A stretch of DNA of 64,000 nt, from assembly GCF_900078705.1 (NCBI RefSeq), contig NZ_FKIF01000007.1:248001-312000 (forward strand), given 5' to 3'. Made by a program: the position numbers and the translations under genes. The notes below the pieces were generated by a model. The model was not told where the DNA came from, searched no databases, and saw only the letters and a program-made list of their open reading frames with translations. This document shows positions 1 through 64,000 of the stretch, piece by piece; the first letter of the stretch is position 1, and every line of letters begins with the position of its first letter. Source of the DNA: Bordetella ansorpii (GTDB lineage Bacteria > Pseudomonadota > Gammaproteobacteria > Burkholderiales > Burkholderiaceae_B).

Positions 1-1002
1 CGCCAGTTGGTTGACCAGCGCGGCAGTCGCCTGCGGGTTGTTTGCCGACGGCGTCTTCAACGTATTGATCAGTTCGTTCAGCGTGCCGAACATGTCCATG
101 TTCGACGACTTGGGCGTCTCGACCGTGAAGGAGTCGCCGTCGGCGGGTTCGCCGGAAATCTTGAGCGACACGCCGCCCATGTCGATCGTGCTGCCCGCCA
201 CGTAGGGCTGGGCCGGCAGCGTGAACGGCGGGGGCGTGGGGACGGACGGATCGCTGGAGGGCGGCGGCGTGACCGTCACCGTGTACTCCAGTTCGCCTGT
301 CGTGGCGTTGGTGGCGAAGTCGATGGAGAAATCGCTGCGCACATTGTTGGTGGCGCTGGGCGTATCGAACGACACGGTGCTGAACGTGCCGCTGCCGGTG
401 TTGCCCGAGTCGGCCTGCGCGATGTAGGCCAGCACGCCGGCCGCGGCCTTGCCGAAAATATCGGCGCCGACATCGCTACCCGCCATCTGGCGGGTCTGGT
501 CCACCTGGATCATGCGCTGGCCGCTGTCACCCGCATAAGTGACGTTGCCATCGGCACCGATGACGAACGGCGCGGTGTTGCCCTGGAAACCGGAGAACAG
601 GTACTGGCCATTGCCGTCGGTGGTGTTGCCCAGGCCGACCAACTGGTCGCGGGCGCTGGCCAGCGCGGTGGCCAGCGATTGGCGGTCGGCGTCGCTCATC
701 GTGCCGTTGCCGGCCTCGACGATGCGCTTCATCACGTCCTGCATGGTCGTGACGATGGAATCCAGTGCGTTGTCTTCCAGGCCCAGCGTGGTGTTCGCCT
801 TGGCGCGGTTGGCCGCATAGGTCTCGTTCATGCTGGCCGTCTGCGTGATGTTCACGGTCAGGGCGGCCGCCAGGGGATTGTCGGCCGGAGACAGGAACGC
901 GCGGCCCGAACTCAGTTGCTGTTGCAGTTTCGACAGCGTGGATTGCTGGTTCAGCAGACCGTTCAGGCCATTCTGGTAAATCAGGGAGGTGCTCAGACGC
1001 AT
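1..1002 (-). CDS. flgL: Flagellar hook-associated protein 3 FlgL (3' end cut off)
   Basis: FlgL is the second hook-filament junction protein; it joins FlgK to the flagellin filament outside the cell. The 334 visible codons start MRLSTSLIYQNGLNGLLNQQ, the helical flagellin-like N-terminus typical of FlgL, and continue into a variable middle rich in Thr, Pro and Gly. The C-terminal flagellin-like helix lies beyond base 1, so the gene is partial only because the window ends. It lies 43 bp downstream of flgK on the same strand and is presumably cotranscribed with it from the sigma-28 promoter at 2735-2761. The start is the ATG read from the complement of 1000-1002. Confidence 0.93.
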   Translation of the reverse strand, partial: MRLSTSLIYQNGLNGLLNQQSTLSKLQQQLSSGRAFLSPADNPLAAALTVNITQTASMNETYAANRAKANTTLGLEDNALDSIVTTMQDVMKRIVEAGNGTMSDADRQSLATALASARDQLVGLGNTTDGNGQYLFSGFQGNTAPFVIGADGNVTYAGDSGQRMIQVDQTRQMAGSDVGADIFGKAAAGVLAYIAQADSGNTGSGTFSTVSFDTPSATNNVRSDFSIDFATNATTGELEYTVTVTPPPSSDPSVPTPPPFTLPAQPYVAGSTIDMGGVSLKISGEPADGDSFTVETPKSSNMDMFGTLNELINTLKTPSANNPQATAALVNQLA

Positions 1003-1045
1003 GACTATGCTCCGGATTTATGCGTATGGTGTCGGCGGTCGTCGA

Positions 1046-2692
1046 TCAGCGCAGGCCCAGCAGGGCATCGAACACCGTGCCGGCGATCTCGAGGATCTTG
1101 GCGCTGGCCTGATACTGCGTCTGATAGATCTGCAAATTGACGTACTCTTCGTCCAGATTGACGCCGGACACGGACTGCTGCGCTGCATACTGCTGGTCGA
1201 TCAGGTCGCTCTGCGCCTTGCTCGATGACTGCAAACGCTGGGTCTGCACGCCAACGTTGTTCACCATGGTGGAGAACGACTCGTTCAGGCTCATCGTGCC
1301 GTTGCCCAGCACCTTGGCCGTCTGCAGATTCGCCAGCGCCAGCCCGTTGTTGCCGTTGCTGGTGCCGCCCGACGCATCGGCCAGGGCCAGCTTGGCGGGA
1401 TCGCTGATCACGACGGCGATGTCCCGGGCCGCGTCACGGGTGCCTTCCAACTGCCAGCTGTCGCCGGGAGCCGGCACGCCGGAGGGGGTGATCGACAGGC
1501 CGTCGAATTCCAGCGCACCGGTGGTGGCGTCGGGCGTCGAGGTGAAGGCCTGGCCATCGGACAGCCGGGTGACCTGGTAGTCGGCGCCATCGAACACGAT
1601 CTTGTAGGCGCTGGCCTTGATCTGATTGGCGTCCGTGTACTCGGCCGTCAGGCCGGCCGTGCCCGCATTCTTGCTGTTGGCCAGCGCGGCGGGCGCGGCC
1701 AGCGAAAACATCGGCTCGCCAGCGTCGCCGTTGAGGTCTATACCCTGCGCATGCTGTTCGTTGACGGCCATGGCCAGGCCCACTGCCAACTGGCCCAGCT
1801 GGTTCTGGATCGGATCCAGCGAATCGCGCCGGAACGCCAGCAGTCCGCCCAGCTTGCCGCCGGAGACTTCGCTGTCGGACAGTTCGACCGTGACCGTGGT
1901 GCCGCCGCCCGCCGGCGTGTCATACGCCAGCGCGGTGCGACGCGGATCGGCTTCGGAGGGCACCGCCTTCAGGGGACGCACCGTGGTGCCGGACAGCAGG
2001 GTCTGGCCGCCTTGCAGCGTGATGGTGACCGAGCCGTTCTGTTCGTAGTAGCGGATACCGACCAGTTCGTTCAGTTCGGAGACCGCCTGGTCGCGCTGGT
2101 CGAGCAGGTCGTTGGCCGGCTGGCCGCTCTTGCCCTGGGCGACGACGATCTGCTGGTTCAACTGGTTGATACGGTCGAGGTAGCTGTTGACCTGTTCGAC
2201 CGTGGTGCTGATCTGGGTGTTCAGGCCGTCACGCTGGTCCTGCAACTGGCGGTAGGCGGAATTCAGTTGCGTGGCCAGGCTGTTGGCCTTGCCCAGCAAG
2301 TCTTGCCGCACGGCGGGGTCCGCCGGCGAACTGGCGGCGCTGTTGATGCTCTTGAAGAACTCGTTGAGCGCGGGGGTGATGCCGACCGTGCGGTCGGACA
2401 GGAAATCGTTGATCTGGGACAGTTGGTCCAGCTGGGTGGTGTATTCGGCCCCCGTGCCGCGCGAATTCACCAGTTGCCGGTACAGGAAGCTGTCGTACTG
2501 ACGCTCGATGGTGTCGACCTTGACGCCGCGTCCGACAAAACCCTGGCCCGTGGGGGTGGCGCCAGCCGTGGCGGTGAGTACGCGCTGACGCGTATAGCCG
2601 ACCGTGGTCTGGTTGTTGATGTTATGGCTGGTGGTTTCCAGGCCTGCCTGAGAGGCATTCAGTCCCGATAGCGCCAAGTTGTACAGATTCAT
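1046..2692 (-). CDS. flgK: Flagellar hook-associated protein 1 FlgK
   Basis: FlgK is the first hook-filament junction protein, a type III export substrate of the flagellar system. The 548-residue product is of normal size. It begins MNLYNLALSGLNASQAGLET with the rod/hook D0 motif shared with FlgE and FlgG (SHNINNQTTVGYTRQ) and ends in the matching C-terminal helix (NLDEEYVNLQIYQTQYQASA). A start eight codons further up is possible, but the MNLYNLALSGL start matches the family. A good sigma-28 promoter lies 43 bp upstream, overlapping the flgJ stop codon, so flgKL can be expressed late, separately from flgB-J. Confidence 0.96.
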   Translation of the reverse strand: MNLYNLALSGLNASQAGLETTSHNINNQTTVGYTRQRVLTATAGATPTGQGFVGRGVKVDTIERQYDSFLYRQLVNSRGTGAEYTTQLDQLSQINDFLSDRTVGITPALNEFFKSINSAASSPADPAVRQDLLGKANSLATQLNSAYRQLQDQRDGLNTQISTTVEQVNSYLDRINQLNQQIVVAQGKSGQPANDLLDQRDQAVSELNELVGIRYYEQNGSVTITLQGGQTLLSGTTVRPLKAVPSEADPRRTALAYDTPAGGGTTVTVELSDSEVSGGKLGGLLAFRRDSLDPIQNQLGQLAVGLAMAVNEQHAQGIDLNGDAGEPMFSLAAPAALANSKNAGTAGLTAEYTDANQIKASAYKIVFDGADYQVTRLSDGQAFTSTPDATTGALEFDGLSITPSGVPAPGDSWQLEGTRDAARDIAVVISDPAKLALADASGGTSNGNNGLALANLQTAKVLGNGTMSLNESFSTMVNNVGVQTQRLQSSSKAQSDLIDQQYAAQQSVSGVNLDEEYVNLQIYQTQYQASAKILEIAGTVFDALLGLR

Positions 2693-2734
2693 GCGGTGCC
2701 CCGTGGTCGACGGCAATCAGTTACAGACATCCGG

Positions 2735-2761
2735 TTAACGGCAAGTTTGCGGCTAAATTTA
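2735..2761 (-). promoter_or_regulatory. Sigma-28 (FliA) promoter for flgKL
   Basis: On the minus strand, TAAATTTA (2761-2754), 11 bases, then GCCGTTAA (2742-2735) match the FliA consensus TAAAGTTT-N11-GCCGATAA in both boxes and in exact spacing. Transcription would start near 2728, leaving a leader of about 36 bases before flgK. The -35 box overlaps the flgJ stop codon. FlgKL are class 3 (FliA-dependent) genes in enteric bacteria, which agrees. Confidence 0.8.
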
Positions 2762-3721
2762 GCGGCGTCCTGAAAAAGTCGCGGGTGAGATCGACGCGCT
2801 GAGCTGCCCCATGATCTGGATCAGTTTGTCGGCATACGCCGGATCGGTGGCATACCCTGCCTTTTGAATGCTGCGGGCGGCTTCGATCTCGTTGCGCGCC
2901 TGGGTCACCGCCTCATAGCGCGGGCTGTCGCCGATCAGCCTGGCATAGTCGGCGAAGGCTTCCTCGTACGAGCCGTAGGCCCGGAACGGCTGCACCATCT
3001 TCTGCGGCACGCCGTCCACATACTCGGTCGTGGTGACGTTGACGACCTTGCCTGTCCAACTGGAGCCGGCCTTGATGCCGAACACGTTGTGGCTGGTGCG
3101 CCCGTCGGCATGCATGATCTCGCGCTTGCCCCAGCCGGATTCCAGGGCGGCCTGCCCCAGGATCAGGCGGGCGGGCACGCCGCTTTGCTGCGACGCCGCA
3201 TTCGCGGCATGCGACATGCGCGACACGAAATCCACGACATGGTCCGGCGCCCCCTCGGCGGCCGCCATTACGCGGTCGCCAGGACGGTTGGTGCGCAGCA
3301 CGTCGAGCAGGGCGGAGACCTCGCCGCCCTGCCTGCGGCGCAGGTCCAGGCCCGCCTGCCTGCCATCGCCGGCCTCGTCCTGCCCCTGCCCGTCCGGCGA
3401 CCGGCCCTTGGGCATCTGGTCCAGCAGGGACTTGGCCAGGCCGATGCCGGGATCGGCCAGTTGCAGCGCCAGCTGTTCGTCCGTCATGGACTGGATCATC
3501 TCGGTCGCCTGGCTGTCGAACAGGCCGTCCTTGGGCGTGGCCGCCCGCATGCGCTTGATCATCATCTGCAGGAACAGCGCCTCGAACTGCTTGGCGACCT
3601 TCTTCTGCTCGGCCTTGTCCGTGGGCGTGCCGACGACGCCGCGCTTCAGGTCGGACAGCCGCCCCATGTCGAAGACCGATTCCTGGGAATCGGGACGCGG
3701 GGTGTAACTGACGATCGCCAT
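2759..3721 (-). CDS. flgJ: Flagellar rod-capping protein / peptidoglycan hydrolase FlgJ
   Basis: FlgJ caps the growing rod and cuts a hole in peptidoglycan for it. The 320-residue product has the usual two parts. The N-terminal rod-cap domain (about 35-105) contains KQFEALFLQMMIKRMR. After a Gly/Asp/Gln-rich linker (about 105-150), a glucosaminidase-type hydrolase domain (about 160-315) carries LILGQAALESGWGK, with Glu194 as the expected catalytic residue, followed by SHNVFGIK. This dual-domain form is typical of beta- and gammaproteobacteria. The start is the ATG at 3721, 14 bp after the flgI stop. The last codon overlaps the flgKL sigma-28 -35 box. Confidence 0.95.
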   Translation of the reverse strand: MAIVSYTPRPDSQESVFDMGRLSDLKRGVVGTPTDKAEQKKVAKQFEALFLQMMIKRMRAATPKDGLFDSQATEMIQSMTDEQLALQLADPGIGLAKSLLDQMPKGRSPDGQGQDEAGDGRQAGLDLRRRQGGEVSALLDVLRTNRPGDRVMAAAEGAPDHVVDFVSRMSHAANAASQQSGVPARLILGQAALESGWGKREIMHADGRTSHNVFGIKAGSSWTGKVVNVTTTEYVDGVPQKMVQPFRAYGSYEEAFADYARLIGDSPRYEAVTQARNEIEAARSIQKAGYATDPAYADKLIQIMGQLSASISPATFSGRR

Positions 3722-3735
3722 GACGAAAGGACGCC

Positions 3736-4869
3736 CTAGATGATTTCGAGATCGGCGCGCAGCGCGCCGGCGGCCTTCATGGCCTGCAGGATGGCCAGCA
3801 GGTCCTGCGGCGTGGCGCCGAGGGCATTGAGCGCCTTGACCACGTCGGCCAGGTTCGCGCTGGTATTCACGCGGCGGATCGCGCCGCCGTCCTGGCGCAC
3901 CTCGATCTGCGTGTTGGGCGCCACCACGGTCTGGCCCTGCGTGAAGGGCGTATCGGGTTGGAACACCTGATTCTGCTGGTTGATGATGACCGACAGATTG
4001 CCATGCGAAATCGCGGCCTCGTCGATCGTCACGTTGCGGTTCATCACCACCGAGCCCGTGCGGGCATTGATGATGACCTTGGCGGAGGCCGGCGCGCGCG
4101 TGACCTGCAGATTCTCGAGGCGCGACAGGAAGGCCGGCATGGCCGAGGGATCCGCGGGGGCGCGCACCTGCACCACCCTGCCGTCCAGCGCCGTGGCCGA
4201 GCCGGGCCCCAGTTGGCGGCTGATGGCGGCGGCCACGTTCTGCGCGGTCCCGAAATCGCTGTCGTTCATCTCGAAATACACCATGCCGTCCTGGGCGACG
4301 GTGGTGGGCACGGCGCGCTCGACGATGGCGCCGCCGTTGATGCGGCCCCCGTTGAGCGTATTGATCTGGACGCTGGAACCGCCCGCCGATGCCCCGGCGC
4401 CGCCCACCAGCATGTTGCCCTGGGCAATGGCGTAGATCTGGTTGTCGGCGCCCTTCAGCGGCGTCATCAGCAGCGTGCCGCCGCGCAGGCTCTTGGCGTT
4501 GCCCATCGACGACACCACCACGTCCAGCGTCTGGCCGGGCCGTGCGAAAGGCGGCAGCGTGGCCGTGACCATGACGGCGGCGACGTTCTTCAATTGCATG
4601 TTGCTGCCGGGCGGCACGGTCACGCCCAACTGGGACAGCATGTTGGTCAGGCTTTGCTGCGTGAACGGCGTCTGGCGAACCTGGTCGCCGGTACCGTCCA
4701 GGCCCACGATCAGGCCGTAGCCGATCAGCTGGTTGCCGCGTACGCCCTGCACCGACGCCAGGTCTTTGAGGCGGTCGGCATGCGCGGCGCCGCCGGCCAG
4801 CAGGCACATCGCGGCCAGCAGGCGGGTCGCCAGGGTAAGCAGGAAACGAGGCGAGGTCGGCAATGGCAT
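3736..4869 (-). CDS. flgI: Flagellar P-ring protein FlgI
   Basis: FlgI forms the periplasmic P ring around the rod, in the peptidoglycan layer. The 377-residue precursor has a Sec signal peptide (residues 1-31, hydrophobic [18 protein letters not shown] and an AHA cleavage site). The highly conserved mature start [20 protein letters not shown] follows, then the family motif GLDGTGDQ. Size is normal. The ATG at 4869 directly precedes the signal peptide and lies 2 bp after the flgH stop, so the two ring genes are probably translationally coupled. Confidence 0.97.
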
Positions 4870-4871
4870 GG

Positions 4872-5561
4872 TCAGAAAGGCGAAGCCAGCAGGAAGAAGC
4901 GTTGCAGCCAACCCATGGTCTGGACTTCGTCCATGGTGCCCTTGCTGCGGTATTCGATACGGGCGTCGGCCACGCGCGTGGACGACACCGAGTTGGTGCC
5001 CGTGATGGAGCGCGGATCGACCACACCCGAGAAGCGCACGTATTCGCTGCCCCGGTTGATGGCGATCTGCTTCTCGCCGGCGACCTGCAGATTGCCGTTG
5101 GGCAGCACGCCGACCACCGTGGTGGTGATGTTGCCGGTGAACGTGTTGTTGGCCGAGCTGTTGCCCGTGCCCTGCGACTGGTTCTGGCCGGTGGCGTCGG
5201 TATTGAGCTTGGCGTTGATGCTGCCATCCATGAACGACGGCGTCGCGCCGATGCCCAGGCTGGTGGTGCTCTGCCGGTTGGTGTTCGTGGCGACGTTCTT
5301 GGCGGCGTTGGTGCGCTCTTCCAGGACGATGGTGACGACGTCGCCGACGTTGCGCGGCCGGCGGTCCTCGAACAGCGGGTAGTTGCCGTAGACCGTGGGC
5401 TGGAAGATCGAACCCGTCGGGCGGGACACCTGCATCGGCGGCGCGGGCGGCGCGGCCGTGGTCGGCCCCACCACCACGGGTTCCGGCGGGATCAGGGCGC
5501 AACCGGAAACGGCCAGCAGCAGTCCCGAAACGGCGATCAGGCGCGGCATCGACACGGTCAT
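4872..5561 (-). CDS. flgH: Flagellar L-ring lipoprotein FlgH
   Basis: FlgH is the outer-membrane lipoprotein of the L ring. The 229-residue product has a lipoprotein signal ([14 protein letters not shown], lipidated Cys21) followed by a Pro-rich stretch, and the conserved mid-region [20 protein letters not shown]. The C-terminus carries [11 protein letters not shown] and GWLQRFF, as in known FlgH. Its start overlaps the flgG stop by one base. A second in-frame Met five codons in (MPRLIAV) could be the true start. Confidence 0.96.
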
Positions 5562-6346
5562 TACAGCTGCGACAGGCGGGCCAGCATCTCGTCCGAGGTC
5601 TGCACGGCCTTGCTGTTCATTTCGTACGCGCGCTGCGTGGTGATCATGTTCACCAGCTCTTCGGCGACGTTGACGTTCGAGGTCTCGACGAACTGCTGCT
5701 CGATCGAGCCCGCGCCGTCCACGCCGGGAGCCAGCACGTTGGCCGGCCCCGACGAATCGGTTTCCAGGTACAGGTTCTCGCCGATGCTCTGCAGGCCCAC
5801 CGGATTGATGAAGGTGGCGACCTGCAACTGGCCGACCTGGACGCTGATGCCGGCGTTGCCGGGCTGCGTCACCGACACCGTGCCGTCCTTGCCGATGGTC
5901 ATCGACAGCGCGTTGTCGGGAATATTGATCGGCGGCTGGATGACGTAGCCGCCGGCCGTGACGAGCTGGCCGTTCTGGTCGGTCTGCAGCCCGCCATCGC
6001 GGGTGTAGGCCTGGGTGCCGTCGGGCAGTTCGACCTGCAGGAAACCGCGACCGTTGATCGCGATGTCCATGTCGTTGCCCGAGTTGTTCATGTTGCCCTG
6101 CGAGAACACGCGCTCGGTGGCGGCCACGCGCACGCCGGTACCCAGCTGCAGGCCCGAAGGCAGTTGGTTGGCATCGCCCACCTGGGCGCCCGGCTGGCGC
6201 AGCGTCTGGTACATCAGGTCCTGGAACACGGCACGGCCGCGCTTGAACCCGTTGGTCTGGACGTTGGCCAGGTTGTTCGAGATCACGTCCATCGACGTCT
6301 GCTGACCTTCGAGGCCGGTCTTGGCAATCCAGAGGGAACGCATCAT
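5561..6346 (-). CDS. flgG: Flagellar distal rod protein FlgG
   Basis: FlgG forms the distal rod. The 261-residue product is the family's standard length. It starts [20 protein letters not shown] and has the rod signature [16 protein letters not shown]. The C-terminus ([20 protein letters not shown]) is the D0 helix shared by rod and hook proteins. The stop codon overlaps the flgH start by one base. The gap of 67 bp to flgF shows no separate promoter that I can recognise. Confidence 0.97.
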
Positions 6347-6413
6347 GGCTGTGTTACTCCTGGCGCGGCCACAGGGCGCGCGCGTTGATCTTTTGAGAGT
6401 CCGCCGCGAACGG

Positions 6414-7157
6414 TCAGACGGACAGGATTTCGTTGGCGCGGCCAGCGTTGTCGTTGGCGTTGCGGACCACCTGCATCTGCATCTCGAAGCGGCGGGCGTT
6501 TTCGATCATGCCGACCATGGCCGCGGTCGGACTGGCGTTGCTGCCCTCCAGGGCGCCGGACATGACGCGCAGCGCCGGATCGGCAGGCAACTGCGGCGAC
6601 CCGGCGGCCTGGCGGAACACGCCATCGTCGCCACGCACCAGCGCGGACTCTTCCGGGCTGACGAGCTTCAGGCGGCCGAGGTTCAGGATGTTGTTCGGCG
6701 GATCGCCGGCGCCGATGGCCGTGATCGTGCCGTCCGAGGCGATCGTCAGCGAGGCCTGGTCCGGAATCGCGATGGGCGCGTTCTGGTCGGACAGCACCGG
6801 CTGCCCCAGCGAGGTCTGCAACAGGCCGTTCACGCCCACCTGCAAGCTGCCGGCACGGGTATAGCCCTCGCCTTGCTGCGTCTGGATGGCCAGCCAGCCG
6901 TTGCCGGCCATCGCCACGTCCAGCTCGCGGCCGGTACTCTGCACCGTGCCCAGGGCAAAATTGCTGCCGGGCGTCGTCGCCACGGTGGACACACGGGTCG
7001 GCAACGACGTGCCGTCCAGCATGGGCACCGAGCGGTACAGCGCGACCTGCTCGCGAAAGCCCGGCGTATTGACGTTGGCCAGGTTGTTGCTCAGGACGGC
7101 CTGCTGCTCGGAGATCCGGGCAGCGCCGTTCATGGCGGTATAGATGACGCGATCCAT
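6414..7157 (-). CDS. flgF: Flagellar proximal rod protein FlgF
   Basis: FlgF is one of the four rod proteins. The 247-residue product begins [20 protein letters not shown] and carries [16 protein letters not shown], the rod-family motif. The final residues ([19 protein letters not shown]) are the conserved C-terminal helix. Length and position between flgE and flgG are normal. Confidence 0.96.
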
Positions 7158-7190
7158 CGGCTATTTCCGTCTCGGTGCGGGCGCGGGGCC

Positions 7191-8663
7191 TTAGATGTTC
7201 AGCAGCACCTGCAGGACTTCGTCCTGCGTCTTGATGGTCTGCGTATTGGCCTGGTACGTGCGCTGCGCGATGATCATGTTGACCAGTTCGTTGCTGAGGT
7301 TGACGTTGGACTGCTCCAGCGATTGCCCCACCAGCGACGACAGGCTGTTGGTGCCGGGCTGACCCAGCAGCGGCTGGCCCGACGCATTGGTTTCCTGCCA
7401 GGCGTTGTTGCCGACCGGCTGCAGGCCCTGCACGTTGTTGAAGTTCGCCAGCGCGATCACCCCCACGACCTGGTTCTGGCCGTTGCTGTACTGGGCGGTG
7501 ACGCTGCCGTCGGCGGCGATCTCGATGCCCAGGAACTCGCCGCTGGCGTAGCCGTTGGGGGTCAGCTTGGGGCTGAAATCGCTGCCGAACTGAGTGACGC
7601 CGGTGTAGCCGACGGTGATGGCCAGCGGATCGGCCGGGGACGTCGTGCCGCCGGGGTTGCCGAAGTTCACCGTGTAGTTGGGCGGCGTGGTCTGCAGCGC
7701 GCCGCTGGCGTTGAAGGTCAGCGTGGCGTGATCGTCGGCGGCCGTGCCCACCGTCATGGCATTGCCGTCCAGCGTGTAGTACACGTCATAGACGCTTTCG
7801 CCGGCCGCGCTGGGGCGCTTCACGAAGTACTGCACCATTTCGTGCGCGTTGCCCAGCGAGTCGTACACGGTGGTGGGCACCTGGTCCGTGTAGGTGGTGC
7901 GGTCGGTCGCATCGAACGGCTTGGGCGCCACGGCGGCGACAGGCGCCACATAGGCCGTGCCCGGCGTGAACGTGCCCGCCGTCACCACGCCATTGGTAAC
8001 CGTGAACGTATCGCCGCCCGACGTGAACGTGCCGTTCAGGGCGGTATCCGTGGCGCCGGCCCCGTCCAGGAACACGATGGCGCCGCCCGCATCCTGGCGG
8101 AAGTTGTGGTTGGCGGCACCGGTGCCGTCGTCGAAGTTCAACACGCCCAGCGTTTCCGGAACGGCGGGCGAGCCCACCGGATCGATGGGGGTGGCATTGG
8201 CGTTCAGGTTGGTCGTCACGCCGACCGTGGTGGTCGCCACCGGCGCGATGTTGCCCTGCGGCACGGCCAGTTCGACCGGCGCGGCGCCGATGCTGCCAGC
8301 GGGATAGCCGGTCAGGCGCATGCCCATCTGGTTGACGATGAAGAAGTCCTTGTCCAGCAAGAACTCGCCGTTGCGCGAATAGAACACGCCGCCGGCCTGG
8401 TCGGTCAGGCGGAAGAAGCCCTTCGCGCCGTCGATGGCGATGTCGTACTCGCCGCCGGTGGTGGCCACGTTACCCACGGTGAAGCGCTGGTTGATGCCGC
8501 TGACCTTCACACCCAGGCCCACGCGCGAGTTGGCGTAGACGTCCGCGAACGACACGTTGCCCGACTTGAAGCCGACCGTGCCCGAGTTGGCGATGTTGTT
8601 GCCGATGACGTCCAGGTTCTGCGAAGCGGCATTCAAGCCGCTCAGTCCTTGTCCGAATCCCAT
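7191..8663 (-). CDS. flgE: Flagellar hook protein FlgE
   Basis: FlgE polymerises into the universal joint (hook). The 490-residue product starts MGFGQGLSGLNAASQNLDVI, then GNNIANSGTVGFK, and ends with ELVNMIIAQRTYQANTQTIK, the two halves of the D0 coiled coil. The middle is Gly/Thr/Ala-rich beta structure with the hook motif YDSLGNAHEM. It is longer than the about 400-residue enteric hook protein, which reflects an enlarged outer domain and is common in this lineage. It lies 33 bp upstream of flgF and 77 bp after flgD. Confidence 0.97.
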   Translation of the reverse strand: MGFGQGLSGLNAASQNLDVIGNNIANSGTVGFKSGNVSFADVYANSRVGLGVKVSGINQRFTVGNVATTGGEYDIAIDGAKGFFRLTDQAGGVFYSRNGEFLLDKDFFIVNQMGMRLTGYPAGSIGAAPVELAVPQGNIAPVATTTVGVTTNLNANATPIDPVGSPAVPETLGVLNFDDGTGAANHNFRQDAGGAIVFLDGAGATDTALNGTFTSGGDTFTVTNGVVTAGTFTPGTAYVAPVAAVAPKPFDATDRTTYTDQVPTTVYDSLGNAHEMVQYFVKRPSAAGESVYDVYYTLDGNAMTVGTAADDHATLTFNASGALQTTPPNYTVNFGNPGGTTSPADPLAITVGYTGVTQFGSDFSPKLTPNGYASGEFLGIEIAADGSVTAQYSNGQNQVVGVIALANFNNVQGLQPVGNNAWQETNASGQPLLGQPGTNSLSSLVGQSLEQSNVNLSNELVNMIIAQRTYQANTQTIKTQDEVLQVLLNI

Positions 8664-8740
8664 GTGCTATCTCGCTGTCCAAGTATTTGTGAATGCGCCG
8701 GTGCCGCCATTGCGCAGGCACCCCGCCGAATCGGTAGGTA

Positions 8741-9436
8741 TCAGGTGTTGCTGCCGTAGATCTTGCGGATGTCGAGCATGCTGGCCTGGTTGCCCATGCC
8801 CAACTGCAGGCGCAGGCCATTGGTGCCATAGGCCACGCCGCTGACCAGGCCATACTGCAGGGCCTCGGCGGTGACCTTGTTGCCGTCCGCATCCGTCGCG
8901 GCAACATTGAAGGTGTATTTGCCGTCGGCCACATCCTGGCCGCCGTCGTTCTTGCCGTCCCAGGCCACGTCGATCACGCCGGTCTTCTGGTCTCGCAGCG
9001 TCATGGTGCGCACGACGTTGCCGTCCTTGTCCAGCACCTTGACCGTGACCGTGTCGGCGTCGCTCTGCAGGTCGATGCCCAGCGGCGTGGCCTCGCGCAC
9101 CGTCGGATCCGACAGGTCGGAGCCCAGCGACACCTCGTTGCCCGGCACCAGCACGCCGCGGCCGATCAGGGACGCCGCATTCATGGATTGCGACACGTCC
9201 ACCTGGCCGCTGATGGCCTGCAGCGTGTTGTTCAGGTTGGTGATGCCCTCCACCGTGGATATCTGCGCGAGCTGCGACGTGAGCTCGGCGTTCTGCATGG
9301 GGTTGAGCGGATCCTGGTTGCGCAGCTGGGTCACCAGCAGAGTCAGGAACTGATCCTGGATGTCCTTGGCAGCGCTGGACGTGCTGGAACCCAGGCCGCT
9401 GGTACTGCTGGAAACGCCGGAGACAGAGGTGGCCAT
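8741..9436 (-). CDS. flgD: Flagellar hook capping/assembly protein FlgD
   Basis: FlgD is the scaffold cap on which the hook assembles; it is absent from the finished flagellum. The 231-residue product has a flexible Ser/Gly start, then the diagnostic LLVTQLRNQDPLNPMQNAEL and TSQLAQISTVEGI, followed by the FlgD Ig-like/tudor-like C-terminal region (KNDGGQDVADGKYTFNVAA). Size is normal. It lies between flgC and flgE as in most proteobacteria. Confidence 0.96.
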   Translation of the reverse strand: MATSVSGVSSSTSGLGSSTSSAAKDIQDQFLTLLVTQLRNQDPLNPMQNAELTSQLAQISTVEGITNLNNTLQAISGQVDVSQSMNAASLIGRGVLVPGNEVSLGSDLSDPTVREATPLGIDLQSDADTVTVKVLDKDGNVVRTMTLRDQKTGVIDVAWDGKNDGGQDVADGKYTFNVAATDADGNKVTAEALQYGLVSGVAYGTNGLRLQLGMGNQASMLDIRKIYGSNT

Positions 9437-9482
9437 GGCTGATCGCGTAGTGGAAGGTCAGGAAGAAAAAGAGGCGGCCATG

Positions 9483-9902
9483 TCAGGACTGGCCGATGGT
9501 GAGCGTCTTGGCCATGAGCTGCTTGGCGGTGTTCAGCACTTCGACGTTGGCCTGATACGAGCGCGAGGCGGCAATCATGTTGACGGTCTCGGCGATCGGG
9601 TCGACGTTGGGCATGGCGACGTACCCATCGGCGTTGGCCATGGGATGCTTGGGGTCGTAGATCATCTTGAACGGCGACGCGTCCTGCACCACCCCGGCCA
9701 CGCGCACGCCGCCGATTTCCTGGCCCAGGGCCTGGCCGGCGGCCGGATTCACCTCGAAGACCACCTGGCGGGCACGATAGGGTTGACCGTCGGGACCGAC
9801 CGCGCTCTCGGCGTTGGCCATGTTGCTGGCCGACACGTTCATGCGCTGCGATTGCGCCGTCATGGCGGAGCCGGCAATATCGAAAATGCTCAGCAGGGAC
9901 AT
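9483..9902 (-). CDS. flgC: Flagellar proximal rod protein FlgC
   Basis: FlgC is a proximal rod subunit. The 139-residue product starts [20 protein letters not shown] and carries the rod motif [13 protein letters not shown] and the C-terminal [20 protein letters not shown]. Length equals the family norm. It lies 17 bp downstream of flgB in the same run. Confidence 0.97.
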
Positions 9903-9919
9903 TCGGGGTAGCTCCTAGA

Positions 9920-10327
9920 TCATTCCTGGATGGCGGTCATCATCGAGCGGATGCGGCCGGACAGGATCTGCAGGCTGCTCTGGTAGTGCAGCGTGTTGTC
10001 GGCAAAGCGCACGCGCTCGTTGTCCATGTCGACCGTGTTGCCATCGAGGCTGGCCTGGTACGGCAGGCGGTATTGCATGTCCACGGCGGGGGCCGAGACA
10101 GCCTGCCCCGGAATATGGCGGACCGAGGTCAGCGCCAGTTTCGTATCGGGCAGGCGCATGCGCTCGCCCATGGCGTTTTCCATGGCCGTCTTGAAATCGA
10201 AATCCCGCGCCTTGTAGTTGGGCGTATCGGCATTGGCGATGTTCGAGGACAGGACTTCCTGGCGCTGGGCGCGCAAGCTGATTGCCTGTTGGAAGAAGCG
10301 AAAATCGTCGCTGAGCCGGTCTAGCAT
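9920..10327 (-). CDS. flgB: Flagellar proximal rod protein FlgB
   Basis: FlgB is a proximal rod subunit next to the MS ring. The 135-residue product begins MLDRLSDDFRFFQQAISLRA and has QEVLSSNIANADTPNYKARD, the FlgB form of the rod motif. It is the first gene of the leftward flgB-J run. It faces flgA divergently across 171 bp, which must hold the promoters of both units. Confidence 0.97.
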   Translation of the reverse strand: MLDRLSDDFRFFQQAISLRAQRQEVLSSNIANADTPNYKARDFDFKTAMENAMGERMRLPDTKLALTSVRHIPGQAVSAPAVDMQYRLPYQASLDGNTVDMDNERVRFADNTLHYQSSLQILSGRIRSMMTAIQE

Positions 10328-10398
10328 TCGGTCGCCTTACAAGGACGGTGCGGAGAGGGGGGCCGGGCGCGAGCACCCGGTCCTTTGGGCATGACGGA

Positions 10399-10425
10399 AT
10401 CATAGGTGGCGGGGCCTGGACACAA
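10399..10425 (-). promoter_or_regulatory. Possible promoter of the flgB operon
   Basis: On the minus strand TTGTGT (10425-10420), 15 bases and TATGAT (10404-10399) resemble a sigma-70 promoter with short spacing. The leader would be about 65 bases. Class 2 flagellar promoters depend on FlhDC and often have poor -35 boxes, so the assignment is tentative. I could not identify FlhDC boxes by eye. Confidence 0.25.
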
Positions 10426-10464
10426 TCACTTAAATAACCCGACATTTCCGAGTCAATTCCGTTA

Positions 10465-10491
10465 TTGCGACATTCCGCGGCCTTCTACAAT
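10465..10491 (+). promoter_or_regulatory. Possible promoter of flgA
   Basis: TACAAT (10486-10491) is a strong -10 match, with TTGCGA (10465-10470) 15 bases upstream as a weak -35. The expected start of transcription would fall at or next to the flgA ATG at 10499, which would give a leaderless message. I see no Shine-Dalgarno sequence in front of this ATG. Confidence 0.35.
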
Positions 10492-10498
10492 CCTCTGC

Positions 10499-11227
10499 AT
10501 GCCGCGATCTCTCCGCCCGCCCTCCCCGCTGCCGGCCGCCCTTGCCGCGACCTGCCTGGCCGCCGCCCTCGGCGGCCCGGGGGCCGCGCGCGCGCAATCA
10601 GGGCTCGCGCAGGATCCCGCCGCCCTGTCGGCCGCCGTCCAGACCTATCTGCGCGACCAGTTGGCGGACGTGCCCGGCACGGTCAGCATCACGGTGGATC
10701 CGGTGCGCACCGACCGCCTGCCGGCCTGCGACGCCCTCACCCCCTTCCTGTCGTCACCCGTGCGCCTGCGATCCCGCATGTCCGTTGGCGTGCGCTGCGC
10801 CGCGCCGCAGACCTGGACGACCTACGTGCAGACCAGCGTAAGCGTCGCGGGACGTTATTATGTCGCCTCGCGCCAGATCAATGCGGGCCGTGTCATCGGC
10901 AAGGCCGATGTCGAGACGCGCGATGCCGATCTGGCCACCCTGCCGCCCGGCATCGTCACCGATCCCGGCCACGTCATCGGGATGCGGGCGGGCAACCGCA
11001 TCGCGGCCGGACAACCGATCAAGACGGCCGTGCTGCGAAGCGCGCAGGCCATTGAACGGGGCCAGAACGTCAATATCGTCATCAGCGGCAAAGGCTTTAC
11101 CGTCTCCGGCGAAGGCGAGGCCCTGGACAACGCCGTGCCAGGAGACCGGATCCAGGTGCGCACGGCGTCCGGCCAGGTCGTCAGCGGCGTCGTGAAACAA
11201 GCGGGACTCGTCGAAGTCCCCCTGTAA
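10499..11227 (+). CDS. flgA: Flagellar P-ring assembly chaperone FlgA
   Basis: FlgA is a periplasmic chaperone that helps FlgI form the P ring. From the ATG at 10499 the product has 242 residues. The Sec signal peptide (LPAALAATCLAAALGGPGAARA) has its cleavage site near AARAQ. The SAF/ChapFlgA domain in the C-terminal half contains YYVASRQINAGRVIGKADVE and the end GDRIQVRTASGQVVSGVV. It is divergent from flgB, as in enteric bacteria. No ribosome-binding site is visible before the ATG. Confidence 0.94.
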   Translation: MPRSLRPPSPLPAALAATCLAAALGGPGAARAQSGLAQDPAALSAAVQTYLRDQLADVPGTVSITVDPVRTDRLPACDALTPFLSSPVRLRSRMSVGVRCAAPQTWTTYVQTSVSVAGRYYVASRQINAGRVIGKADVETRDADLATLPPGIVTDPGHVIGMRAGNRIAAGQPIKTAVLRSAQAIERGQNVNIVISGKGFTVSGEGEALDNAVPGDRIQVRTASGQVVSGVVKQAGLVEVPL

Positions 11228-11266
11228 AAATGTTACATATTTCTGGCATCCGCCGAGCGATTACCC

Positions 11267-11293
11267 TAAAGTTGCCGAAGCGATAGCCGTTAC
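11267..11293 (+). promoter_or_regulatory. Sigma-28 (FliA) promoter for flgM
   Basis: TAAAGTTG (11267-11274), 11 bases, then GCCGTTAC (11286-11293) match the FliA consensus TAAAGTTT-N11-GCCGATAA with exact spacing. Transcription from about 11300 would read flgM and flgN. FliA-driven flgM is the known feedback loop in enteric bacteria. Confidence 0.85.
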
Positions 11294-11351
11294 AAGGACA
11301 AGACCAAGGCAGGTCCGGCCAAGACCCGAGGCATGCCCAGCGGAGATTACC

Positions 11352-11648
11352 TTGAAGATCACTACCAGTTCCCCCCCGGTTGCCGCCAAGACCGTCAACC
11401 TGCGCACCGACAATCCGGTCGCGCAGGCTTATGGCGTATCCACCGGGTCCCCGTCCACCACGGGAAGCTCGCAGGTAGCGCTGAGCTCGGCGTCTCGGCA
11501 ACTGCTGGTCTTGCAGGAAGGCGGCAGCGACATCAACGTGGAACGTGTCCACGCCATCCGCGCGGCCATCGCCTCCGGTGAACTGAAGATCGATCCCTCC
11601 CGGATCGCCGACAGCCTGATCGCCAGCGCCCAGGAACTGCTGAAGTAA
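11352..11648 (+). CDS. flgM: Anti-sigma-28 factor FlgM
   Basis: FlgM binds FliA and holds late flagellar genes off until it is exported through the finished hook. The 98-residue product (normal length) has the family layout: a disordered Ser/Thr/Pro-rich first half and a FliA-binding C-terminal half (INVERVHAIRAAIASGELKI, then SRIADSLIASAQELL). The start codon is TTG, chosen because a GGAG at 11342-11345 lies 6 bases upstream and the encoded MKITTSS start fits FlgM. It has its own sigma-28 promoter at 11267-11293 and precedes flgN by 64 bp. Confidence 0.94.
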   Translation: MKITTSSPPVAAKTVNLRTDNPVAQAYGVSTGSPSTTGSSQVALSSASRQLLVLQEGGSDINVERVHAIRAAIASGELKIDPSRIADSLIASAQELLK

Positions 11649-11712
11649 ATCCTGTCCGGCAGGCCGTACCGGCCGGCCATCGTTTTCTCCGCCGACGACG
11701 CTTCACTCTCTC

Positions 11713-12183
11713 ATGTCCGCCGCACTGCAGATTTGTATCGAACGCGAAAGCGCACTCGTCCAGGCCTTCATCGAAGCCATCGACGCCGAAGCCCGCGCGC
11801 TGGCGGATCGCAAGGCGCACGACGCCCTGCAACAAGCCGCCCAAGAGAAAGAAGCCCTGGCCGAACAACTCAGCGCCCTCAGCGTGCAACGCGATGAACT
11901 GCTGGCTGGCCTGGGACTGCCCGACGGCCACGAAGGCACGCAGCAAGCCGCTTCACAGTTCCCCGAATTGGCCGAAAGCTGGAATCGCCTGCTGGAGTAC
12001 GCCAGCCTGGCGCGCGAGCGCAATGAACGCAATGGCGCCATGATCAGCGCCAGCCTGCGCCATACGCAGCAGGCACTGGACGCCCTGCGCCAGTTGAACG
12101 AAGGGGCCAATGCCTCGGCGACCTACGACGCCCAGGGCCGCGGCCGCCGCGGCTACGGCCAGCGCAGCATCATCGCCACCTGA
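11713..12183 (+). CDS. flgN: Flagellar export chaperone FlgN
   Basis: FlgN is the cytoplasmic chaperone of FlgK and FlgL. The 156-residue product is helical with coiled-coil heptads (KAHDALQQAAQEKEALAEQL), has the FlgN-type EFPELAESWNRLLEYA-like region near residue 90-100, and ends in a basic Gly/Arg tail. Assignment rests on length, helical character, that region and its place directly after flgM, the standard neighbour. It converges on flhF across 127 bp, in which I see no clear terminator. Confidence 0.9.
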   Translation: MSAALQICIERESALVQAFIEAIDAEARALADRKAHDALQQAAQEKEALAEQLSALSVQRDELLAGLGLPDGHEGTQQAASQFPELAESWNRLLEYASLARERNERNGAMISASLRHTQQALDALRQLNEGANASATYDAQGRGRRGYGQRSIIAT

Positions 12184-12310
12184 TCATCCCCCACGCAATA
12201 CGCCGGCGGACGGCCCGGCCCGCCTGGCGGTCTTGAAAGCCTGGGCCCGGCCGCGCGTTACGCCAGGCCGACCGGACGCCTCCTGGCGCCCTGCTCCGCC
12301 CGGCCTCGAA

Positions 12311-15145
12311 TCAAGAGGCCATTTCCAGCATCGCGAATCCCTTCATCAGCGCTGCCGGCATCACCGGGCCGGTGAGCTTGCGCCCGCCGGATGCCATGGC
12401 GTGCAGCATTGCGCGGGTGGCGTCGGCCTGAGGAGTTTGCGACAGCTGCCAGCATGCCGTCCCCAATTGAGCGGCCAGCATGGCTTGACGAGGCATGTCC
12501 TGAATGCCTGCGGCGGGGGGCAGCGCCGCCCAGGCGTGCGTCATGTGCCGGAAAGCCGCCTTGGCCTGCTCCTGCTGCAGCAGCCAACGCGCGATCGTCG
12601 GCGCGTCGGCCTGAGACGCCTTCAAATTGGTCAATCCGTACAACTGATTGACCACCTTGCCCGTGGCCGGTTCGGTCAGCCGCGCGCAGATCATGCGTAG
12701 CGGCAGATCTTCATGGCCTCGCGCGGACATCCGCACTTCGGTCCCGCTGGCCCAGAGGTCCAGCGGGACCTCCGACTCCTGCCCGGGCAAGCGCGCGGTG
12801 CCGATCGGCAGATAACCCAGGTCGCGGGACACTGCGGCCAGCGTGGTGGGCGTATCCTCCTGGACCACGCGCAATGCGCCCGCGCCGCGCGCCACCCAGG
12901 ATGCACTTTCGGCCGACAACGACTGCCACATCGCGGCCGTGCCCATGTCGAACAGGTGCACTTGCGGCACGTCCCGCAGGGCGGACTGCAGCCCGCGCAC
13001 GCGCGCCACCAGCGCCTGCACCGCATTGTCGGGCATGGCGGCGCGCAGGTCATGCGCGTTCAGGATGCCGTGCGGCAACACCAGGTGAGCCATCGGGGCG
13101 GACAGTGCCACGCCACGGTCTGTCATCAGCATCGCCGCCAGCAACGAACCCGCCGATGCGCCCCCCTTCAAGGCGGCCTTGCCGTGCATGGCCAGCAGAT
13201 AACGGTCGCTGCCGCCCGCGTAGGCCCCCTGCGCCAACGCCAGCCCCGCGCCGGACAGGCCTTCCGGCGAGACCGTGCCAGCGCCCGCGCCGCGCCAATT
13301 GGCACGCGCCTGCGTGCACGCGGGATCGGCTTCCATCCATGCGATCGCCTGGTCCAGCGCAATCTCCGCATCCGCCCGCGGCAGCAAAGCCGTCGCCAGC
13401 AACTGCCGGCGCCGCGCGGCGTCGCTGGCACCGTCGGCCTGCTTCTGCTGCGCGTCCTGCTTGGCCGACGAACGCCACAACGCCGCCAGGTCGGCTTCGC
13501 TGGGTGCATACAGCGGCGCGGCCTGTCGCGGCAGCGGTGCCAGCGCGCGGTCGACCAGCGCCTGACGGTCGGCGGTCGCCATGTCTTCCGGCACTTTCTG
13601 GCCGATGGAAACGTAATGGATCGGCAGGCGGTGCCGAATGGCGGTATCCAGCGCCGGCGCGATGCGGGTCGCCTCGTCCAGCTTGGTGATGATGCAGCCC
13701 ACCACATCCTCGCTGGCGCCATTGCGATAGGCGTGGGCGACCTCGTCCAGCGTGTCTCCCTGGCTCGCCGCATTGAGCACCAGCAGGCGCCGCACCGGCC
13801 TGTCGGCCGCGTGCAGCAAAGCCGCCAGGGCCGCGACATTGCGGTCGCGCTGGCTGATGCCGGTCGTGTCGATCAGGATGGTCTTGCGGTGGCCCAAGTG
13901 GGCCACCGCCTGCTTGAGTTCTTCGCCGTCGCGCACGGAATGCGCGGGCACGCCCATCAGGCGGCCGTAGATCTGCAATTGCTCCAGCGCGCCGATCCGG
14001 AACAGATCGGTGGTCAACATCGCGACCTGCTCGCGGCCTTCGCGCGCGACACAGCGCGCCGCCAGCTTGGCCAGCGTCGTGGTCTTGCCCACGCCGGTGG
14101 GGCCGACCAGGGCGTATACGCCGCCATCGGCCAGGAACTCGTCCTCGCTGCGCATGACCGGCAGATGTTTCACCAGCTCGTTACGGGCCCAGGCCATCGC
14201 CCCCTGCCTGTCCAGGCTGCCGGGCAGGCGCTCGACCAGCGCGCGCACCAGCGGCATGCTGAAGCCGGCCTCGAGCAGGCTGCGGAACAGGGAGGCGTTG
14301 ACGGGCTGCAGGCCGGCAGCCTGCGCACCGCTCCACAACAATCCATCCATGCGCGACTCCAGCGCGCCGCGCAGGGCATCCAGCGCGGCCTGCACCTGCT
14401 GGTTGCCGGCATCGGCGGGCGCCCCCCCCAGACCGGGCATGGCGGAAGGCAACGGCGCGTCGGGCCGTTGCGCCATGGAGGGCGCAGGCACGGCAGGCGC
14501 CTGCGGCCGGCGGGCCACGGGAGGTGCGGACGCCGCCGCCGTATCGGCCAGGGGCGGCTCGGCGGCGGGCGGCATCACGCCATGGCCAGGCGCGGGGGAA
14601 TTCTGTACGGGCAGGCGCTCTTGCGGCGCCGGCAGGGCGGCAGGAGACGGCGCCGCGGCAGAGACTGGCGCAGACACGCCGGACGCCACCGCGCCCTGTC
14701 CCGCACCCGCGGACTCGGGCCGCACGGCGTCTGTCCGGGCAGCAGGCATGGGGGTGCCGGCGGCATCCGCCTCCGGCTGCGCGGACGCCGCCGCCGCATC
14801 GGCGTAGCGTGCCAGCGCACGCGCGGGCGCGTAGGACGTGTCGGGCTGGGACGGCGCGGGCGGCGGCAGACCGGCCGCGTCGGCCGCCGCCTGCCAGGCG
14901 GACGGCCTCGGCGTGGCCGCGGCGGGCGGCGTGGCGCGCGCGGCCGGGTGGGCGGCAGTCTCGGCCTGCGGTTGGGCGGGCGCCGGCTCGTCCACGAAAT
15001 CCTGGGCGGCATCGACCGTGGCAACCACCTCGATCGCGCCATTGACGCTGCGATTGGACACGATCAACGCATCCGGGCCAAGCGCCTCGCGCACCTGGCG
15101 CATGGCTTCGCGCACCGTCGCGCCTACAAAACGGGAAAGCTTCAT
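12311..15145 (-). CDS. flhF: SRP-type GTPase FlhF with long C-terminal extension
   Basis: FlhF is an SRP-family GTPase tied to flagellar placement and number. In this 944-residue protein, residues 1-50 (MKLSRFVGATVREAMRQVRE) are the usual N-terminal start. Residues 52-245 are a Pro/Ala-rich, probably disordered linker. Residues 250-540 are the N and G domains with P-loop GPTGVGKT (348-355), DTTG (426-429) and TKLD (487-490). Residues 541-944 form an extra part of about 400 residues with no motif I recognise. Typical FlhF has roughly 400-500 residues. The ATG overlaps the flhA stop (TGATG). No flhG follows. Confidence 0.93.
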   Translation of the reverse strand: MKLSRFVGATVREAMRQVREALGPDALIVSNRSVNGAIEVVATVDAAQDFVDEPAPAQPQAETAAHPAARATPPAAATPRPSAWQAAADAAGLPPPAPSQPDTSYAPARALARYADAAAASAQPEADAAGTPMPAARTDAVRPESAGAGQGAVASGVSAPVSAAAPSPAALPAPQERLPVQNSPAPGHGVMPPAAEPPLADTAAASAPPVARRPQAPAVPAPSMAQRPDAPLPSAMPGLGGAPADAGNQQVQAALDALRGALESRMDGLLWSGAQAAGLQPVNASLFRSLLEAGFSMPLVRALVERLPGSLDRQGAMAWARNELVKHLPVMRSEDEFLADGGVYALVGPTGVGKTTTLAKLAARCVAREGREQVAMLTTDLFRIGALEQLQIYGRLMGVPAHSVRDGEELKQAVAHLGHRKTILIDTTGISQRDRNVAALAALLHAADRPVRRLLVLNAASQGDTLDEVAHAYRNGASEDVVGCIITKLDEATRIAPALDTAIRHRLPIHYVSIGQKVPEDMATADRQALVDRALAPLPRQAAPLYAPSEADLAALWRSSAKQDAQQKQADGASDAARRRQLLATALLPRADAEIALDQAIAWMEADPACTQARANWRGAGAGTVSPEGLSGAGLALAQGAYAGGSDRYLLAMHGKAALKGGASAGSLLAAMLMTDRGVALSAPMAHLVLPHGILNAHDLRAAMPDNAVQALVARVRGLQSALRDVPQVHLFDMGTAAMWQSLSAESASWVARGAGALRVVQEDTPTTLAAVSRDLGYLPIGTARLPGQESEVPLDLWASGTEVRMSARGHEDLPLRMICARLTEPATGKVVNQLYGLTNLKASQADAPTIARWLLQQEQAKAAFRHMTHAWAALPPAAGIQDMPRQAMLAAQLGTACWQLSQTPQADATRAMLHAMASGGRKLTGPVMPAALMKGFAMLEMAS

Positions 15146-17259
15146 CAACCGGTGCCTCCGACCAGGGCAGTGACGCGTACGACGCGCTCATCGGGGATTT
15201 CAGCGTTGGACAACACGCCCAACTGCGGCAGGTGATGGCGCAGGAAACGCGACAGCGGCGCACGCAACGGCGGCGATACAAGCAATACCGGCGCATTGCC
15301 TTGCGACTCCTGCTTCAGAACCGCGGCCTCGGTTTCGCGCAGCAAGGTTTCGGCCAGGCCGGGTTCGAGGCCGCCGCTGGTGGCCATGGCCTGCGACAGC
15401 ACACGCTCGAGCTTGACGTCCAGGCCGATCACGCGCAGTTCGCCTTCGCCCGGGAACCATTGCTGGGTGATGGCGCGACCCAGGGAGCGGCGCGTCAGCG
15501 CGATCAGTTCGGGCACGTCGGGCTGGCCGCCCACGTTGGCCGCCTGCACGGCCAGACGCGGGGCATGTTCGGCCACGGTATCGATGATGGTGCGCATATC
15601 GCGAATCGGCACCTCCTCGGACAGCAGGCCCTGCAACACCTTCTGCAGCGCGGTCAACGAGAGGGTCTTGGGCACCAGGTCCTCGATCAGCTTGGGCGCA
15701 TCGCGCCCCAGGCGATCCAGCAATTGCTGCACTTCCTGGCGGCCCAGCAGGCTCGATCCATGGCGGTGCATCAAATGGTTGAGGTGCGTCGCCACCACGG
15801 TACTGGCATCCACGACGGTGTAGCCGGCCACCTGCGCCTGATCGCGCTGGCCGCTGTCGATCCACAGGGCCGGCAGGCCGAAGGCCGGATCGGTCGTCGG
15901 CACGCCCTTGATGGTGGCATTGACCCCGCCGGGATCGATGGCCAGCCACTGTCCCGGCATGGCCACCCCGCGCCCGACTTCGACACCGGACAGCAGGATG
16001 CGGTAGTCGTTGGGCTTGAGCTCCAGGTTGTCCCGGATGTGCACCACCGGCGGCAGGAACCCCACGTCCTGCGCGAACTTCTTGCGCAGGCTGCGGATGC
16101 GGTGCAGCAGTTCCCCATTCTGCGCGTGATCCACCAGGGGGATCAGGCGGTAACCGACCTCCAGCCCCAGTTGGTCGACCATCGACACGTCGTCCCAACT
16201 GGCCTCGGCCGCCGCGGCCTGGGCCTGGGCGGCGGCCTGCGAGGGCTCGTCGACGGTCCTGGAGGCCTCTTCGCGCTGGCGCTTCATCACCATCCAGCCC
16301 ACGCCGCCCAGCATCGCGGCCAAAGACAGGAAGGCCACGTGCGGCATGTTGGGAATCAGGCCCATGATGCCGATGATGATGGAGGTCAGGAACAGCACGT
16401 TCGGATTGGCGAACAACTGGCCCACGATCTGCTGGCCGACGTCCTGGTCGTTCGAGACGCGCGACACGACCACACCGGCCGCGGTGGAAATGACCAGCGC
16501 GGGAATCTGCGCCACCAGGCCGTCGCCGATGGTCAGCAGCGTGTAGACGCGGCCCGACTCGGAGAACGACAGGTCGTGCTGCGCCACCCCGACGATCAGG
16601 CCGCCGATGACGTTGATCACCATGATCAGCAGGCCGGCGATGGCGTCGCCGCGCACGAACTTGCTGGCGCCGTCCATCGAGCCGAAGAAATCGGCTTCCT
16701 GGGCCACCTCGCCGCGCCGCCGGCGCGCCTCTTCCTCGCCGATCAGGCCGGCGTTCAAGTCGGCGTCGATGGCCATCTGCTTGCCGGGCATGGCGTCCAG
16801 GGTGAAGCGCGCGCCGACTTCGGCGATCCGGCCCGCCCCCTTGGTGATGACGATGAAGTTGATGATCGTCAGGATGATGAAGACGATGAGGCCGACCGCG
16901 AAGTTGCCCCCCACCAGGAAGTGGCCGAACGCCTCGATCACTTTGCCGGCGGCGTCGGGACCCTCGTGGCCGTGCAGCAGCACCACGCGCGTGGAAGCCA
17001 CGTTCAACGACAGCCGCAACAGCGTGGCGAACAGCAGCACGGCCGGGAACGCGGCGAAATCCAGCGGCTTCCGGGTGAACATCGCCACCAGCAGGATCAT
17101 CACCGACAGCGCGATGTTGAAGGTGAACAGCAGGTCGAGCAGGAAGGTGGGCAGCGGCAGCACCATCATGCCCAGCACGAGCACGATGAGCACCGGACCG
17201 GCGAGCAGGCGCGCGTTGGCCGCGCCCTGGGTTTTCAGCATGGAGAGCAGCGCGCTCAT
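15145..17259 (-). CDS. flhA: Flagellar export gate protein FlhA
   Basis: FlhA is the large inner-membrane component of the flagellar type III export gate; its cytoplasmic ring docks substrates and chaperones. The 704-residue product has about eight N-terminal membrane segments (residues about 20-320), including the family region RIAEVGARFTLDAMPGKQMA, then a charged linker and a C-terminal cytoplasmic domain. Length is normal. It starts 3 bp after the flhB stop and overlaps flhF by one base, a tight flhB-flhA-flhF unit. Confidence 0.97.
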   Translation of the reverse strand: MSALLSMLKTQGAANARLLAGPVLIVLVLGMMVLPLPTFLLDLLFTFNIALSVMILLVAMFTRKPLDFAAFPAVLLFATLLRLSLNVASTRVVLLHGHEGPDAAGKVIEAFGHFLVGGNFAVGLIVFIILTIINFIVITKGAGRIAEVGARFTLDAMPGKQMAIDADLNAGLIGEEEARRRRGEVAQEADFFGSMDGASKFVRGDAIAGLLIMVINVIGGLIVGVAQHDLSFSESGRVYTLLTIGDGLVAQIPALVISTAAGVVVSRVSNDQDVGQQIVGQLFANPNVLFLTSIIIGIMGLIPNMPHVAFLSLAAMLGGVGWMVMKRQREEASRTVDEPSQAAAQAQAAAAEASWDDVSMVDQLGLEVGYRLIPLVDHAQNGELLHRIRSLRKKFAQDVGFLPPVVHIRDNLELKPNDYRILLSGVEVGRGVAMPGQWLAIDPGGVNATIKGVPTTDPAFGLPALWIDSGQRDQAQVAGYTVVDASTVVATHLNHLMHRHGSSLLGRQEVQQLLDRLGRDAPKLIEDLVPKTLSLTALQKVLQGLLSEEVPIRDMRTIIDTVAEHAPRLAVQAANVGGQPDVPELIALTRRSLGRAITQQWFPGEGELRVIGLDVKLERVLSQAMATSGGLEPGLAETLLRETEAAVLKQESQGNAPVLLVSPPLRAPLSRFLRHHLPQLGVLSNAEIPDERVVRVTALVGGTG

Positions 17260-17262
17260 TCC

Positions 17263-18420
17263 TCAGACTCCTTGGGCCGCGGGGCGGCGGACGTGCGGGT
17301 CCAGTTCATCGGGCACCTTGAGGGCCGACGGCGGGGTCGGTTCCCCGGCCGCGCCCGCGCGCCAACTGCGCAACTGGAAGACCCACGCCAGCACTTCCGC
17401 CACGGCGGTATAAAGCGCAACCGGGATTTCCTGCCCCAGTTCGACGTGTTGATGCAGGGCGCGCGCCAGCGGCGGCGCCTCGAGTGTAGGAATACGGTGT
17501 TCGCCGGCAAGCTCGCGGATGCGCAAGGCGATCAGTCCGGTGCCCTTGGCGATCACGCGGGGCGCGCCGGCCTCGCCCTCGGCGTAGCGCAACGCCACGG
17601 CATAGTGCGTCGGGTTGGTCACCACGACGTCGGCCTTGGGCACCTCCGCCATCATCCGGCGCCGCGACATCGCCCGCTGCTGCTGGCGGATCCGCGCCTT
17701 GACGTGCGGATCGCCGTCGCTCTCCTTGTGCTCCTGCTTCACGTCCTCCTTGGACATGCGCAGCTTCTTCAAGTGGCTGTAGATCTGCCAGGGAACATCC
17801 AGCAGCACGATTAAAAACAGGGACGAAACAATCAGCGCACTGCAAAGAATCACCAGTTTCAGCGTATGCGCGATGGCCGCCGTGGGCGAAGCCTGCGACA
17901 GGCCGATCATGTCCGCGTGGTAATGCCACAACACCAGGGCGCCGATCCCCCCCACCAGCAACGCCTTGGCGACGGACTTGATCAGTTCGACCACGGTCTG
18001 CATCGAGAACATCCGCTTCAATCCGCTGATCGGATCGAGTTTCCCGAAGTTCGGCATCAATGGCTTGGTGGTGAAGACCAGACCGCCCAACGCCACGCTG
18101 CCCAGGATGGCCACCGCCGCCAGGATGCCGAACAACGGCAAGAGCATCAGCACCGCGTCGAAGGCGCTCCCTGCCGCCTCGACCACCATGACGGTGGAAT
18201 CCCGCGCGATACGCGGCTCGAAACCCAGGCCGCTTCGCAGGATGCCCGTCAGTCCCCGGTAGAGGCCCGTCGCGCCCAGCCAGAGTCCTGCCACGCCCGC
18301 GGCAAGCAACAGAAACGTGCCCAGTTCGCGCGAACGCGCAAGCTGCCCCTCCTCGCGCGCCTTTTCCAGGCGCCGTGGTGAGGCGGCTTCTGTTTTCTCT
18401 AGATCGCTCTCTTCGGCCAT
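17263..18420 (-). CDS. flhB: Flagellar export switch protein FlhB
   Basis: FlhB is the inner-membrane export component that switches secretion from rod/hook to filament substrates. The 385-residue product begins with the typical charged MAEESDLEKTEAASPRRLEK, has four membrane segments (about 33-53, 88-115, 145-165, 185-210), and carries the self-cleavage motif NPTH at 269-272. Length is normal. It is the first gene of the flhBAF unit. I see no clear sigma-28 or sigma-70 promoter in the 205 bp upstream, which are shared with the divergent GGDEF gene. Confidence 0.97.
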   Translation of the reverse strand: MAEESDLEKTEAASPRRLEKAREEGQLARSRELGTFLLLAAGVAGLWLGATGLYRGLTGILRSGLGFEPRIARDSTVMVVEAAGSAFDAVLMLLPLFGILAAVAILGSVALGGLVFTTKPLMPNFGKLDPISGLKRMFSMQTVVELIKSVAKALLVGGIGALVLWHYHADMIGLSQASPTAAIAHTLKLVILCSALIVSSLFLIVLLDVPWQIYSHLKKLRMSKEDVKQEHKESDGDPHVKARIRQQQRAMSRRRMMAEVPKADVVVTNPTHYAVALRYAEGEAGAPRVIAKGTGLIALRIRELAGEHRIPTLEAPPLARALHQHVELGQEIPVALYTAVAEVLAWVFQLRSWRAGAAGEPTPPSALKVPDELDPHVRRPAAQGV

Positions 18421-18625
18421 GCTCGACGTATGCTTCGCGGCCTGCAGACGGGTTGCAGACTGCCCGGCGAGATTCTAGGCGAGGCGCCGTGCGGGCGATC
18501 ATTTAAGAAACGGGGGGAAAGCCACGTTATTCCATTCGGGCGCACTTGGCCGATTGGCTCGGCCCCGCCCATGAGCAGACACACAGGTTACCGACCAGGC
18601 CGCTGACACCGGGGAGCAAGACGGC

Positions 18626-19660
18626 ATGCAAGGTTTGAACGAGTACGCGGCGCGGGACTCCCTGCGTGAACAGGCGCGCCTTGACGCCTTGACCGACCTG
18701 CAGGTGCTCGACGGCGGGCCCGATCCGGTCTTCGAACGCATCTCCCGCCTGGCGCGCGCCACGCTGCGCTTTCCCATCGCCTACGTGTCGATGGTCGGCC
18801 TGCATCACGAGATCCTGAAAACACGCGCCACGCACCCCGTTTCCACCGGCAGCCGCGACACCGCCTTCGCTTCCTATGCCCTGCAAAGCGCCGAGCCGAT
18901 GCTGGTATCCGACACCCTGGAAGACCCGCGCTTCTGCCGCTTTCCCCAGGTCGCCGGCGCCCCGTACGTACGGGCCTGCTGGAGCGTGCCGCTGGCCACG
19001 CGCGACGGCCTGCTGGTCGGCGCGCTGACCCTGCTGGATCATGTGCCGCGCCAGGCCGTCCGCGACGACCTCTCCATCCTGAAGGATTTCGGCAAGCTGG
19101 CGGCGGAAAGCATGGAACTGCGCGCCCAGTCGACCACCGATGTCCTGACCGGAGTGCAATCGCGGCGCGCTTTCCTCAGCGAAGGCGAGCGCATTTTCCT
19201 CAGCAGGCATCCCGACCGGCAGGCGCTCAGTTGCGTCATTCTCGACCTGGACGACTTTCGCCGCCTGAACGACGCCCTGGGGCATGACGCCGGCGACGAC
19301 GCTTTGCGCCAGATTGGCGGACTGCTGCGCAGCGGCGTGCGTCCGGATACGCCCATCGGCCGCGTCGGCGGGGAAGAATTCGCCATCCTGCTGCCCGGCG
19401 AAAGCCTCTACGGCGCCCACACGGTCAGCGAGCGGCTGCGCCATGCGCTGGCGCGCTTGTCCGACCAGGGGTTTCCGGGCTTGTCCGCCAGTTGCGGACT
19501 GGCCGAGCGCAACAGCACCGACCGCTGCTTCATGGACCTTCTGGACCGGGCCAGCCAGCAGGCCTACGTCGCGCGCCATGCCGGCCGCAACTGCACGCGG
19601 CCGGACCTGGCGCACATTAGCGGGCATGCGCCGGGTTTCCGGCACCGCACGCCCATCTGA
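18626..19660 (+). CDS. GAF-GGDEF diguanylate cyclase
   Basis: The 344-residue cytoplasmic protein has a GAF sensor domain (about 20-165, with VPLATRDGLLVGALTLLDH) followed by a GGDEF domain (about 170-330). The latter has the start motif DVLTGVQSRRAF and an intact active site GGEEF (248-252), so it probably makes cyclic di-GMP. The inhibitory RxxD site expected just upstream reads RPDT, so product inhibition may be lost. It is divergent from flhB and convergent with cheZ, alone among motility genes on the opposite strand. A role in tuning motility is inference from position. Confidence 0.9.
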   Translation: MQGLNEYAARDSLREQARLDALTDLQVLDGGPDPVFERISRLARATLRFPIAYVSMVGLHHEILKTRATHPVSTGSRDTAFASYALQSAEPMLVSDTLEDPRFCRFPQVAGAPYVRACWSVPLATRDGLLVGALTLLDHVPRQAVRDDLSILKDFGKLAAESMELRAQSTTDVLTGVQSRRAFLSEGERIFLSRHPDRQALSCVILDLDDFRRLNDALGHDAGDDALRQIGGLLRSGVRPDTPIGRVGGEEFAILLPGESLYGAHTVSERLRHALARLSDQGFPGLSASCGLAERNSTDRCFMDLLDRASQQAYVARHAGRNCTRPDLAHISGHAPGFRHRTPI

Positions 19661-19712
19661 GCCCTGCCGCTGGCTGCGCCGTCCGGCCCGCCTTCACGGC
19701 GGGCGGACGCGG

Positions 19713-20348
19713 TCAGAAGCCCAGGCTGGCCAGCAGATCGTCGACCTGGTCCTGGCTGGTCACCACATCGGCCTTGCCTTCCGGATTGACCTGCGGACCA
19801 TTGAGCAGGCTGGTGGCTTCGTCGCGCCGCTCTTGGGGCACATTGTCCAGCAGCACCTGCAGCAGTTCGCGCTCGATCGCGCCGACCACGTCCATCATGC
19901 GCATGATGACCTGGCCGGTGAGATCCTGGAAATCCTGGGCCATCACGATGGACATCAGCTGCGCCTGGGTTTCCTGCGTCTGCTTGGGCACGTCGGCCAG
20001 AAAGGCGCGCGTGTCCTTGACCAGTTCGCGGGCCTCGGGCACCTCCAGCGGCTGATCGAACCACGACTGCCAGCGCGCATCCAACTCGCGCGCATTGCGC
20101 GCCATATCGTCCTGAATCGGACCGGCGGCTTCGGTGGCGTTGAGCACGCGATTGGCGGCTTGCTCCGTCATCTGCGCGACATAGCGCAGGCGGTCGCGGG
20201 CATCGGGGATGGCCTCGGCGGCATCCTTGATCGCCTGGTCCAGACCCAACTCGCGCATGCTGTCGCGCAGCATGCGCGTCAGTGACGCGATGCGATGGAT
20301 CAGGTCGCCGGCTTCGGGCTTCTTCTCGTCGCTATTCGTGGCGTTCAT
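19713..20348 (-). CDS. cheZ: CheY-P phosphatase CheZ
   Basis: CheZ removes the phosphoryl group from CheY-P. The 211-residue product is a long helical hairpin with the catalytic-site segment [19 protein letters not shown], including the Gln that attacks CheY-P, and a C-terminal CheY-binding tail ([13 protein letters not shown]). Length is normal. It is the last gene of the leftward flhD-cheZ run, 13 bp after cheY. Confidence 0.96.
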
Positions 20349-20361
20349 GGGGGAACCTCGT

Positions 20362-20751
20362 TCAGCCAGCCAGTTTCTCGAAAATCTTGTTCAGCTTCTC
20401 TTCCAGGGTGGCGGCCGTGAACGGCTTGACCACATAGCCGTTGGCGCCGGCCTGGGCGGCCGCAACAATGTTTTCCTTCTTGGCCTCGGCCGTCACCATC
20501 AGAACGGGCAGGCTCTTCAGGCTCGGGTCCTGGCGGATCTGCTTGAGCATTTCCAGACCATCCAGATTGGGCATGTTCCAGTCGGACACGACGAACTGGA
20601 AGCCGCCGGTCCGCAGCTTGTCCAGCGCGATGGCGCCGTCTTCCGCCTCGTCCACGTTCTCGAAGCCCAGTTCCTTGAGCAGGTTGCGGATGATCCGCCG
20701 CATGGTGGGGAAATCGTCCACCACCAAAATCTTCAGGGCCTTGTCTACCAT
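20362..20751 (-). CDS. cheY: Chemotaxis response regulator CheY
   Basis: CheY-P binds the flagellar switch and changes motor rotation. The product is a single receiver domain of 129 residues with Asp12/Asp13, phosphoacceptor Asp57 (VVSDWNMPN), the switch Thr (LMVTAEAK) and Lys (YVVKPF), as in enteric CheY. I chose the ATG at 20751 because GGAG ends 5 bases upstream; the GTG two codons further up is less likely. It precedes cheZ by 13 bp. Confidence 0.96.
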
Positions 20752-20800
20752 CTTCACTCCAAGAATTGATTATGGACGCGCTGCCGCGCCCAGTGTGATT

Positions 20801-21865
20801 TCAAACCCGATGGCCACGGTCGCCCAGGCGGTCGAGGATACGTTCGCTGATATTTGACAGCGTCACCACGTCCTCCGCGGCGCCCAGCGCGATCGCCTCG
20901 CGCGGCATGCCGAAAACGACGCAGCTCGCCTCGTCCTGGGCGATCGTGTGCGCGCCGGCCCGGCGCATCGCCAGCAGACCGGCGGCGCCGTCCTTGCCCA
21001 TGCCGGTCAGGATCACGCCGATGGCATTGTGGCCAGCCGACTCGGCCGCGGAATGGAACAGCACATCCACGGACGGCCGATGCCGGTTGACCGGATCGCC
21101 CTCAAACAACTCGATGACATAGTTGGCGCCGCTGCGGCCCAGGCGCATGTGCGTCTCGCCGCCGGGAGCCAGGTACACGTGGCCCGGCAGCACCCGCTCG
21201 CCATGCACGGCCTCCCGCACCGTCACCGCGCACATGGTATTTAGCCGCTGCGCGAACGACTTGGTGAAACCGGCCGGCATGTGCTGCGTGATGAGTATCG
21301 CGGGGCTGTCGGGGGGCAACGGCCGCAATACTTCGCGAATCGCTTCCGTACCGCCCGTGGACGAGCCGATGATAACCAGCTTCTCGGAGCTGGAGAACGG
21401 GCTGCGCAGGCGCTGCGGTGCGGGCGCGGCAGCGCCTTCGGCGGGCGGCGTGCTCTTGCGCAGGCGCGCCCGCGAGGCGGCGCGGATCTTCTCGGCAATG
21501 ATCTCGCTGTATTCGAGCAGGCCATCGCGGATGCCCAGCTTAGGCTTGGTGACGAAGTCGACCGCGCCCAGCTCCAGCGCCCGCATGGTGATCTCACCGC
21601 CGCGCTCGGTCAGCGACGACACCATGAGCACCGGCATGGGGCGCAGGCGCATGAGCTTCTCGAGAAAATCCAGGCCATCCATGCGGGGCATTTCGACGTC
21701 CAGCGTCAGGACGTCGGGATTGTGCTGCTTGATCAGGTCGCGCGCCACCAGCGGATCCGGCGCGACCGCAACCACTTCCATGTCGGGATGCCCGTTGATG
21801 ATCTCGGTCATCAGGCCGCGAACCAGCGCGGAATCGTCTACGCAAAGGACCTTGATTTTCTTCAT
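20801..21865 (-). CDS. cheB: Chemoreceptor methylesterase/deamidase CheB
   Basis: CheB removes methyl groups from chemoreceptors once phosphorylated by CheA. The 354-residue product has an N-terminal receiver domain (1-125, phosphoacceptor Asp56 in [10 protein letters not shown]), a linker and a C-terminal methylesterase domain (about 160-350). The last has the catalytic Ser in [11 protein letters not shown], the His in ITQHMPAGF and the Asp in [10 protein letters not shown]. It follows cheR by 15 bp. I see no cheD beside it. Confidence 0.96.
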
Positions 21866-21880
21866 TCTGTTCGTGCGTCT

Positions 21881-22735
21881 CTATTCAGGACTGCCGACGC
21901 AGTCATAGACCGTCTGTCCGCGCAAGCGGAAACTGCGGCTGATATAGGTGAAGTTCTCGGAATGGCCCGCGAACAGCAGGCCGCCCGGCTTGAGCAGCGG
22001 CACGAAGCGCTGCAGGATCTTCGACTGCGTGGGCTTGTCGAAGTAAATCATCACGTTGCGACAGAAGATCACGTCGAACTTCTCGTTCAGCGGCCAATCG
22101 GGGGCCAGCAGATTGAGCGTCTGGAACGTGACCATCTCCTGGATCTCGGGACGCACCTTCACGTGCCCGCTGTTCTCGCCCTTGCCACGCAGGAAGAAGC
22201 GCTTGAGCCGGGCCTCGTCGAGCTTGGACACCCGCTCGAACGGATAGACGCCCGCCCGGGCCCTGGCCAGCACCTGCGTATCGATGTCGGTGGCGATCAC
22301 CTTGCTGCCGGCCGCGCGCGAACCCAGCGCCTCGGCCAGGGTGATGGCGATCGAATACGGCTCTTCGCCCGTCGAGGCGGCGGAACACCACACCGACACC
22401 GGCCCGCCGCGCGTGCGCGCGAACTCGGCCAGGATCGGAAAGTGATGGGATTCGCGGAAGAATGCCGTCAGGTTGGTCGTCAGGGCATTGACGAAATTTT
22501 CCCACTCGGGGGCGGCCGGCTGTTCCTCGAGATGATCGAGATAGCCGCCGAAGTCTTGCCGGCCCAGCGCCCGCAGGCGCCTCGCCAGCCGGCTGTAGAC
22601 CATTTCCCGCTTGTGATCGCCCAGCGAGATGCCCGCGCGCGCGTAGATCATGCGGCGCACGCGCGAAAAATCGTTGTCGCGGAACTCGAACTGCCGTTCG
22701 GCCGAAAAGGCCGACGAGGGCTGGGCGGTGGCCAC
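21881..22735 (-). CDS. cheR: Chemoreceptor methyltransferase CheR
   Basis: CheR adds methyl groups from S-adenosylmethionine to glutamates of chemoreceptors. The 284-residue product has the N-terminal helical domain (FSRVRRMIYARAGISLGDHK) and the SAM-binding domain with VWCSAASTGEEPYSIA, FDVIFCRNVMIYF and LFAGHSENF, all family hallmarks. The start is read as GTG at 22735. It follows the chemoreceptor gene by 15 bp. Confidence 0.95.
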   Translation of the reverse strand: MATAQPSSAFSAERQFEFRDNDFSRVRRMIYARAGISLGDHKREMVYSRLARRLRALGRQDFGGYLDHLEEQPAAPEWENFVNALTTNLTAFFRESHHFPILAEFARTRGGPVSVWCSAASTGEEPYSIAITLAEALGSRAAGSKVIATDIDTQVLARARAGVYPFERVSKLDEARLKRFFLRGKGENSGHVKVRPEIQEMVTFQTLNLLAPDWPLNEKFDVIFCRNVMIYFDKPTQSKILQRFVPLLKPGGLLFAGHSENFTYISRSFRLRGQTVYDCVGSPE

Positions 22736-22750
22736 GCTGGATCCCTCGAC

Positions 22751-24619
22751 TTACGACCCGGCCAATGCAAAGCCAGGGGTGCCCTCGCCTTGCATCAGCT
22801 CGGGACGGCCGCGGCCTTGCAATTGGGGGGACGGGGCATCGATGACCTCGCCGGTGTTGATGCGGAATATCGCCACGGCCTCGGCCAGGCGCTGCGCCTG
22901 CTCCTGCAGCGAACCCGCCGCCGCCGCCGCCTCTTCCACCAGCGCCGCGTTCTGCTGCGTCACCTCGTCCATCTGCGACACCGCGCGGTTCACCTGGTCG
23001 ATGCCCCCGGACTGCTCTTCCGACGCCGCCGAAATCTCGCCCATGATGTCCGTCACGCGCTTGACCGAACTGACGATCTCCTGCATCGTCGCCCCGGCGC
23101 GTTCGACCTGCTGCGAACCCGTATCGACCTTGCTGACCGAGTCCTCGATCAGCACCTTGATCTCCTTGGCCGCCTGCGCGCTGCGCTGCGCCAGCGAGCG
23201 AACCTCGCCCGCCACCACCGCGAAACCCTTGCCCTGCTCGCCCGCGCGCGCCGCTTCCACCGCCGCGTTCAGCGCCAGGATGTTGGTCTGGAACGCGATG
23301 CCGTCGATCACCGACACGATCTCGGAGATCTTGCGCGAGCTCGCCGAGATGCCTTCCATCGTGTTGACCACCTCCGACACCGCCGAACCGCCGCGCTCGG
23401 CCACCTGCGACGCGCTGGCCGCCAACTGGTTGGCCTGGCGCGCGTTGTCCGCGTTCTGCTTCACGGTCGACGCCAACTGCTCCATCGACGCCGCGGTCTC
23501 TTCCAGCGAGGCCGCCTGCTGCTCGGTACGGCTGGACAGGTCGGTGTTGCCCGCGGATATCTCGCGCGACCCCACGTTGATCTCGTCCACGCCACGGCGC
23601 ACGGTGCTGACCGTGCGCGTCAGGCTTTCCTGCATGCGCTTGAGCGCCGCGAACAACTGGCCGATCTCGTTGTTGCCGCGCATCTCGACCCGCGTGGCCA
23701 GGTCGCCCGCGGCGATGCGGTCGAACTGGATGCCGGCTTCCTTCAGCGGACGCAACACGCGGCCACGCAGGAACAGGTAGGTCATGAAGACCAGCACGGC
23801 GGCCACGAAGGCGCCCAGCGCGACGGCGCCCAGGATATAGTGGTAGCGGGTTTGGGCCATGTTGTAGGCCTCGTCCAGCTGCGTGGCGCGCCAGGTCGCG
23901 AAGGCATCGACCGAACGCTGGAAGCGGGCTTCCGGCGCATCCATCGCGCTTTCGATCTGCCTGGAGTAACCGGTCAGATCCCCCTTTTGCAGCAGCGCCA
24001 CCACGGGTGCGATGCCCTGCTGGGTAAGCGCGCGATAGGCCTGCTCGAACTCGTTCAGCGCCGCTTGGGCCGCCTCGGTCTTGGGCATGGCCTGGTAACG
24101 CTCGAACTCGGCCTGCGCACGGCCCAGGCTGTCCTGGGCGCGTTGCGCCATCGACGCGGCCTGGCCGGCTATGCCCGACGGCATCTGCGCCGCCACGGCG
24201 GCCGGCACGGCGAGCGGAGCCGGCGCCGGGATGGGCGCGGCGGTGGCGCCTTCGGCAACGGGTGCGGAAGCCTGGGCGGCAAGCGCCGCCAGGGAAGTGT
24301 TGGCGGCGTCGATCGCGGTCTTGGTCTGCGCGACCTGGGCCGCCTGGGCGGCCGCCAGGGCCTGCACGGTCACGCCGTAATGGGCGATGGCGCCACGGTT
24401 CAAGGCGATGATGGCGTCCTTGGTGTGATTGACCACGCGGCTCATCGCGTCGTCGATATCCTCGGTCCGCTTGAGCGATGCGGTCGTCTCATTGCCCAGG
24501 TGCAGGGAGAAGACCCCCAGCACCGCACCAATGACCAGCAGAAGGGAGAAAAAGCCCAGCACGCCCAGCAGGCTGCTGCGAATGGACAGGTTTGCCAAAG
24601 TATTGCGCATGATGTTCAT
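22751..24619 (-). CDS. Methyl-accepting chemotaxis protein (Tar/Tsr type)
   Basis: This transmembrane chemoreceptor of about 622 residues has a first membrane helix (about 18-40), a periplasmic helical bundle (about 41-260), a second helix (about 262-285), a HAMP domain ([20 protein letters not shown]) and a long cytoplasmic signalling coil with the hairpin tip [20 protein letters not shown]. The periplasmic domain contains an Ala/Pro-rich segment of about 35 residues (near 117-151). The C-terminus lacks the NWETF-type tether for CheR/CheB. ATG at 24619 is preferred; a TTG one codon up and an ATG at 24610 are also possible. The ligand is unknown. Confidence 0.93.
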
Positions 24620-24691
24620 CAATCACGGACCGCGTTCGCTGCCATGCGCCGGGCGCGGGGTTCGATGCGCCCCGTCCCTGCGCTGATGGGC

Positions 24692-25192
24692 TCAGGAAGC
24701 CACTTTCTCGACCAGCGCCATTTCGTCGCTGGTCATCAGGCGTTCGATGTCGACGAGAATCAGCATGCGCTCGTCGACCGTGCCCAGCCCGGTCAGGTAC
24801 TCGGTGGACAGCGTGGCGCCGAACTCGGGCGCCGGACGGATCTGGCCGGAATTCAGCATCAGCACGTCCGACACGCCATCGACCACGATGCCCACCACGC
24901 GGCGATCGAGGTTCAGGATGATGACGACGGTCTGCTCGTTGTATTCGACGCGGCCCAGGTTGAACTTGATGCGCAGGTCGACGATCGGAACGATGATGCC
25001 GCGCAGGTTCGTCACCCCCTTGATGAAGGGCGGCACGTTGGCGATACGCGTGACCGCGTTCGCATCGTAGCCACGGATTTCCTGCACCTTCAGGATGTCG
25101 ATCCCGTACTCTTCTTCGCCCAGCGTGAACACCAGGAATTCGCTACCCTGGTCTTCGACGCGCGTCGCCGGGGTTTGCGGTTTGGCTGCCAT
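24692..25192 (-). CDS. cheW: Chemotaxis coupling protein CheW
   Basis: CheW links chemoreceptors to CheA. The 166-residue product is a single CheW domain with [33 protein letters not shown], the typical [11 protein letters not shown] and [10 protein letters not shown] near the end. Length is normal. It lies 12 bp downstream of cheA and 72 bp upstream of the chemoreceptor gene. Confidence 0.97.
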
Positions 25193-25204
25193 GGTCTTGC
25201 TCCC

Positions 25205-27319
25205 TTAGTTCAGGATGGCTTCGGGCTGGGCCCATTTCTCGCGATTGGCCCGCGCCAGTGCGAATACATCGACGATCAGCGCAACGCTGCCGTCGCCAAG
25301 AATAGTGGCCGCCGAGATTCCCGGCACCTTGCGGTAGTTGGCCTCGAGGTTCTTCACCACGACCTGGTGCTGGCCGACCAGATGGTCCACCAGCAGGGCG
25401 AAGCGGCGATCCTCGGCCTGCATGATGACGGCGATGGCCTGGGTGGGATCGGCCTGTGCGCCGCCCACCGAGAACACGCGGTGCATCTCGACCAGCGGCA
25501 GGTATTCGCCGCGCACGTGCATCACGCGCTCGTTGCCCGCCACCGTGTACAGCTGGTCTTGCGTCGGTTGCAGCGATTCGGTCACGTGGTTCAGGGGCAG
25601 GATGAAGGTCTCTTCACCCACCCGGACCGACATGCCGTCGAGGATGGCCAGCGTCAGCGGCAACACGATGCGCGTGGTGGTGCCCTTGCCCGTCTCGCTG
25701 GACAACTGCACATGGCCGCCCATGTCCTGGATGTTGCGACGCACGACGTCCATGCCCACGCCACGGCCGGAGATATCGGTGATCTGTTCGGCGGTGGAGA
25801 AACCGGGCGCGAAAATCAGTTGCCAGACTTCATCGTCGGGCATGTTCTCGTTCACGGCCATGCCCTGCGACAGCGCCTTCTTCAGGATGCGCTCGCGGTT
25901 CAGGCCGCCACCGTCGTCGCTGACTTCGATGACGATGTTGCCGCCGTTGTGCTGTGCCGACAGCACCAACTGGCCCGTGGGCTCCTTGCCGGCGGCGATG
26001 CGCTTCTCGGGCGTTTCGATGCCGTGGTCCAGGCTGTTGCGCACCAGGTGCGTCAGCGGATCGATGATGCGTTCGATCAGGCTCTTGTCCAGCTCGGTGG
26101 CGCGGCCGTAGGTCTGCAGTTCGATCTGCTTGCCCATCTTGCCGGCGATGTCGCGCACCAGGCGGGGAAAGCGGCTGAACACGTAGTCCATCGGCATCAT
26201 GCGGATGGACATCACGGATTCCTGCAGGTCGCGCGCGTTGCGCTCGAGCTGTTCCATGCCGTTGAGCAGGCGGTCGTGCAGCACCGGATCCAGCGACGAG
26301 GCCTGCTGTGCCAGCATCGCCTGCGTGATGACCAGTTCGCCCACCAGATTGATGATCTGGTCGACCTTCTCGACACCCACGCGGATGGAGGTGGACTCCT
26401 TGTCGGCATGCTGCGCGGCGGGAGCGCGCGCGGCACGGGCCGGCGCCGCGGCGGCGGGCGCCGCCGTCTCGATGGCGGCGGCGACGGGCGCGGCGGCCAC
26501 GGCGGGCGTGAAGCTGGCGGCGGCCTGCTCGAACTGCTCCAGCACCCCGGCATCGGCCGGGGCGGCTTGCGCCGGGGCGGCCTCGCGCGTGACTTCGAGC
26601 TGGTCGGAATCGATGATGAAGCAGCAGACCGCCTCGATATCGGCCGCCGAGCAGGTCGTCTGCACCCACACGGCCAGCGCGCCGCCGCTGCGGTCACTGG
26701 CCAGGACTTTGCCCAGGTTGCCCATCTCTTCGAGCAACGAATCGGCATCCTTGTCGGACACCTTGCTGATGCGCACCTTGGTGGGCAGATCGCCGGCAGG
26801 CTGCTGCACGGGTTCGGCCGCAACGGGCGCGGGAGCCGGCACGGCTACGGGCGCGGGCGCGGCGACAGCGGCGGGAGCGGGGGCAGGAGCCGCCGCCGGT
26901 TGCGCCGGCGCGGCGTGGCCGTCTTCAAGGGCCAGTTGCCGCAATACGGCGCAGATGCGCTCGAATACGGCCTCATCGGGCTCCTCGGACGACCGGTAGG
27001 CATCCAACTGGCTCTTCAGCACGTCCTTCGTCTCCAGGAAAATATCTACCATGTCGACGCGCAGCGCCATCTCACCCCGCCGGATGGCGTCCAGCAGGTT
27101 TTCGAGCAGGTGGGTGGTTCCGGCCAGCTTCTGAAAGCAGCCGAAGGTCGCCGCGCCACCCTTGATGGAGTGAGCGGCACGAAAAATCGCATTCAGCTGT
27201 TCGATATCGGGCGCTTGCACGTCCAGTTCGAGCAGCAGTTGCTCCATTTGGGCCAGCAGTTCGTCCGCTTCATCGAAGAAGGTTTCGTAGAACTGACTGA
27301 GGTCCAGGCCAGAACTCAT
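25205..27319 (-). CDS. cheA: Chemotaxis sensor histidine kinase CheA
   Basis: CheA phosphorylates CheY and CheB in response to receptors. The 704-residue product has the domains in order: P1 phosphotransfer with His50 (NAIFRAAHSIKGGAATFGCF); P2 CheY/CheB-binding region after an Ala/Pro linker (about 145-180); P3 dimerisation (VGELVITQAMLAQQ); P4 kinase with HLVRNSLDHGIE, VSDDGGGLN and GRGVGMDVVRRNI; and P5 CheW-like end (VDHLVGQHQVVVKNLEANY). Another Ala/Pro linker (about 280-310) precedes P3. Size is typical. It is followed closely by cheW. Confidence 0.97.
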   Translation of the reverse strand: MSSGLDLSQFYETFFDEADELLAQMEQLLLELDVQAPDIEQLNAIFRAAHSIKGGAATFGCFQKLAGTTHLLENLLDAIRRGEMALRVDMVDIFLETKDVLKSQLDAYRSSEEPDEAVFERICAVLRQLALEDGHAAPAQPAAAPAPAPAAVAAPAPVAVPAPAPVAAEPVQQPAGDLPTKVRISKVSDKDADSLLEEMGNLGKVLASDRSGGALAVWVQTTCSAADIEAVCCFIIDSDQLEVTREAAPAQAAPADAGVLEQFEQAAASFTPAVAAAPVAAAIETAAPAAAAPARAARAPAAQHADKESTSIRVGVEKVDQIINLVGELVITQAMLAQQASSLDPVLHDRLLNGMEQLERNARDLQESVMSIRMMPMDYVFSRFPRLVRDIAGKMGKQIELQTYGRATELDKSLIERIIDPLTHLVRNSLDHGIETPEKRIAAGKEPTGQLVLSAQHNGGNIVIEVSDDGGGLNRERILKKALSQGMAVNENMPDDEVWQLIFAPGFSTAEQITDISGRGVGMDVVRRNIQDMGGHVQLSSETGKGTTTRIVLPLTLAILDGMSVRVGEETFILPLNHVTESLQPTQDQLYTVAGNERVMHVRGEYLPLVEMHRVFSVGGAQADPTQAIAVIMQAEDRRFALLVDHLVGQHQVVVKNLEANYRKVPGISAATILGDGSVALIVDVFALARANREKWAQPEAILN

Positions 27320-27347
27320 GGCAGGTGTTTACCTTATGTGAACCTGA

Positions 27348-27728
27348 TCAATCCTGCGGCGTCTCGCCCAGCAGTTCCGCGGCCAACTCGACCAGGACTT
27401 GCGGGTCGAGCGGCTTGTTCAGCCATCCGCTGACGCCCAGATCGCGGGCCGCGGACTTGCTGATGTCGTCTTCTTCGGTGGTCAGCACGAGCACCGGAGT
27501 ATGTTGATACTGAGGCTGCTCGCGCAGGCCCTGGATCAGGCCCAGGCCGCCCATGACAGGCATGTTCCAGTCGCTGACCACCAGGTCCACCCGGCTGGTC
27601 TGTGCCAGCGCCAGGGCTTCCTGGCCGTCTTTGGCGGCCAGCACCTGCCATCCGGCTTGCGACAGCACCGTCTTGACGATCATGCGCATGGTCGTCGAAT
27701 CATCCGCCACCAGAATCGTGGATGTCAT
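27348..27728 (-). CDS. Stand-alone CheY-like receiver protein
   Basis: This is a 126-residue single receiver domain with acidic pocket ADD (8-10), phosphoacceptor Asp53 in [12 protein letters not shown], a Thr-Thr pair in VLVLTTEEDD and the conserved Lys in LNKPLDP. No output domain follows. It lies 9 bp downstream of motB and 28 bp before cheA, so CheA is the likely phosphodonor. It is distinct from the canonical cheY at 20362-20751: the switch-binding surface differs, so it may act as a phosphate sink or a second motor input (inference). Confidence 0.92.
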   Translation of the reverse strand: MTSTILVADDSTTMRMIVKTVLSQAGWQVLAAKDGQEALALAQTSRVDLVVSDWNMPVMGGLGLIQGLREQPQYQHTPVLVLTTEEDDISKSAARDLGVSGWLNKPLDPQVLVELAAELLGETPQD

Positions 27729-27736
27729 TGCTCTTC

Positions 27737-28681
27737 CTATTGCTTCGCTGGCGCTTGCGCGTCGAATTGCGGATTCAGCGCCTGGTCGACCTGCTGCGCG
27801 CTGTCGGCGGTTACGTCGGCGGCGGCCGCGTTCTCGGACTCGAGGCGGCGCTGGGTAGATTCGTTCAAGACCACCAAGCTGATGCGGCGGTTAACGGCAG
27901 CATAGGGGTCGTCCTTAACCAGGCTCATGCTGGAGGCCAGACCCTGCACGCGAATGACCTTGCCTTCGTTCATGCCGCCCGCCACCAGTTCCTTGCGCGA
28001 CGCGTTGGCGCGATCAGCCGAGAGTTCCCAGTTGCTGTAGGCGCGCTCGCCCCGGGCGTACTGCGTGGCGTCGGTGTGGCCGGCGATGCTGACCTTGTTG
28101 GGCAGCTCGTTCAACACCGGCCCCAGCTCGCGCAGGATGTCCCGCATATAGGGCTTGACCTCGGCGCTGCCGGTGGCGAACATCGGCCGGTTCTGGCTAT
28201 CGACGATCTGCACGCGCAGGCCTTCGGTCGTGATGTCGATCAGCAACTGCGGCCGGAACTTCTGCAGCACCGGGCTGCTTTCGATGACGTTCTCCAGCCG
28301 CTGGCGCAGGCGTTCCAGGCGATGGCGGTCACGCCGCTCGGCATCCGCGCTGATGGTCTGGGCCTGCATGCGCGTGCCCTGCGCGCGGCGGACCTCGCCT
28401 TCGTCGCGCAGGGGGTCCGGACCGCCGCCCGGGATGGCACTGCGTTCGGCCGAATTCTTCGGACCGCCCGCGATGGCCACCGACAGCGGCATGCGGAAAT
28501 ACTCGGCGATGCCTTTCAATTCTTCGCGTGGCACGATGCTGATCAGCCACATGACCAGGAAGAACGCCATCAGCGCGGTGATGAAGTCGGCGTAGGCGAT
28601 CTTCCAGCTCCCGCCGTGGTGCGCATCCCCGTGCGACTTCTTGCGCCGGATGACGACGCGGTGATTGTTGACGGTGCTCAT
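27737..28681 (-). CDS. motB: Flagellar motor stator protein MotB
   Basis: MotB anchors the stator to peptidoglycan and carries the proton path. The 314-residue product has a basic N-terminus, one membrane helix (about 29-50: YADFITALMAFFLVMWLISI) with the proton-binding Asp32, a plug and linker, and a C-terminal OmpA-like peptidoglycan-binding domain (about 150-285, with VSIAGHTDATQYARG and NWELSADRANASRKEL). It follows motA by 25 bp. Confidence 0.97.
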   Translation of the reverse strand: MSTVNNHRVVIRRKKSHGDAHHGGSWKIAYADFITALMAFFLVMWLISIVPREELKGIAEYFRMPLSVAIAGGPKNSAERSAIPGGGPDPLRDEGEVRRAQGTRMQAQTISADAERRDRHRLERLRQRLENVIESSPVLQKFRPQLLIDITTEGLRVQIVDSQNRPMFATGSAEVKPYMRDILRELGPVLNELPNKVSIAGHTDATQYARGERAYSNWELSADRANASRKELVAGGMNEGKVIRVQGLASSMSLVKDDPYAAVNRRISLVVLNESTQRRLESENAAAADVTADSAQQVDQALNPQFDAQAPAKQ

Positions 28682-28706
28682 GGCGGCGTGTTTTCAATCC
28701 AGCGGA

Positions 28707-29579
28707 TCAGGCACGGCCCGGCGCGGCCTTGGCCTGGCGCACGTGCTCTTCGAGCTCGCTGAAGGTGGGACGCACGGCGGAGAACAGCACCTTGCGGCCA
28801 AACTCTACAGCCAGTTGCGGGGGATAGCCGTTCATGCTGGCCAGCAGCGTGACCTTGATGCACTCCAGCACCTTGATGGACTCGGCGGTGCGGCGCTCGA
28901 TCTGCGAGGCCAGCGGACCGACGAAGCCGTAAGACAGCAGAATGCCCAGGAACGTACCGACCATCGCCTTGGAGATCAGGTCGCCCAGGATGGCGGGGGG
29001 CTGGTCGACGGCGGCCAGCGCCTTGATCACGCCCAGCACCGCGGCCACAATCCCGAATGCAGGCAGCCCGTCGGCCACGGCGCGCAACGCATGCACGGGC
29101 ACTTCCTGTTCGTGCCGGTAGGTGTCGATTTCCTCGTCCATCAGCGTTTCGATCTCGAACGAGCTCATGTTGCCGCTGATCATGATGCGCAGATAGTCGG
29201 TGATGAATTCCATCAGCTTGTCGTCGCGCAAGATGCCGGGATACTCGCTGAAGATCGGGCTGGAGGACGGGTCTTCGATGTGCGACTCGATCGCCATCAG
29301 GCCTTCGCGGCGCGCCTTGTTCAGCAGCACATACAGCAGCGCCATGAGTTCCATGTACACCTGCTTGCTGTAAGGCGAACCTTTCAGGGACTTGGGCAGC
29401 GCCTGCTTGACCAGCACCAGCGATTTCTTGCTGTTGCCGGCCACGAACGCGCCGAGCGCCGCGCCCGCGATCAGCACGACCTCGAACGGCTGATACAGCG
29501 CGCCCAGGTGGCCGCCCATGGCCACGAAGCTGCCGACCACGGAGCCGATGACCACCAAATAACCGATAACAATCAACAC
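28707..29579 (-). CDS. motA: Flagellar motor stator protein MotA
   Basis: MotA is the membrane stator subunit that turns proton flow into torque with MotB. From the GTG at 29579 the product has about 290 residues, matching the family; the encoded start MLIVIGYLVVIGSVVGSF and the purine-rich AGGGG just upstream support it. Four membrane segments are visible (about 2-20, 28-50, 170-190, 200-220). The torque-region motif RSVADGLPAFGIVAAVLG appears here as RAVADGLPAFGIVAAVLG. It lies 126 bp downstream of flhC, a gap that holds an inverted repeat but no clear sigma-28 promoter. Confidence 0.96.
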   Translation of the reverse strand: MLIVIGYLVVIGSVVGSFVAMGGHLGALYQPFEVVLIAGAALGAFVAGNSKKSLVLVKQALPKSLKGSPYSKQVYMELMALLYVLLNKARREGLMAIESHIEDPSSSPIFSEYPGILRDDKLMEFITDYLRIMISGNMSSFEIETLMDEEIDTYRHEQEVPVHALRAVADGLPAFGIVAAVLGVIKALAAVDQPPAILGDLISKAMVGTFLGILLSYGFVGPLASQIERRTAESIKVLECIKVTLLASMNGYPPQLAVEFGRKVLFSAVRPTFSELEEHVRQAKAAPGRA

Positions 29580-29634
29580 ATTAGGCCCCTGCCAATGTAG
29601 TCCGAACAATCCCGCCGTAATGATCGCCCGCCCC

Positions 29635-29655
29635 ACCCACGCCAAAAGCGTGGGT
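29635..29655. repeat. Perfect inverted repeat between flhC and motA
   Basis: ACCCACGC (29635-29642), loop CAAAA, GCGTGGGT (29648-29655) form an 8-bp perfect stem. No T-run follows directly on the flhC-to-motA strand, so it is not a simple intrinsic terminator in that direction. Just beside it (29661-29680) a short tandem repeat GGGGTTTTTA/GGGGTTTTTG is present. It may stabilise or attenuate message between the regulator and motor genes (inference). Confidence 0.5.
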
Positions 29656-29705
29656 TACGGGGGGTTTTTAGGGGTTTTTGGCGTGTTTGCGCACCCTTAA
29701 GGAAT

Positions 29706-30281
29706 TCAGGAGCGTGCCGTATCCAGGCTTGCCTTGACTGCAGCCCCGCGCGCCTTGGCGGCACGGGTCTTGCCCGCGCGGGGAGGCGGACGGCAGATCG
29801 CGCAGACGAAATCGGACTGCGGATCATGCGCGTGGGCGATGAAATGCCCGCCGCACTGCTTGCACGCCGACAACTGCAACATGCCGCTGTCGAAGAAGCG
29901 CACCAGCATCCAGGCGCGGGTGAAACTCAGCACCGGCTCATCGGGAGGCGCGCCATCGACCCGCGCATTCTCCAGGTACAGGCGATAGGCGTCGATGACG
30001 GCCCGGATGCCCTTGCTGGAGGTGCGTGCATTGAGGAACGAGAAGACGTTGTAGAACAACGAGGAATGGATGTTCGGCAGCCAGGTCATGAACCAGTCAA
30101 CCGAAAAGGGCAGCATGCCCTTGGGAGGAGAACAACCGCGGATTTCGCGGTACAGGCGGGCCAGACGGTCATGGCTGAGGCTCGTTTCGGCCTCGAGGAC
30201 CTGCAGGCGGGCCCCCAGCGTGATCATTGCGCTGGCCAGCAGGATTTCGTCGGCTTCCTGCGAAACGCTCTTGATTGGCAT
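29706..30281 (-). CDS. flhC: Flagellar master transcription activator subunit FlhC
   Basis: FlhC with FlhD forms the DNA-binding activator of class 2 flagellar operons. From the ATG at 30281 the product has 191 residues, as usual. It carries ASAMITLGARLQVLEAETSL, FMTWLPNIHSSLFYN and the zinc ligands Cys140, Cys143, Cys160 and Cys163 (CKQCGGHF, FVCAIC). The Arg/Lys/Ala-rich tail is typical of this lineage. It lies 11 bp downstream of flhD. In Bordetella the pair has been called frlAB. Confidence 0.96.
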   Translation of the reverse strand: MPIKSVSQEADEILLASAMITLGARLQVLEAETSLSHDRLARLYREIRGCSPPKGMLPFSVDWFMTWLPNIHSSLFYNVFSFLNARTSSKGIRAVIDAYRLYLENARVDGAPPDEPVLSFTRAWMLVRFFDSGMLQLSACKQCGGHFIAHAHDPQSDFVCAICRPPPRAGKTRAAKARGAAVKASLDTARS

Positions 30282-30292
30282 GGCGGGCGCCG

Positions 30293-30616
30293 TCAGGCCA
30301 GTTCTTCGACAGGCTGCTTGGCCAGCAGGATGGTGGCATGAGCCTGTTGCAGTGCCCCGCCGAGGACGTCTTGCGTCAACGCGGACAGCAGGCTGTAGTC
30401 GTCGAAGCGGAAACGGCACAGCACGGAACTGGAACTGGCCAGCTTGACCAACTGGGCCGGCGACAGGCGCACCAGGATGTCGGCGACCTCGGCGCTGAAG
30501 CCCAGGCGGAACATCGAAGCGGCGTGGTCGTCACGCAACATGCGCTGAGCCAGCAGCAGATATGAAAGATTGACTTCGCGAATGTCGGCAAGCAACGAAC
30601 TATCGGCTGTTTTCAC
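30293..30616 (-). CDS. flhD: Flagellar master transcription activator subunit FlhD
   Basis: FlhD is the partner of FlhC. The 107-residue product contains [40 protein letters not shown] and the helix-turn region [15 protein letters not shown]. The start is GTG at 30616; a GGAG 6 bases upstream supports it. It heads the long leftward motility run. A candidate promoter with an internal palindrome lies at 30697-30725. Confidence 0.95.
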
Positions 30617-31028
30617 TTAACTCTCCGGTGACAGGCTGCCGCAGCGAGGCGACAACCCAGGCCCTGCCCCGCTCAATGCCGCAGGACCTTTGTAGATTTA
30701 TGCGAAATGTGTCATTTCATCGCAAATTGGATTCAATTTACCATGCAGTTCGTCAGTTTTTATGACAGTCATGTCAAAAGTTTGAGAATCATCATTCATT
30801 TCACGAACGTCGAAACATCGGCGTTACATGCATTACGCCACAATATGGGCAAAGCCGTAAATAAGTGCTCAAAAAGTTGCGTTCTTGCACGAATGAATCG
30901 TCGCGTTTCTCCGACAATCTCACCGCAAGAAAGACCCTTGCGGGCCGCGCCCACGACGGCGTGATCTGTGGCTCGTTTGCAACGCCATTGCCTGCGCACC
31001 GTGCGAGTCCCCCGCAGACAGACACTGA
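30617..31028. other. AT-rich divergent regulatory region flhD / fliA
   Basis: These 412 bp contain no gene I can support. The part from about 30690 to 30880 is far richer in A and T than the rest of the window. It holds a candidate flhD promoter, a palindrome GAAATG-TGT-CATTTC (30704-30718) and a second inverted repeat TGACA-GTCA-TGTCA (30763-30776). A short open frame through it (30707-30964) looks non-coding. Confidence 0.6.
30697..30725 (-). promoter_or_regulatory. Candidate flhD promoter with palindromic spacer
   Basis: On the minus strand TTGCGA (30725-30720), 17 bases and CATAAA (30702-30697) form a plausible sigma-70 promoter, each box matching 4 of 6 consensus bases. The spacer contains the perfect inverted repeat GAAATG-ACA-CATTTC (30718-30704), placed where a repressor or activator dimer could act. 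The leader would be about 70 bases. Confidence 0.4.
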
Positions 31029-31769
31029 ATGCTTAACGCCGAAGACAGCCTGGTTCATTACGCTCCGTTGGTTCGCAAGCTGGCCCTCCAGTTGCTTGCG
31101 CGCCTGCCGGCCAGCGTGCAGCTCGACGACCTGATCCAGGCCGGCATGATCGGGCTGCTGGACGCCGTCCGCCGCTACCAGGAAAACCCCGACGCACAAT
31201 TCGAGACCTACGCCACGGCCCGCATCCGTGGCGCCATGCTCGACGAGCTGCGCAGCCAGGACTGGCTGCCGCGCAGCGTGCGCAGCAAGAGCCGCCGCAT
31301 CGAGACCGCCATCCAGCGCCAGGAGCAGCTCCTGATGCGCCAGCCCAGCGAGACCGAGATCGCAACCGAACTGGGCGTGCCGCTGACCGAGTACCGTGAA
31401 ATGCTGGCCGATGCGCAAGGCATCCAGATCCTGCACTACGAAGATTTCGGCCGTGAGGGCGAAGGCGACGGCCAGTGGTATGACGCCCCGGCGGGCGACC
31501 AGGCCACGCCGCTGGACAGCCTGCTGGCCGGCGACCTGCGCCGCGCCCTCATCCAGGCGATCGACGCCCTGCCCGAGCGCGAGAAGCTGCTGATGTCGCT
31601 CTGTTACGAGCAGGGCCTGAACCTGAAGGAAATCGGCGCCGTGCTCAACGTCACCGAGGCGCGCGTCTGCCAGTTGCGTTCGCAGGCCACGGCCCGCATC
31701 CGCGCTCACCTGAAAGAACAGGCCTGGCATCAACTGCCCTCGGACGTCCATCTCACGCAGGTCGTCTGA
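31029..31769 (+). CDS. fliA: Flagellar sigma factor 28 (FliA)
   Basis: FliA directs RNA polymerase to late flagellar genes. The 246-residue product has region 2 (YAPLVRKLALQLLARLPASV, LIQAGMIGLLDAVRRYQ, FETYATARIRGAMLDELR), region 3, and region 4 with the helix-turn-helix GLNLKEIGAVLNVTEARVCQ. Length is normal. It is divergent from flhD and lies 226 bp upstream of fliC. Upstream it has only a weak ribosome-binding site (AGACAGA). Confidence 0.97.
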   Translation: MLNAEDSLVHYAPLVRKLALQLLARLPASVQLDDLIQAGMIGLLDAVRRYQENPDAQFETYATARIRGAMLDELRSQDWLPRSVRSKSRRIETAIQRQEQLLMRQPSETEIATELGVPLTEYREMLADAQGIQILHYEDFGREGEGDGQWYDAPAGDQATPLDSLLAGDLRRALIQAIDALPEREKLLMSLCYEQGLNLKEIGAVLNVTEARVCQLRSQATARIRAHLKEQAWHQLPSDVHLTQVV

Positions 31770-31881
31770 CGCGCCCCGGCCCGGGCCGGCCAAGGCCGGC
31801 TTGCGGGCCGGCGCCCCAGGGGCAGCCTCCCCTGTTACAAAACTTCCCGCCGAAAAACACGAAATCCGCGAGCACATGCCC

Positions 31882-31908
31882 TAAAGCTTGCGATCAACGC
31901 GCCGTAAC
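31882..31908 (+). promoter_or_regulatory. Sigma-28 (FliA) promoter for the flagellin gene
   Basis: TAAAGCTT (31882-31889), 11 bases and GCCGTAAC (31901-31908) match the FliA consensus with exact spacing. Transcription from about 31915 gives a GC-rich, hairpin-prone leader of about 80 bases. It ends in the ribosome-binding site GGGAG (31985-31989), 6 bases before the fliC ATG. Confidence 0.88.
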
Positions 31909-31995
31909 CCAGGCAGCGGGACAGTCCCTGGCCCGCCACGTAGGGCGGCCCGAGCTGCCCGGTTTGAAGAAGCCTTTCTCTCTTGGGAGCTATTC

Positions 31996-33519
31996 ATGGC
32001 TGCTGTTATCAACACCAACTACTTGTCGCTGGTTGCACAAAACAACCTGAACAAGTCCCAGTCGGCGCTGGGTTCCGCCATCGAGCGCCTCTCGTCCGGC
32101 CTGCGCATCAACAGCGCCAAGGACGATGCCGCCGGTCAGGCCATCGCCAACCGCTTCACCGCCAACGTCAAGGGTCTGACCCAAGCCGCCCGCAATGCCA
32201 ACGACGGCATCTCGCTGGCCCAGACGACCGAAGGCGCCCTGAACGAAATCAACAACAACCTGCAGCGCGTTCGCGAGCTGACCAACCAGGCCGCCAACGG
32301 CACGAACTCGGATTCGGACCTGGAATCGATCCAGGCTGAAATCACCCAGCGCCTGGACGAAATCACCCGCGTGTCGGAACAGACCCAGTTCAACGGCGTC
32401 AAGGTTCTGGCCAGCGACTCGAAGATCAAGATCCAGGTCGGCGCCAACGACGACGAAACGATCACGATCGACCTGAAGCAGATCAACGCCACGACCCTGG
32501 GTCTGGGCAAGCTGGACGTCGGCAACGCGATCAGCAGCAAGGGCTTCCAGAACGTCACCACCATCCAGGCCGGCACCTCGGCCAAGTGGACCGACTTCTC
32601 GTTCGCCACGGAAGGCGGCGGCACGTATCAACTGTACGTCGGTGAAGACAACCAGCTGTACGCTTCGGCCGACGGCTCGGTGTACTACACCGCCACGTAC
32701 GATCCCAGCGCCGGCACCGTCACCGTGGGTGGCATCAGCGCCGCCATCACGACGGCCAACATCAACGCCAATGCCACCGAGTTCGACAACGGCGCTGGCG
32801 TGGTTCAGCTGTCCGTCGCCAAGAGCGCCGCTCTGGAAGAACCGGCCGCCCCGACCGTTGACTCGGTCTTCATGGTGAACGACCCCAGTGGCGCCACCAC
32901 CGCCTACTACGTCCAGTCCGGCTCGACGTACTACAACGCCACGATCGACCTGGATACCGGCAAGGTCAGCGTTGACCTGGCTTCGGCCACCGGCTCCGCC
33001 ACCGCCCTGACTGGCATCGCCACCGCCGGCGTCGAAGTTTCGGCCTCGCAAGTCCTGGCCGAAGCCGCTGCTCCGGCCGTGACCGCCGACCTGTCGGGCG
33101 TGTCGTTCTCGGGCACCAACAGCCTGGTCAAGGATGGCGACAACTACTACGTGAAGAACGTGGCCAACGGCGAAACGACGTACTACGCCGCCACCGTGAA
33201 CGCCACCACGGGTGCCGTGTCGGCGACCGCCGGCAACGAAGTCCTGGTCGACCCGCTGGCTTCGATCGACAAGGCCCTGGCCTCCGTCGACTCGCTGCGT
33301 AGCGACCTGGGCGCGATCCAGAACCGTTTCGAATCGACCATCACGAACCTGAACAACACGGTGAACAACCTGTCCGCCGCCCGTTCGCGTATCGAAGATG
33401 CCGACTACGCCACGGAAGTGTCGAACATGACCAAGGCCCAGATCCTGCAACAGGCTGGCACCTCGGTTCTGGCCCAGGCCAACCAAGTTCCCCAGACCGT
33501 TCTGTCGCTGCTGCGCTAA
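31996..33519 (+). CDS. fliC: Flagellin FliC (FlaA)
   Basis: This is the filament subunit. The 507-residue product has the conserved N-terminal D0/D1 part (about 1-170: [40 protein letters not shown]) and C-terminal part (about 425-507, ending [12 protein letters not shown]). The middle (about 200-415) is Thr/Ala/Tyr-rich and contains three related Tyr-rich hairpin units at 211-246, 292-328 and 376-411, about 82 residues apart. The start at 31996 is fixed by GGGAG and by the family start [11 protein letters not shown]. It is driven by the sigma-28 promoter at 31882-31908 and ended by a strong terminator. Confidence 0.97.
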
Positions 33520-33565
33520 GCACGGCTACGCGGTGGCCGGCCTCCATGGCCGCCACCGAACGGAC

Positions 33566-33599
33566 AAAAGCCCCTGGCTTCGGCCAGGGGCTTTTTTTT
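33566..33599 (+). terminator. Rho-independent terminator of fliC
   Basis: AAGCCCCTGGC (33568-33578), loop TTCG, GCCAGGGGCTT (33583-33593) and a run of T to 33599 form a textbook intrinsic terminator 48 bp after the fliC stop. It separates flagellin from the glycosyltransferase gene. Confidence 0.93.
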
Positions 33600-33724
33600 G
33601 GCCGCCGTTGGCGCATGAAAGACACGTGCAAGGAAATACGGCCAATTTCCTTGGTTTACCGCGCAATTCGCCGCCCTGCCCGCCCCATACACTGCTGCGA
33701 GAACTCGTTTAGCGTCCTGCTTCC

Positions 33725-36700
33725 ATGAAAAACAAACCCAACCGCCAACAGCTGCTCAAGAGCATTCCGCGAGCACAGGGCGCCATCGTCGCGCTGACCC
33801 TCGAACAGGCGCAGGAACGCACCCGCCGTTCGCCGGACGATGTCCACGCCTGGAAGGAGTTCGCCCGGAACCTGTTGCAGGTCAAGGAGTTCGACGAAGG
33901 CCGTTCGGCCGCACAGCAGGCTTGCGAGTTGGCGCCTCAGGACGCCCATGCACGCGCGCTGTTGGGCATGATCGAATTGCAGGCCGACAACCAGGCCGTG
34001 GCTCGCCAGCATTTCACGCAAGCCCTCGAACTGGACGAGAACTGCGTGCCGGGCCATCAAGGCATGGCGCATGTGCTGATGCACCTGAACGACAACATCG
34101 GGGCGCTGCACCATATCGAAGAATCCCTGAAGCACCGGCCCGAGGATCAATCCGCGCAAGCCACGCGCGCCATCATCCTGACCCGCCGCTTCAAATATGA
34201 AGAGGCCGAGGCCGCGCTGCGCAAGCTGATCGCCGAAGGGCAAAGTACCTTCGGGCAATGGACCAACCTCGGCAACATCAAGCGCGACCTTTGTCTGTTC
34301 GAGCAAGCCGAAGAGTGCTATAGGAAAGCGGTCGAGCTCATGCCCAAGAGCCCGTTCGCGCACTCGAATCTCGTCACGCTGATGCACTACATGCCCACGC
34401 GTACGCGCGAGGACATCCTGGCCGCCTGCAAGAACTGGGGCGCCATCTTCCTGCCCGAGACGCGCCAGGTGCGCCCGGTACCGGACGATCTGTCCCCAGA
34501 CCGCCGCCTGCGCATCGGCCTGTTCTCGGACGGGTTCCGCCAGCATCCGGTGGGCGCCATGACGACCACCGCGCTCGAGCACCTGGACTCGATGGGCGTG
34601 GAACTCTACTGCTACACGACCAGCCCCGTCGTCGATCACCTGACGCAACGCCTGATGAATATCTCGGCGTCGTGGGTATCCACGGCCAAGATGACGGACG
34701 ACCAGTTCACGCAGCGCGTCCGTGACGACAAGATCGACATCCTGATCGACCTGGCCGGCCACAATGCGGGTACGCGCATGCGCTCGATGGCCATGGAGCC
34801 CGCGCCGCTGCTGGTGAAATGGGTCGGTGGCCTGATCAACACGACGGGCGTCGACTTCATCGACTATCTGATCACCGACAGCATCGAAAGCCCCCCCGAC
34901 AGCGACGGCTTCTATACCGAGAAGCTGATCCGCATGCCGGACGACTACATCTGCTACGTGCCGCCCCCCAAAGTGCCCGCGGTGGGCCCGTTGCCGGCGC
35001 TGAAGAACGGATACATCACGTTCGGCTGCTTCAACAACCCGACCAAGATCAACGACGTGCTGTTGACGGAATGGGCGCGCCTGATGATGCAGGTGCCCGA
35101 TTCGCGGCTGCTGCTCAAGAGCGGCCCGTACGAAAGCCCCGACTTGCGCAAGCGTATCGTGGCCATCATGGCCGCCGAAGGCGTGGCCGAAGAGCGCGTG
35201 ATGTTCGAGGGCCAGTCCCTGCATTACGACCTGTTCGGCCGTTACAACGACATCGACGTGGCGCTGGATCCCTGGCCCTATTCCGGCGGTTTGACCACCT
35301 GCGAAGCCATGCTGATGGGCGTGCCCGTCGTCAGCCTGCCAGGCCCGACGTTCGCCGGCCGGCACTCGGCCACGCACCTGGTCAACGCCGGCATGGCCGA
35401 ACTGGTGGCCCAGGACTGGGACCAGTACCGTGCCCGTGCGCTGGAACTGGTGTCCGACCTGCAGGCGCTGGCCACCATCCGCAGCCACCTGCGCCAGATC
35501 CTGCTCGAATCCCCCATCTGCGACGGCAAGAAATTCGCCGGCCACCTGGGCGACGCCCTGCGGGCGATCTGGCAACGATACTGCGCCGGCCGCAAGCCCG
35601 CCGCGCTGGCCTTCACGCCCGACGGCCAGCCCTGGTTCGAGGACGACGACGCGCCGACCGTGGTGTCTCATCCCAAGGCGCAGACAGCGCAAGAGGACAC
35701 GCAGTTCAGTTTCGCTTTCCAAGGACGCATCGTGACGCTGGACCATGGGGCCTCCATGGTGCGCGGCTGGAAGTACAAGGACCTGGCGCGCACCAAGACG
35801 CTGTCGATGATTGTCATCGACCCGGCCAGCAACACCCAGGATGCGGACAAGCTTCTGCATGACGGCCGCATCCAGCACTATCACACCGAATTCGCCCTGG
35901 GCGACGGGCAGCCCCGGACGCTGAACGCCTGCCTGGAAGCCTCGTTCTCCGGCACGCTGAATCTGCTGCCCCTCGATCAACAGCCCCCCTATTCGCGCGC
36001 AGGCGCCAACGTGCTGGCCCGGTTGCCCGTGCAGACGGTCAGGCTGGACGCCATCGAAGGCCTGGAACGGATCGACTGGCTGATCCTGGACGACAGGCAT
36101 GACAGCCTGGCGATCCTGCGCGGCGCCGAAGGGCTGATGCCGGACATGCTGCTGGTGCATGCACGCGTCATGTTCATGCAGATCTACCAGGATCAGCCCG
36201 ACCTGTCCTCGCTCATCGCCCAGATGGCGCGGTACGGCATGCGCCTGCTGCGTCTGGACGGCCTGCACCACCACAGCTCGCTGCCAGCCGAGACTCCGCT
36301 GAAACAGCCCTTCGGCGGCTCGCAACTGGTGCATGCCAACGCGTTGTTCGTGCCGGATGAGGCGCGCCTCGCTACCCTGGAACCGAACCAACTGCGCAAG
36401 CTGGCCTTCCTGCTGCACACGGTCTATCACGCCTCGGATCTGGCGTTCAATCTGCTGGCGCGCCTCGACGAGCCGTCGGCGACGCGATTCCTGCGCGCCA
36501 ACGGCTTGCTGCGCGACGAAGAGCCGGAGGCCTCGACGCTCGACCTGCGCAACCGCATCGAGGTGCCCGCCATCCTGCTGGCCGAGCCCCCGCGCAAGGC
36601 CTGCGTCGGCGTTCCGGTCTATAACGAAGAGAAGTACATCGAGCACACGATCCGCAGCCTGCTCGCGCAGGACGCGGACGATGTCGGCTTCCTGATCTCG

Positions 36701-37399
36701 GACAACGCCTCGACCGACCGCACGCTCGAGATCGTCCAGGATCTGACCGGCGGCGATTCACGCTTCAAGCTGCATCGGCATGACCAGAACAAGGGCTCCA
36801 TGACGAACTTCACGTTCGCTTTCATGGCCGCCCAGTCCGAGTACTTCATGTGGCTGGGCGGCCACGATTACCTGTCGCCCGACTATGTGTCGAACGCCAT
36901 CAAGCGGCTGGACGAGAACGACAAGTTGTCCATGGTGTTCGGACGCCCCTATTCGGTCCATGAAGGCACCATCGAGCGGGAAATGCCCGCCGCCATCTAC
37001 GAGTTCAATAGCGACAAGCCCGCGCAACGCTACCTCGACTCCGTGGTCAAGCTCGCCAACTGCACCATCATCCACTCGATGTTCCGGCGCGCGCACCTGC
37101 AGGATTGCGACATGCGCCAGACCATGTCGTGCGACCACGTCCTGATCAGCCACCTGCTGTGGAAGGGGCACCTCGAGTACATGAACAACGGTCCCAAGTA
37201 CTTCCGGCGCTTCTTCAAGCAGCGCGCGGAGTCGGCGGCCGAACGCATCACCGGAAAGAAAGAGGCCCTGCCCGCATCCGGCCTCTATCGCTACTACCGC
37301 GACGACATCGCGACGCTGGCCCGCAGTCACATGCCTCCGGCTTCGATCGCGTCTTTCCAACACACCGTTCAGCAGGTCCTGGCAAAGCGGTTTCGCTGA
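33725..37399 (+). CDS. Multi-domain glycosyltransferase (TPR / OGT-like / FkbM-like / GT2), probably acting on flagellin
   Basis: The product has 1224 residues. Residues 38-205 are TPR repeats. Residues 260-620 resemble the O-GlcNAc transferase (SPINDLY, GT41) catalytic region, with DFIDYLITD (377-385), ITFGCFNNPTKI (431-442) and DPWPYSGGLTTCEAMLMGVP (515-534). Residues 665-850 resemble FkbM-type methyltransferases (VRLDAIEGLERIDWLILDD, then AILRGAEGL), possibly degenerate. Residues 957-1150 are a GT2 glycosyltransferase (VGVPVYNEEKYIEHTIRSLL, ISDNASTDRTLEIVQ, MWLGGHDYLSPDYV). It lies 205 bp after fliC and before nucleotide-sugar genes, so O-glycosylation of flagellin is the likely role; the substrate is inferred. 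It ends with its own terminator. Confidence 0.85.
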   Translation: MKNKPNRQQLLKSIPRAQGAIVALTLEQAQERTRRSPDDVHAWKEFARNLLQVKEFDEGRSAAQQACELAPQDAHARALLGMIELQADNQAVARQHFTQALELDENCVPGHQGMAHVLMHLNDNIGALHHIEESLKHRPEDQSAQATRAIILTRRFKYEEAEAALRKLIAEGQSTFGQWTNLGNIKRDLCLFEQAEECYRKAVELMPKSPFAHSNLVTLMHYMPTRTREDILAACKNWGAIFLPETRQVRPVPDDLSPDRRLRIGLFSDGFRQHPVGAMTTTALEHLDSMGVELYCYTTSPVVDHLTQRLMNISASWVSTAKMTDDQFTQRVRDDKIDILIDLAGHNAGTRMRSMAMEPAPLLVKWVGGLINTTGVDFIDYLITDSIESPPDSDGFYTEKLIRMPDDYICYVPPPKVPAVGPLPALKNGYITFGCFNNPTKINDVLLTEWARLMMQVPDSRLLLKSGPYESPDLRKRIVAIMAAEGVAEERVMFEGQSLHYDLFGRYNDIDVALDPWPYSGGLTTCEAMLMGVPVVSLPGPTFAGRHSATHLVNAGMAELVAQDWDQYRARALELVSDLQALATIRSHLRQILLESPICDGKKFAGHLGDALRAIWQRYCAGRKPAALAFTPDGQPWFEDDDAPTVVSHPKAQTAQEDTQFSFAFQGRIVTLDHGASMVRGWKYKDLARTKTLSMIVIDPASNTQDADKLLHDGRIQHYHTEFALGDGQPRTLNACLEASFSGTLNLLPLDQQPPYSRAGANVLARLPVQTVRLDAIEGLERIDWLILDDRHDSLAILRGAEGLMPDMLLVHARVMFMQIYQDQPDLSSLIAQMARYGMRLLRLDGLHHHSSLPAETPLKQPFGGSQLVHANALFVPDEARLATLEPNQLRKLAFLLHTVYHASDLAFNLLARLDEPSATRFLRANGLLRDEEPEASTLDLRNRIEVPAILLAEPPRKACVGVPVYNEEKYIEHTIRSLLAQDADDVGFLISDNASTDRTLEIVQDLTGGDSRFKLHRHDQNKGSMTNFTFAFMAAQSEYFMWLGGHDYLSPDYVSNAIKRLDENDKLSMVFGRPYSVHEGTIEREMPAAIYEFNSDKPAQRYLDSVVKLANCTIIHSMFRRAHLQDCDMRQTMSCDHVLISHLLWKGHLEYMNNGPKYFRRFFKQRAESAAERITGKKEALPASGLYRYYRDDIATLARSHMPPASIASFQHTVQQVLAKRFR

Positions 37400-37408
37400 C
37401 AAAACGCA

Positions 37409-37432
37409 CGCCCGATCGCCGGGCGCTTTTTT
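37409..37432 (+). terminator. Rho-independent terminator between the glycosyltransferase and rfbF
   Basis: CGCCCG (37409-37414), loop ATCGC, CGGGCG (37420-37425), C and six T form a compact intrinsic terminator 10 bp after the glycosyltransferase stop and 18 bp before the rfbF ATG. It would reduce read-through, so the sugar genes may be attenuated. Confidence 0.75.
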
Positions 37433-37449
37433 CGACGCAGGCATACATC

Positions 37450-38220
37450 ATGAAAGCGGTGATTCTTGCCGGGGGCTACGGCACCCGGATCTCCGAAGAG
37501 TCGTATCTCAAGCCCAAGCCCATGATCGAGATCGGCGGCAAGCCGATTCTCTGGCATATCATGAAGACGTACTCGCATCACGGGATCAACGATTTCGTGA
37601 TCTGCTGCGGGTACAAGGGGTACGTCATCAAGGAGTACTTCGCCAACTATTTCCTGCACATGTCCGACGTCACGTTCGACATGAGCCGCAACGCCATGGA
37701 AGTGCATCACCGCTATGCCGAGCCGTGGCGCGTGACGCTGGTGAACACCGGCGAGGATACCCTGACCGGCGGCCGCCTGAAGCGCGTGCGCGACCACCTG
37801 GACGATGAGCCCTTCTGCTTCACCTATGGCGACGGTGTCAGCGACATCGACATCCGCTCGCTGGTCGATTTCCACCTGAAGCATGGCAAGCCGGCGACCG
37901 TGACGGCCATCCAGCCGCCCGGCCGATACGGCGCCCTGGACATCGAGAACGACGCCGTCATGAGCTTCCGCGAGAAGCCCGCCGGCGACGGCGCCTGGAT
38001 CAACGGCGGCTATTTCGTACTGAATCCCTCCGTGCTGGATTACATCGAGGGCGATCAGACCAGCTTCGAGAACGAGCCGCTCATGCGGCTGGCCGCCGAG
38101 CATCAACTGATGGTGCACCGCCATAGCGGTTTCTGGCAGGCCATGGACACCTTGCGCGACAAGAACCACCTCGAACAGCTCTGGTCGCAAGGCAATCCCC
38201 CCTGGAGAAAGTGGGAGTGA
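37450..38220 (+). CDS. rfbF: Glucose-1-phosphate cytidylyltransferase
   Basis: The enzyme makes CDP-glucose from CTP and glucose-1-phosphate, the first step of CDP-deoxysugar pathways. The 256-residue product has the nucleotidyltransferase start MKAVILAGGYGTRISEESYL, KPKPMIEIGGKPILWHIMK and the subfamily-specific FVICCGYKGYVIKEYFANYF. The sugar-binding part FTYGDGVSDID and INGGYFVLNP follow. The length is that of RfbF/DdhA. It overlaps the next gene (stop inside the rfbG start region), opening a tightly coupled set. Confidence 0.95.
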   Translation: MKAVILAGGYGTRISEESYLKPKPMIEIGGKPILWHIMKTYSHHGINDFVICCGYKGYVIKEYFANYFLHMSDVTFDMSRNAMEVHHRYAEPWRVTLVNTGEDTLTGGRLKRVRDHLDDEPFCFTYGDGVSDIDIRSLVDFHLKHGKPATVTAIQPPGRYGALDIENDAVMSFREKPAGDGAWINGGYFVLNPSVLDYIEGDQTSFENEPLMRLAAEHQLMVHRHSGFWQAMDTLRDKNHLEQLWSQGNPPWRKWE

Positions 38221-39275
38221 GCCCGTTCGGCGATATCTACCGCGGCCGGCGCGTCCTGGTGACGGGGCACACCGGTTTCAAGGGTAGCTGGCTGTCGTTG
38301 TGGCTGACGCGCCTGGGCGCCCAGGTGACGGGCATCGCCCTGCCCCCGGATGCGCGGCCCGCCCTGTTCGACGAACTGCGCCTGTCGCACGACATGGATA
38401 GCCGGCTGTGCGATATCCGCGATAGGGACGCCCTGGCCGCGATCGTCCGGGAAGCCCAGCCCGAGATCGTGCTGCACCTGGCGGCGCAGCCGCTGGTCCG
38501 GGCCAGCTACCGGGTGCCCGTCGAAACGTTCTCGACCAATGTGATGGGCACGGTGCACTTGCTGGACGCCGTGCGCCACGTGGACAGCGTCCGCGCCGTC
38601 GTGGCCGTCACGACCGACAAGGTCTACCGCAACCAGGAATGGCACTATCCGTACCGCGAGACGGACGCCCTGGGCGGACATGATCCCTACAGCGCCAGCA
38701 AGGCGGCCTGCGAGCTGGCGATCGCCTGCTATCGCGACGCCTTTCTGGCGGCCCAAGGCCTGGCTGTCGCCAGCGCGCGCGCCGGCAACGTGATCGGCGG
38801 CGGCGACTGGTCCGAGGACCGGCTGCTGCCCGACGCCATACGCGCCTGGCAGAGCGGCCAGCCCCTCGACATACGCCGTCCCGATGCCGTGCGTCCGTGG
38901 CAACACGTACTGGAGCCCCTGGCGGGCTATCTGCGACTTGCCCAGGAACTGTGGCAGCGCCCGGCCAGCGCCGGTGCGTACAACTTCGGCCCGGACGTGT
39001 CGGATGCCGCGCCGGTCAGGCATGTCGTGGAGCTGGCCCGCGCCGCCTACGGCAGCGGCGAGGTCCATTTTGGCACCGACAACGCCGGCCCCCATGAGGC
39101 GGGCCTGCTGAACCTCGACACCTCGCACAGCCGTGCCGTGCTGGGCCTGGCGCCCCGCTGGACCCTGGCCGAATCCGTGTCGCGCACGATGCATTGGTAT
39201 CGCGCATTCGATTCGGGCACGAACGCCCGCCTGTTGTGTGAGGCCGACCTGAACGCCTACGAGGCGGCGGCATGA
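38217..39275 (+). CDS. rfbG: CDP-glucose 4,6-dehydratase
   Basis: The enzyme converts CDP-glucose to CDP-4-keto-6-deoxyglucose. The product has about 352 residues and is an extended SDR fold with NAD site VTGHTGFKGSWLSLWL, catalytic TTDKVY and YSASK, and the family signature ARAGNVIGGGDWSEDRLLPD. I prefer the GTG at 38217, which overlaps the rfbF stop and has GGAG 9 bases upstream. A GTG at 38211 in the same frame is too close to that site. No rfbH (3-dehydrase) follows, so 3,6-dideoxy sugars are unlikely. Confidence 0.94.
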   Translation: MSPFGDIYRGRRVLVTGHTGFKGSWLSLWLTRLGAQVTGIALPPDARPALFDELRLSHDMDSRLCDIRDRDALAAIVREAQPEIVLHLAAQPLVRASYRVPVETFSTNVMGTVHLLDAVRHVDSVRAVVAVTTDKVYRNQEWHYPYRETDALGGHDPYSASKAACELAIACYRDAFLAAQGLAVASARAGNVIGGGDWSEDRLLPDAIRAWQSGQPLDIRRPDAVRPWQHVLEPLAGYLRLAQELWQRPASAGAYNFGPDVSDAAPVRHVVELARAAYGSGEVHFGTDNAGPHEAGLLNLDTSHSRAVLGLAPRWTLAESVSRTMHWYRAFDSGTNARLLCEADLNAYEAAA

Positions 39276-39829
39276 GCTTCACCGTCGATCCGACGCCGCT
39301 GGACGGACTGATGCTGATAAGGCGCAAGCGTATCGGCGATACGCGGGGCTTCTTCGCCCGCCTGTTCAGCCCGACCGAACTGCATGCTTGCGGGTGGCAG
39401 GGTTCCGTGGCGCAAGTCAATCACAGCTACACCTCGCGCCGGGGTTCGGTGCGCGGCATGCATTTCCAGCATCACCCGGATGCGGACGCCAAGCTCGTCC
39501 AGTGCATCCGCGGCGAGGTCTGGGACGTCGCGGTCGACCTGCGGCGCGGCTCCCCGACGTTTCTGCAGTGGCATGCCGAACGCCTGTCGGCCGAGAACGG
39601 ACACGGCCTGTTCATTCCCGCGGGTTTCGCGCACGGGTTCCAGACGCTGACGGACGACGTGGAACTGATCTACTGCCACACCGCGCCCTACGTGCCCTCG
39701 TCCGAGGGCGGACTGCATCACCAGGATGAGCGGCTGGGCATCGCCTGGCCCGAACCCGTGACGGAAGTGTCCGACCGCGACCGCCGCCACGGGTTCATCG
39801 ACTCCGAATTCCAAGGATTGGAACCATGA
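39272..39829 (+). CDS. NDP-4-keto-6-deoxyhexose 3/5-epimerase (RmlC family)
   Basis: The 185-residue cupin is related to dTDP-4-dehydrorhamnose 3,5-epimerase, with DTRGFFARLF, SRRGSVRGMHFQ, KLVQCIRGEVWDVAVDLRRG and IPAGFAHGFQTL; the catalytic His residues of RmlC are present. Next to CDP-glucose genes the substrate is probably CDP-4-keto-6-deoxyglucose rather than a dTDP sugar (inference). The ATG overlaps the rfbG stop by 4 bases. Confidence 0.88.
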   Translation: MSFTVDPTPLDGLMLIRRKRIGDTRGFFARLFSPTELHACGWQGSVAQVNHSYTSRRGSVRGMHFQHHPDADAKLVQCIRGEVWDVAVDLRRGSPTFLQWHAERLSAENGHGLFIPAGFAHGFQTLTDDVELIYCHTAPYVPSSEGGLHHQDERLGIAWPEPVTEVSDRDRRHGFIDSEFQGLEP

Positions 39830-41055
39830 AGTGCCGCCATTGCAGCGCGGAACTGCGCTTGCCCTTTCTGGATCTGGGCAACGCCCCGCCATCCAATGCC
39901 TACCTGAAACCCGGCGACCTGAACCGCCCGGAAGTCTGGTTTCCGCTACGCCTGCTGGTCTGCGAAAGCTGCTGGCTGGTCCAGACCGAGGACTACGCGG
40001 GCCGCGAGGCGCTGTTCACCGAAGAATATGCCTACTTCAGTTCCTTCTCGCGCTCCTGGCTGGAGCACGCGCGGCGCTACGTCACCGACAGCATCGCGCG
40101 CTTCGGGCTGGGCGTCGACAGCAGGGTGGTCGAGATCGCCGCCAATGACGGCTATCTGCTGCAATACGTGAAGGACGCGGGCGTACCCTGCTACGGCATC
40201 GAGCCGACGGCCAGCACGGCCGCCGCCGCCCGCAAGCTCGGCCTGGACATCATCGAACAGTTCTTCGGCGTGGAGCTGGGCCAGGCGCTGGCGGAACAAG
40301 GCCGCGCGGCCGACCTGATGGCGGCCAACAACGTGCTGGCGCACGTCCCCGACATCAATGATTTCGTGGGCGGCTTCCGCTGCCTGCTCAAGCCGAGCGG
40401 CGTCGCGACGTTCGAGTTCCCGCACCTGCTGCGCATGGCCGCCGAGCACCAGTTCGACACGGCTTACCATGAGCACTACTCGTACCTGTCGCTGACCGCG
40501 GTGCACGCCATCTTCGCCGCCAACGGCCTGCAGGTATTCGACGTCCAGGAACTGCCCACGCACGGCGGCAGCCTGCGCGTGTATGCGCAACGCGCCGACA
40601 CCGGCACGCATGCCGTGTCGGCCGGCGTAGCCGGCATGCTGGAACAAGAGGACGCCGCCGGCATCCGCACCCAGGCCTATTACCAGCGCTTCCAGGCCCA
40701 CGCGAACCAGGCCAAGAACGGCTTGCTGTCGTTCCTGCTCACGGCCCGCGCCGAGGGCAAGCGGGTGGGCGCATACGGCGCGGCCGCCAAGGGCAATACC
40801 CTGCTGAACTATGCCGGCGTGCGCCCGGACCTGCTGCCTTACGTCGTGGACCGCAATCCCGCCAAGCAGGGCCAGCACCTGCCGGGCAGCCATATCCCGA
40901 TCGTCGACGAAGAGGTGTTGCGGCAGGATCGGCCGCACTACATCCTGGTCCTGCCCTGGAACCTGAAGGCCGAGATCGGCGAGCAACTGGCGTATGCCCG
41001 CCAGCAGTGGGGCGCGCAGTTCGTCACGGCCATCCCTTCCCTGGCCATCAACTGA
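39826..41055 (+). CDS. Sugar C-methyltransferase (TylC3/TcaB9 type)
   Basis: The 409-residue product has three parts: an N-terminal zinc site (Cys3, Cys6, Cys46, Cys49); a SAM-binding domain (VVEIAANDGYLLQYVKDAG, then GIEPTAST); and a C-terminal Methyltransf_14-type domain (GAYGAAAKGNTLLNYAG). The active-site segment YHEHYSYLSLTAVH is the hallmark of enzymes that add a methyl to carbon 3 of 4-keto-deoxysugars. It overlaps the epimerase gene by 4 bases. With rfbFG upstream the likely product is a branched CDP-3-C-methyl-6-deoxyhexose (inference). Confidence 0.88.
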   Translation: MKCRHCSAELRLPFLDLGNAPPSNAYLKPGDLNRPEVWFPLRLLVCESCWLVQTEDYAGREALFTEEYAYFSSFSRSWLEHARRYVTDSIARFGLGVDSRVVEIAANDGYLLQYVKDAGVPCYGIEPTASTAAAARKLGLDIIEQFFGVELGQALAEQGRAADLMAANNVLAHVPDINDFVGGFRCLLKPSGVATFEFPHLLRMAAEHQFDTAYHEHYSYLSLTAVHAIFAANGLQVFDVQELPTHGGSLRVYAQRADTGTHAVSAGVAGMLEQEDAAGIRTQAYYQRFQAHANQAKNGLLSFLLTARAEGKRVGAYGAAAKGNTLLNYAGVRPDLLPYVVDRNPAKQGQHLPGSHIPIVDEEVLRQDRPHYILVLPWNLKAEIGEQLAYARQQWGAQFVTAIPSLAIN

Positions 41056-41086
41056 CGCGGCACGCCGTGCAGCCCCCCTCCCTCCC

Positions 41087-41947
41087 ATGAGCGACGCCCA
41101 CGCCCTCCCGTCCGCCGCGCCGCGCCAGGTCATCGTCAGCGGCGCGACCGGCTTCATCGGCCAGTACGTCGTGCCCTTGCTGTTGCAGCGGGGCCATCGG
41201 GTCGTCGCCCTCGGGCGTGACAAGAACAAGGCGGCGCGCATGCCCTGGCATGCCCAGGTCGACTTCCATTGCGTGGACCTGCGCAGCCAGTCGTTCGGCT
41301 TCACGCCGCAGCCGGATGCCGGGTTGATACACCTGGCCTGGTCCGGCCTGCCGGACTACCGCTCGCTGTCCCACATCGAGGACAACCTGCCCGCCAGTTG
41401 CGGCTTGATACGCAAGCTGGTGGAGTCGGGCGTCAGCACCGTGCTGGTCACCGGCACCTGCCAGGAATACGGCATGCAGGACGGCCCCCTGGATGCCAGG
41501 ACGCCCACCCGGCCCACCACGCCGTACGCCATCGCCAAGGACACGCTGCGCCAGTACCTGCAATGCCTGCAAGGCAGCACCGGGTTCTCGCTGCAATGGG
41601 CGCGGCTGTTCTACATGTACGGCGCGGGCCAGAATCCGCGCTCGATCCTGGCGCAGCTCGACCAGGCCATCGCCAACGGCGACGCCGTCTTCCGCATGAG
41701 TGGCGGAGAACAGCTGCGCGATTACCTGCCCGTGCAGGAAGTCGCGCGCCGCATCGTGGATCGTTTCGACAGTGGCCTGGACGGCCCCGTGAACATCTGC
41801 AGCGGCAAACCCATCTCCATCAGGCGACTGGTGGAGGAACGTATCGAACACGTCGGCTCCGACATACGGATTGAACTGGGGTACTACCCCTACCCGGACT
41901 ATGAGCCCATGGCCTTCTGGGGCAAAAACGAGGATCAACAACCATGA
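41087..41947 (+). CDS. NAD(P)-dependent sugar epimerase/reductase (extended SDR)
   Basis: The 286-residue product has the Rossmann start VIVSGATGFIGQYVVPLLL, a Thr-rich active segment (VLVTGTCQEYG) and catalytic Tyr and Lys in TPYAIAKDTLRQY. The family includes 4-ketoreductases that finish deoxysugar synthesis, which fits its place after the C-methyltransferase. The ATG at 41087 follows that gene by 31 bp. Exact stereochemistry cannot be read from sequence. Confidence 0.85.
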   Translation: MSDAHALPSAAPRQVIVSGATGFIGQYVVPLLLQRGHRVVALGRDKNKAARMPWHAQVDFHCVDLRSQSFGFTPQPDAGLIHLAWSGLPDYRSLSHIEDNLPASCGLIRKLVESGVSTVLVTGTCQEYGMQDGPLDARTPTRPTTPYAIAKDTLRQYLQCLQGSTGFSLQWARLFYMYGAGQNPRSILAQLDQAIANGDAVFRMSGGEQLRDYLPVQEVARRIVDRFDSGLDGPVNICSGKPISIRRLVEERIEHVGSDIRIELGYYPYPDYEPMAFWGKNEDQQP

Positions 41948-42726
41948 GCGAACACGAAAAATTCAAAGCGGAATGCGCGGAAGAAGTGCGCGGCCAGGGC
42001 GCCGACGCGGAACTGCGCGCGCTGACCAACCAATGGATCTCCAAGGCGGCCGAGCACAAGTACTCGTATCACTTCGAATGGCTGGGCCGGCCCGTCATCC
42101 AGCATCCGCAGGACATGGTGGGCGTGCAGCAGTTGCTGTGGGCGGTGCAGCCGGACCTGATCATCGAGACCGGCATCGCGCGTGGCGGTTCGCTGATTTT
42201 CTATGCAAGCATTCTTGAATTGATCGCGCAGTGCGGCGGCAATCCGGACGCCAGGATCCTGGGGGTCGACATCGACATCCGGGCTCACAATCGCGAGGCC
42301 ATCCTGGCCCATCCGATGGCACGCCGTATCGAGATGATCCAGGGCTCCAGCATCGCCCAGGAAACCTTCGAGCAGGTGCGGCGCGCCGCCGCCGGCAAGA
42401 AGAAGATCCTGATCTGCCTGGACAGTAACCACACGCACGACCACGTCCTGGAAGAACTGAAGCTGTACGCGCCCCTGACCAGCCCGGACAGCTACTGCAT
42501 CGTGTTCGACACCATTGTCGAGGACCTGCCCGAGGACGTCGGCCCGCCCCGCCCCTGGAGCAAGGGCAACAACCCCAAGACCGCGGTCTGGGAGTACCTG
42601 AAGCTGCTGCAGGAACAGGACGTGCAGGCGGCCGATGGCCAGCGCCTGGCCCTGGAGATCGACCAGCAGATCGAGGACACGCTGCTGATCACCGTGGCGC
42701 CCAGCGGCTTCCTGCGCCGGGTCTGA
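41944..42726 (+). CDS. CmcI-family SAM-dependent methyltransferase (sugar O-methyltransferase-like)
   Basis: The 260-residue product belongs to the cephalosporin hydroxylase/CmcI family, which includes rhamnosyl O-methyltransferases. Seen: DLIIETGIARGGSLIFYAS, ILGVDIDIRAHNREAI, ILICLDSNHTHDHVLEEL and DTIVEDLPED. Despite the family name most members are methyltransferases. The ATG overlaps the preceding stop by 4 bases. It may O-methylate the sugar or glycan made by this cluster (inference). Confidence 0.82.
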   Translation: MSEHEKFKAECAEEVRGQGADAELRALTNQWISKAAEHKYSYHFEWLGRPVIQHPQDMVGVQQLLWAVQPDLIIETGIARGGSLIFYASILELIAQCGGNPDARILGVDIDIRAHNREAILAHPMARRIEMIQGSSIAQETFEQVRRAAAGKKKILICLDSNHTHDHVLEELKLYAPLTSPDSYCIVFDTIVEDLPEDVGPPRPWSKGNNPKTAVWEYLKLLQEQDVQAADGQRLALEIDQQIEDTLLITVAPSGFLRRV

Positions 42727-42729
42727 AGC

Positions 42730-43815
42730 ATGCCGAACGTGCTGGAAGTCCCGACCCTTCCCAACCGGCCGCTGCTTCGAGCCGACGAACCCGAAGTGAT
42801 CGGCCGCATGCAGCTACGCCGCAACGTGGCGCTCGATTTCGTCGAGAATGCGGCGTTCTTGGCGGATCTCGCGGTGTATGACCAGGACTACCAGAACAGC
42901 CAGGCGCATTCCCCCCTGTTCCTGGCCCACATGCAGAACGTGCTGGCCCTGCTGAAGGCGCGCTTTCCGCGCGGCAGCAAGCTCGTGGAAGTGGGATGCG
43001 GGAAAGGCGATTTCGTCGAGCTCGCGCTTGCCGACGGGCATTTCGATGCCAGCGGCTATGACGCGACCTACGAGGGCGCCAACCCGCGCATCGAGAAACG
43101 CTACCTGGGCCCGGACGACCGCATACAGGCCGACGTCATCGTCCTGCGCCACGTGCTGGAACACATCCCCGCCCCGCATCGCTTCCTGGCGATGCTGCGA
43201 GACATATTCAAGACCGGCCACGTCTACATCGAAGTGCCCAGCCACGAATGGATCCTGACCCATCAGGCCTTCTTCGACATCACGTACGAACACGTCAACT
43301 ATTTCACGCGCACGGCCTTGACCGGCCTGTTCGGCTCGACGGCCTCCACGCACGGACTGCTGTTCGGCGATCAATACCAGTACGTGCTGGCCGACATTTC
43401 CACGGTTTCCCAGGACTACGGCAGCCGTTACGACGACGCGTCGCAATGGCAGACGCTGGATTTCGACAGCCTGTTCCCCAGCCTGTCCTCGCGCATCGCC
43501 GAACTGGACGAGATGATCGCGGCGCCCGCCCGCCTTTACCTCTGGGGCGCCGCCACCAAGGGCTGCATGTTCCTGATGCATTGCCGCAACCAGCAACGGC
43601 TGCTGGACAAGATGGCTTACGTGGTGGACATCAATCCCGGCAAATGCGGCAAGTTCCTGCCCGGGTCCCGCATTCCGATCCAGGCCCCAGAAGCCCTGTA
43701 TGCCGATGCCCGCGAAGGCGACGTGCTGGTGATCGCCAATCCGAACTACCAGCAGGAAATTGCCGCCACCCTGCAAGCCCACGGGCTGTCGGGCCTGAAG
43801 ATCACCTGCCTGTAA
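42730..43815 (+). CDS. SAM-dependent methyltransferase related to sugar C-methyltransferases
   Basis: The 361-residue product has a SAM site (KLVEVGCGKGDFVELALADG), a segment FDITYEHVNYFTRTAL equivalent to the YHEHYSYLS active region of the gene at 39826-41055, and a C-terminal Methyltransf_14-like domain (LYLWGAATKGCMFLMH, VVDINPGKCGKFLPGS). It lacks the N-terminal zinc-binding cysteines of its relative. The start lies 3 bp after the previous stop; a later Met is possible. Substrate unknown; probably the same glycan. Confidence 0.82.
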   Translation: MPNVLEVPTLPNRPLLRADEPEVIGRMQLRRNVALDFVENAAFLADLAVYDQDYQNSQAHSPLFLAHMQNVLALLKARFPRGSKLVEVGCGKGDFVELALADGHFDASGYDATYEGANPRIEKRYLGPDDRIQADVIVLRHVLEHIPAPHRFLAMLRDIFKTGHVYIEVPSHEWILTHQAFFDITYEHVNYFTRTALTGLFGSTASTHGLLFGDQYQYVLADISTVSQDYGSRYDDASQWQTLDFDSLFPSLSSRIAELDEMIAAPARLYLWGAATKGCMFLMHCRNQQRLLDKMAYVVDINPGKCGKFLPGSRIPIQAPEALYADAREGDVLVIANPNYQQEIAATLQAHGLSGLKITCL

Positions 43816-43861
43816 TCCAGAGCGCGTACAATCGCCGTACCCACCTGACCAGAGGATTTCC

Positions 43862-44056
43862 ATGGACGTCGACGTCAACAACGCCGTGTACAGCGCCGTT
43901 GCCCTGCGCAACGCGAATGCCCAGGAAAACGTGCAGGCCCTGCTGCTGAAGAAAGTGCTGAATTCGCAGGCCGACACCATCGCCACCCTGATGCAGTCCA
44001 CCGCGCCCAAGGCCGTGGATGCCACGCTGGGCGGCACCATCGATACGCACGCCTGA
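43862..44056 (+). CDS. YjfB-family putative motility protein
   Basis: The 64-residue product (MDVDVNNAVYSAVALRNANA, then LLLKKVLNSQADTIATLMQS) matches the small YjfB family, whose members are annotated as putative motility proteins and are often found near flagellar genes. It has no signal peptide or membrane segment. RBS AGAGGA (43851-43856) is 6 bases before the ATG, and a TACAAT (43827-43832) could be a -10 box. Its function is unknown; here it closes the island that follows flagellin. Confidence 0.75.
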   Translation: MDVDVNNAVYSAVALRNANAQENVQALLLKKVLNSQADTIATLMQSTAPKAVDATLGGTIDTHA

Positions 44057-44093
44057 ACCCGCAGGGTGGCCCCGCAGCCGTCCATGCCTCGGG

Positions 44094-44930
44094 CTACCCT
44101 GCCGGCGAGCGCTTGCGGACGGCCTCGAACGCCTGCTTCACCGCCTCGAAGCCGTATTTCTTCTCCAACCGCTTCACGATGAAGTGCCCGCGCGCCATGT
44201 CCTGGTAGAAACCGGTGAACATGACGTTGATCGCCGCCCCACCCGCCGCGCCGATCAGCGGTATGGCCTGGGCCGCGGCCTTTTCGGTGACCACGACGCC
44301 GAAACGCGAGGCGACCTTCTTGATCAGCGCCGCCAGCCATGCGCCCGTGACCTTGCTCGTGGCCTCTTTCGACGTCATCGCGGCCAGCTCCTTGGCGATG
44401 AAGCCCACCGTTTCAGCCGTGAACACCCGCATCGCGTAATAGGTGGTCTCGGCCTGATCGTCCTGCTTGGTTTCGCCGCCGAGAGCGAACACCTCGATGC
44501 AGGCCTGCTTGGTCTCGATATCGGAGAGATCGAAGCCTTCGCTTCTGGCGACGTCGGCCACCGCGCGCATCAGGATGGTCGTCGAGACAGGCAACTCCAT
44601 GGCCAGGCCGGTGAAGCCGAAGAAACCACCCACGCCTCCGGATGCCGCGGCATAAGCCTTGTTCCACCAGGGTGAGGCCTCTTGCGGCTTGTTGTTCAGG
44701 CTCCAGAGCGCGGCATCCGCTGCCTTGCTGAGCGCGCCTTCCACAAGCTTGTGCAGGTTCTTCTCCCAGCCGTCGGGCACATACTCGAGCAGCCTTTCCA
44801 ATGGCTTGCCGACCATGGACGTGATCCGGGCGGTCAGCGTGGGAGACACCAGCAGCGCGACGGCCCGCTCCAGGTCGCGGTAGTCGGGCGTATCCGGCGC
44901 AAGGGACAGGACGGGAAGTGGATTCTGCAT
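44094..44930 (-). CDS. EcsC-family protein
   Basis: From the ATG at 44930 the product has 278 residues. It resembles EcsC-family proteins: a helical N-terminus, a long amphipathic Ala/Gly-rich centre (GGVGGFFGFTGLAMELPVST), then ALGGETKQDD and a Gly-rich hydrophobic stretch IPLIGAAGGAAINVMFTGFY, ending with a basic helix. The molecular role of the family is not established. It stands alone, convergent with the small motility gene 37 bp away. Confidence 0.78.
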   Translation of the reverse strand: MQNPLPVLSLAPDTPDYRDLERAVALLVSPTLTARITSMVGKPLERLLEYVPDGWEKNLHKLVEGALSKAADAALWSLNNKPQEASPWWNKAYAAASGGVGGFFGFTGLAMELPVSTTILMRAVADVARSEGFDLSDIETKQACIEVFALGGETKQDDQAETTYYAMRVFTAETVGFIAKELAAMTSKEATSKVTGAWLAALIKKVASRFGVVVTEKAAAQAIPLIGAAGGAAINVMFTGFYQDMARGHFIVKRLEKKYGFEAVKQAFEAVRKRSPAG

Positions 44931-45029
44931 GATCGATCGGCTGCAAGGGCAATGGTCGAACGCCGACGGTAACGCAGATTCAAGACAGGCGCACGGCAAT
45001 GGGAAATGCTCCCTCACCGCCTATCCAGC

Positions 45030-45072
45030 CTGCGCCCCCCGAGGTGGCGCTTTTCCTCCCGGGGCGGCCCAG
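45030..45072. repeat. GC-rich intergenic repeat, copy 1
   Basis: The stretch GCCCCCCGAGG...CCTCCCGGGGCGGCCC between the EcsC and lpdA genes resembles a GC-rich motif (CCCCCnnGGGG...GGGGCGGCCC) that also occurs, inverted, before folD at 54064-54135. It is a short non-coding family, not an insertion sequence. Confidence 0.4.
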
Positions 45073-45076
45073 AATG

Positions 45077-45110
45077 GAAAAAGGCAGGAAACCCGAGGAT
45101 CTCCTGCCTT
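45077..45110 (-). terminator. Rho-independent terminator of the aceE-aceF-lpdA operon
   Basis: On the minus strand AAGGCAGGA (45110-45102), a 10-base loop region and TCCTGCCTT run into TTTCC (45080 downward). It lies 37 bp past the lpdA stop. Confidence 0.75.
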
Positions 45111-45146
45111 CTGCACGCTGCCGGCGCAAGCCGGTGATCGCGGCGA

Positions 45147-46955
45147 TTACTTCTTGCGCATCGGCGGCAGGTCGGTGCAGACCCCCTCCGCCACTTCCGC
45201 CGCCATGCCCACCGACTCGCCCAGCGTGGGATGCGGGTGGATGGTCTTGGCGATGTCCACCACGTCGGCGCCCATTTCGACGGCCAGCGCGACTTCGCTG
45301 ATCAGGTCGCCGGCATGCGTGCCGACGATGCCGCCACCCAGGATGCGGTGGGTGTCGGCGTCGAACAGCAGCTTGGTGAAGCCTTCGTCGCGGCCGTTGG
45401 CGATGGCGCGGCCCGACGCGGCCCACGGGAACACGCCCTTCTCGACCTTGATGCCCTGCTTCTTGGCTTCGTCCTCGGTCAGGCCGACCCAGGCCACTTC
45501 CGGATCGGTGTAGGCCACCGACGGAATGACGCGGACGTCGAAGAAGGACTTCTGGCCGGCAATCACTTCCGCCGCCACGTGGCCTTCATGCACGGCCTTG
45601 TGCGCCAGCATGGGCTGGCCCACGATGTCGCCGATGGCGTAGATGTGCGGCACGTTGGTGCGCATCTGGCGGTCGACTTCGATGAAGCCGCGCTCGGTCA
45701 CGGCGACGCCGGCGCGGTCCGCGGCAATCTTCTTGCCGTTGGGGCTGCGGCCCACGGCCTGCAGCACCAGGTCGTAGCGCTGCGGCTCCTTGGGTGCGCC
45801 CTCGCCCTCGAAGCTGACGTAGATGCCGTCCTCGCGGGCCTCGGCGCCCACCGTCCTGGTCTTCAACATGATGTTGTCGAAGCGCCTGGTGTTCATCTTC
45901 TGCCAGACCTTGACCAGGTCGCGGTCGGCGCCCTGCATCAGGCCGTCCAGCATTTCCACCACGTCCAGGCGGGCGCCCAGGCTGGAATACACCGTGCCCA
46001 TCTCCAGGCCGATGATGCCGCCGCCGATGATCAGCATCTTCTTGGGGATGCCGCGCAACAGCAGCGCGCCGGTGGAATCGACGATGCGGTCGTCCTGCGG
46101 CAGGAACGGCAGCTTCACCGACTGGCTGCCGGCGGCGATGATGGCGTTCTTGAAGCGGATGGTCTGCGTTTTGCCGTCGGCCGCCTTGACCGTCAGGTGG
46201 TGCGGGTCGGCGAACTCGCCCACGCCCGTGACCACGGTGACCTTGCGCGCCTTCGCCATGCCGGCCAGGCCGCCGGTCAGCTTGGCCACCACGCTGTCCT
46301 TGTAGCCGCGCAGCTTGTCCAGGTCAATCTTGGGCTCGCCGAAGCTGATGCCGTGGTCGGCCAGCGCGCGCGCCTCGTCCAGGATGGCGGCGTTGTGCAG
46401 CAGCGCCTTGGACGGGATGCAGCCCACGTTCAGGCACACGCCGCCCAGGGTGGCGTAACGTTCGACCAGGACGGTGGACAGGCCCAGGTCGGCGGCGCGG
46501 AACGCGGCCGAGTAGCCGCCAGGGCCCGCGCCCAACACCAGCACGTCGCATTCGATGTCGGCCGAACCGCTATAGCTGGCGGCGGCAGGCGCCGGCGCGG
46601 ACGGCTTGGCGTCAGCCGCGGGCGCGGCCTTGGCGGCCGGCGCCGCTTCTTCCTGCTTGGCCGGCGCCGCAGCGGCGGCCTTGGCGCCGCCCGAAGCCTC
46701 GGCGGCCGAAGCGTCGCCCGCCTCGACCTCGACGACCACGGAGCCTTCGGCCACCTTGTCACCCACCTTGACCTTGACCGACTTGACCACGCCGCCCTGC
46801 GAGGCGGGTATCTCCATCGAAGCCTTGTCGGACTCGACCGTGATCAGGCTCTGCTCGGCCTTGATCGTGTCGCCCTCGGCCACCAGCACCTCGATGACTT
46901 CCACTTCCTTGAAGTCGCCGATGTCCGGAACCTTGATTTCCGTGAGTTTGCTCAT
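45147..46955 (-). CDS. lpdA: Dihydrolipoamide dehydrogenase (E3) with N-terminal lipoyl domain
   Basis: E3 reoxidises the lipoyl groups of E2 with NAD+. The 602-residue product carries an N-terminal lipoyl domain (1-80, lipoyl Lys44 in [10 protein letters not shown]), an Ala/Pro linker (85-128) and the flavoenzyme. The latter has FAD site GAGPGG (142-147), redox cysteines Cys174 and Cys179 ([10 protein letters not shown]) and the C-terminal active-site [10 protein letters not shown]3 with its own lipoyl domain is known in some betaproteobacteria and Neisseria. It follows aceF by 12 bp. Confidence 0.97.
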
Positions 46956-46967
46956 GGTCTCTCCGGT

Positions 46968-48680
46968 TTACAGCGCGATGCGGCGGAAGTCGGCCAGCAA
47001 CTGGCCCAGGTACGCGTTGAAGCGCGCGGCCGAGGCGCCGTCGATGACGCGGTGGTCATAGGACAGCGACAGCGGCAGGGTCAGGCGGGGCACGAACTGC
47101 TTGCCGTCCCACACCGGCTTCTGGGCCGAACGCGACAGGCCCAGGATGGCGACTTCGGGCGCGTTGATGATGGGAGTGAAGTGCGTGCCGCCGATGCCGC
47201 CCAGGGACGAGATCGAGAAGCAGCCGCCCTGCATGTCGGCGGGCGAGATCTTGCCGTCGCGGGCCTTCCTGGCCAGCTCGGAGGTTTCGCGCGCCAGGTC
47301 GAAGATGCCCTTCTTGTCGGCATCGCGCACCACCGGCACCACCAGCCCGTTGGGCGTATCGGCGGCGAAGCCGATGTGGAAGTACTGCTTGTAGACCAGC
47401 GTGTCGCCGTCCAGCGAGGCGTTGAACTCGGGGAACTTCTTCAGGGCCGCCACGACGGCCTTGATGACGAAGGCCAGCATGGTGACCTTCACGCCCGACT
47501 TCTCGTTCTCCTTGTTGAGCTGGACGCGCAGGGCCTCCAGGTCGGTGATGTCCGCCTCGTCGTTGTTGGTGACGTGCGGGATCATGACCCAGTTGCGGTG
47601 CAGGTTGGCGCCCGAGATCTTCTTGATGCGCGACAGCGGCTTGGCTTCGACCGGGCCGAACTTGGTGAAGTCGACCTTGGGCCACGGCAGCAGGCCCAGC
47701 GCGGCGCCGTCGGCCGAACCGCTGGCGGCGGCGGCCTGGCCCGCACCCGCGCCGGACGCCAGCGCCTGCTTCACGAAGCCGCGCACGTCGTCGGCGGTGA
47801 TGCGGTTCTTCGCGCCCGTGCCCTGCACTCGGCTCAGGTTCACGCCCAGTTCGCGGGCGAACTTGCGCACCGACGGCGAGGCGTGCGGCAGCTTGTTCGG
47901 CGGCAGGCCGGCGTCTTCCAGTGCGGCGGCCAGCGCGGCGGCGGGAGCCGCCTTGGCCGGGGCGGCCGGCGCGGCGTCAGCCTTGGCCGGCGCCGGGGCG
48001 GCGGCCTGGGCCTTGGGCGCCTCGGCGGCGGCAGCCTGGGGCGCCGCCGGCTTGGCGCCGCCCCCCTGGCCTTCCACCACGACGATCACGGAACCCTTGG
48101 CGACCTTGTCGCCGACCTTGACCTTGATGGACTTGACCACGCCGCCTTGCGAGGCGGGGATCTCCATCGACGCCTTGTCCGACTCGACCGTGATCAGGCT
48201 CTGCTCGGCCTTGACCGTGTCGCCTTCGGCCACCAGCACCTCGATGACTTCCACTTCCTTGAAGTCGCCGATGTCCGGCACTTCGATCTCGACCGGGCCC
48301 GAGGCGCCGCCCGGGGATTCTTCCTGTGCCGGCGCGGCGGCGGGGGCCGCAGCCTTGGCCGGGGCTTCTTCCTTCTTGGCCTCGGCCGCCGGCGCGGCGG
48401 CAGGCCGGGCGTCGCCCGAGGCCTCGCCGGCCGAAGCGTCGGCCGACTCGACTTCGACGACCACGCTGCCTTCGGCCACCTTGTCGCCCACGTTCACCTT
48501 GATCGACTTCACCACCCCGCCCTGCGAGGCCGGGATTTCCATCGACGCCTTGTCCGACTCGACGGTGATCAGGCTCTGCTCGGCCTTGATCGTGTCGCCC
48601 ACGGCCACCAGCACCTCGATGACTTCCACTTCCTTGAAGTCGCCGATGTCCGGAATCTTGATCTCAACGAGATTGCTCAT
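46968..48680 (-). CDS. aceF: Pyruvate dehydrogenase E2, dihydrolipoyl acetyltransferase
   Basis: E2 transfers acetyl groups to CoA and forms the core of the complex. The 570-residue product has two lipoyl domains (1-80 with Lys44; about 128-208 with Lys169), Ala/Pro/Lys hinge linkers, a peripheral subunit-binding domain ([20 protein letters not shown]) and the catalytic acetyltransferase domain ending in [14 protein letters not shown] with the active-site His. It lies 10 bp after aceE. Confidence 0.97.
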
Positions 48681-48690
48681 CTGTCTACCC

Positions 48691-51396
48691 TCAGGCGTAT
48701 TGCGGATTGGCTTTGGCGGGATTGATGCCGTACTTCTTGATGGCCTCGGCCACCTTGGCGGCCGGCACCTTGCCCTCGTCGGCCAGGGCGCGCAGCGCGG
48801 CCAGGACCACGAAGTGGCGATCGACCTCGAAGTGCTCGCGCAGCTTGCTGCGGAAGTCCGAGCGGCCGAAGCCGTCGGTGCCCAGCACGCGGTAGGCGCG
48901 GCCAGCCGGCACGAACGGACGGATCTGGTCGGCGAACAGCTTCATGTAGTCGGTCGACGCGATGATCGGGCCTTCCGTGCCCTGCAACTGCTGCGTGACG
49001 TACGGCACCTGCGTTTCGCCCTCGGGGTTCAGCAGGTTGTGGCGGTCGGCGTCCAGGCCGTTGCGGCGCAGCTCGGTGAAGCTGGTGACGCTCCAGATGT
49101 CGGATGCGATGCCCCAGTCGGCTTCCAGCAATTCCTGGGCAGCCATGACTTCGCGCAGGATGGTGCCCGAGCCCATGAGCTGCACGCGGGTATTGCCCGA
49201 GCCGTGCGACTTCAGCTTGTACATGCCGCGGATGATGCCTTCCTCGTCGCCGGCGGTCAGGCCCGGCTGCGGGTAGTTCTCGTTCATCACGGTCAGGTAG
49301 TAGTACACGTTCTCCTGGTCCTCGACCATGCGCTTCAAGCCGTGCTGGACGATGACGGCCAGTTCGTGCGCGAAGGTCGGGTCGTAGGAGACGCAGTTCG
49401 GGATGGTCGAGGCCAGCAGGTGGCTGTGGCCGTCCTCATGCTGCAGGCCCTCGCCGTTGAGCGTCGTGCGCCCGGCGGTGCCGCCCAGCAGGAAGCCGCG
49501 CGCCTGCATGTCGCCGGCCGCCCAGGCCAGGTCGCCGATGCGCTGGAAGCCGAACATCGAGTAGTAGATGAAGAACGGGATCATCACGCGGTTGTTCGTG
49601 GAGTACGACGTGGCCGCCGCGATCCACGAGCTCATCGCGCCCGCCTCGTTGATGCCCTCCTGCAGCAGTTGGCCGTCGGCGGCTTCCTTGTAGTACATGA
49701 CCTGGTCTTTATCGACCGGGATGTACTTCTGGCCTTCCGGCGCGTAGATGCCGATCTGGCGGAACAGGCCTTCCATGCCGAAGGTGCGCGATTCGTCGGC
49801 CAGGATGGGCACGACGCGCGGACCGATCTGCTTGTCGCGCAGGATGGTGTTCAGCACGCGCACGAAGGCTTGCGTGGTCGAGATCTCGCGGCCTTCGGCG
49901 GTGGGCTCCAGCGTGGCCTTGAAGGCGTCCAGCGCCGGCACCTTGAGTTGCTCGTCGGCCTTGACGCGACGCTTGGGCAGGTAGCCGCCCAGGGCCTTGC
50001 GGCGCTCGTGCAGGTACTTCATTTCGGGCGAATCCTCGGCCGGCTTGAAGTACGGCAGCTTCTCGAGCTGGTCGTCGGGGATCGGGATGGCGAAGCGGTC
50101 GCGGAATTCGCGGATCGATTCCAGTTCCAGCTTCTTCTGCTGGTGGGTCGGGTTCTTGGCCTGGCCCACCTGGCCCATGCCGTAGCCCTTGATGGTCTTG
50201 GCGAGAATGACGGTCGGCTGGCCGGTGGTGTTGGCGGCCGCGTCGAAGGCGGCGAACACCTTGTGGGGATCGTGGCCGCCACGGTTCAGGCGCCAGATGT
50301 CCTCGTCGCTCATGCGCGAGACGGCTTCGAGCAGCTTGGGATGCTTGCCGAAGAAGTGTTCGCGCACGAACTTGCCGTCATTGGCCTTGTACGCCTGGTA
50401 CTCGCCGTCGACGGTCTCTTCCATGATCTTGCGCAGGATGCCTTCCTTGTCGTGCGCAAGCAGCGGATCCCAGTAGCCGCCCCAGATCAGCTTGATGACG
50501 TTCCAGCCCGAACCGCGGAAGTCGCCTTCCAGTTCCTGGATGATCTTGCCGTTGCCGCGCACCGGGCCATCGAGGCGCTGCAGGTTGCAGTTGATGACGA
50601 AGATCAGGTTGTCGAGCTTTTCGCGGGCCGCCAGGGCGATCGCGCCCAGCGACTCGGGTTCGTCCATTTCGCCGTCGCCGCAGAACACCCAGACCTTGCG
50701 GTTGCTGGTGTCGGCGATGCCCCGGGCGTGCAGGTACTTCAGGAAGCGGGCCTGGTAGATGGCCATCAGGGGGCCGAGGCCCATCGACACCGTGGGGAAC
50801 TGCCAGAATTCCGGCATCAGCTTCGGGTGCGGGTAGGACGACAGGCCCTTGCCGTCGACTTCCTGGCGGAAGTGGTCGAGCTGCTCTTCGGTCAGGCGGC
50901 CTTCGAGGTAGGCGCGGCCATACATGCCGGGCGAGGTGTGGCCCTGGAAGTAGACGAGGTCGCCGCCGTGGTTTTCGCTTTCGGCATGCCAGAAGTGGTT
51001 CTGGCCGCAACCGATCATGGTGGCCAGCGAGGCGAACGAGGCGATGTGGCCGCCCAGGTCGCCGCCATCGGGCGGGTTGTGCTTGTTGGCCTTGACCACC
51101 ATGGCCATGGCGTTCCAGCGCACGTACGAGCGGATGCGGGCTTCCAGTTCCAGGTTGCCCGGGTGCGCGGGCTGCAGCGCTTCCGGAATGGTGTTCAGGT
51201 AGGCCGTGTTGGGCGAGAACGGAATGTGGGCGCCCGAACGGCGCGCCAGGTCGACCAGGCGTTCCAGCAGAAAATGCGCGCGCTCAGGGCCTTCGCGATC
51301 CAGCACGGCCGAAAGCGCTTCCAGCCATTCCTGGGTTTCGAGGGTATCGTCGTCGTTGGCGGCGGCTAGCGCGCCGGCCTGGGCGTTAGAGGACAT
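48691..51396 (-). CDS. aceE: Pyruvate dehydrogenase E1 component (homodimeric)
   Basis: AceE decarboxylates pyruvate with thiamine diphosphate. The 901-residue product is of normal length, with the ThDP motif [20 protein letters not shown] (GDG followed by the conserved Asp/Glu region), the N-terminal [12 protein letters not shown] and [12 protein letters not shown], and [20 protein letters not shown] in the second domain. A good AGGAG 8 bases before the ATG at 51396 decides the start. It heads the aceE-aceF-lpdA operon. Confidence 0.98.
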
Positions 51397-51584
51397 CTGC
51401 TGTCTCCTGGTAGGGGTTCGGAGCCCGTCCCGGCAGGTAGACCAGGACGCGCGGCGTTCACTTCGGACAGGAGAGCGCGCACCGTGCGATACACGAACAG
51501 CGTCCTGCCTCGGACTTGCCGAAAAACGGCATTCTAGGAAGAAGACTACCCTGTCGCAAGGAAAATTTCATGTTGCGGTACGGC

Positions 51585-51601
51585 ATTTCATAATATGGAA
51601 T
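51585..51601. promoter_or_regulatory. Operator-like near-palindrome between aceE and the sensor kinase
   Basis: ATTTCATA-A-TATGGAAT is an inverted repeat with 8-base arms and one mismatch, in the 293-bp divergent region. A further half-site ATTTCAT lies at 51565-51571, 20 bases away. It lies nearer the kinase gene (start 51690) than aceE (start 51396). The bound regulator is not identifiable from sequence. Confidence 0.4.
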
Positions 51602-51689
51602 TTCGGTAAATACCTGCGGCAATCACATGCCCTGCACGGGGACGCTTGCGCGAACCCGCACTAAAATGCCGCATCAACGCTAAGAATTC

Positions 51690-53441
51690 ATGTCCAGCGC
51701 AAAATCCAATATCCCGGTGTCGTTCCACGACCATGCCCGCCTTCGCCGGCGCGGCCTGTACTGGCTTACGCCCGTGCTCGTGCTCATCTCGTACCTGTGC
51801 GTGATGGGGGTCTTCTTCTGGCTGCAGCGCATCCACGACGACAGCGTCATGTTCGTCACCATCGACCAGGAGCTGCGCCAGCAGCGCCTGATCTGGGTGG
51901 TGCTGGCCCTGTCGGGCGTCATCATCATCAGTTTGCTGATGTTGTGGCGCTATACGGGTTTTCGTTCCGAGGCCGAGGCCGCGCTGATCGCCGAGACGGG
52001 TTTCCGGCGCGCCATGGAGAACTCCATGTCCACCGGCATGCGCGTGATCGACATGGAGGGCCGCATCGCCTACGTGAACCCGGCCTTCTGCCGCATGATC
52101 GGCTGGAACGAGGCCGACCTGATCGGCCGCAGCCCGCCCTTCCCGTACTGGGTGCCCGGCCGCCATGAACAGCACCAGCACACCCTGGACGTGCTGCTGT
52201 CCGGCAAGACGCCCAGCAGCGGCCTGGAGGTCGAGGCCCAGCGCCGCGACGGCTCGCGCTTCACCTCGCGCATGTACGTGTCGCCGCTGCTCGACCCCAA
52301 CGGCAACCAGATCGGCTGGATGACCTCCATGACCGACATCACCGAATCCAAGCGCATCCGCGAGGCCCTGACCGCCGCGCACGAGCGTTTCATGACGGTG
52401 CTCGAAGGCCTGGACGACGCCATCTCGGTCACGGCCGACACCCACGACGGGCTGGAGCTGCTGTTCGCCAACCGCACCTACCGCCGGGTGTTCGGCGCGC
52501 AGACCGGCGGCCACGACGAGCTGCTGGCCGGCCGCCGCGGCCGCTTCACCGACGAATCGGTCGAGGTCTTCTCGCCCTCGGTGCAGCGCTGGTTCGAGGT
52601 GCACCACCGCATGCTGGCGTGGACCGACGGGCGCCGCGTGCGCATGCAGGTGGCGCGCGACATCACCGAGCGCCGCACCCACGAAGAAGCCTCGCGCGTG
52701 CAGCAGGAGAAGATCCAGCTGACCAGCCGCCTGACCACCATGGGCGAGATGGCGTCGTCGCTGGCGCACGAGCTGAACCAGCCGCTCACCGCCATCGCCA
52801 ACTACAGCATGGGCGCGGTGGCGCTGGTCAAGGCCGGCCATACCAGCCCCAACATGCTGCTGCCGGCGCTGGAGAAGGCCGCCTCGCAGGCCGAGCGCGC
52901 CGGCAAGATCATCAGCCGCATCCGCGAATTCGTGAAGCGCAGCGAGCCGCGCCGCCAGCGCGTGGCCATCCGCGGCATCGTCGACAACGCCATCGGCTTC
53001 GCCGAGATCGACGCGCGCAAGCGCCGCATCCGCATCGACAGCTTCGTGCCGTCCAACGCGCCGGAAGTGCTGGCCGACCCCATTCTCATCGAGCAGGTGC
53101 TGCTGAACCTGCTGAAGAATGGCCTGGAGGCCATGGAGCGCAGCGACTCCGACGAACTGAAGGTCGCCGTCATCCTGCACGAACAGCACATCGAGGTCGC
53201 CGTGGTCGACCGCGGCCACGGCTTGGCCGAGCCCGAGCGCCTGTTCGAACCCTTCTTCAGCACCAAGTCCCAGGGCCTGGGCATGGGGCTGAACATTTGC
53301 CGTACCATTATCGAGTCGCATCACGGTCGCCTGTGGGCCGACCCGAATCCGGCGGGGGGCACCATTTTCCGGTTCACCCTGCCCTGCGCCGCGCCGCAAA
53401 CGCAAACGCCCAATGAACAGTCCGAGGAGTTGCACGCATGA
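51690..53441 (+). CDS. Membrane PAS-domain sensor histidine kinase
   Basis: The 583-residue product has two membrane helices (about 24-44 and 68-86) with a short periplasmic loop, two PAS-like domains (about 105-220 and 235-328), a HisKA domain with phosphoacceptor His360 (SSLAHELNQPLTAIANY) and an ATPase domain (LLNLLKNGLEAM, VVDRGHGL, GLGMGLNICRTIIESHHG). The layout resembles FixL/TtrS-type kinases. The stop overlaps the regulator start by 4 bases, so they form a two-component pair. The signal is not evident; no haem-binding or Cys-rich motif stands out. Confidence 0.92.
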   Translation: MSSAKSNIPVSFHDHARLRRRGLYWLTPVLVLISYLCVMGVFFWLQRIHDDSVMFVTIDQELRQQRLIWVVLALSGVIIISLLMLWRYTGFRSEAEAALIAETGFRRAMENSMSTGMRVIDMEGRIAYVNPAFCRMIGWNEADLIGRSPPFPYWVPGRHEQHQHTLDVLLSGKTPSSGLEVEAQRRDGSRFTSRMYVSPLLDPNGNQIGWMTSMTDITESKRIREALTAAHERFMTVLEGLDDAISVTADTHDGLELLFANRTYRRVFGAQTGGHDELLAGRRGRFTDESVEVFSPSVQRWFEVHHRMLAWTDGRRVRMQVARDITERRTHEEASRVQQEKIQLTSRLTTMGEMASSLAHELNQPLTAIANYSMGAVALVKAGHTSPNMLLPALEKAASQAERAGKIISRIREFVKRSEPRRQRVAIRGIVDNAIGFAEIDARKRRIRIDSFVPSNAPEVLADPILIEQVLLNLLKNGLEAMERSDSDELKVAVILHEQHIEVAVVDRGHGLAEPERLFEPFFSTKSQGLGMGLNICRTIIESHHGRLWADPNPAGGTIFRFTLPCAAPQTQTPNEQSEELHA

Positions 53442-54064
53442 ACACGCCCCACCTGTCCAGCACGGTCTTCATCGTTGATGACGACGAAGCCGTTCGCGAT
53501 TCGCTGCGCTGGCTCCTGGAAGCCAACGGCTATCGCGTGCGCGCCTACGCCAGCGCCGAGACCTTCCTGGACGAGTACGATGCGTCCCAGGTGGGCGTGC
53601 TGATCGCCGACGTGCGCATGCCCGGCATGAGCGGCCTGGAACTGCAGGAGCAGCTGATCGCGCGCAACGCGCCGCTGCCCATCGTCTTCATCACCGGCCA
53701 CGGCGACGTGCCCATGGCCGTGTCCACCATGAAGAAAGGCGCCATCGATTTCCTGGAAAAGCCCTTCAACGAGGCCGACCTGCGCGAAATCGTCGCCCGC
53801 ATGCTCGAACAGGCCGTCCAGCGCGTCAGCAAGTTCCAGGCGCAGAAAGACCACGAAGCCATGCTCGCCCGCCTGACGGCGCGCGAGCAGCAGGTGCTCG
53901 AACGCATCGTCGCCGGCCGCCTGAACAAGCAGATCGCCGACGATCTCGGCATCAGCATCAAGACCGTCGAGGCGCACCGCGCCAATATCATGGAAAAACT
54001 GGAAGTCACCACCGTGGCCGACCTGATGAAGGTGGCCCTTGCAAAACCGGAGGCACATGCATGA
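53438..54064 (+). CDS. FixJ-family two-component response regulator
   Basis: The 208-residue product has a receiver domain ([20 protein letters not shown], phosphoacceptor Asp58 in [24 protein letters not shown]) and a LuxR-type helix-turn-helix ([38 protein letters not shown]). It is translationally coupled to the kinase gene. Targets are unknown; the divergent aceE operon is a possibility worth testing. Confidence 0.93.
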
Positions 54065-54135
54065 CTTTGAGCCCGCAGGGCCGCCCCAAGGGCCAAATCC
54101 CCCCCGGGGGAACGGCGCGCAGCGCCATGGGGGCA
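54064..54135. repeat. GC-rich intergenic repeat, copy 2
   Basis: Between the regulator stop and the folD start lies GGGCCGCCCCAAGGGCC with a CCCCCCCGGGGG stretch and a GCGCGCAGCGC stem. It shares its core (GGGCCGCCCC, the complement of GGGGCGGCCC) with 45030-45072 in opposite orientation. Confidence 0.4.
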
Positions 54136-54137
54136 AT

Positions 54138-54998
54138 ATGACCGCACGCATCATCGATGGCAACGCGCTGTCCGCACGCATCCGCGAAGATGTCGCGGAA
54201 CGTGCCCAGAAACTGACCGGACGCGGCGTTCGGCCCGGCTTGGCCGTCGTGCTGGTGGGCGAAGACCCTGCCTCGCAAGTGTATGTCCGCAACAAGGTCG
54301 CGGCCTGCGAGAAGGCCGGCCTGTACTCCATCAAGGAGCAGTACCCGGCCCACATCACCGAGGCCGAGCTGCTGTCGCACATCGCGCGCCTGAACCAGGA
54401 CCCGGCCATCCACGGCATCCTGGTGCAACTGCCGCTGCCCAAGCACATCGATTCGCACAAGGTCATCGAGGCCATCGCCGCCGAGAAGGACGTGGACGGC
54501 TTCCACATCAGCAACGCCGGCCTGCTCATGACCGGCCAGCCGCTGTTCCGTCCCTGCACGCCGTACGGCGTGATGAAGATGCTGGAATCCGAGGGCGTGC
54601 CGCTGCGCGGCGCGGAAGCCGTCGTGGTCGGCGCCAGCAACATCGTGGGCAAGCCCATGGCCATGCTGCTGCTGCAGGCTGGCGCCACCGTCACGCTGTG
54701 CAACTCCAAGACGCGCGACCTGGGTGCGCAGACGCGCCGCGCCGACGTGCTGGTGGTGGCCACCGGCCGTCCCCGCATGGTCGACGGCGGCATGGTCAAG
54801 CCGGGCGCCGTGGTCATCGACGTGGGCATCAACCGCGGCGAAGACGGCAAGCTGTGCGGCGACGTCGATTTCGCCTCCGCCAGCCAGGTGGCCGGCGCCA
54901 TCACTCCCGTGCCGGGCGGCGTGGGCCCCATGACCATCGCCATGCTGCTGGTCAACACGATCGAGGCGGCCGAGCGCGCCGCCGGCGCGACCGCTTAG
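54138..54998 (+). CDS. folD: Methylenetetrahydrofolate dehydrogenase/cyclohydrolase FolD
   Basis: FolD interconverts one-carbon forms of tetrahydrofolate. From the ATG at 54138 the product has 286 residues. It shows [20 protein letters not shown] (catalytic Lys), [23 protein letters not shown], the NADP site [17 protein letters not shown] and [17 protein letters not shown] near the end. Length is normal. It lies 73 bp after the response regulator. Confidence 0.97.
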
Positions 54999-55180
54999 GC
55001 GCGCCGCCGCCTGTCTTTGCCTGGGGGAGGCGGACGCATCCATGCGCCGCCGCCCTTGTCACTGGGATCGCAGCAAAGCATTATCGTGGACGACCCGCCC
55101 GCCTGGCCGGGCTTGCGTTATGCACATGCGTCCCCATCTAGCCCGAATATTCCAGCCCTATTTCCTGCGCCGAGGCCGCG

Positions 55181-57256
55181 ATGACTTCCAATCCCCTGCT
55201 CGCTCCTGTTTCCGACCTGGTCGACTACGCCAGCGTCAAGCCCGCGCACATCGAACCGGCGGTCGATGAACTGCTGGAGATCGCCCGCCAGGCCGTGGAC
55301 CAGGCCGCCTCGCCCGACCTGCCCGCCACCTGGGAGGCCGTGGTCGAGCCGCTGGACACCGCCACCGAGCGCCTGTGGCGCGCCTGGTCGGTGGCCGGTC
55401 ACCTGAACGCCGTGGTCAACACGCCCGAACTGCGCGAGGTCTACAACGCCGCGCTGCCCAAGGTCACCGAATTCTCCACCTGGGTCGGCCTGCACGAAGG
55501 CCTGTACCGCCAGTACCAGCGCCTGCAGGCGGCCGCCGATTTCGCCTCGTGGCCACCCGTGCGCCGCCGCATCGTCGAACTGGCCCTGCGCGACTTCCGC
55601 CTGAGCGGCGTCGAACTGCAGGGCGAGGCCCGCGAGCGCTACGCCCAGAATTCCGAGCGCGAAGCGCAGGTGTCGCAGAAGTTTTCCGAGAACGTGCTGG
55701 ATGCGGTCGACGCCTGGTCCATCCTCATCGAGGACGAGGCCCGCCTGGCCGGCCTGCCCGCCGACGTGCTGGACGCCGCCCGCCAGGCTGCCGAGGCCGA
55801 AGGCAAGCCGGGCTGGATGCTGACCCTGAAGATGCCGTGCTACCTGCCGGTGATGCAGTATGCGCGCGATCGCGAACTGCGCGCCACGCTGTACCGCGCC
55901 TACGGCACGGTGGCCTCCGAGCACGGCACGCCCGAGCTGGACAACTCGCCGCTGATCGAAGAACTGCTGTCCCTGCGCGCCGAGGAAGCCTCGCTGCTGG
56001 GCTACGGCCATTTCGCCGCGCTGCGCCTGCAGACCCGCATGGCGCGCAGCGCGGAGGAAGTCACGGCCTTCCTGCGCGACCTGGCCGCCCGCGCCAAGCC
56101 CTACGCGCAGCGCGACCTGGCCGAACTGCGCGCGTACGCCGCCGCCGAACTGGGCATGACCGACCTGCAGCCCTGGGACGTGCCTTTCGCGTCCGAGCGC
56201 CTGCGCGAGTCGCGCTACGCCTATTCCGAGGACGAGATCAAGCAGTACTTCACCGAGCCGCGCGTGCTGTCGGGCCTGTACCAGGTCATCGAGACGCTGT
56301 TCGACGTGCGGCTGCGCGAAGTGCCCGTGTCGTCCTGGCATGCCGACGTGCGTGGCGTGCGTGTCGAAACCCCGTCGGGCGACCTGGTCGGCCATCTGTA
56401 CCTCGACCTGTACGCCCGTGCCGGCAAGCAAAGCGGCGCCTGGGTCGACAGCGAACGCACCCGCCGCCTGACGGCCGGCCGCCTGCAGACGCCCGTGGCC
56501 TACCTTACCTGCAATTTCGCCCGCCCCAACGGCGGCAAGGCCGCGCTTTTGACGCACGACGACGTCATCACGCTGTTCCATGAAACCGGCCACGCCCTGC
56601 ACGCGCTGCTGTCCGAAGTGGACGAGCCCGGCGCCGCCGCGTTCTCCAGCGTCGAATGGGACGCCATCGAACTGCCCTCGCAGTTCATGGAGAACTTCTG
56701 CTGGGAATGGTCAGTGGTGCAGCAACTGTCGGCCCACGTGGACAGCGGCCAGCCGCTGCCGCGCGACCTGTACGACCGCCTGCTGGCCGCCCGCAACTAT
56801 CAAAGCGGCATGCAGACGGTGCGCCAGATCGAGTTCGCGCTGTTCGACATGCTGCTGCATGCGCGGGCCCAGGCCACGCCCATCGCCGGCGTGCTGCAAC
56901 TGCTGCGGGAAGTACGCCAGGAGGTGGCCGTGCTGTTCCCGCCCGAGTGGCATCGCCTGCCGCACGCCTTCTCGCACCTGTTCGCGGGCGGCTACGGCGC
57001 GGGCTACTACAGCTACAAGTGGGCGGAAGTGCTGTCGGCGGATGCCTATGCGGCATTCGAGGAGGCCGCGGCCAAGGCCGCCGGCCCCGGCACGCTCGAC
57101 CCGGCCACGGGCGAGCGCTTCAAGCGCGAGATCCTGGCGGTCGGCGGCGCGCGTCCCGCCGCGGACTCGTTCCGCGCCTTCCGCGGCCGCGAGCCGAGCA
57201 TCGATGCGCTGCTGCGGCATAGCGGGATGGCGGCGGAGGCTGCCGCAGCGGCGTAG
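55181..57256 (+). CDS. prlC: Oligopeptidase A (M3 family zinc peptidase)
   Basis: This cytoplasmic metallopeptidase cleaves short peptides. The 691-residue product has the zinc motif HETGH (467-471) within FHETGHALHALL and the third ligand Glu494 (SSVEWDAIELPSQFMENF). The later motif SHLFAGGYGAGYYSYKWAEV is typical of the family and helps substrate binding. The N-terminal half is the long helical channel domain. Length is normal. Confidence 0.96.
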   Translation: MTSNPLLAPVSDLVDYASVKPAHIEPAVDELLEIARQAVDQAASPDLPATWEAVVEPLDTATERLWRAWSVAGHLNAVVNTPELREVYNAALPKVTEFSTWVGLHEGLYRQYQRLQAAADFASWPPVRRRIVELALRDFRLSGVELQGEARERYAQNSEREAQVSQKFSENVLDAVDAWSILIEDEARLAGLPADVLDAARQAAEAEGKPGWMLTLKMPCYLPVMQYARDRELRATLYRAYGTVASEHGTPELDNSPLIEELLSLRAEEASLLGYGHFAALRLQTRMARSAEEVTAFLRDLAARAKPYAQRDLAELRAYAAAELGMTDLQPWDVPFASERLRESRYAYSEDEIKQYFTEPRVLSGLYQVIETLFDVRLREVPVSSWHADVRGVRVETPSGDLVGHLYLDLYARAGKQSGAWVDSERTRRLTAGRLQTPVAYLTCNFARPNGGKAALLTHDDVITLFHETGHALHALLSEVDEPGAAAFSSVEWDAIELPSQFMENFCWEWSVVQQLSAHVDSGQPLPRDLYDRLLAARNYQSGMQTVRQIEFALFDMLLHARAQATPIAGVLQLLREVRQEVAVLFPPEWHRLPHAFSHLFAGGYGAGYYSYKWAEVLSADAYAAFEEAAAKAAGPGTLDPATGERFKREILAVGGARPAADSFRAFRGREPSIDALLRHSGMAAEAAAAA

Positions 57257-57444
57257 CGGGCACCGATCGGCCACAGAACCTTGCATGCCGATGGTCAGCA
57301 GGTCGGATCATAGGGATTCGGGTGAATGAGGATCACGCGGTGCCGGCGCGTCAAGCAGACGGATTTACGCCGAGCGGTAGAATCGGGGCTTGCCCGACAA
57401 TAACGACAACGCCGCGTCCACGGGCGCGGTGGCGAGACACCATC

Positions 57445-58059
57445 ATGCCGCTTTCCTCTTGCGCCCGTGCGTGGCGCGCCCTGCTGCTGGGCCTGTGCGT
57501 GCTGCTGGCCGCGTGCAGCGAACGCTCGGCCGACTGGTCGCTGTACAACGTGCGGGGACATCTGCCCGACCTGAAGTTCGCGCTGTCCGGCGCGGGCGGC
57601 AAGACCGTCACCAGCGAATCGTTGCGCGGCAAGACGGTGTTGCTGTTCTTCGGCTACGCCAGTTGTCCCGACATCTGTCCCACCACCATGGCGCAACTGA
57701 GCAACGTGCTGCAGCAACTGGGCGACCAGGCCGGCCAGGTGCGCATCGTGTTCGTCAGCGTGGACCCGCACCGCGATACGCCTGACATGCTGCAGGCCTA
57801 TGTGGATGCGTTCAACAGGCAGGCCATCGGCGTCACCGGCACCGAGAAGCAGATCGCCGACCTGGCACGGCGCTACCGCGTGGCCTATCAGATCGAGAAA
57901 CCCCGGCCGGGCGACGGCGCGGACGTGTACGACGTGACGCACAGCCGCGGCGTGTACATCTTCGACGGGCAGGGCCGAGCCCGGCTGCTGGCATCGGACA
58001 CCGACACCACCGCCGCGATGGTGCACGACCTGAAGCGCTTGCTGGCCATGGCCGGCTGA
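57445..58059 (+). CDS. SCO1/SenC-family copper chaperone lipoprotein
   Basis: From the ATG at 57445 the product has 204 residues. A lipoprotein signal (ALLLGLCVLLAAC, lipidated Cys24) is followed by a thioredoxin-like fold with the copper motif CPDIC (Cys74, Cys78) and the distant His in VTHSRGVYIFD. Such proteins deliver copper to the CuA site of cytochrome c oxidase or act as thiol reductases. The lipid anchor places it on the outer face of a membrane, in the periplasm. Confidence 0.93.
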   Translation: MPLSSCARAWRALLLGLCVLLAACSERSADWSLYNVRGHLPDLKFALSGAGGKTVTSESLRGKTVLLFFGYASCPDICPTTMAQLSNVLQQLGDQAGQVRIVFVSVDPHRDTPDMLQAYVDAFNRQAIGVTGTEKQIADLARRYRVAYQIEKPRPGDGADVYDVTHSRGVYIFDGQGRARLLASDTDTTAAMVHDLKRLLAMAG

Positions 58060-58250
58060 GGTGGATTCCGGAACGGCGCAGCCGTTGCCGCATCGGACAG
58101 CCTCCGACCGGGCCGCCCGCTCGCGCCCACTCACACGGACATGACAATCCGGTCTTTGTACCCGACCGGCACGCGTTGTTACAGCTTCCGGAGAAACCCC
58201 GTGGGTATCATGCCAGCCACGATTCCCCCCTCTAGGAAAGGAGTACCCGC

Positions 58251-58502
58251 ATGGGCTTCATCATCATGATCATCGTCGGTTTCATCGTGGGGTTGATCGC
58301 CCGCGCCATCATGCCGGGCAGGCAGAGCATGGGCTTCATCCTGACCACGATCCTGGGTATCGTGGGCTCGGTCGTGGCCGGCTTCCTGGGCCAGTCCCTG
58401 GGCTGGTACGCGCCGGGCGAACCGGCCGGCTGGATCGCCTCGGTGATCGGCGCGATCATCGTGCTGTTCGTGGTGGGCCTGTTCACCAAGAACCGGGGTT
58501 GA
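58251..58502 (+). CDS. GlsB/YeaQ/YmgE-family small membrane protein
   Basis: The 83-residue product is almost wholly hydrophobic, with three membrane segments (about 2-20, 28-48, 58-78) and the family pattern GLIARAIMPGRQSMGFILTT and LGIVGSVVAGFLG. Members are called transglycosylase-associated proteins and are often stress-induced, but their function is not established. A strong RBS AGGAAAGGAG (58234-58243) lies 7 bases before the ATG. Confidence 0.92.
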   Translation: MGFIIMIIVGFIVGLIARAIMPGRQSMGFILTTILGIVGSVVAGFLGQSLGWYAPGEPAGWIASVIGAIIVLFVVGLFTKNRG

Positions 58503-58510
58503 TACCCCAC

Positions 58511-58535
58511 GGTACGGCGCGCCTCGCGCCGTACC
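58511..58535. repeat. Perfect inverted repeat after the small membrane protein gene
   Basis: GGTACGGCGCG-CCT-CGCGCCGTACC is an 11-bp perfect stem with a 3-base loop, directly before the terminator at 58537-58574. No T-run follows it. Confidence 0.7.
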
Positions 58536-58536
58536 G

Positions 58537-58574
58537 AAAAATGCCGGCAGCCTGCGTAAGCTGCCGGCATTTTT
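58537..58574. terminator. Bidirectional rho-independent terminator
   Basis: AAAAATGCCGGCAGC, 8-base loop, GCTGCCGGCATTTTT form a long stem with A- and T-runs on both sides. It lies between convergent genes (the small membrane protein and the OprM-like gene) and can stop transcription from both. Confidence 0.93.
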
Positions 58575-60061
58575 CATTTCATGCCCTGAGTGGGCATCAC
58601 CGTATGCTCGCTCCAGCCGCCGCCCAGGGCCTTGTACAGGCTGATCAGGTTGGACAGGCGCTGCAGGCGGGTGTTGATCAGCGTCTGCTGCGCCGAGTAC
58701 AGCGAACGCTGCGAATCCAGCACCGTCAGGTAGTTGTCGATGCCCAGCTCGAATCGCTGCTGCGACAGCTTGTACGCGCGCTGGCTGGCGTCGACCAGCT
58801 TGCGTTGCGAGGCGATCTGCTCGTCCAGGGTGCCACGTCCGGCCAGCGCATCGGAGACCTCGCGGAAGCCGGACTGGATGGCGCGTTCGTAATTGGCGAT
58901 CTCGATGCGCTTCTGCAGCTTCGCCACGTCCAGGTTGGCCTGCAGCGAACCGCCCGCGAAGATCGGCACCGTGATCTGCGGCGCGAAGCTCCAGGCGCCC
59001 GAGCCGCCCTCGAACAGGCCGCCCAGCGAGGCGCTGGCGGTGCCGGCGCTGCCCGTCAGGCTGATGCTGGGGAAGAACGCCGCGCGCGCCGCGCCGATGT
59101 TGGCATTGGCGCCTTGCAGGACGTGCTCGGCGGCGCGGATGTCGGGCCGCCGCGTCAGCAGGTCGGACGGCACGCCGGCGGGCAGATCGATCGGCATCAT
59201 GTCGTCCGGCAAGGGCTGCACGTGGTCGAGCTGGGGCGCCAGCTCGGCCGGAACCGGCTGGCCGATCAGCAGCGTCAGCGCGTTGCGGTCTTGCGCCACC
59301 AGCCGCGTGTATTGCGACAGGTTGCTCTCGGCCGTGCGCAGCGCGATCTCGGCCTGGCTCATGTCCAGGTCGGTCGCCACGCCCAGGTCGAAGCTCTGCT
59401 TCGTCAGGTCGTAGGACTCTTTCTGCGCCTTGTACGTGTCGCGCGTCAGGCCCAGCAATTCCTGGTCGGCGCGCAGCGTCAGGTAGGCGTTGGCGGTTTC
59501 GGAGACCAGGCTCAGTTGCGTGGCGATACGGGTTTCGTCCTGCGCCAGATAGGTCTGCAGGGCCTGCTCGCTGAGGCTGCGGATGCGGCCGAACAGGTCC
59601 AGCTCCCAGGCGGAGGTCGCCACGCCCACCTGATAGGTGCGGCTGATGGTGGCCTCGCCCGTGCGGCTGAGATCGGCCGGCGAACGCGAGACGTCCGCCG
59701 TGCCCGCCACGCCCACGGACGGCAGCAGGTCGGCGCGCTGGATGCGGTATTGCGCGCGCGCCACCTCGACGTTCAGCGCGGCCACGCGCATGTCGCGGTT
59801 GTCAGCCAGCGCCAGTTGGATCAACCGCTGCAGCACGGGATCGCGGAAGAAGTCGCGCCAGCCCACGTCGCCGGCGGCCTGGACCGCCGCGGCGCCATGC
59901 ACCCGCGTGTTCTGGGTGGGTTGGCGGTCGTAGGCCGGACCGGTGGGATAGGCGGCATCGACCGGCGCCGCGGGACGTTCGTAGGTGGGCGCCAGCGAGC
60001 AGCCCGCCAGGGCGGCCATCAACAGCGCGCCGGACAGGGGTTTCAGGGCGATGCGCATCAT
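58574..60061 (-). CDS. RND efflux outer membrane lipoprotein (OprM/NodT family)
   Basis: This is the outer-membrane channel of a tripartite drug efflux pump. The 495-residue product has a lipoprotein signal (LLMAALAGC, Cys21), then APTYERP. The two OEP repeats are visible in [20 protein letters not shown] and [20 protein letters not shown], with the long helical hairpins of TolC-like channels. The start ATG overlaps the stop of the upstream RND gene. It is closest in kind to OprM; the substrate range cannot be read from sequence. Confidence 0.94.
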
Positions 60062-63000
60062 GCGTGGCCTCCGTTGGACGGATCGGCCGAGGTGCCGTGG
60101 CCGCCAGTGTGCGGGGGCTCTTCGCTTTCGCTCATGCGCTTGACGCGGAACAGACGGAGCATGGTCACAAAGAACAGGGGGACGAAGAAGATGGCCAGGA
60201 AAGTGCCGGTGAGCATGCCGCCGATCACGCCCGTGCCGATGGCGTTCTGGCTGCCCGAGCCCGCGCCCGAGGCAATGGCCAGCGGCACCACGCCCAGGAT
60301 GAAGGCCAGCGAGGTCATCAGGATGGGACGCAGGCGCTGCCGTGCCGCGTGCACGGCGGCCTCGGCCAGCGAGGCCCCTTTCTCGAAGTGCTCTTTGGCG
60401 AACTCCACGATAAGGATCGCGTTCTTGGCCGCAAGCCCCACCGTGGTCAACAGACCCACCTGGAAGTACACGTCGTTGGAGAGCCCTCGCAACGCGGTCG
60501 CCAACAGCGTACCGACGACCCCCAGCGGCACCACCAGCATCACCGCGGTGGGAATGCTCCAGCTTTCATACAGCGCCGCCAGGCACAGGAACACCACGAT
60601 CAGCGAGATGGCGTAGAGCGCGGGCGCCTGCGCCCCGGACATGCGCTCTTCGAACGACAGGCCCGTCCATTCGAAGCCGATACCCGGGGGCAGGGTCTTG
60701 GCGATGCGTTCCATCTCGGCCATGGCCTCGCCCGAACTGTAGCCCGGCGCGGCCTGGCCCTGCACGTTGTACGACGGCACGCCGTTGTAGCGGTTCAGCT
60801 TCTGCGAGCCGAAGGTCCATTCGGCCGTGGCGAACGACGAGAACGGCACCATCTGCCCTTCGGCGTTGCGCACGTACCATTTGCCGAGGTCGTCGGGCAG
60901 CATGCGCGCGGTGGCGTCGCCCTGCAGGAAGACCTTCTTGACGCGGCCCCGGTCGATGAAGTCGTTGACGTACGAGCCGCCCCATGCGATGGACAGCGTG
61001 CTGTTGATCTCGGAAATGGAGACCCCCAGCGCACGGGCCTTCTCGCGGTCGATGTTCAACTGGTACTGAGGCGCGTCCTCGATGCCGTTGGGCCGCACGG
61101 CCACCAGCATCGGGCTTTTCATGGCTTCGCCCAGCAACTGGTTGCGCGCCTTCAGCAACTGATCGTGGCCCAGGCCGGCCTCGTCCTTCAACTGGAAGTC
61201 GAAGCCCGTGGCGTTGCCCAGCTCCATCACGGAAGGCGGCGCGAACACGGCGATCTGCGCGTCGCGCAGGTTCTTGGCGAAGTACGCGTTGGCCCGCCCC
61301 GCCACGGCCTGGGCGCGCTGGTCGGCGCCGGGACGCTGCTCCCAGTCGCGCAGGCGCACGAACATGATGGCGGCGTTCTGGCCCCGGCCGCCGAAGTTGA
61401 AGCCGGACACCATGAACACGGACTGCACGCTGGCCTTCTCGTCTTCCAGCAGGTAGCGTTGCGCCTGCTCGATCGTCTGGCGCGTGCGCTCGGCGGTCGC
61501 ACCCGGAGGCGCCTGCACCTGGGCGAACAGGATGCCCTGGTCTTCCTCGGGCAGGAACGCCGTGGGGATGCGCGTGAACAGCCAGGCCATGCCGATCAGG
61601 ATCAGCACGTAGATCAGCAGCAGGCGCTTGGTGCGGCCCAGGCTGCGCGACACGGTGTTGGCGTAGCCGTTGCTGGCGCGGTCGAAGTTGCGGTTGAACC
61701 AGCCGAAGAACCCGCGGCGCGTGCCGTGGCCGTGCTTGGGCTTGAGGATGGTGGCGCACAGCGCCGGCGTGAACACGATGGCCACGATCACCGACAGCAC
61801 CATCGAGGACACGATGGTGATGGAGAACTGGCGATAGATGACGCCCGTGGAGCCGCCGAAGAACGCCATCGGCACGAACACGGCCGACAGCACCATGGCG
61901 ATCCCCACCAGCGCCCCGGTGATCTGCTCCATGGACTTGCGCGTGGCCTGCTTGGGCGATAACCCCTCCTCTTCCATCACCCGCTCGACGTTTTCGACCA
62001 CCACGATGGCATCGTCCACCAGCAGGCCGATGGCCAGCACCATGCCGAACATGGTGAGCGTGTTGATGGAGTAGCCGAAGGCGGCCAGCACCGCGAACGT
62101 GCCCAGCAGCACCACCGGCACGGCCATGGTGGGAATCAGCGTGGCCCGGAAGTTCTGCAGGAACAGGTACATCACCAGGAACACGAGGATGATGGCCTCG
62201 ACCAGGGTATGCACCACGCCCTTGATGGACAGGCTGACGAACGGCGTGGTGTCGTAGGGATATACGACGTCCATGCCGGGCGGGAAGAACGGCTTGAGGC
62301 GCTCGATGGTGGCGCGTACGTTGTCGACCGTGTCCAGCGCGTTGGCGCCGGGGGCCAGCTTGATGGCCAGGCCCGAGGCCGGGCTGCCGTTAAAGGCGCT
62401 GTCGATGGCGTAGGTCTGCGGACCCAGCTCGATCCTGGCCACGTCGGACAGGCGCACGCGCGAGCCGTCGGTGTTGACCTTCAGCAGGATGCGGCCAAAC
62501 TGCTCGGGCGTCGTCAGGCGCGACGGTCCGATCACCGTGGCGTTGAGCTGCTGGCCGCGCACGGCGGGCAGGCCGCCGACCTGGCCCGAGGACACCTGGA
62601 CGTTCTGCTCCTGGATGGCCGACGTGACGTCGGGCGCCGTCAGGCTGTAGTTGACCAGCTTGTCCGGATCCAGCCAGATACGCATGGCGTACGACGACCC
62701 GAACAGCTGGAAGTCGCCGACGCCCTGCGTACGGCTGATGGGATCCTGGACGTACGAGGCGACGTAGTCGGAGATGTCCGCGCGCGTCATGTTGGGATTG
62801 CTGGACACGAAGCCCGCGACGATCAGGAAGTTCTTGGTCGCCTTGGTGATGCGGATGCCCTGCTGCTGCACCTCGAGCGGCAGTTGCGGCTGCGCCACCG
62901 CCAGCTTGTTCTGCACCTGCACCTGTGCAATGTCGGGGCTGGTGCCCTGGCGGAACGTGAGCGTGATGCTCATGCTGCCGTCGGAGTTGCTTTCGGACGA

Positions 63001-63234
63001 GATGTACTGCAGCCCGTCCAGGCCGTTCATCTGCTGCTCGATGACCTGCACCACCGTGTCCTGCACGGTCTGCGCCGAGGCGCCGGGATAGGTCACCTGC
63101 ACCTGGATGGAGGGCGGCGCGATGTTCGGGTACTGCGCCACCGGCAACGACATGATGGACAGCAAGCCTGCCAGCATCAATACGATGGCGATGACCCATG
63201 CGAACACGGGCCTGTCGATGAAAAACTTGGCCAT
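60058..63234 (-). CDS. RND efflux inner membrane transporter (AcrB/MexB type, HAE1)
   Basis: This is the proton-driven drug pump of the inner membrane. The 1058-residue product starts [20 protein letters not shown] (matches AcrB/MexB) and has 12 membrane segments, two large periplasmic loops and the proton-relay Asp pair in [18 protein letters not shown]. The conserved TM11 region [20 protein letters not shown] contains the relay Lys. Length is normal. It lies 16 bp after the AcrA-like gene. Confidence 0.97.
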
Positions 63235-63250
63235 GCGCTGAGGCTCCGTG

Positions 63251-64000
63251 TTATTTCGCTTGGGGCGCGGCGGGCTGGGCGCCCGGTGCGGCGGGCGCCT
63301 GGCCCGGCTGCGCCGGCGGGGTCCACTCGGCGGCATTGACTTCGACGCCGGGGCGGGCCTGCTGCAGGCCTTCGACGATGACCCTGTCGCCCGGCTTGAC
63401 GCCGTCGGTGACCAGCCACTGGTCGCCGATCGCGCGGTCGGCCTTCAGCGTGCGCTGCTCGACCTTGTTCTGGGCATTGACCACCAGCGCGGTGGGCTCG
63501 CCGCGCGGGCTGCGCGTGACCCCGCGCTGCGGCACCAGCAGCCCCTCGGGCGCCACGCCCTCGGCCAGCCGCGCGCGCACGTACATGCCGGGCAGCAACT
63601 GGCGGTCGGGATTGGGGAAGACGGCGCGCACCACCACCGACCCGGTGGTGGGATCGACGGTGACTTCCGAGAATTGCAGCTTGCCGGTCTGCGTGTAGCG
63701 GGTGCCGTCCTCGAGCGTGAGCGTGACTTCGGCGGCCTGCTCGCCGCCGCTCTGCTTGAGCATGCCGCTGGCCAGCGCGCGCTTCAGGCGCAGCAGCTGC
63801 ACGCTGGACTGCGTGACGTCGACGTAGATGGGATCGATCTGCTGCACCGTGGCGATGGGCGAGGTCTGGTTGGCCGTGAGCAGCGCGCCTTCGGTGACGG
63901 CCGAACGGCCGATGATGCCGCTGATCGGCGACAGCACCTTGGTGTAGACGAGGTTGATGCGGGCGGTGTCCAGCGCGGCCTTGGCCGACTGCACGTCGGC
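63251..64000 (-). CDS. RND efflux periplasmic adaptor (AcrA/MexA type, 5' end cut off)
   Basis: This is the membrane-fusion protein of the same pump. The visible 249 C-terminal residues include [20 protein letters not shown] (end of the lipoyl/hairpin region), [15 protein letters not shown] (beta-barrel) and [10 protein letters not shown], ending in a Pro/Ala/Gln-rich tail. The signal peptide and first half lie beyond base 64000. It is the first visible gene of the adaptor-pump-channel operon; any repressor gene is outside the window. Confidence 0.95.

Follow-up and report, generated by a model that had tools for sequence, protein, structure and literature searches.

Could a single polypeptide carry out two successive sugar transfers to flagellin, and what would supply the second sugar? 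The question is raised by a gene directly behind fliC in the window, by which we mean the whole stretch of 64,000 nucleotides of Bordetella ansorpii DNA that was analysed. An earlier note on this DNA had read the 1224-residue product as a fusion of TPR repeats, an OGT/SPINDLY-like catalytic region, an FkbM-like region and a GT2 glycosyltransferase, and had proposed that it attaches a sugar to flagellin and then extends or caps it. The features of the flagellin gene and the enzyme gene are as follows.

31996..33519, + strand: fliC, flagellin, 507 aa, the presumed acceptor (Flagellin_N and Flagellin_C)
33725..37399, + strand: putative flagellin glycosyltransferase, 1224 aa, TPR - GT41 - FkbM-fold - GT2
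33845..34348, + strand: TPR repeats, residues 41-208 (Pfam TPR families), presumed to dock flagellin by analogy with FlmG
34415..35644, + strand: GT41 catalytic region, residues 231-640 (PF13844; SPINDLY alignment)
35645..36514, + strand: FkbM-fold domain, about residues 641-930, a probable pseudo-methyltransferase
36515..36601, + strand: linker, about residues 931-959 (of low confidence at 932-945 in a model of residues 25-1224)
36602..37396, + strand: GT2 tail of the window type, residues 960-1224 (PF00535; alignment of 8 tails)

The frame at 33725..37399 was confirmed as intact and single-copy: it is one open frame of 1224 codons, and no second full copy of the gene was found in its genome. 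Two separate genes or a frameshift artefact were rejected, since there is no inner stop and relatives show the same domain order. The genome has no flagellin match other than the adjoining fliC. Allowing up to two mismatches, no sigma-28-like site was found near the enzyme gene (four matches lie elsewhere in the window), and there was no sigma-70-like site in 33400-33800.

The enzyme was compared with 91 related loci; the TPR, GT41 and FkbM-fold parts together are here called the chassis. The set comprises 20 of 21 long chassis loci from the window's family (G097, L024 left out) and the best 80 of 232 named loci, mostly from Gammaproteobacteria with some from Balneolota, minus nine duplicates. 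A match to the middle domain lies behind GT41 in 86 of the 91 loci. In 83 of the 91 fliC is found within 700 bp of the chassis gene, upstream on the same strand in 78 (77 by a stricter count) and in another orientation or on the other side in five; eight have no fliC in reach, some of these at contig ends. A chance neighbourhood with fliC was rejected on these counts. The region behind the chassis varies. Tail classes were assigned by similarity of at least 40 bits to our own reference modules in psiblast or blastp, and the 92 proteins (window included) were distributed as follows.

small methyltransferase-like: 35
nothing, or fewer than 60 residues: 16
FkbM: 7
window-type GT2 alone: 6
sulfotransferase: 6
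unclassified: 5
GT56: 3
another GT2: 3
GT2 plus GT56: 3
another GT2 plus window-type GT2: 2
FkbM plus sulfotransferase: 2
single cases: 4

Pfam confirmed the GT2, GT56 and FkbM modules in tails, and the sulfotransferase in all three tails tried. The methyltransferase-like class leans on a single PDB match (3cvo, E 1.9e-15), because Pfam gave no match on three such tails. The comparison shows that TPR, GT41 and the FkbM-fold domain form a conserved chassis, mostly beside fliC, and that the part behind it is exchangeable.

The domain assignments of the earlier note were borne out. TPR families of Pfam matched within residues 41-208. PF13844 scored 149.8 bits in the enzyme against a curated cut-off of 25, and a search of PDB sequences gave SPINDLY as the top match (residues 117-627, E about 1e-92), followed by the bacterial entry 5djs and OGT entries. 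H274 and K441, which from the SPINDLY alignment we take to correspond to the catalytic residues of SPINDLY and OGT, are present in 91 and 92 of the 92 chassis proteins respectively. The GT2 tail scored 93.1 bits with PF00535 against a cut-off of 23.3. It lacks the classic DXD; in the window-type tails GGHD or an AHD/GHD-type motif stands there, with H and D invariant in 8/8. The sequence-level outcome that the earlier note named as telling against its reading, domain searches without a GT41 or GT2 relation, did not arise. The predicted model of residues 25-1224 had a pTM of 0.64, with the second half of GT2 poorly modelled (few alignment rows there).

The middle domain matched the FkbM methyltransferase of PDB 2py6, so that the FkbM-like call held at the level of fold. 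The earlier note had guessed that this part is non-catalytic, and the alignment supports the guess. The SAM loop DxGxxxG was found in none of 87 aligned middle-domain sequences, and the KIDxxGxE-type segment is replaced, although both are retained where FkbM modules occur as tails, in L038, L113 and L122. As DxGxxxG is missing throughout, the domain is probably a pseudo-methyltransferase. If it were instead an active methyltransferase, the protein would carry out three reactions. Consistent with this, D699 is invariant and D673 nearly so in the 87 rows, both at the place of SAM-binding acids, and DxG is kept in 74 of the 87; yet the loop and the segment that the tail modules retain are lost here, and no match to PF05050 or any other Pfam methyltransferase family was obtained with the window protein up to E 0.1. 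One relative, L040, does match PF05050 (23.9 bits, cut-off 22.7). An active methyltransferase in the middle was therefore rejected as very improbable. It would be unusual for a methyltransferase that has degenerated to be kept in place between two glycosyltransferases.

A candidate source of a second sugar lies directly downstream, where seven genes are closely packed, overlapping slightly or separated by short gaps, the first starting 50 bp behind the enzyme gene.

37450..38220, + strand: RfbF-type glucose-1-phosphate cytidylyltransferase (TIGR02623, 466.4 bits, cut-off 300.25)
38211..39275, + strand: RfbG-type CDP-glucose 4,6-dehydratase (TIGR02622, 483.6 bits, cut-off 278.45)
39272..39829, + strand: RmlC-type 3,5-epimerase (TIGR01221, 167.5 bits, cut-off 155.75; PDB RmlC 1dzr, E 1.8e-38)
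39826..41055, + strand: sugar 3-C-methyltransferase, CMT (PF08421/PF08484; D-mycarose 3-C-methyltransferase 4rv9, E 6.7e-71)
41087..41947, + strand: SDR-fold epimerase/reductase, presumed 4-ketoreductase (PF01370; PDB MoeE5, E 5e-19)
41944..42726, + strand: RMNT/CmcI-family enzyme, presumed sugar O-methyltransferase (PF04989, 275.2 bits, cut-off 23.2; CmcI 2bm8, E 7.6e-7)
42730..43815, + strand: additional methyltransferase whose C-terminal domain is of the C-methyltransferase type (PF13489 and PF08484)

RfbG has no close counterpart elsewhere in the genome, the remaining five matches being at most 33% identical. The cassette reads as a pathway to a CDP-3-C-methyl-6-deoxyhexose with O-methylation. 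Glucose would undergo cytidylylation, 4,6-dehydration, 3,5-epimerisation, 3-C-methylation, 4-reduction and O-methylation to give a CDP-6-deoxy-3-C-methyl-O-methyl-L-hexose. Such a compound is the CDP-vinelose of Azotobacter vinelandii, which we take to carry 6-deoxy-3-C-methyl-2-O-methyl-L-talose, and the enzyme set expected for the Azotobacter pathway matches the window cassette. The cytidylyltransferase, 4,6-dehydratase, 3,5-epimerase and sugar 3-C-methyltransferase are present together; the SDR protein and the RMNT/CmcI-family protein are candidates for the 4-ketoreductase and the 2-O-methyltransferase, with stereochemistry and position presumed. As judged from its genes, the cassette would thus fit CDP-vinelose synthesis. 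The same four-part gene lies beside fliC, together with the cassette, both in A. vinelandii (L128) and in A. chroococcum (L093). In A. vinelandii the only CMT match in the genome is that of the cassette, which carries further genes compared with the window.

Across the relatives, cassette and tail occur together. Both rfbF and rfbG adjoin 7/7 relatives with the window-type GT2 tail and only 2/84 without it (Fisher p 4e-9, a value that ignores kinship), the two being L044, with another GT2 tail, and L133, with no tail. CMT adjoins six of the seven (not L048), against 0/84. Cassettes may be missed, since at least 12 of the loci without rfbF have less than 6 kb downstream. On a quick GT41 tree, in which 37 of 89 inner branches are starred, the tail needs 8 changes for 8 bearers; in a table of groups from this tree it needs 6, compared with a shuffled mean of 6.6, so that its distribution resembles that of a randomly assigned label. 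The starred branches gave five independent pairs; the cassette accompanied the tail in a mean of 4.8 of them and the opposite was never seen, where a sign test with five pairs reaches 0.0625 at best. Among the 8 bearers, distances were set against each other in 15 comparisons that covered GT41, the middle domain, the tail, rfbF, rfbG and rmlC; most showed no correlation, and uncorrected values were p 0.038 for GT2-rfbG and p 0.006 for rfbG-rmlC. Some of the pairing between tail and cassette could reflect joint transfer of adjacent DNA.

Domains similar to the window-type GT2 also occur outside the chassis. A search of 369 genomes of the class (E 1e-45) returned only the window's own match. Two relatives of the domain, L196 with 294 aa and L197, whose 711 aa include a second GT2, are free of the chassis and both adjoin the cassette, and neither has a GT41 match in the fetched stretch. 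Flagellin genes lie within the same stretch as L197; L196 has the cassette and several GT2 genes, with no flagellin match in 19 kb.

The cassette itself is found in other company. Of 268 genomes of the family, 31 had a CMT match, and 26 of these were examined (all except G082, G104, G634, G648 and G653). The window-type GT2 was fused to the chassis in four (window included) and a similar domain lay outside the chassis in two (G029, G195); another type of GT41 was present in 19, and neither was found in one (G088, L251). In 19 of the 20 further loci, that is, the cassette adjoins a different protein, with GT41 at its C-terminus behind TPR repeats; fliC was seen in 18 of the 19, and no window-type GT2 was found in any of them. 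Since these loci pair the cassette with the other GT41, the cassette does not need the window-type GT2. PF10119 was found at the N-terminus of 7/7 such proteins scanned, four of which have a clear methyltransferase domain, and the one compared with the PDB matched there 5doo and 5dnk, protein lysine methyltransferases of the Rickettsia type. When the open reading frames of four of these loci were read by eye, no other glycosyltransferase was seen in the stretches shown. The other GT41 may itself use the CDP sugar there.

These loci bear on the choice between two ways of using the cassette. The GT41 of the window might transfer the CDP-linked methylated sugar to Ser/Thr, with GT2 adding a different sugar on top or acting elsewhere, as the 19 loci with the other GT41, and the four of them in which no further glycosyltransferase was seen, would suggest. 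The two GT41 types differ in the pocket, however: K441, T525 and H547 occur in all 92 window-type proteins, and at these places the other type has R, L and I/L/V in 19/19. Among window-type chassis, moreover, the cassette follows the GT2 tail and not GT41, and L196 and L197 combine the cassette with a GT2 of this kind and no GT41 match. No GT41 column was found to track the tail; the largest difference was 0.55, for which 300 naive shuffles gave p 0.26. The 79 residues that mark the other type occur just as seldom in proteins with the tail as in those lacking it (0.031 each), A234 being the one clear exception (0.62 with the tail, 0.12 without). The absence of such a column, and the equal rarity of these residues, suggest that the window GT41 may retain its own donor, and use of the CDP sugar by it appears unlikely to us. 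We consider it quite improbable that the protein modifies flagellin while the cassette supplies another glycan, such as one of the cell surface polysaccharides, by way of a glycosyltransferase encoded elsewhere in the genome. Further GT2 genes are indeed present in the genome, and the cassette at L196 lies among several GT2 genes without a flagellin match; against this, tail and cassette are paired across relatives and the cassette begins immediately behind the enzyme gene.

We conclude that the protein is probably a cytoplasmic two-step flagellin glycan synthase, in which GT41 adds a first sugar and GT2 caps it with a CDP-derived sugar. This is favoured by the above-cut-off matches of both transferases, the retained H274 and K441 and the invariant H and D; by the proximity of fliC in 83/91 loci and the 7/7 versus 2/84 association of tail with rfbF and rfbG; and by the position of L196 and L197 beside the cassette, among whose seven genes Pfam found no glycosyltransferase. 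It is weakened by the 19 cassettes with the other GT41, by the exceptions L133, L044 and L048, by the mostly uncorrelated distances and by a GT2 without the classic DXD. Attachment followed by extension or capping is still the preferred reading, strengthened by the association of this GT2 type with the cassette. In detail, the TPR part would dock flagellin, GT41 would place the first sugar on Ser/Thr, the FkbM-fold domain would serve as a non-catalytic spacer or docking piece, and the linker-tethered GT2 would cap the first sugar with a 3-C-methyl-6-deoxyhexose, probably also O-methylated, from the CDP-linked donor made by the genes downstream.

Parts of this scheme have precedents. FlmG of Caulobacter crescentus is soluble, modifies flagellins before export and has a TPR part that binds flagellin in a two-hybrid assay; like the window enzyme it joins TPR to a GT-B transferase and is linked to flagellin, but it has 596 residues, a single transferase with pseudaminic acid as donor, and neither FkbM-fold part nor tail (PMC7591256). 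By analogy, the first half of the window enzyme may work like FlmG, through TPR docking and GT-B transfer. In enterobacterial flagellin glycosylation islands, SPINDLY-type GT41 proteins, nearly all with a methyltransferase domain, lie beside flagellin genes, and GT2 and GT41 are described as mutually exclusive within an island, whereas here they are fused (PMC4875605). Fgi-1 of Aeromonas, also a GT2, is cytoplasmic and extends the flagellin glycan from its first sugar, but as a separate protein of 313-327 residues, unfused to the first-step enzyme (PMC7874193); the GT2 tail may work in the same way. SPINDLY and OGT (PDB 7y4i, 8dtf, 5djs, 7ntf) share with the window enzyme the TPR-GT41 order, sequence and catalytic positions, but are single transferases with plant or animal substrates. 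FkbM methyltransferases (PDB 2py6, PF05050) have the fold of the middle domain and differ from it in the SAM loop and KIDxxGxE-type segment, which it has lost.

GT41 with methyltransferase domains beside flagellin, TPR-linked transferases such as FlmG and an extending GT2 have thus been reported before. A literature search covering titles and abstract starts, mostly of papers outside subscription, returned no GT41-GT2 fusion and no 3-C-methyl sugar on flagellin, and we found no account of tails that are exchanged, of tails paired with a cassette or of the degenerate middle domain. CDP-vinelose was described in the 1960s, and to our knowledge no acceptor has been assigned to it. Tentatively, and a little short of an even chance in our estimate, the family may be a modular synthase, in which a fixed chassis gains exchangeable modules together with donor cassettes, the module here and in Azotobacter vinelandii being a CDP-vinelose transferase. 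If so, flagellin would be the acceptor of CDP-vinelose. With the chassis constant, the tail would indicate the addition made to the first sugar and the adjacent genes would indicate its donor, so that part of the flagellin glycan could be read from sequence.

Between fliC and the enzyme gene, a terminator-like stem with a T run is present at 33576-33600. No sigma-28-like site was found ahead of the enzyme gene when up to two mismatches were allowed, and no sigma-70-like site was found there within 33400-33800.

The FkbM-fold middle domain also occurs in proteins of 968-1275 residues adjoining fliC at three comparison loci (L198, L199 and L200); in comparison with the window protein, none of these gave a GT41 match.

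The tails that follow the chassis differ. Sulfotransferase tails on chassis of the window type were found at eight loci (L101, L142, L145, L150, L104, L155, L122 and L140), with Pfam confirmation for only the first three. Tails of GT56, the Fuc4NAc transferase family, are carried by the proteins of L038, L041, L047, L049, L050, L151 and L153. RmlA-like and DegT-like genes lie near those of L038 and L041, which would fit a dTDP-amino-sugar donor; no such genes were found downstream of the L047, L049 and L050 proteins within the stretch.

CDP-sugar genes accompany two further arrangements:

L232:10806-14327, example of a second flagellin-linked GT41 fusion
L044:4884-12049, GT2 tail of another type, with rfbF and rfbG

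Proteins of the second fusion (L232-L250) have an N-terminal protein-lysine-methyltransferase-like domain, then TPR and a C-terminal GT41, and are accompanied by a CDP-sugar cassette of the window type. One chain could possibly both methylate and glycosylate flagellin. At L044, rmlC and CMT are absent despite the presence of rfbF and rfbG, and the following gene resembles RfbH of 3,6-dideoxyhexose pathways. A distinct tail may therefore be paired with a distinct CDP sugar.
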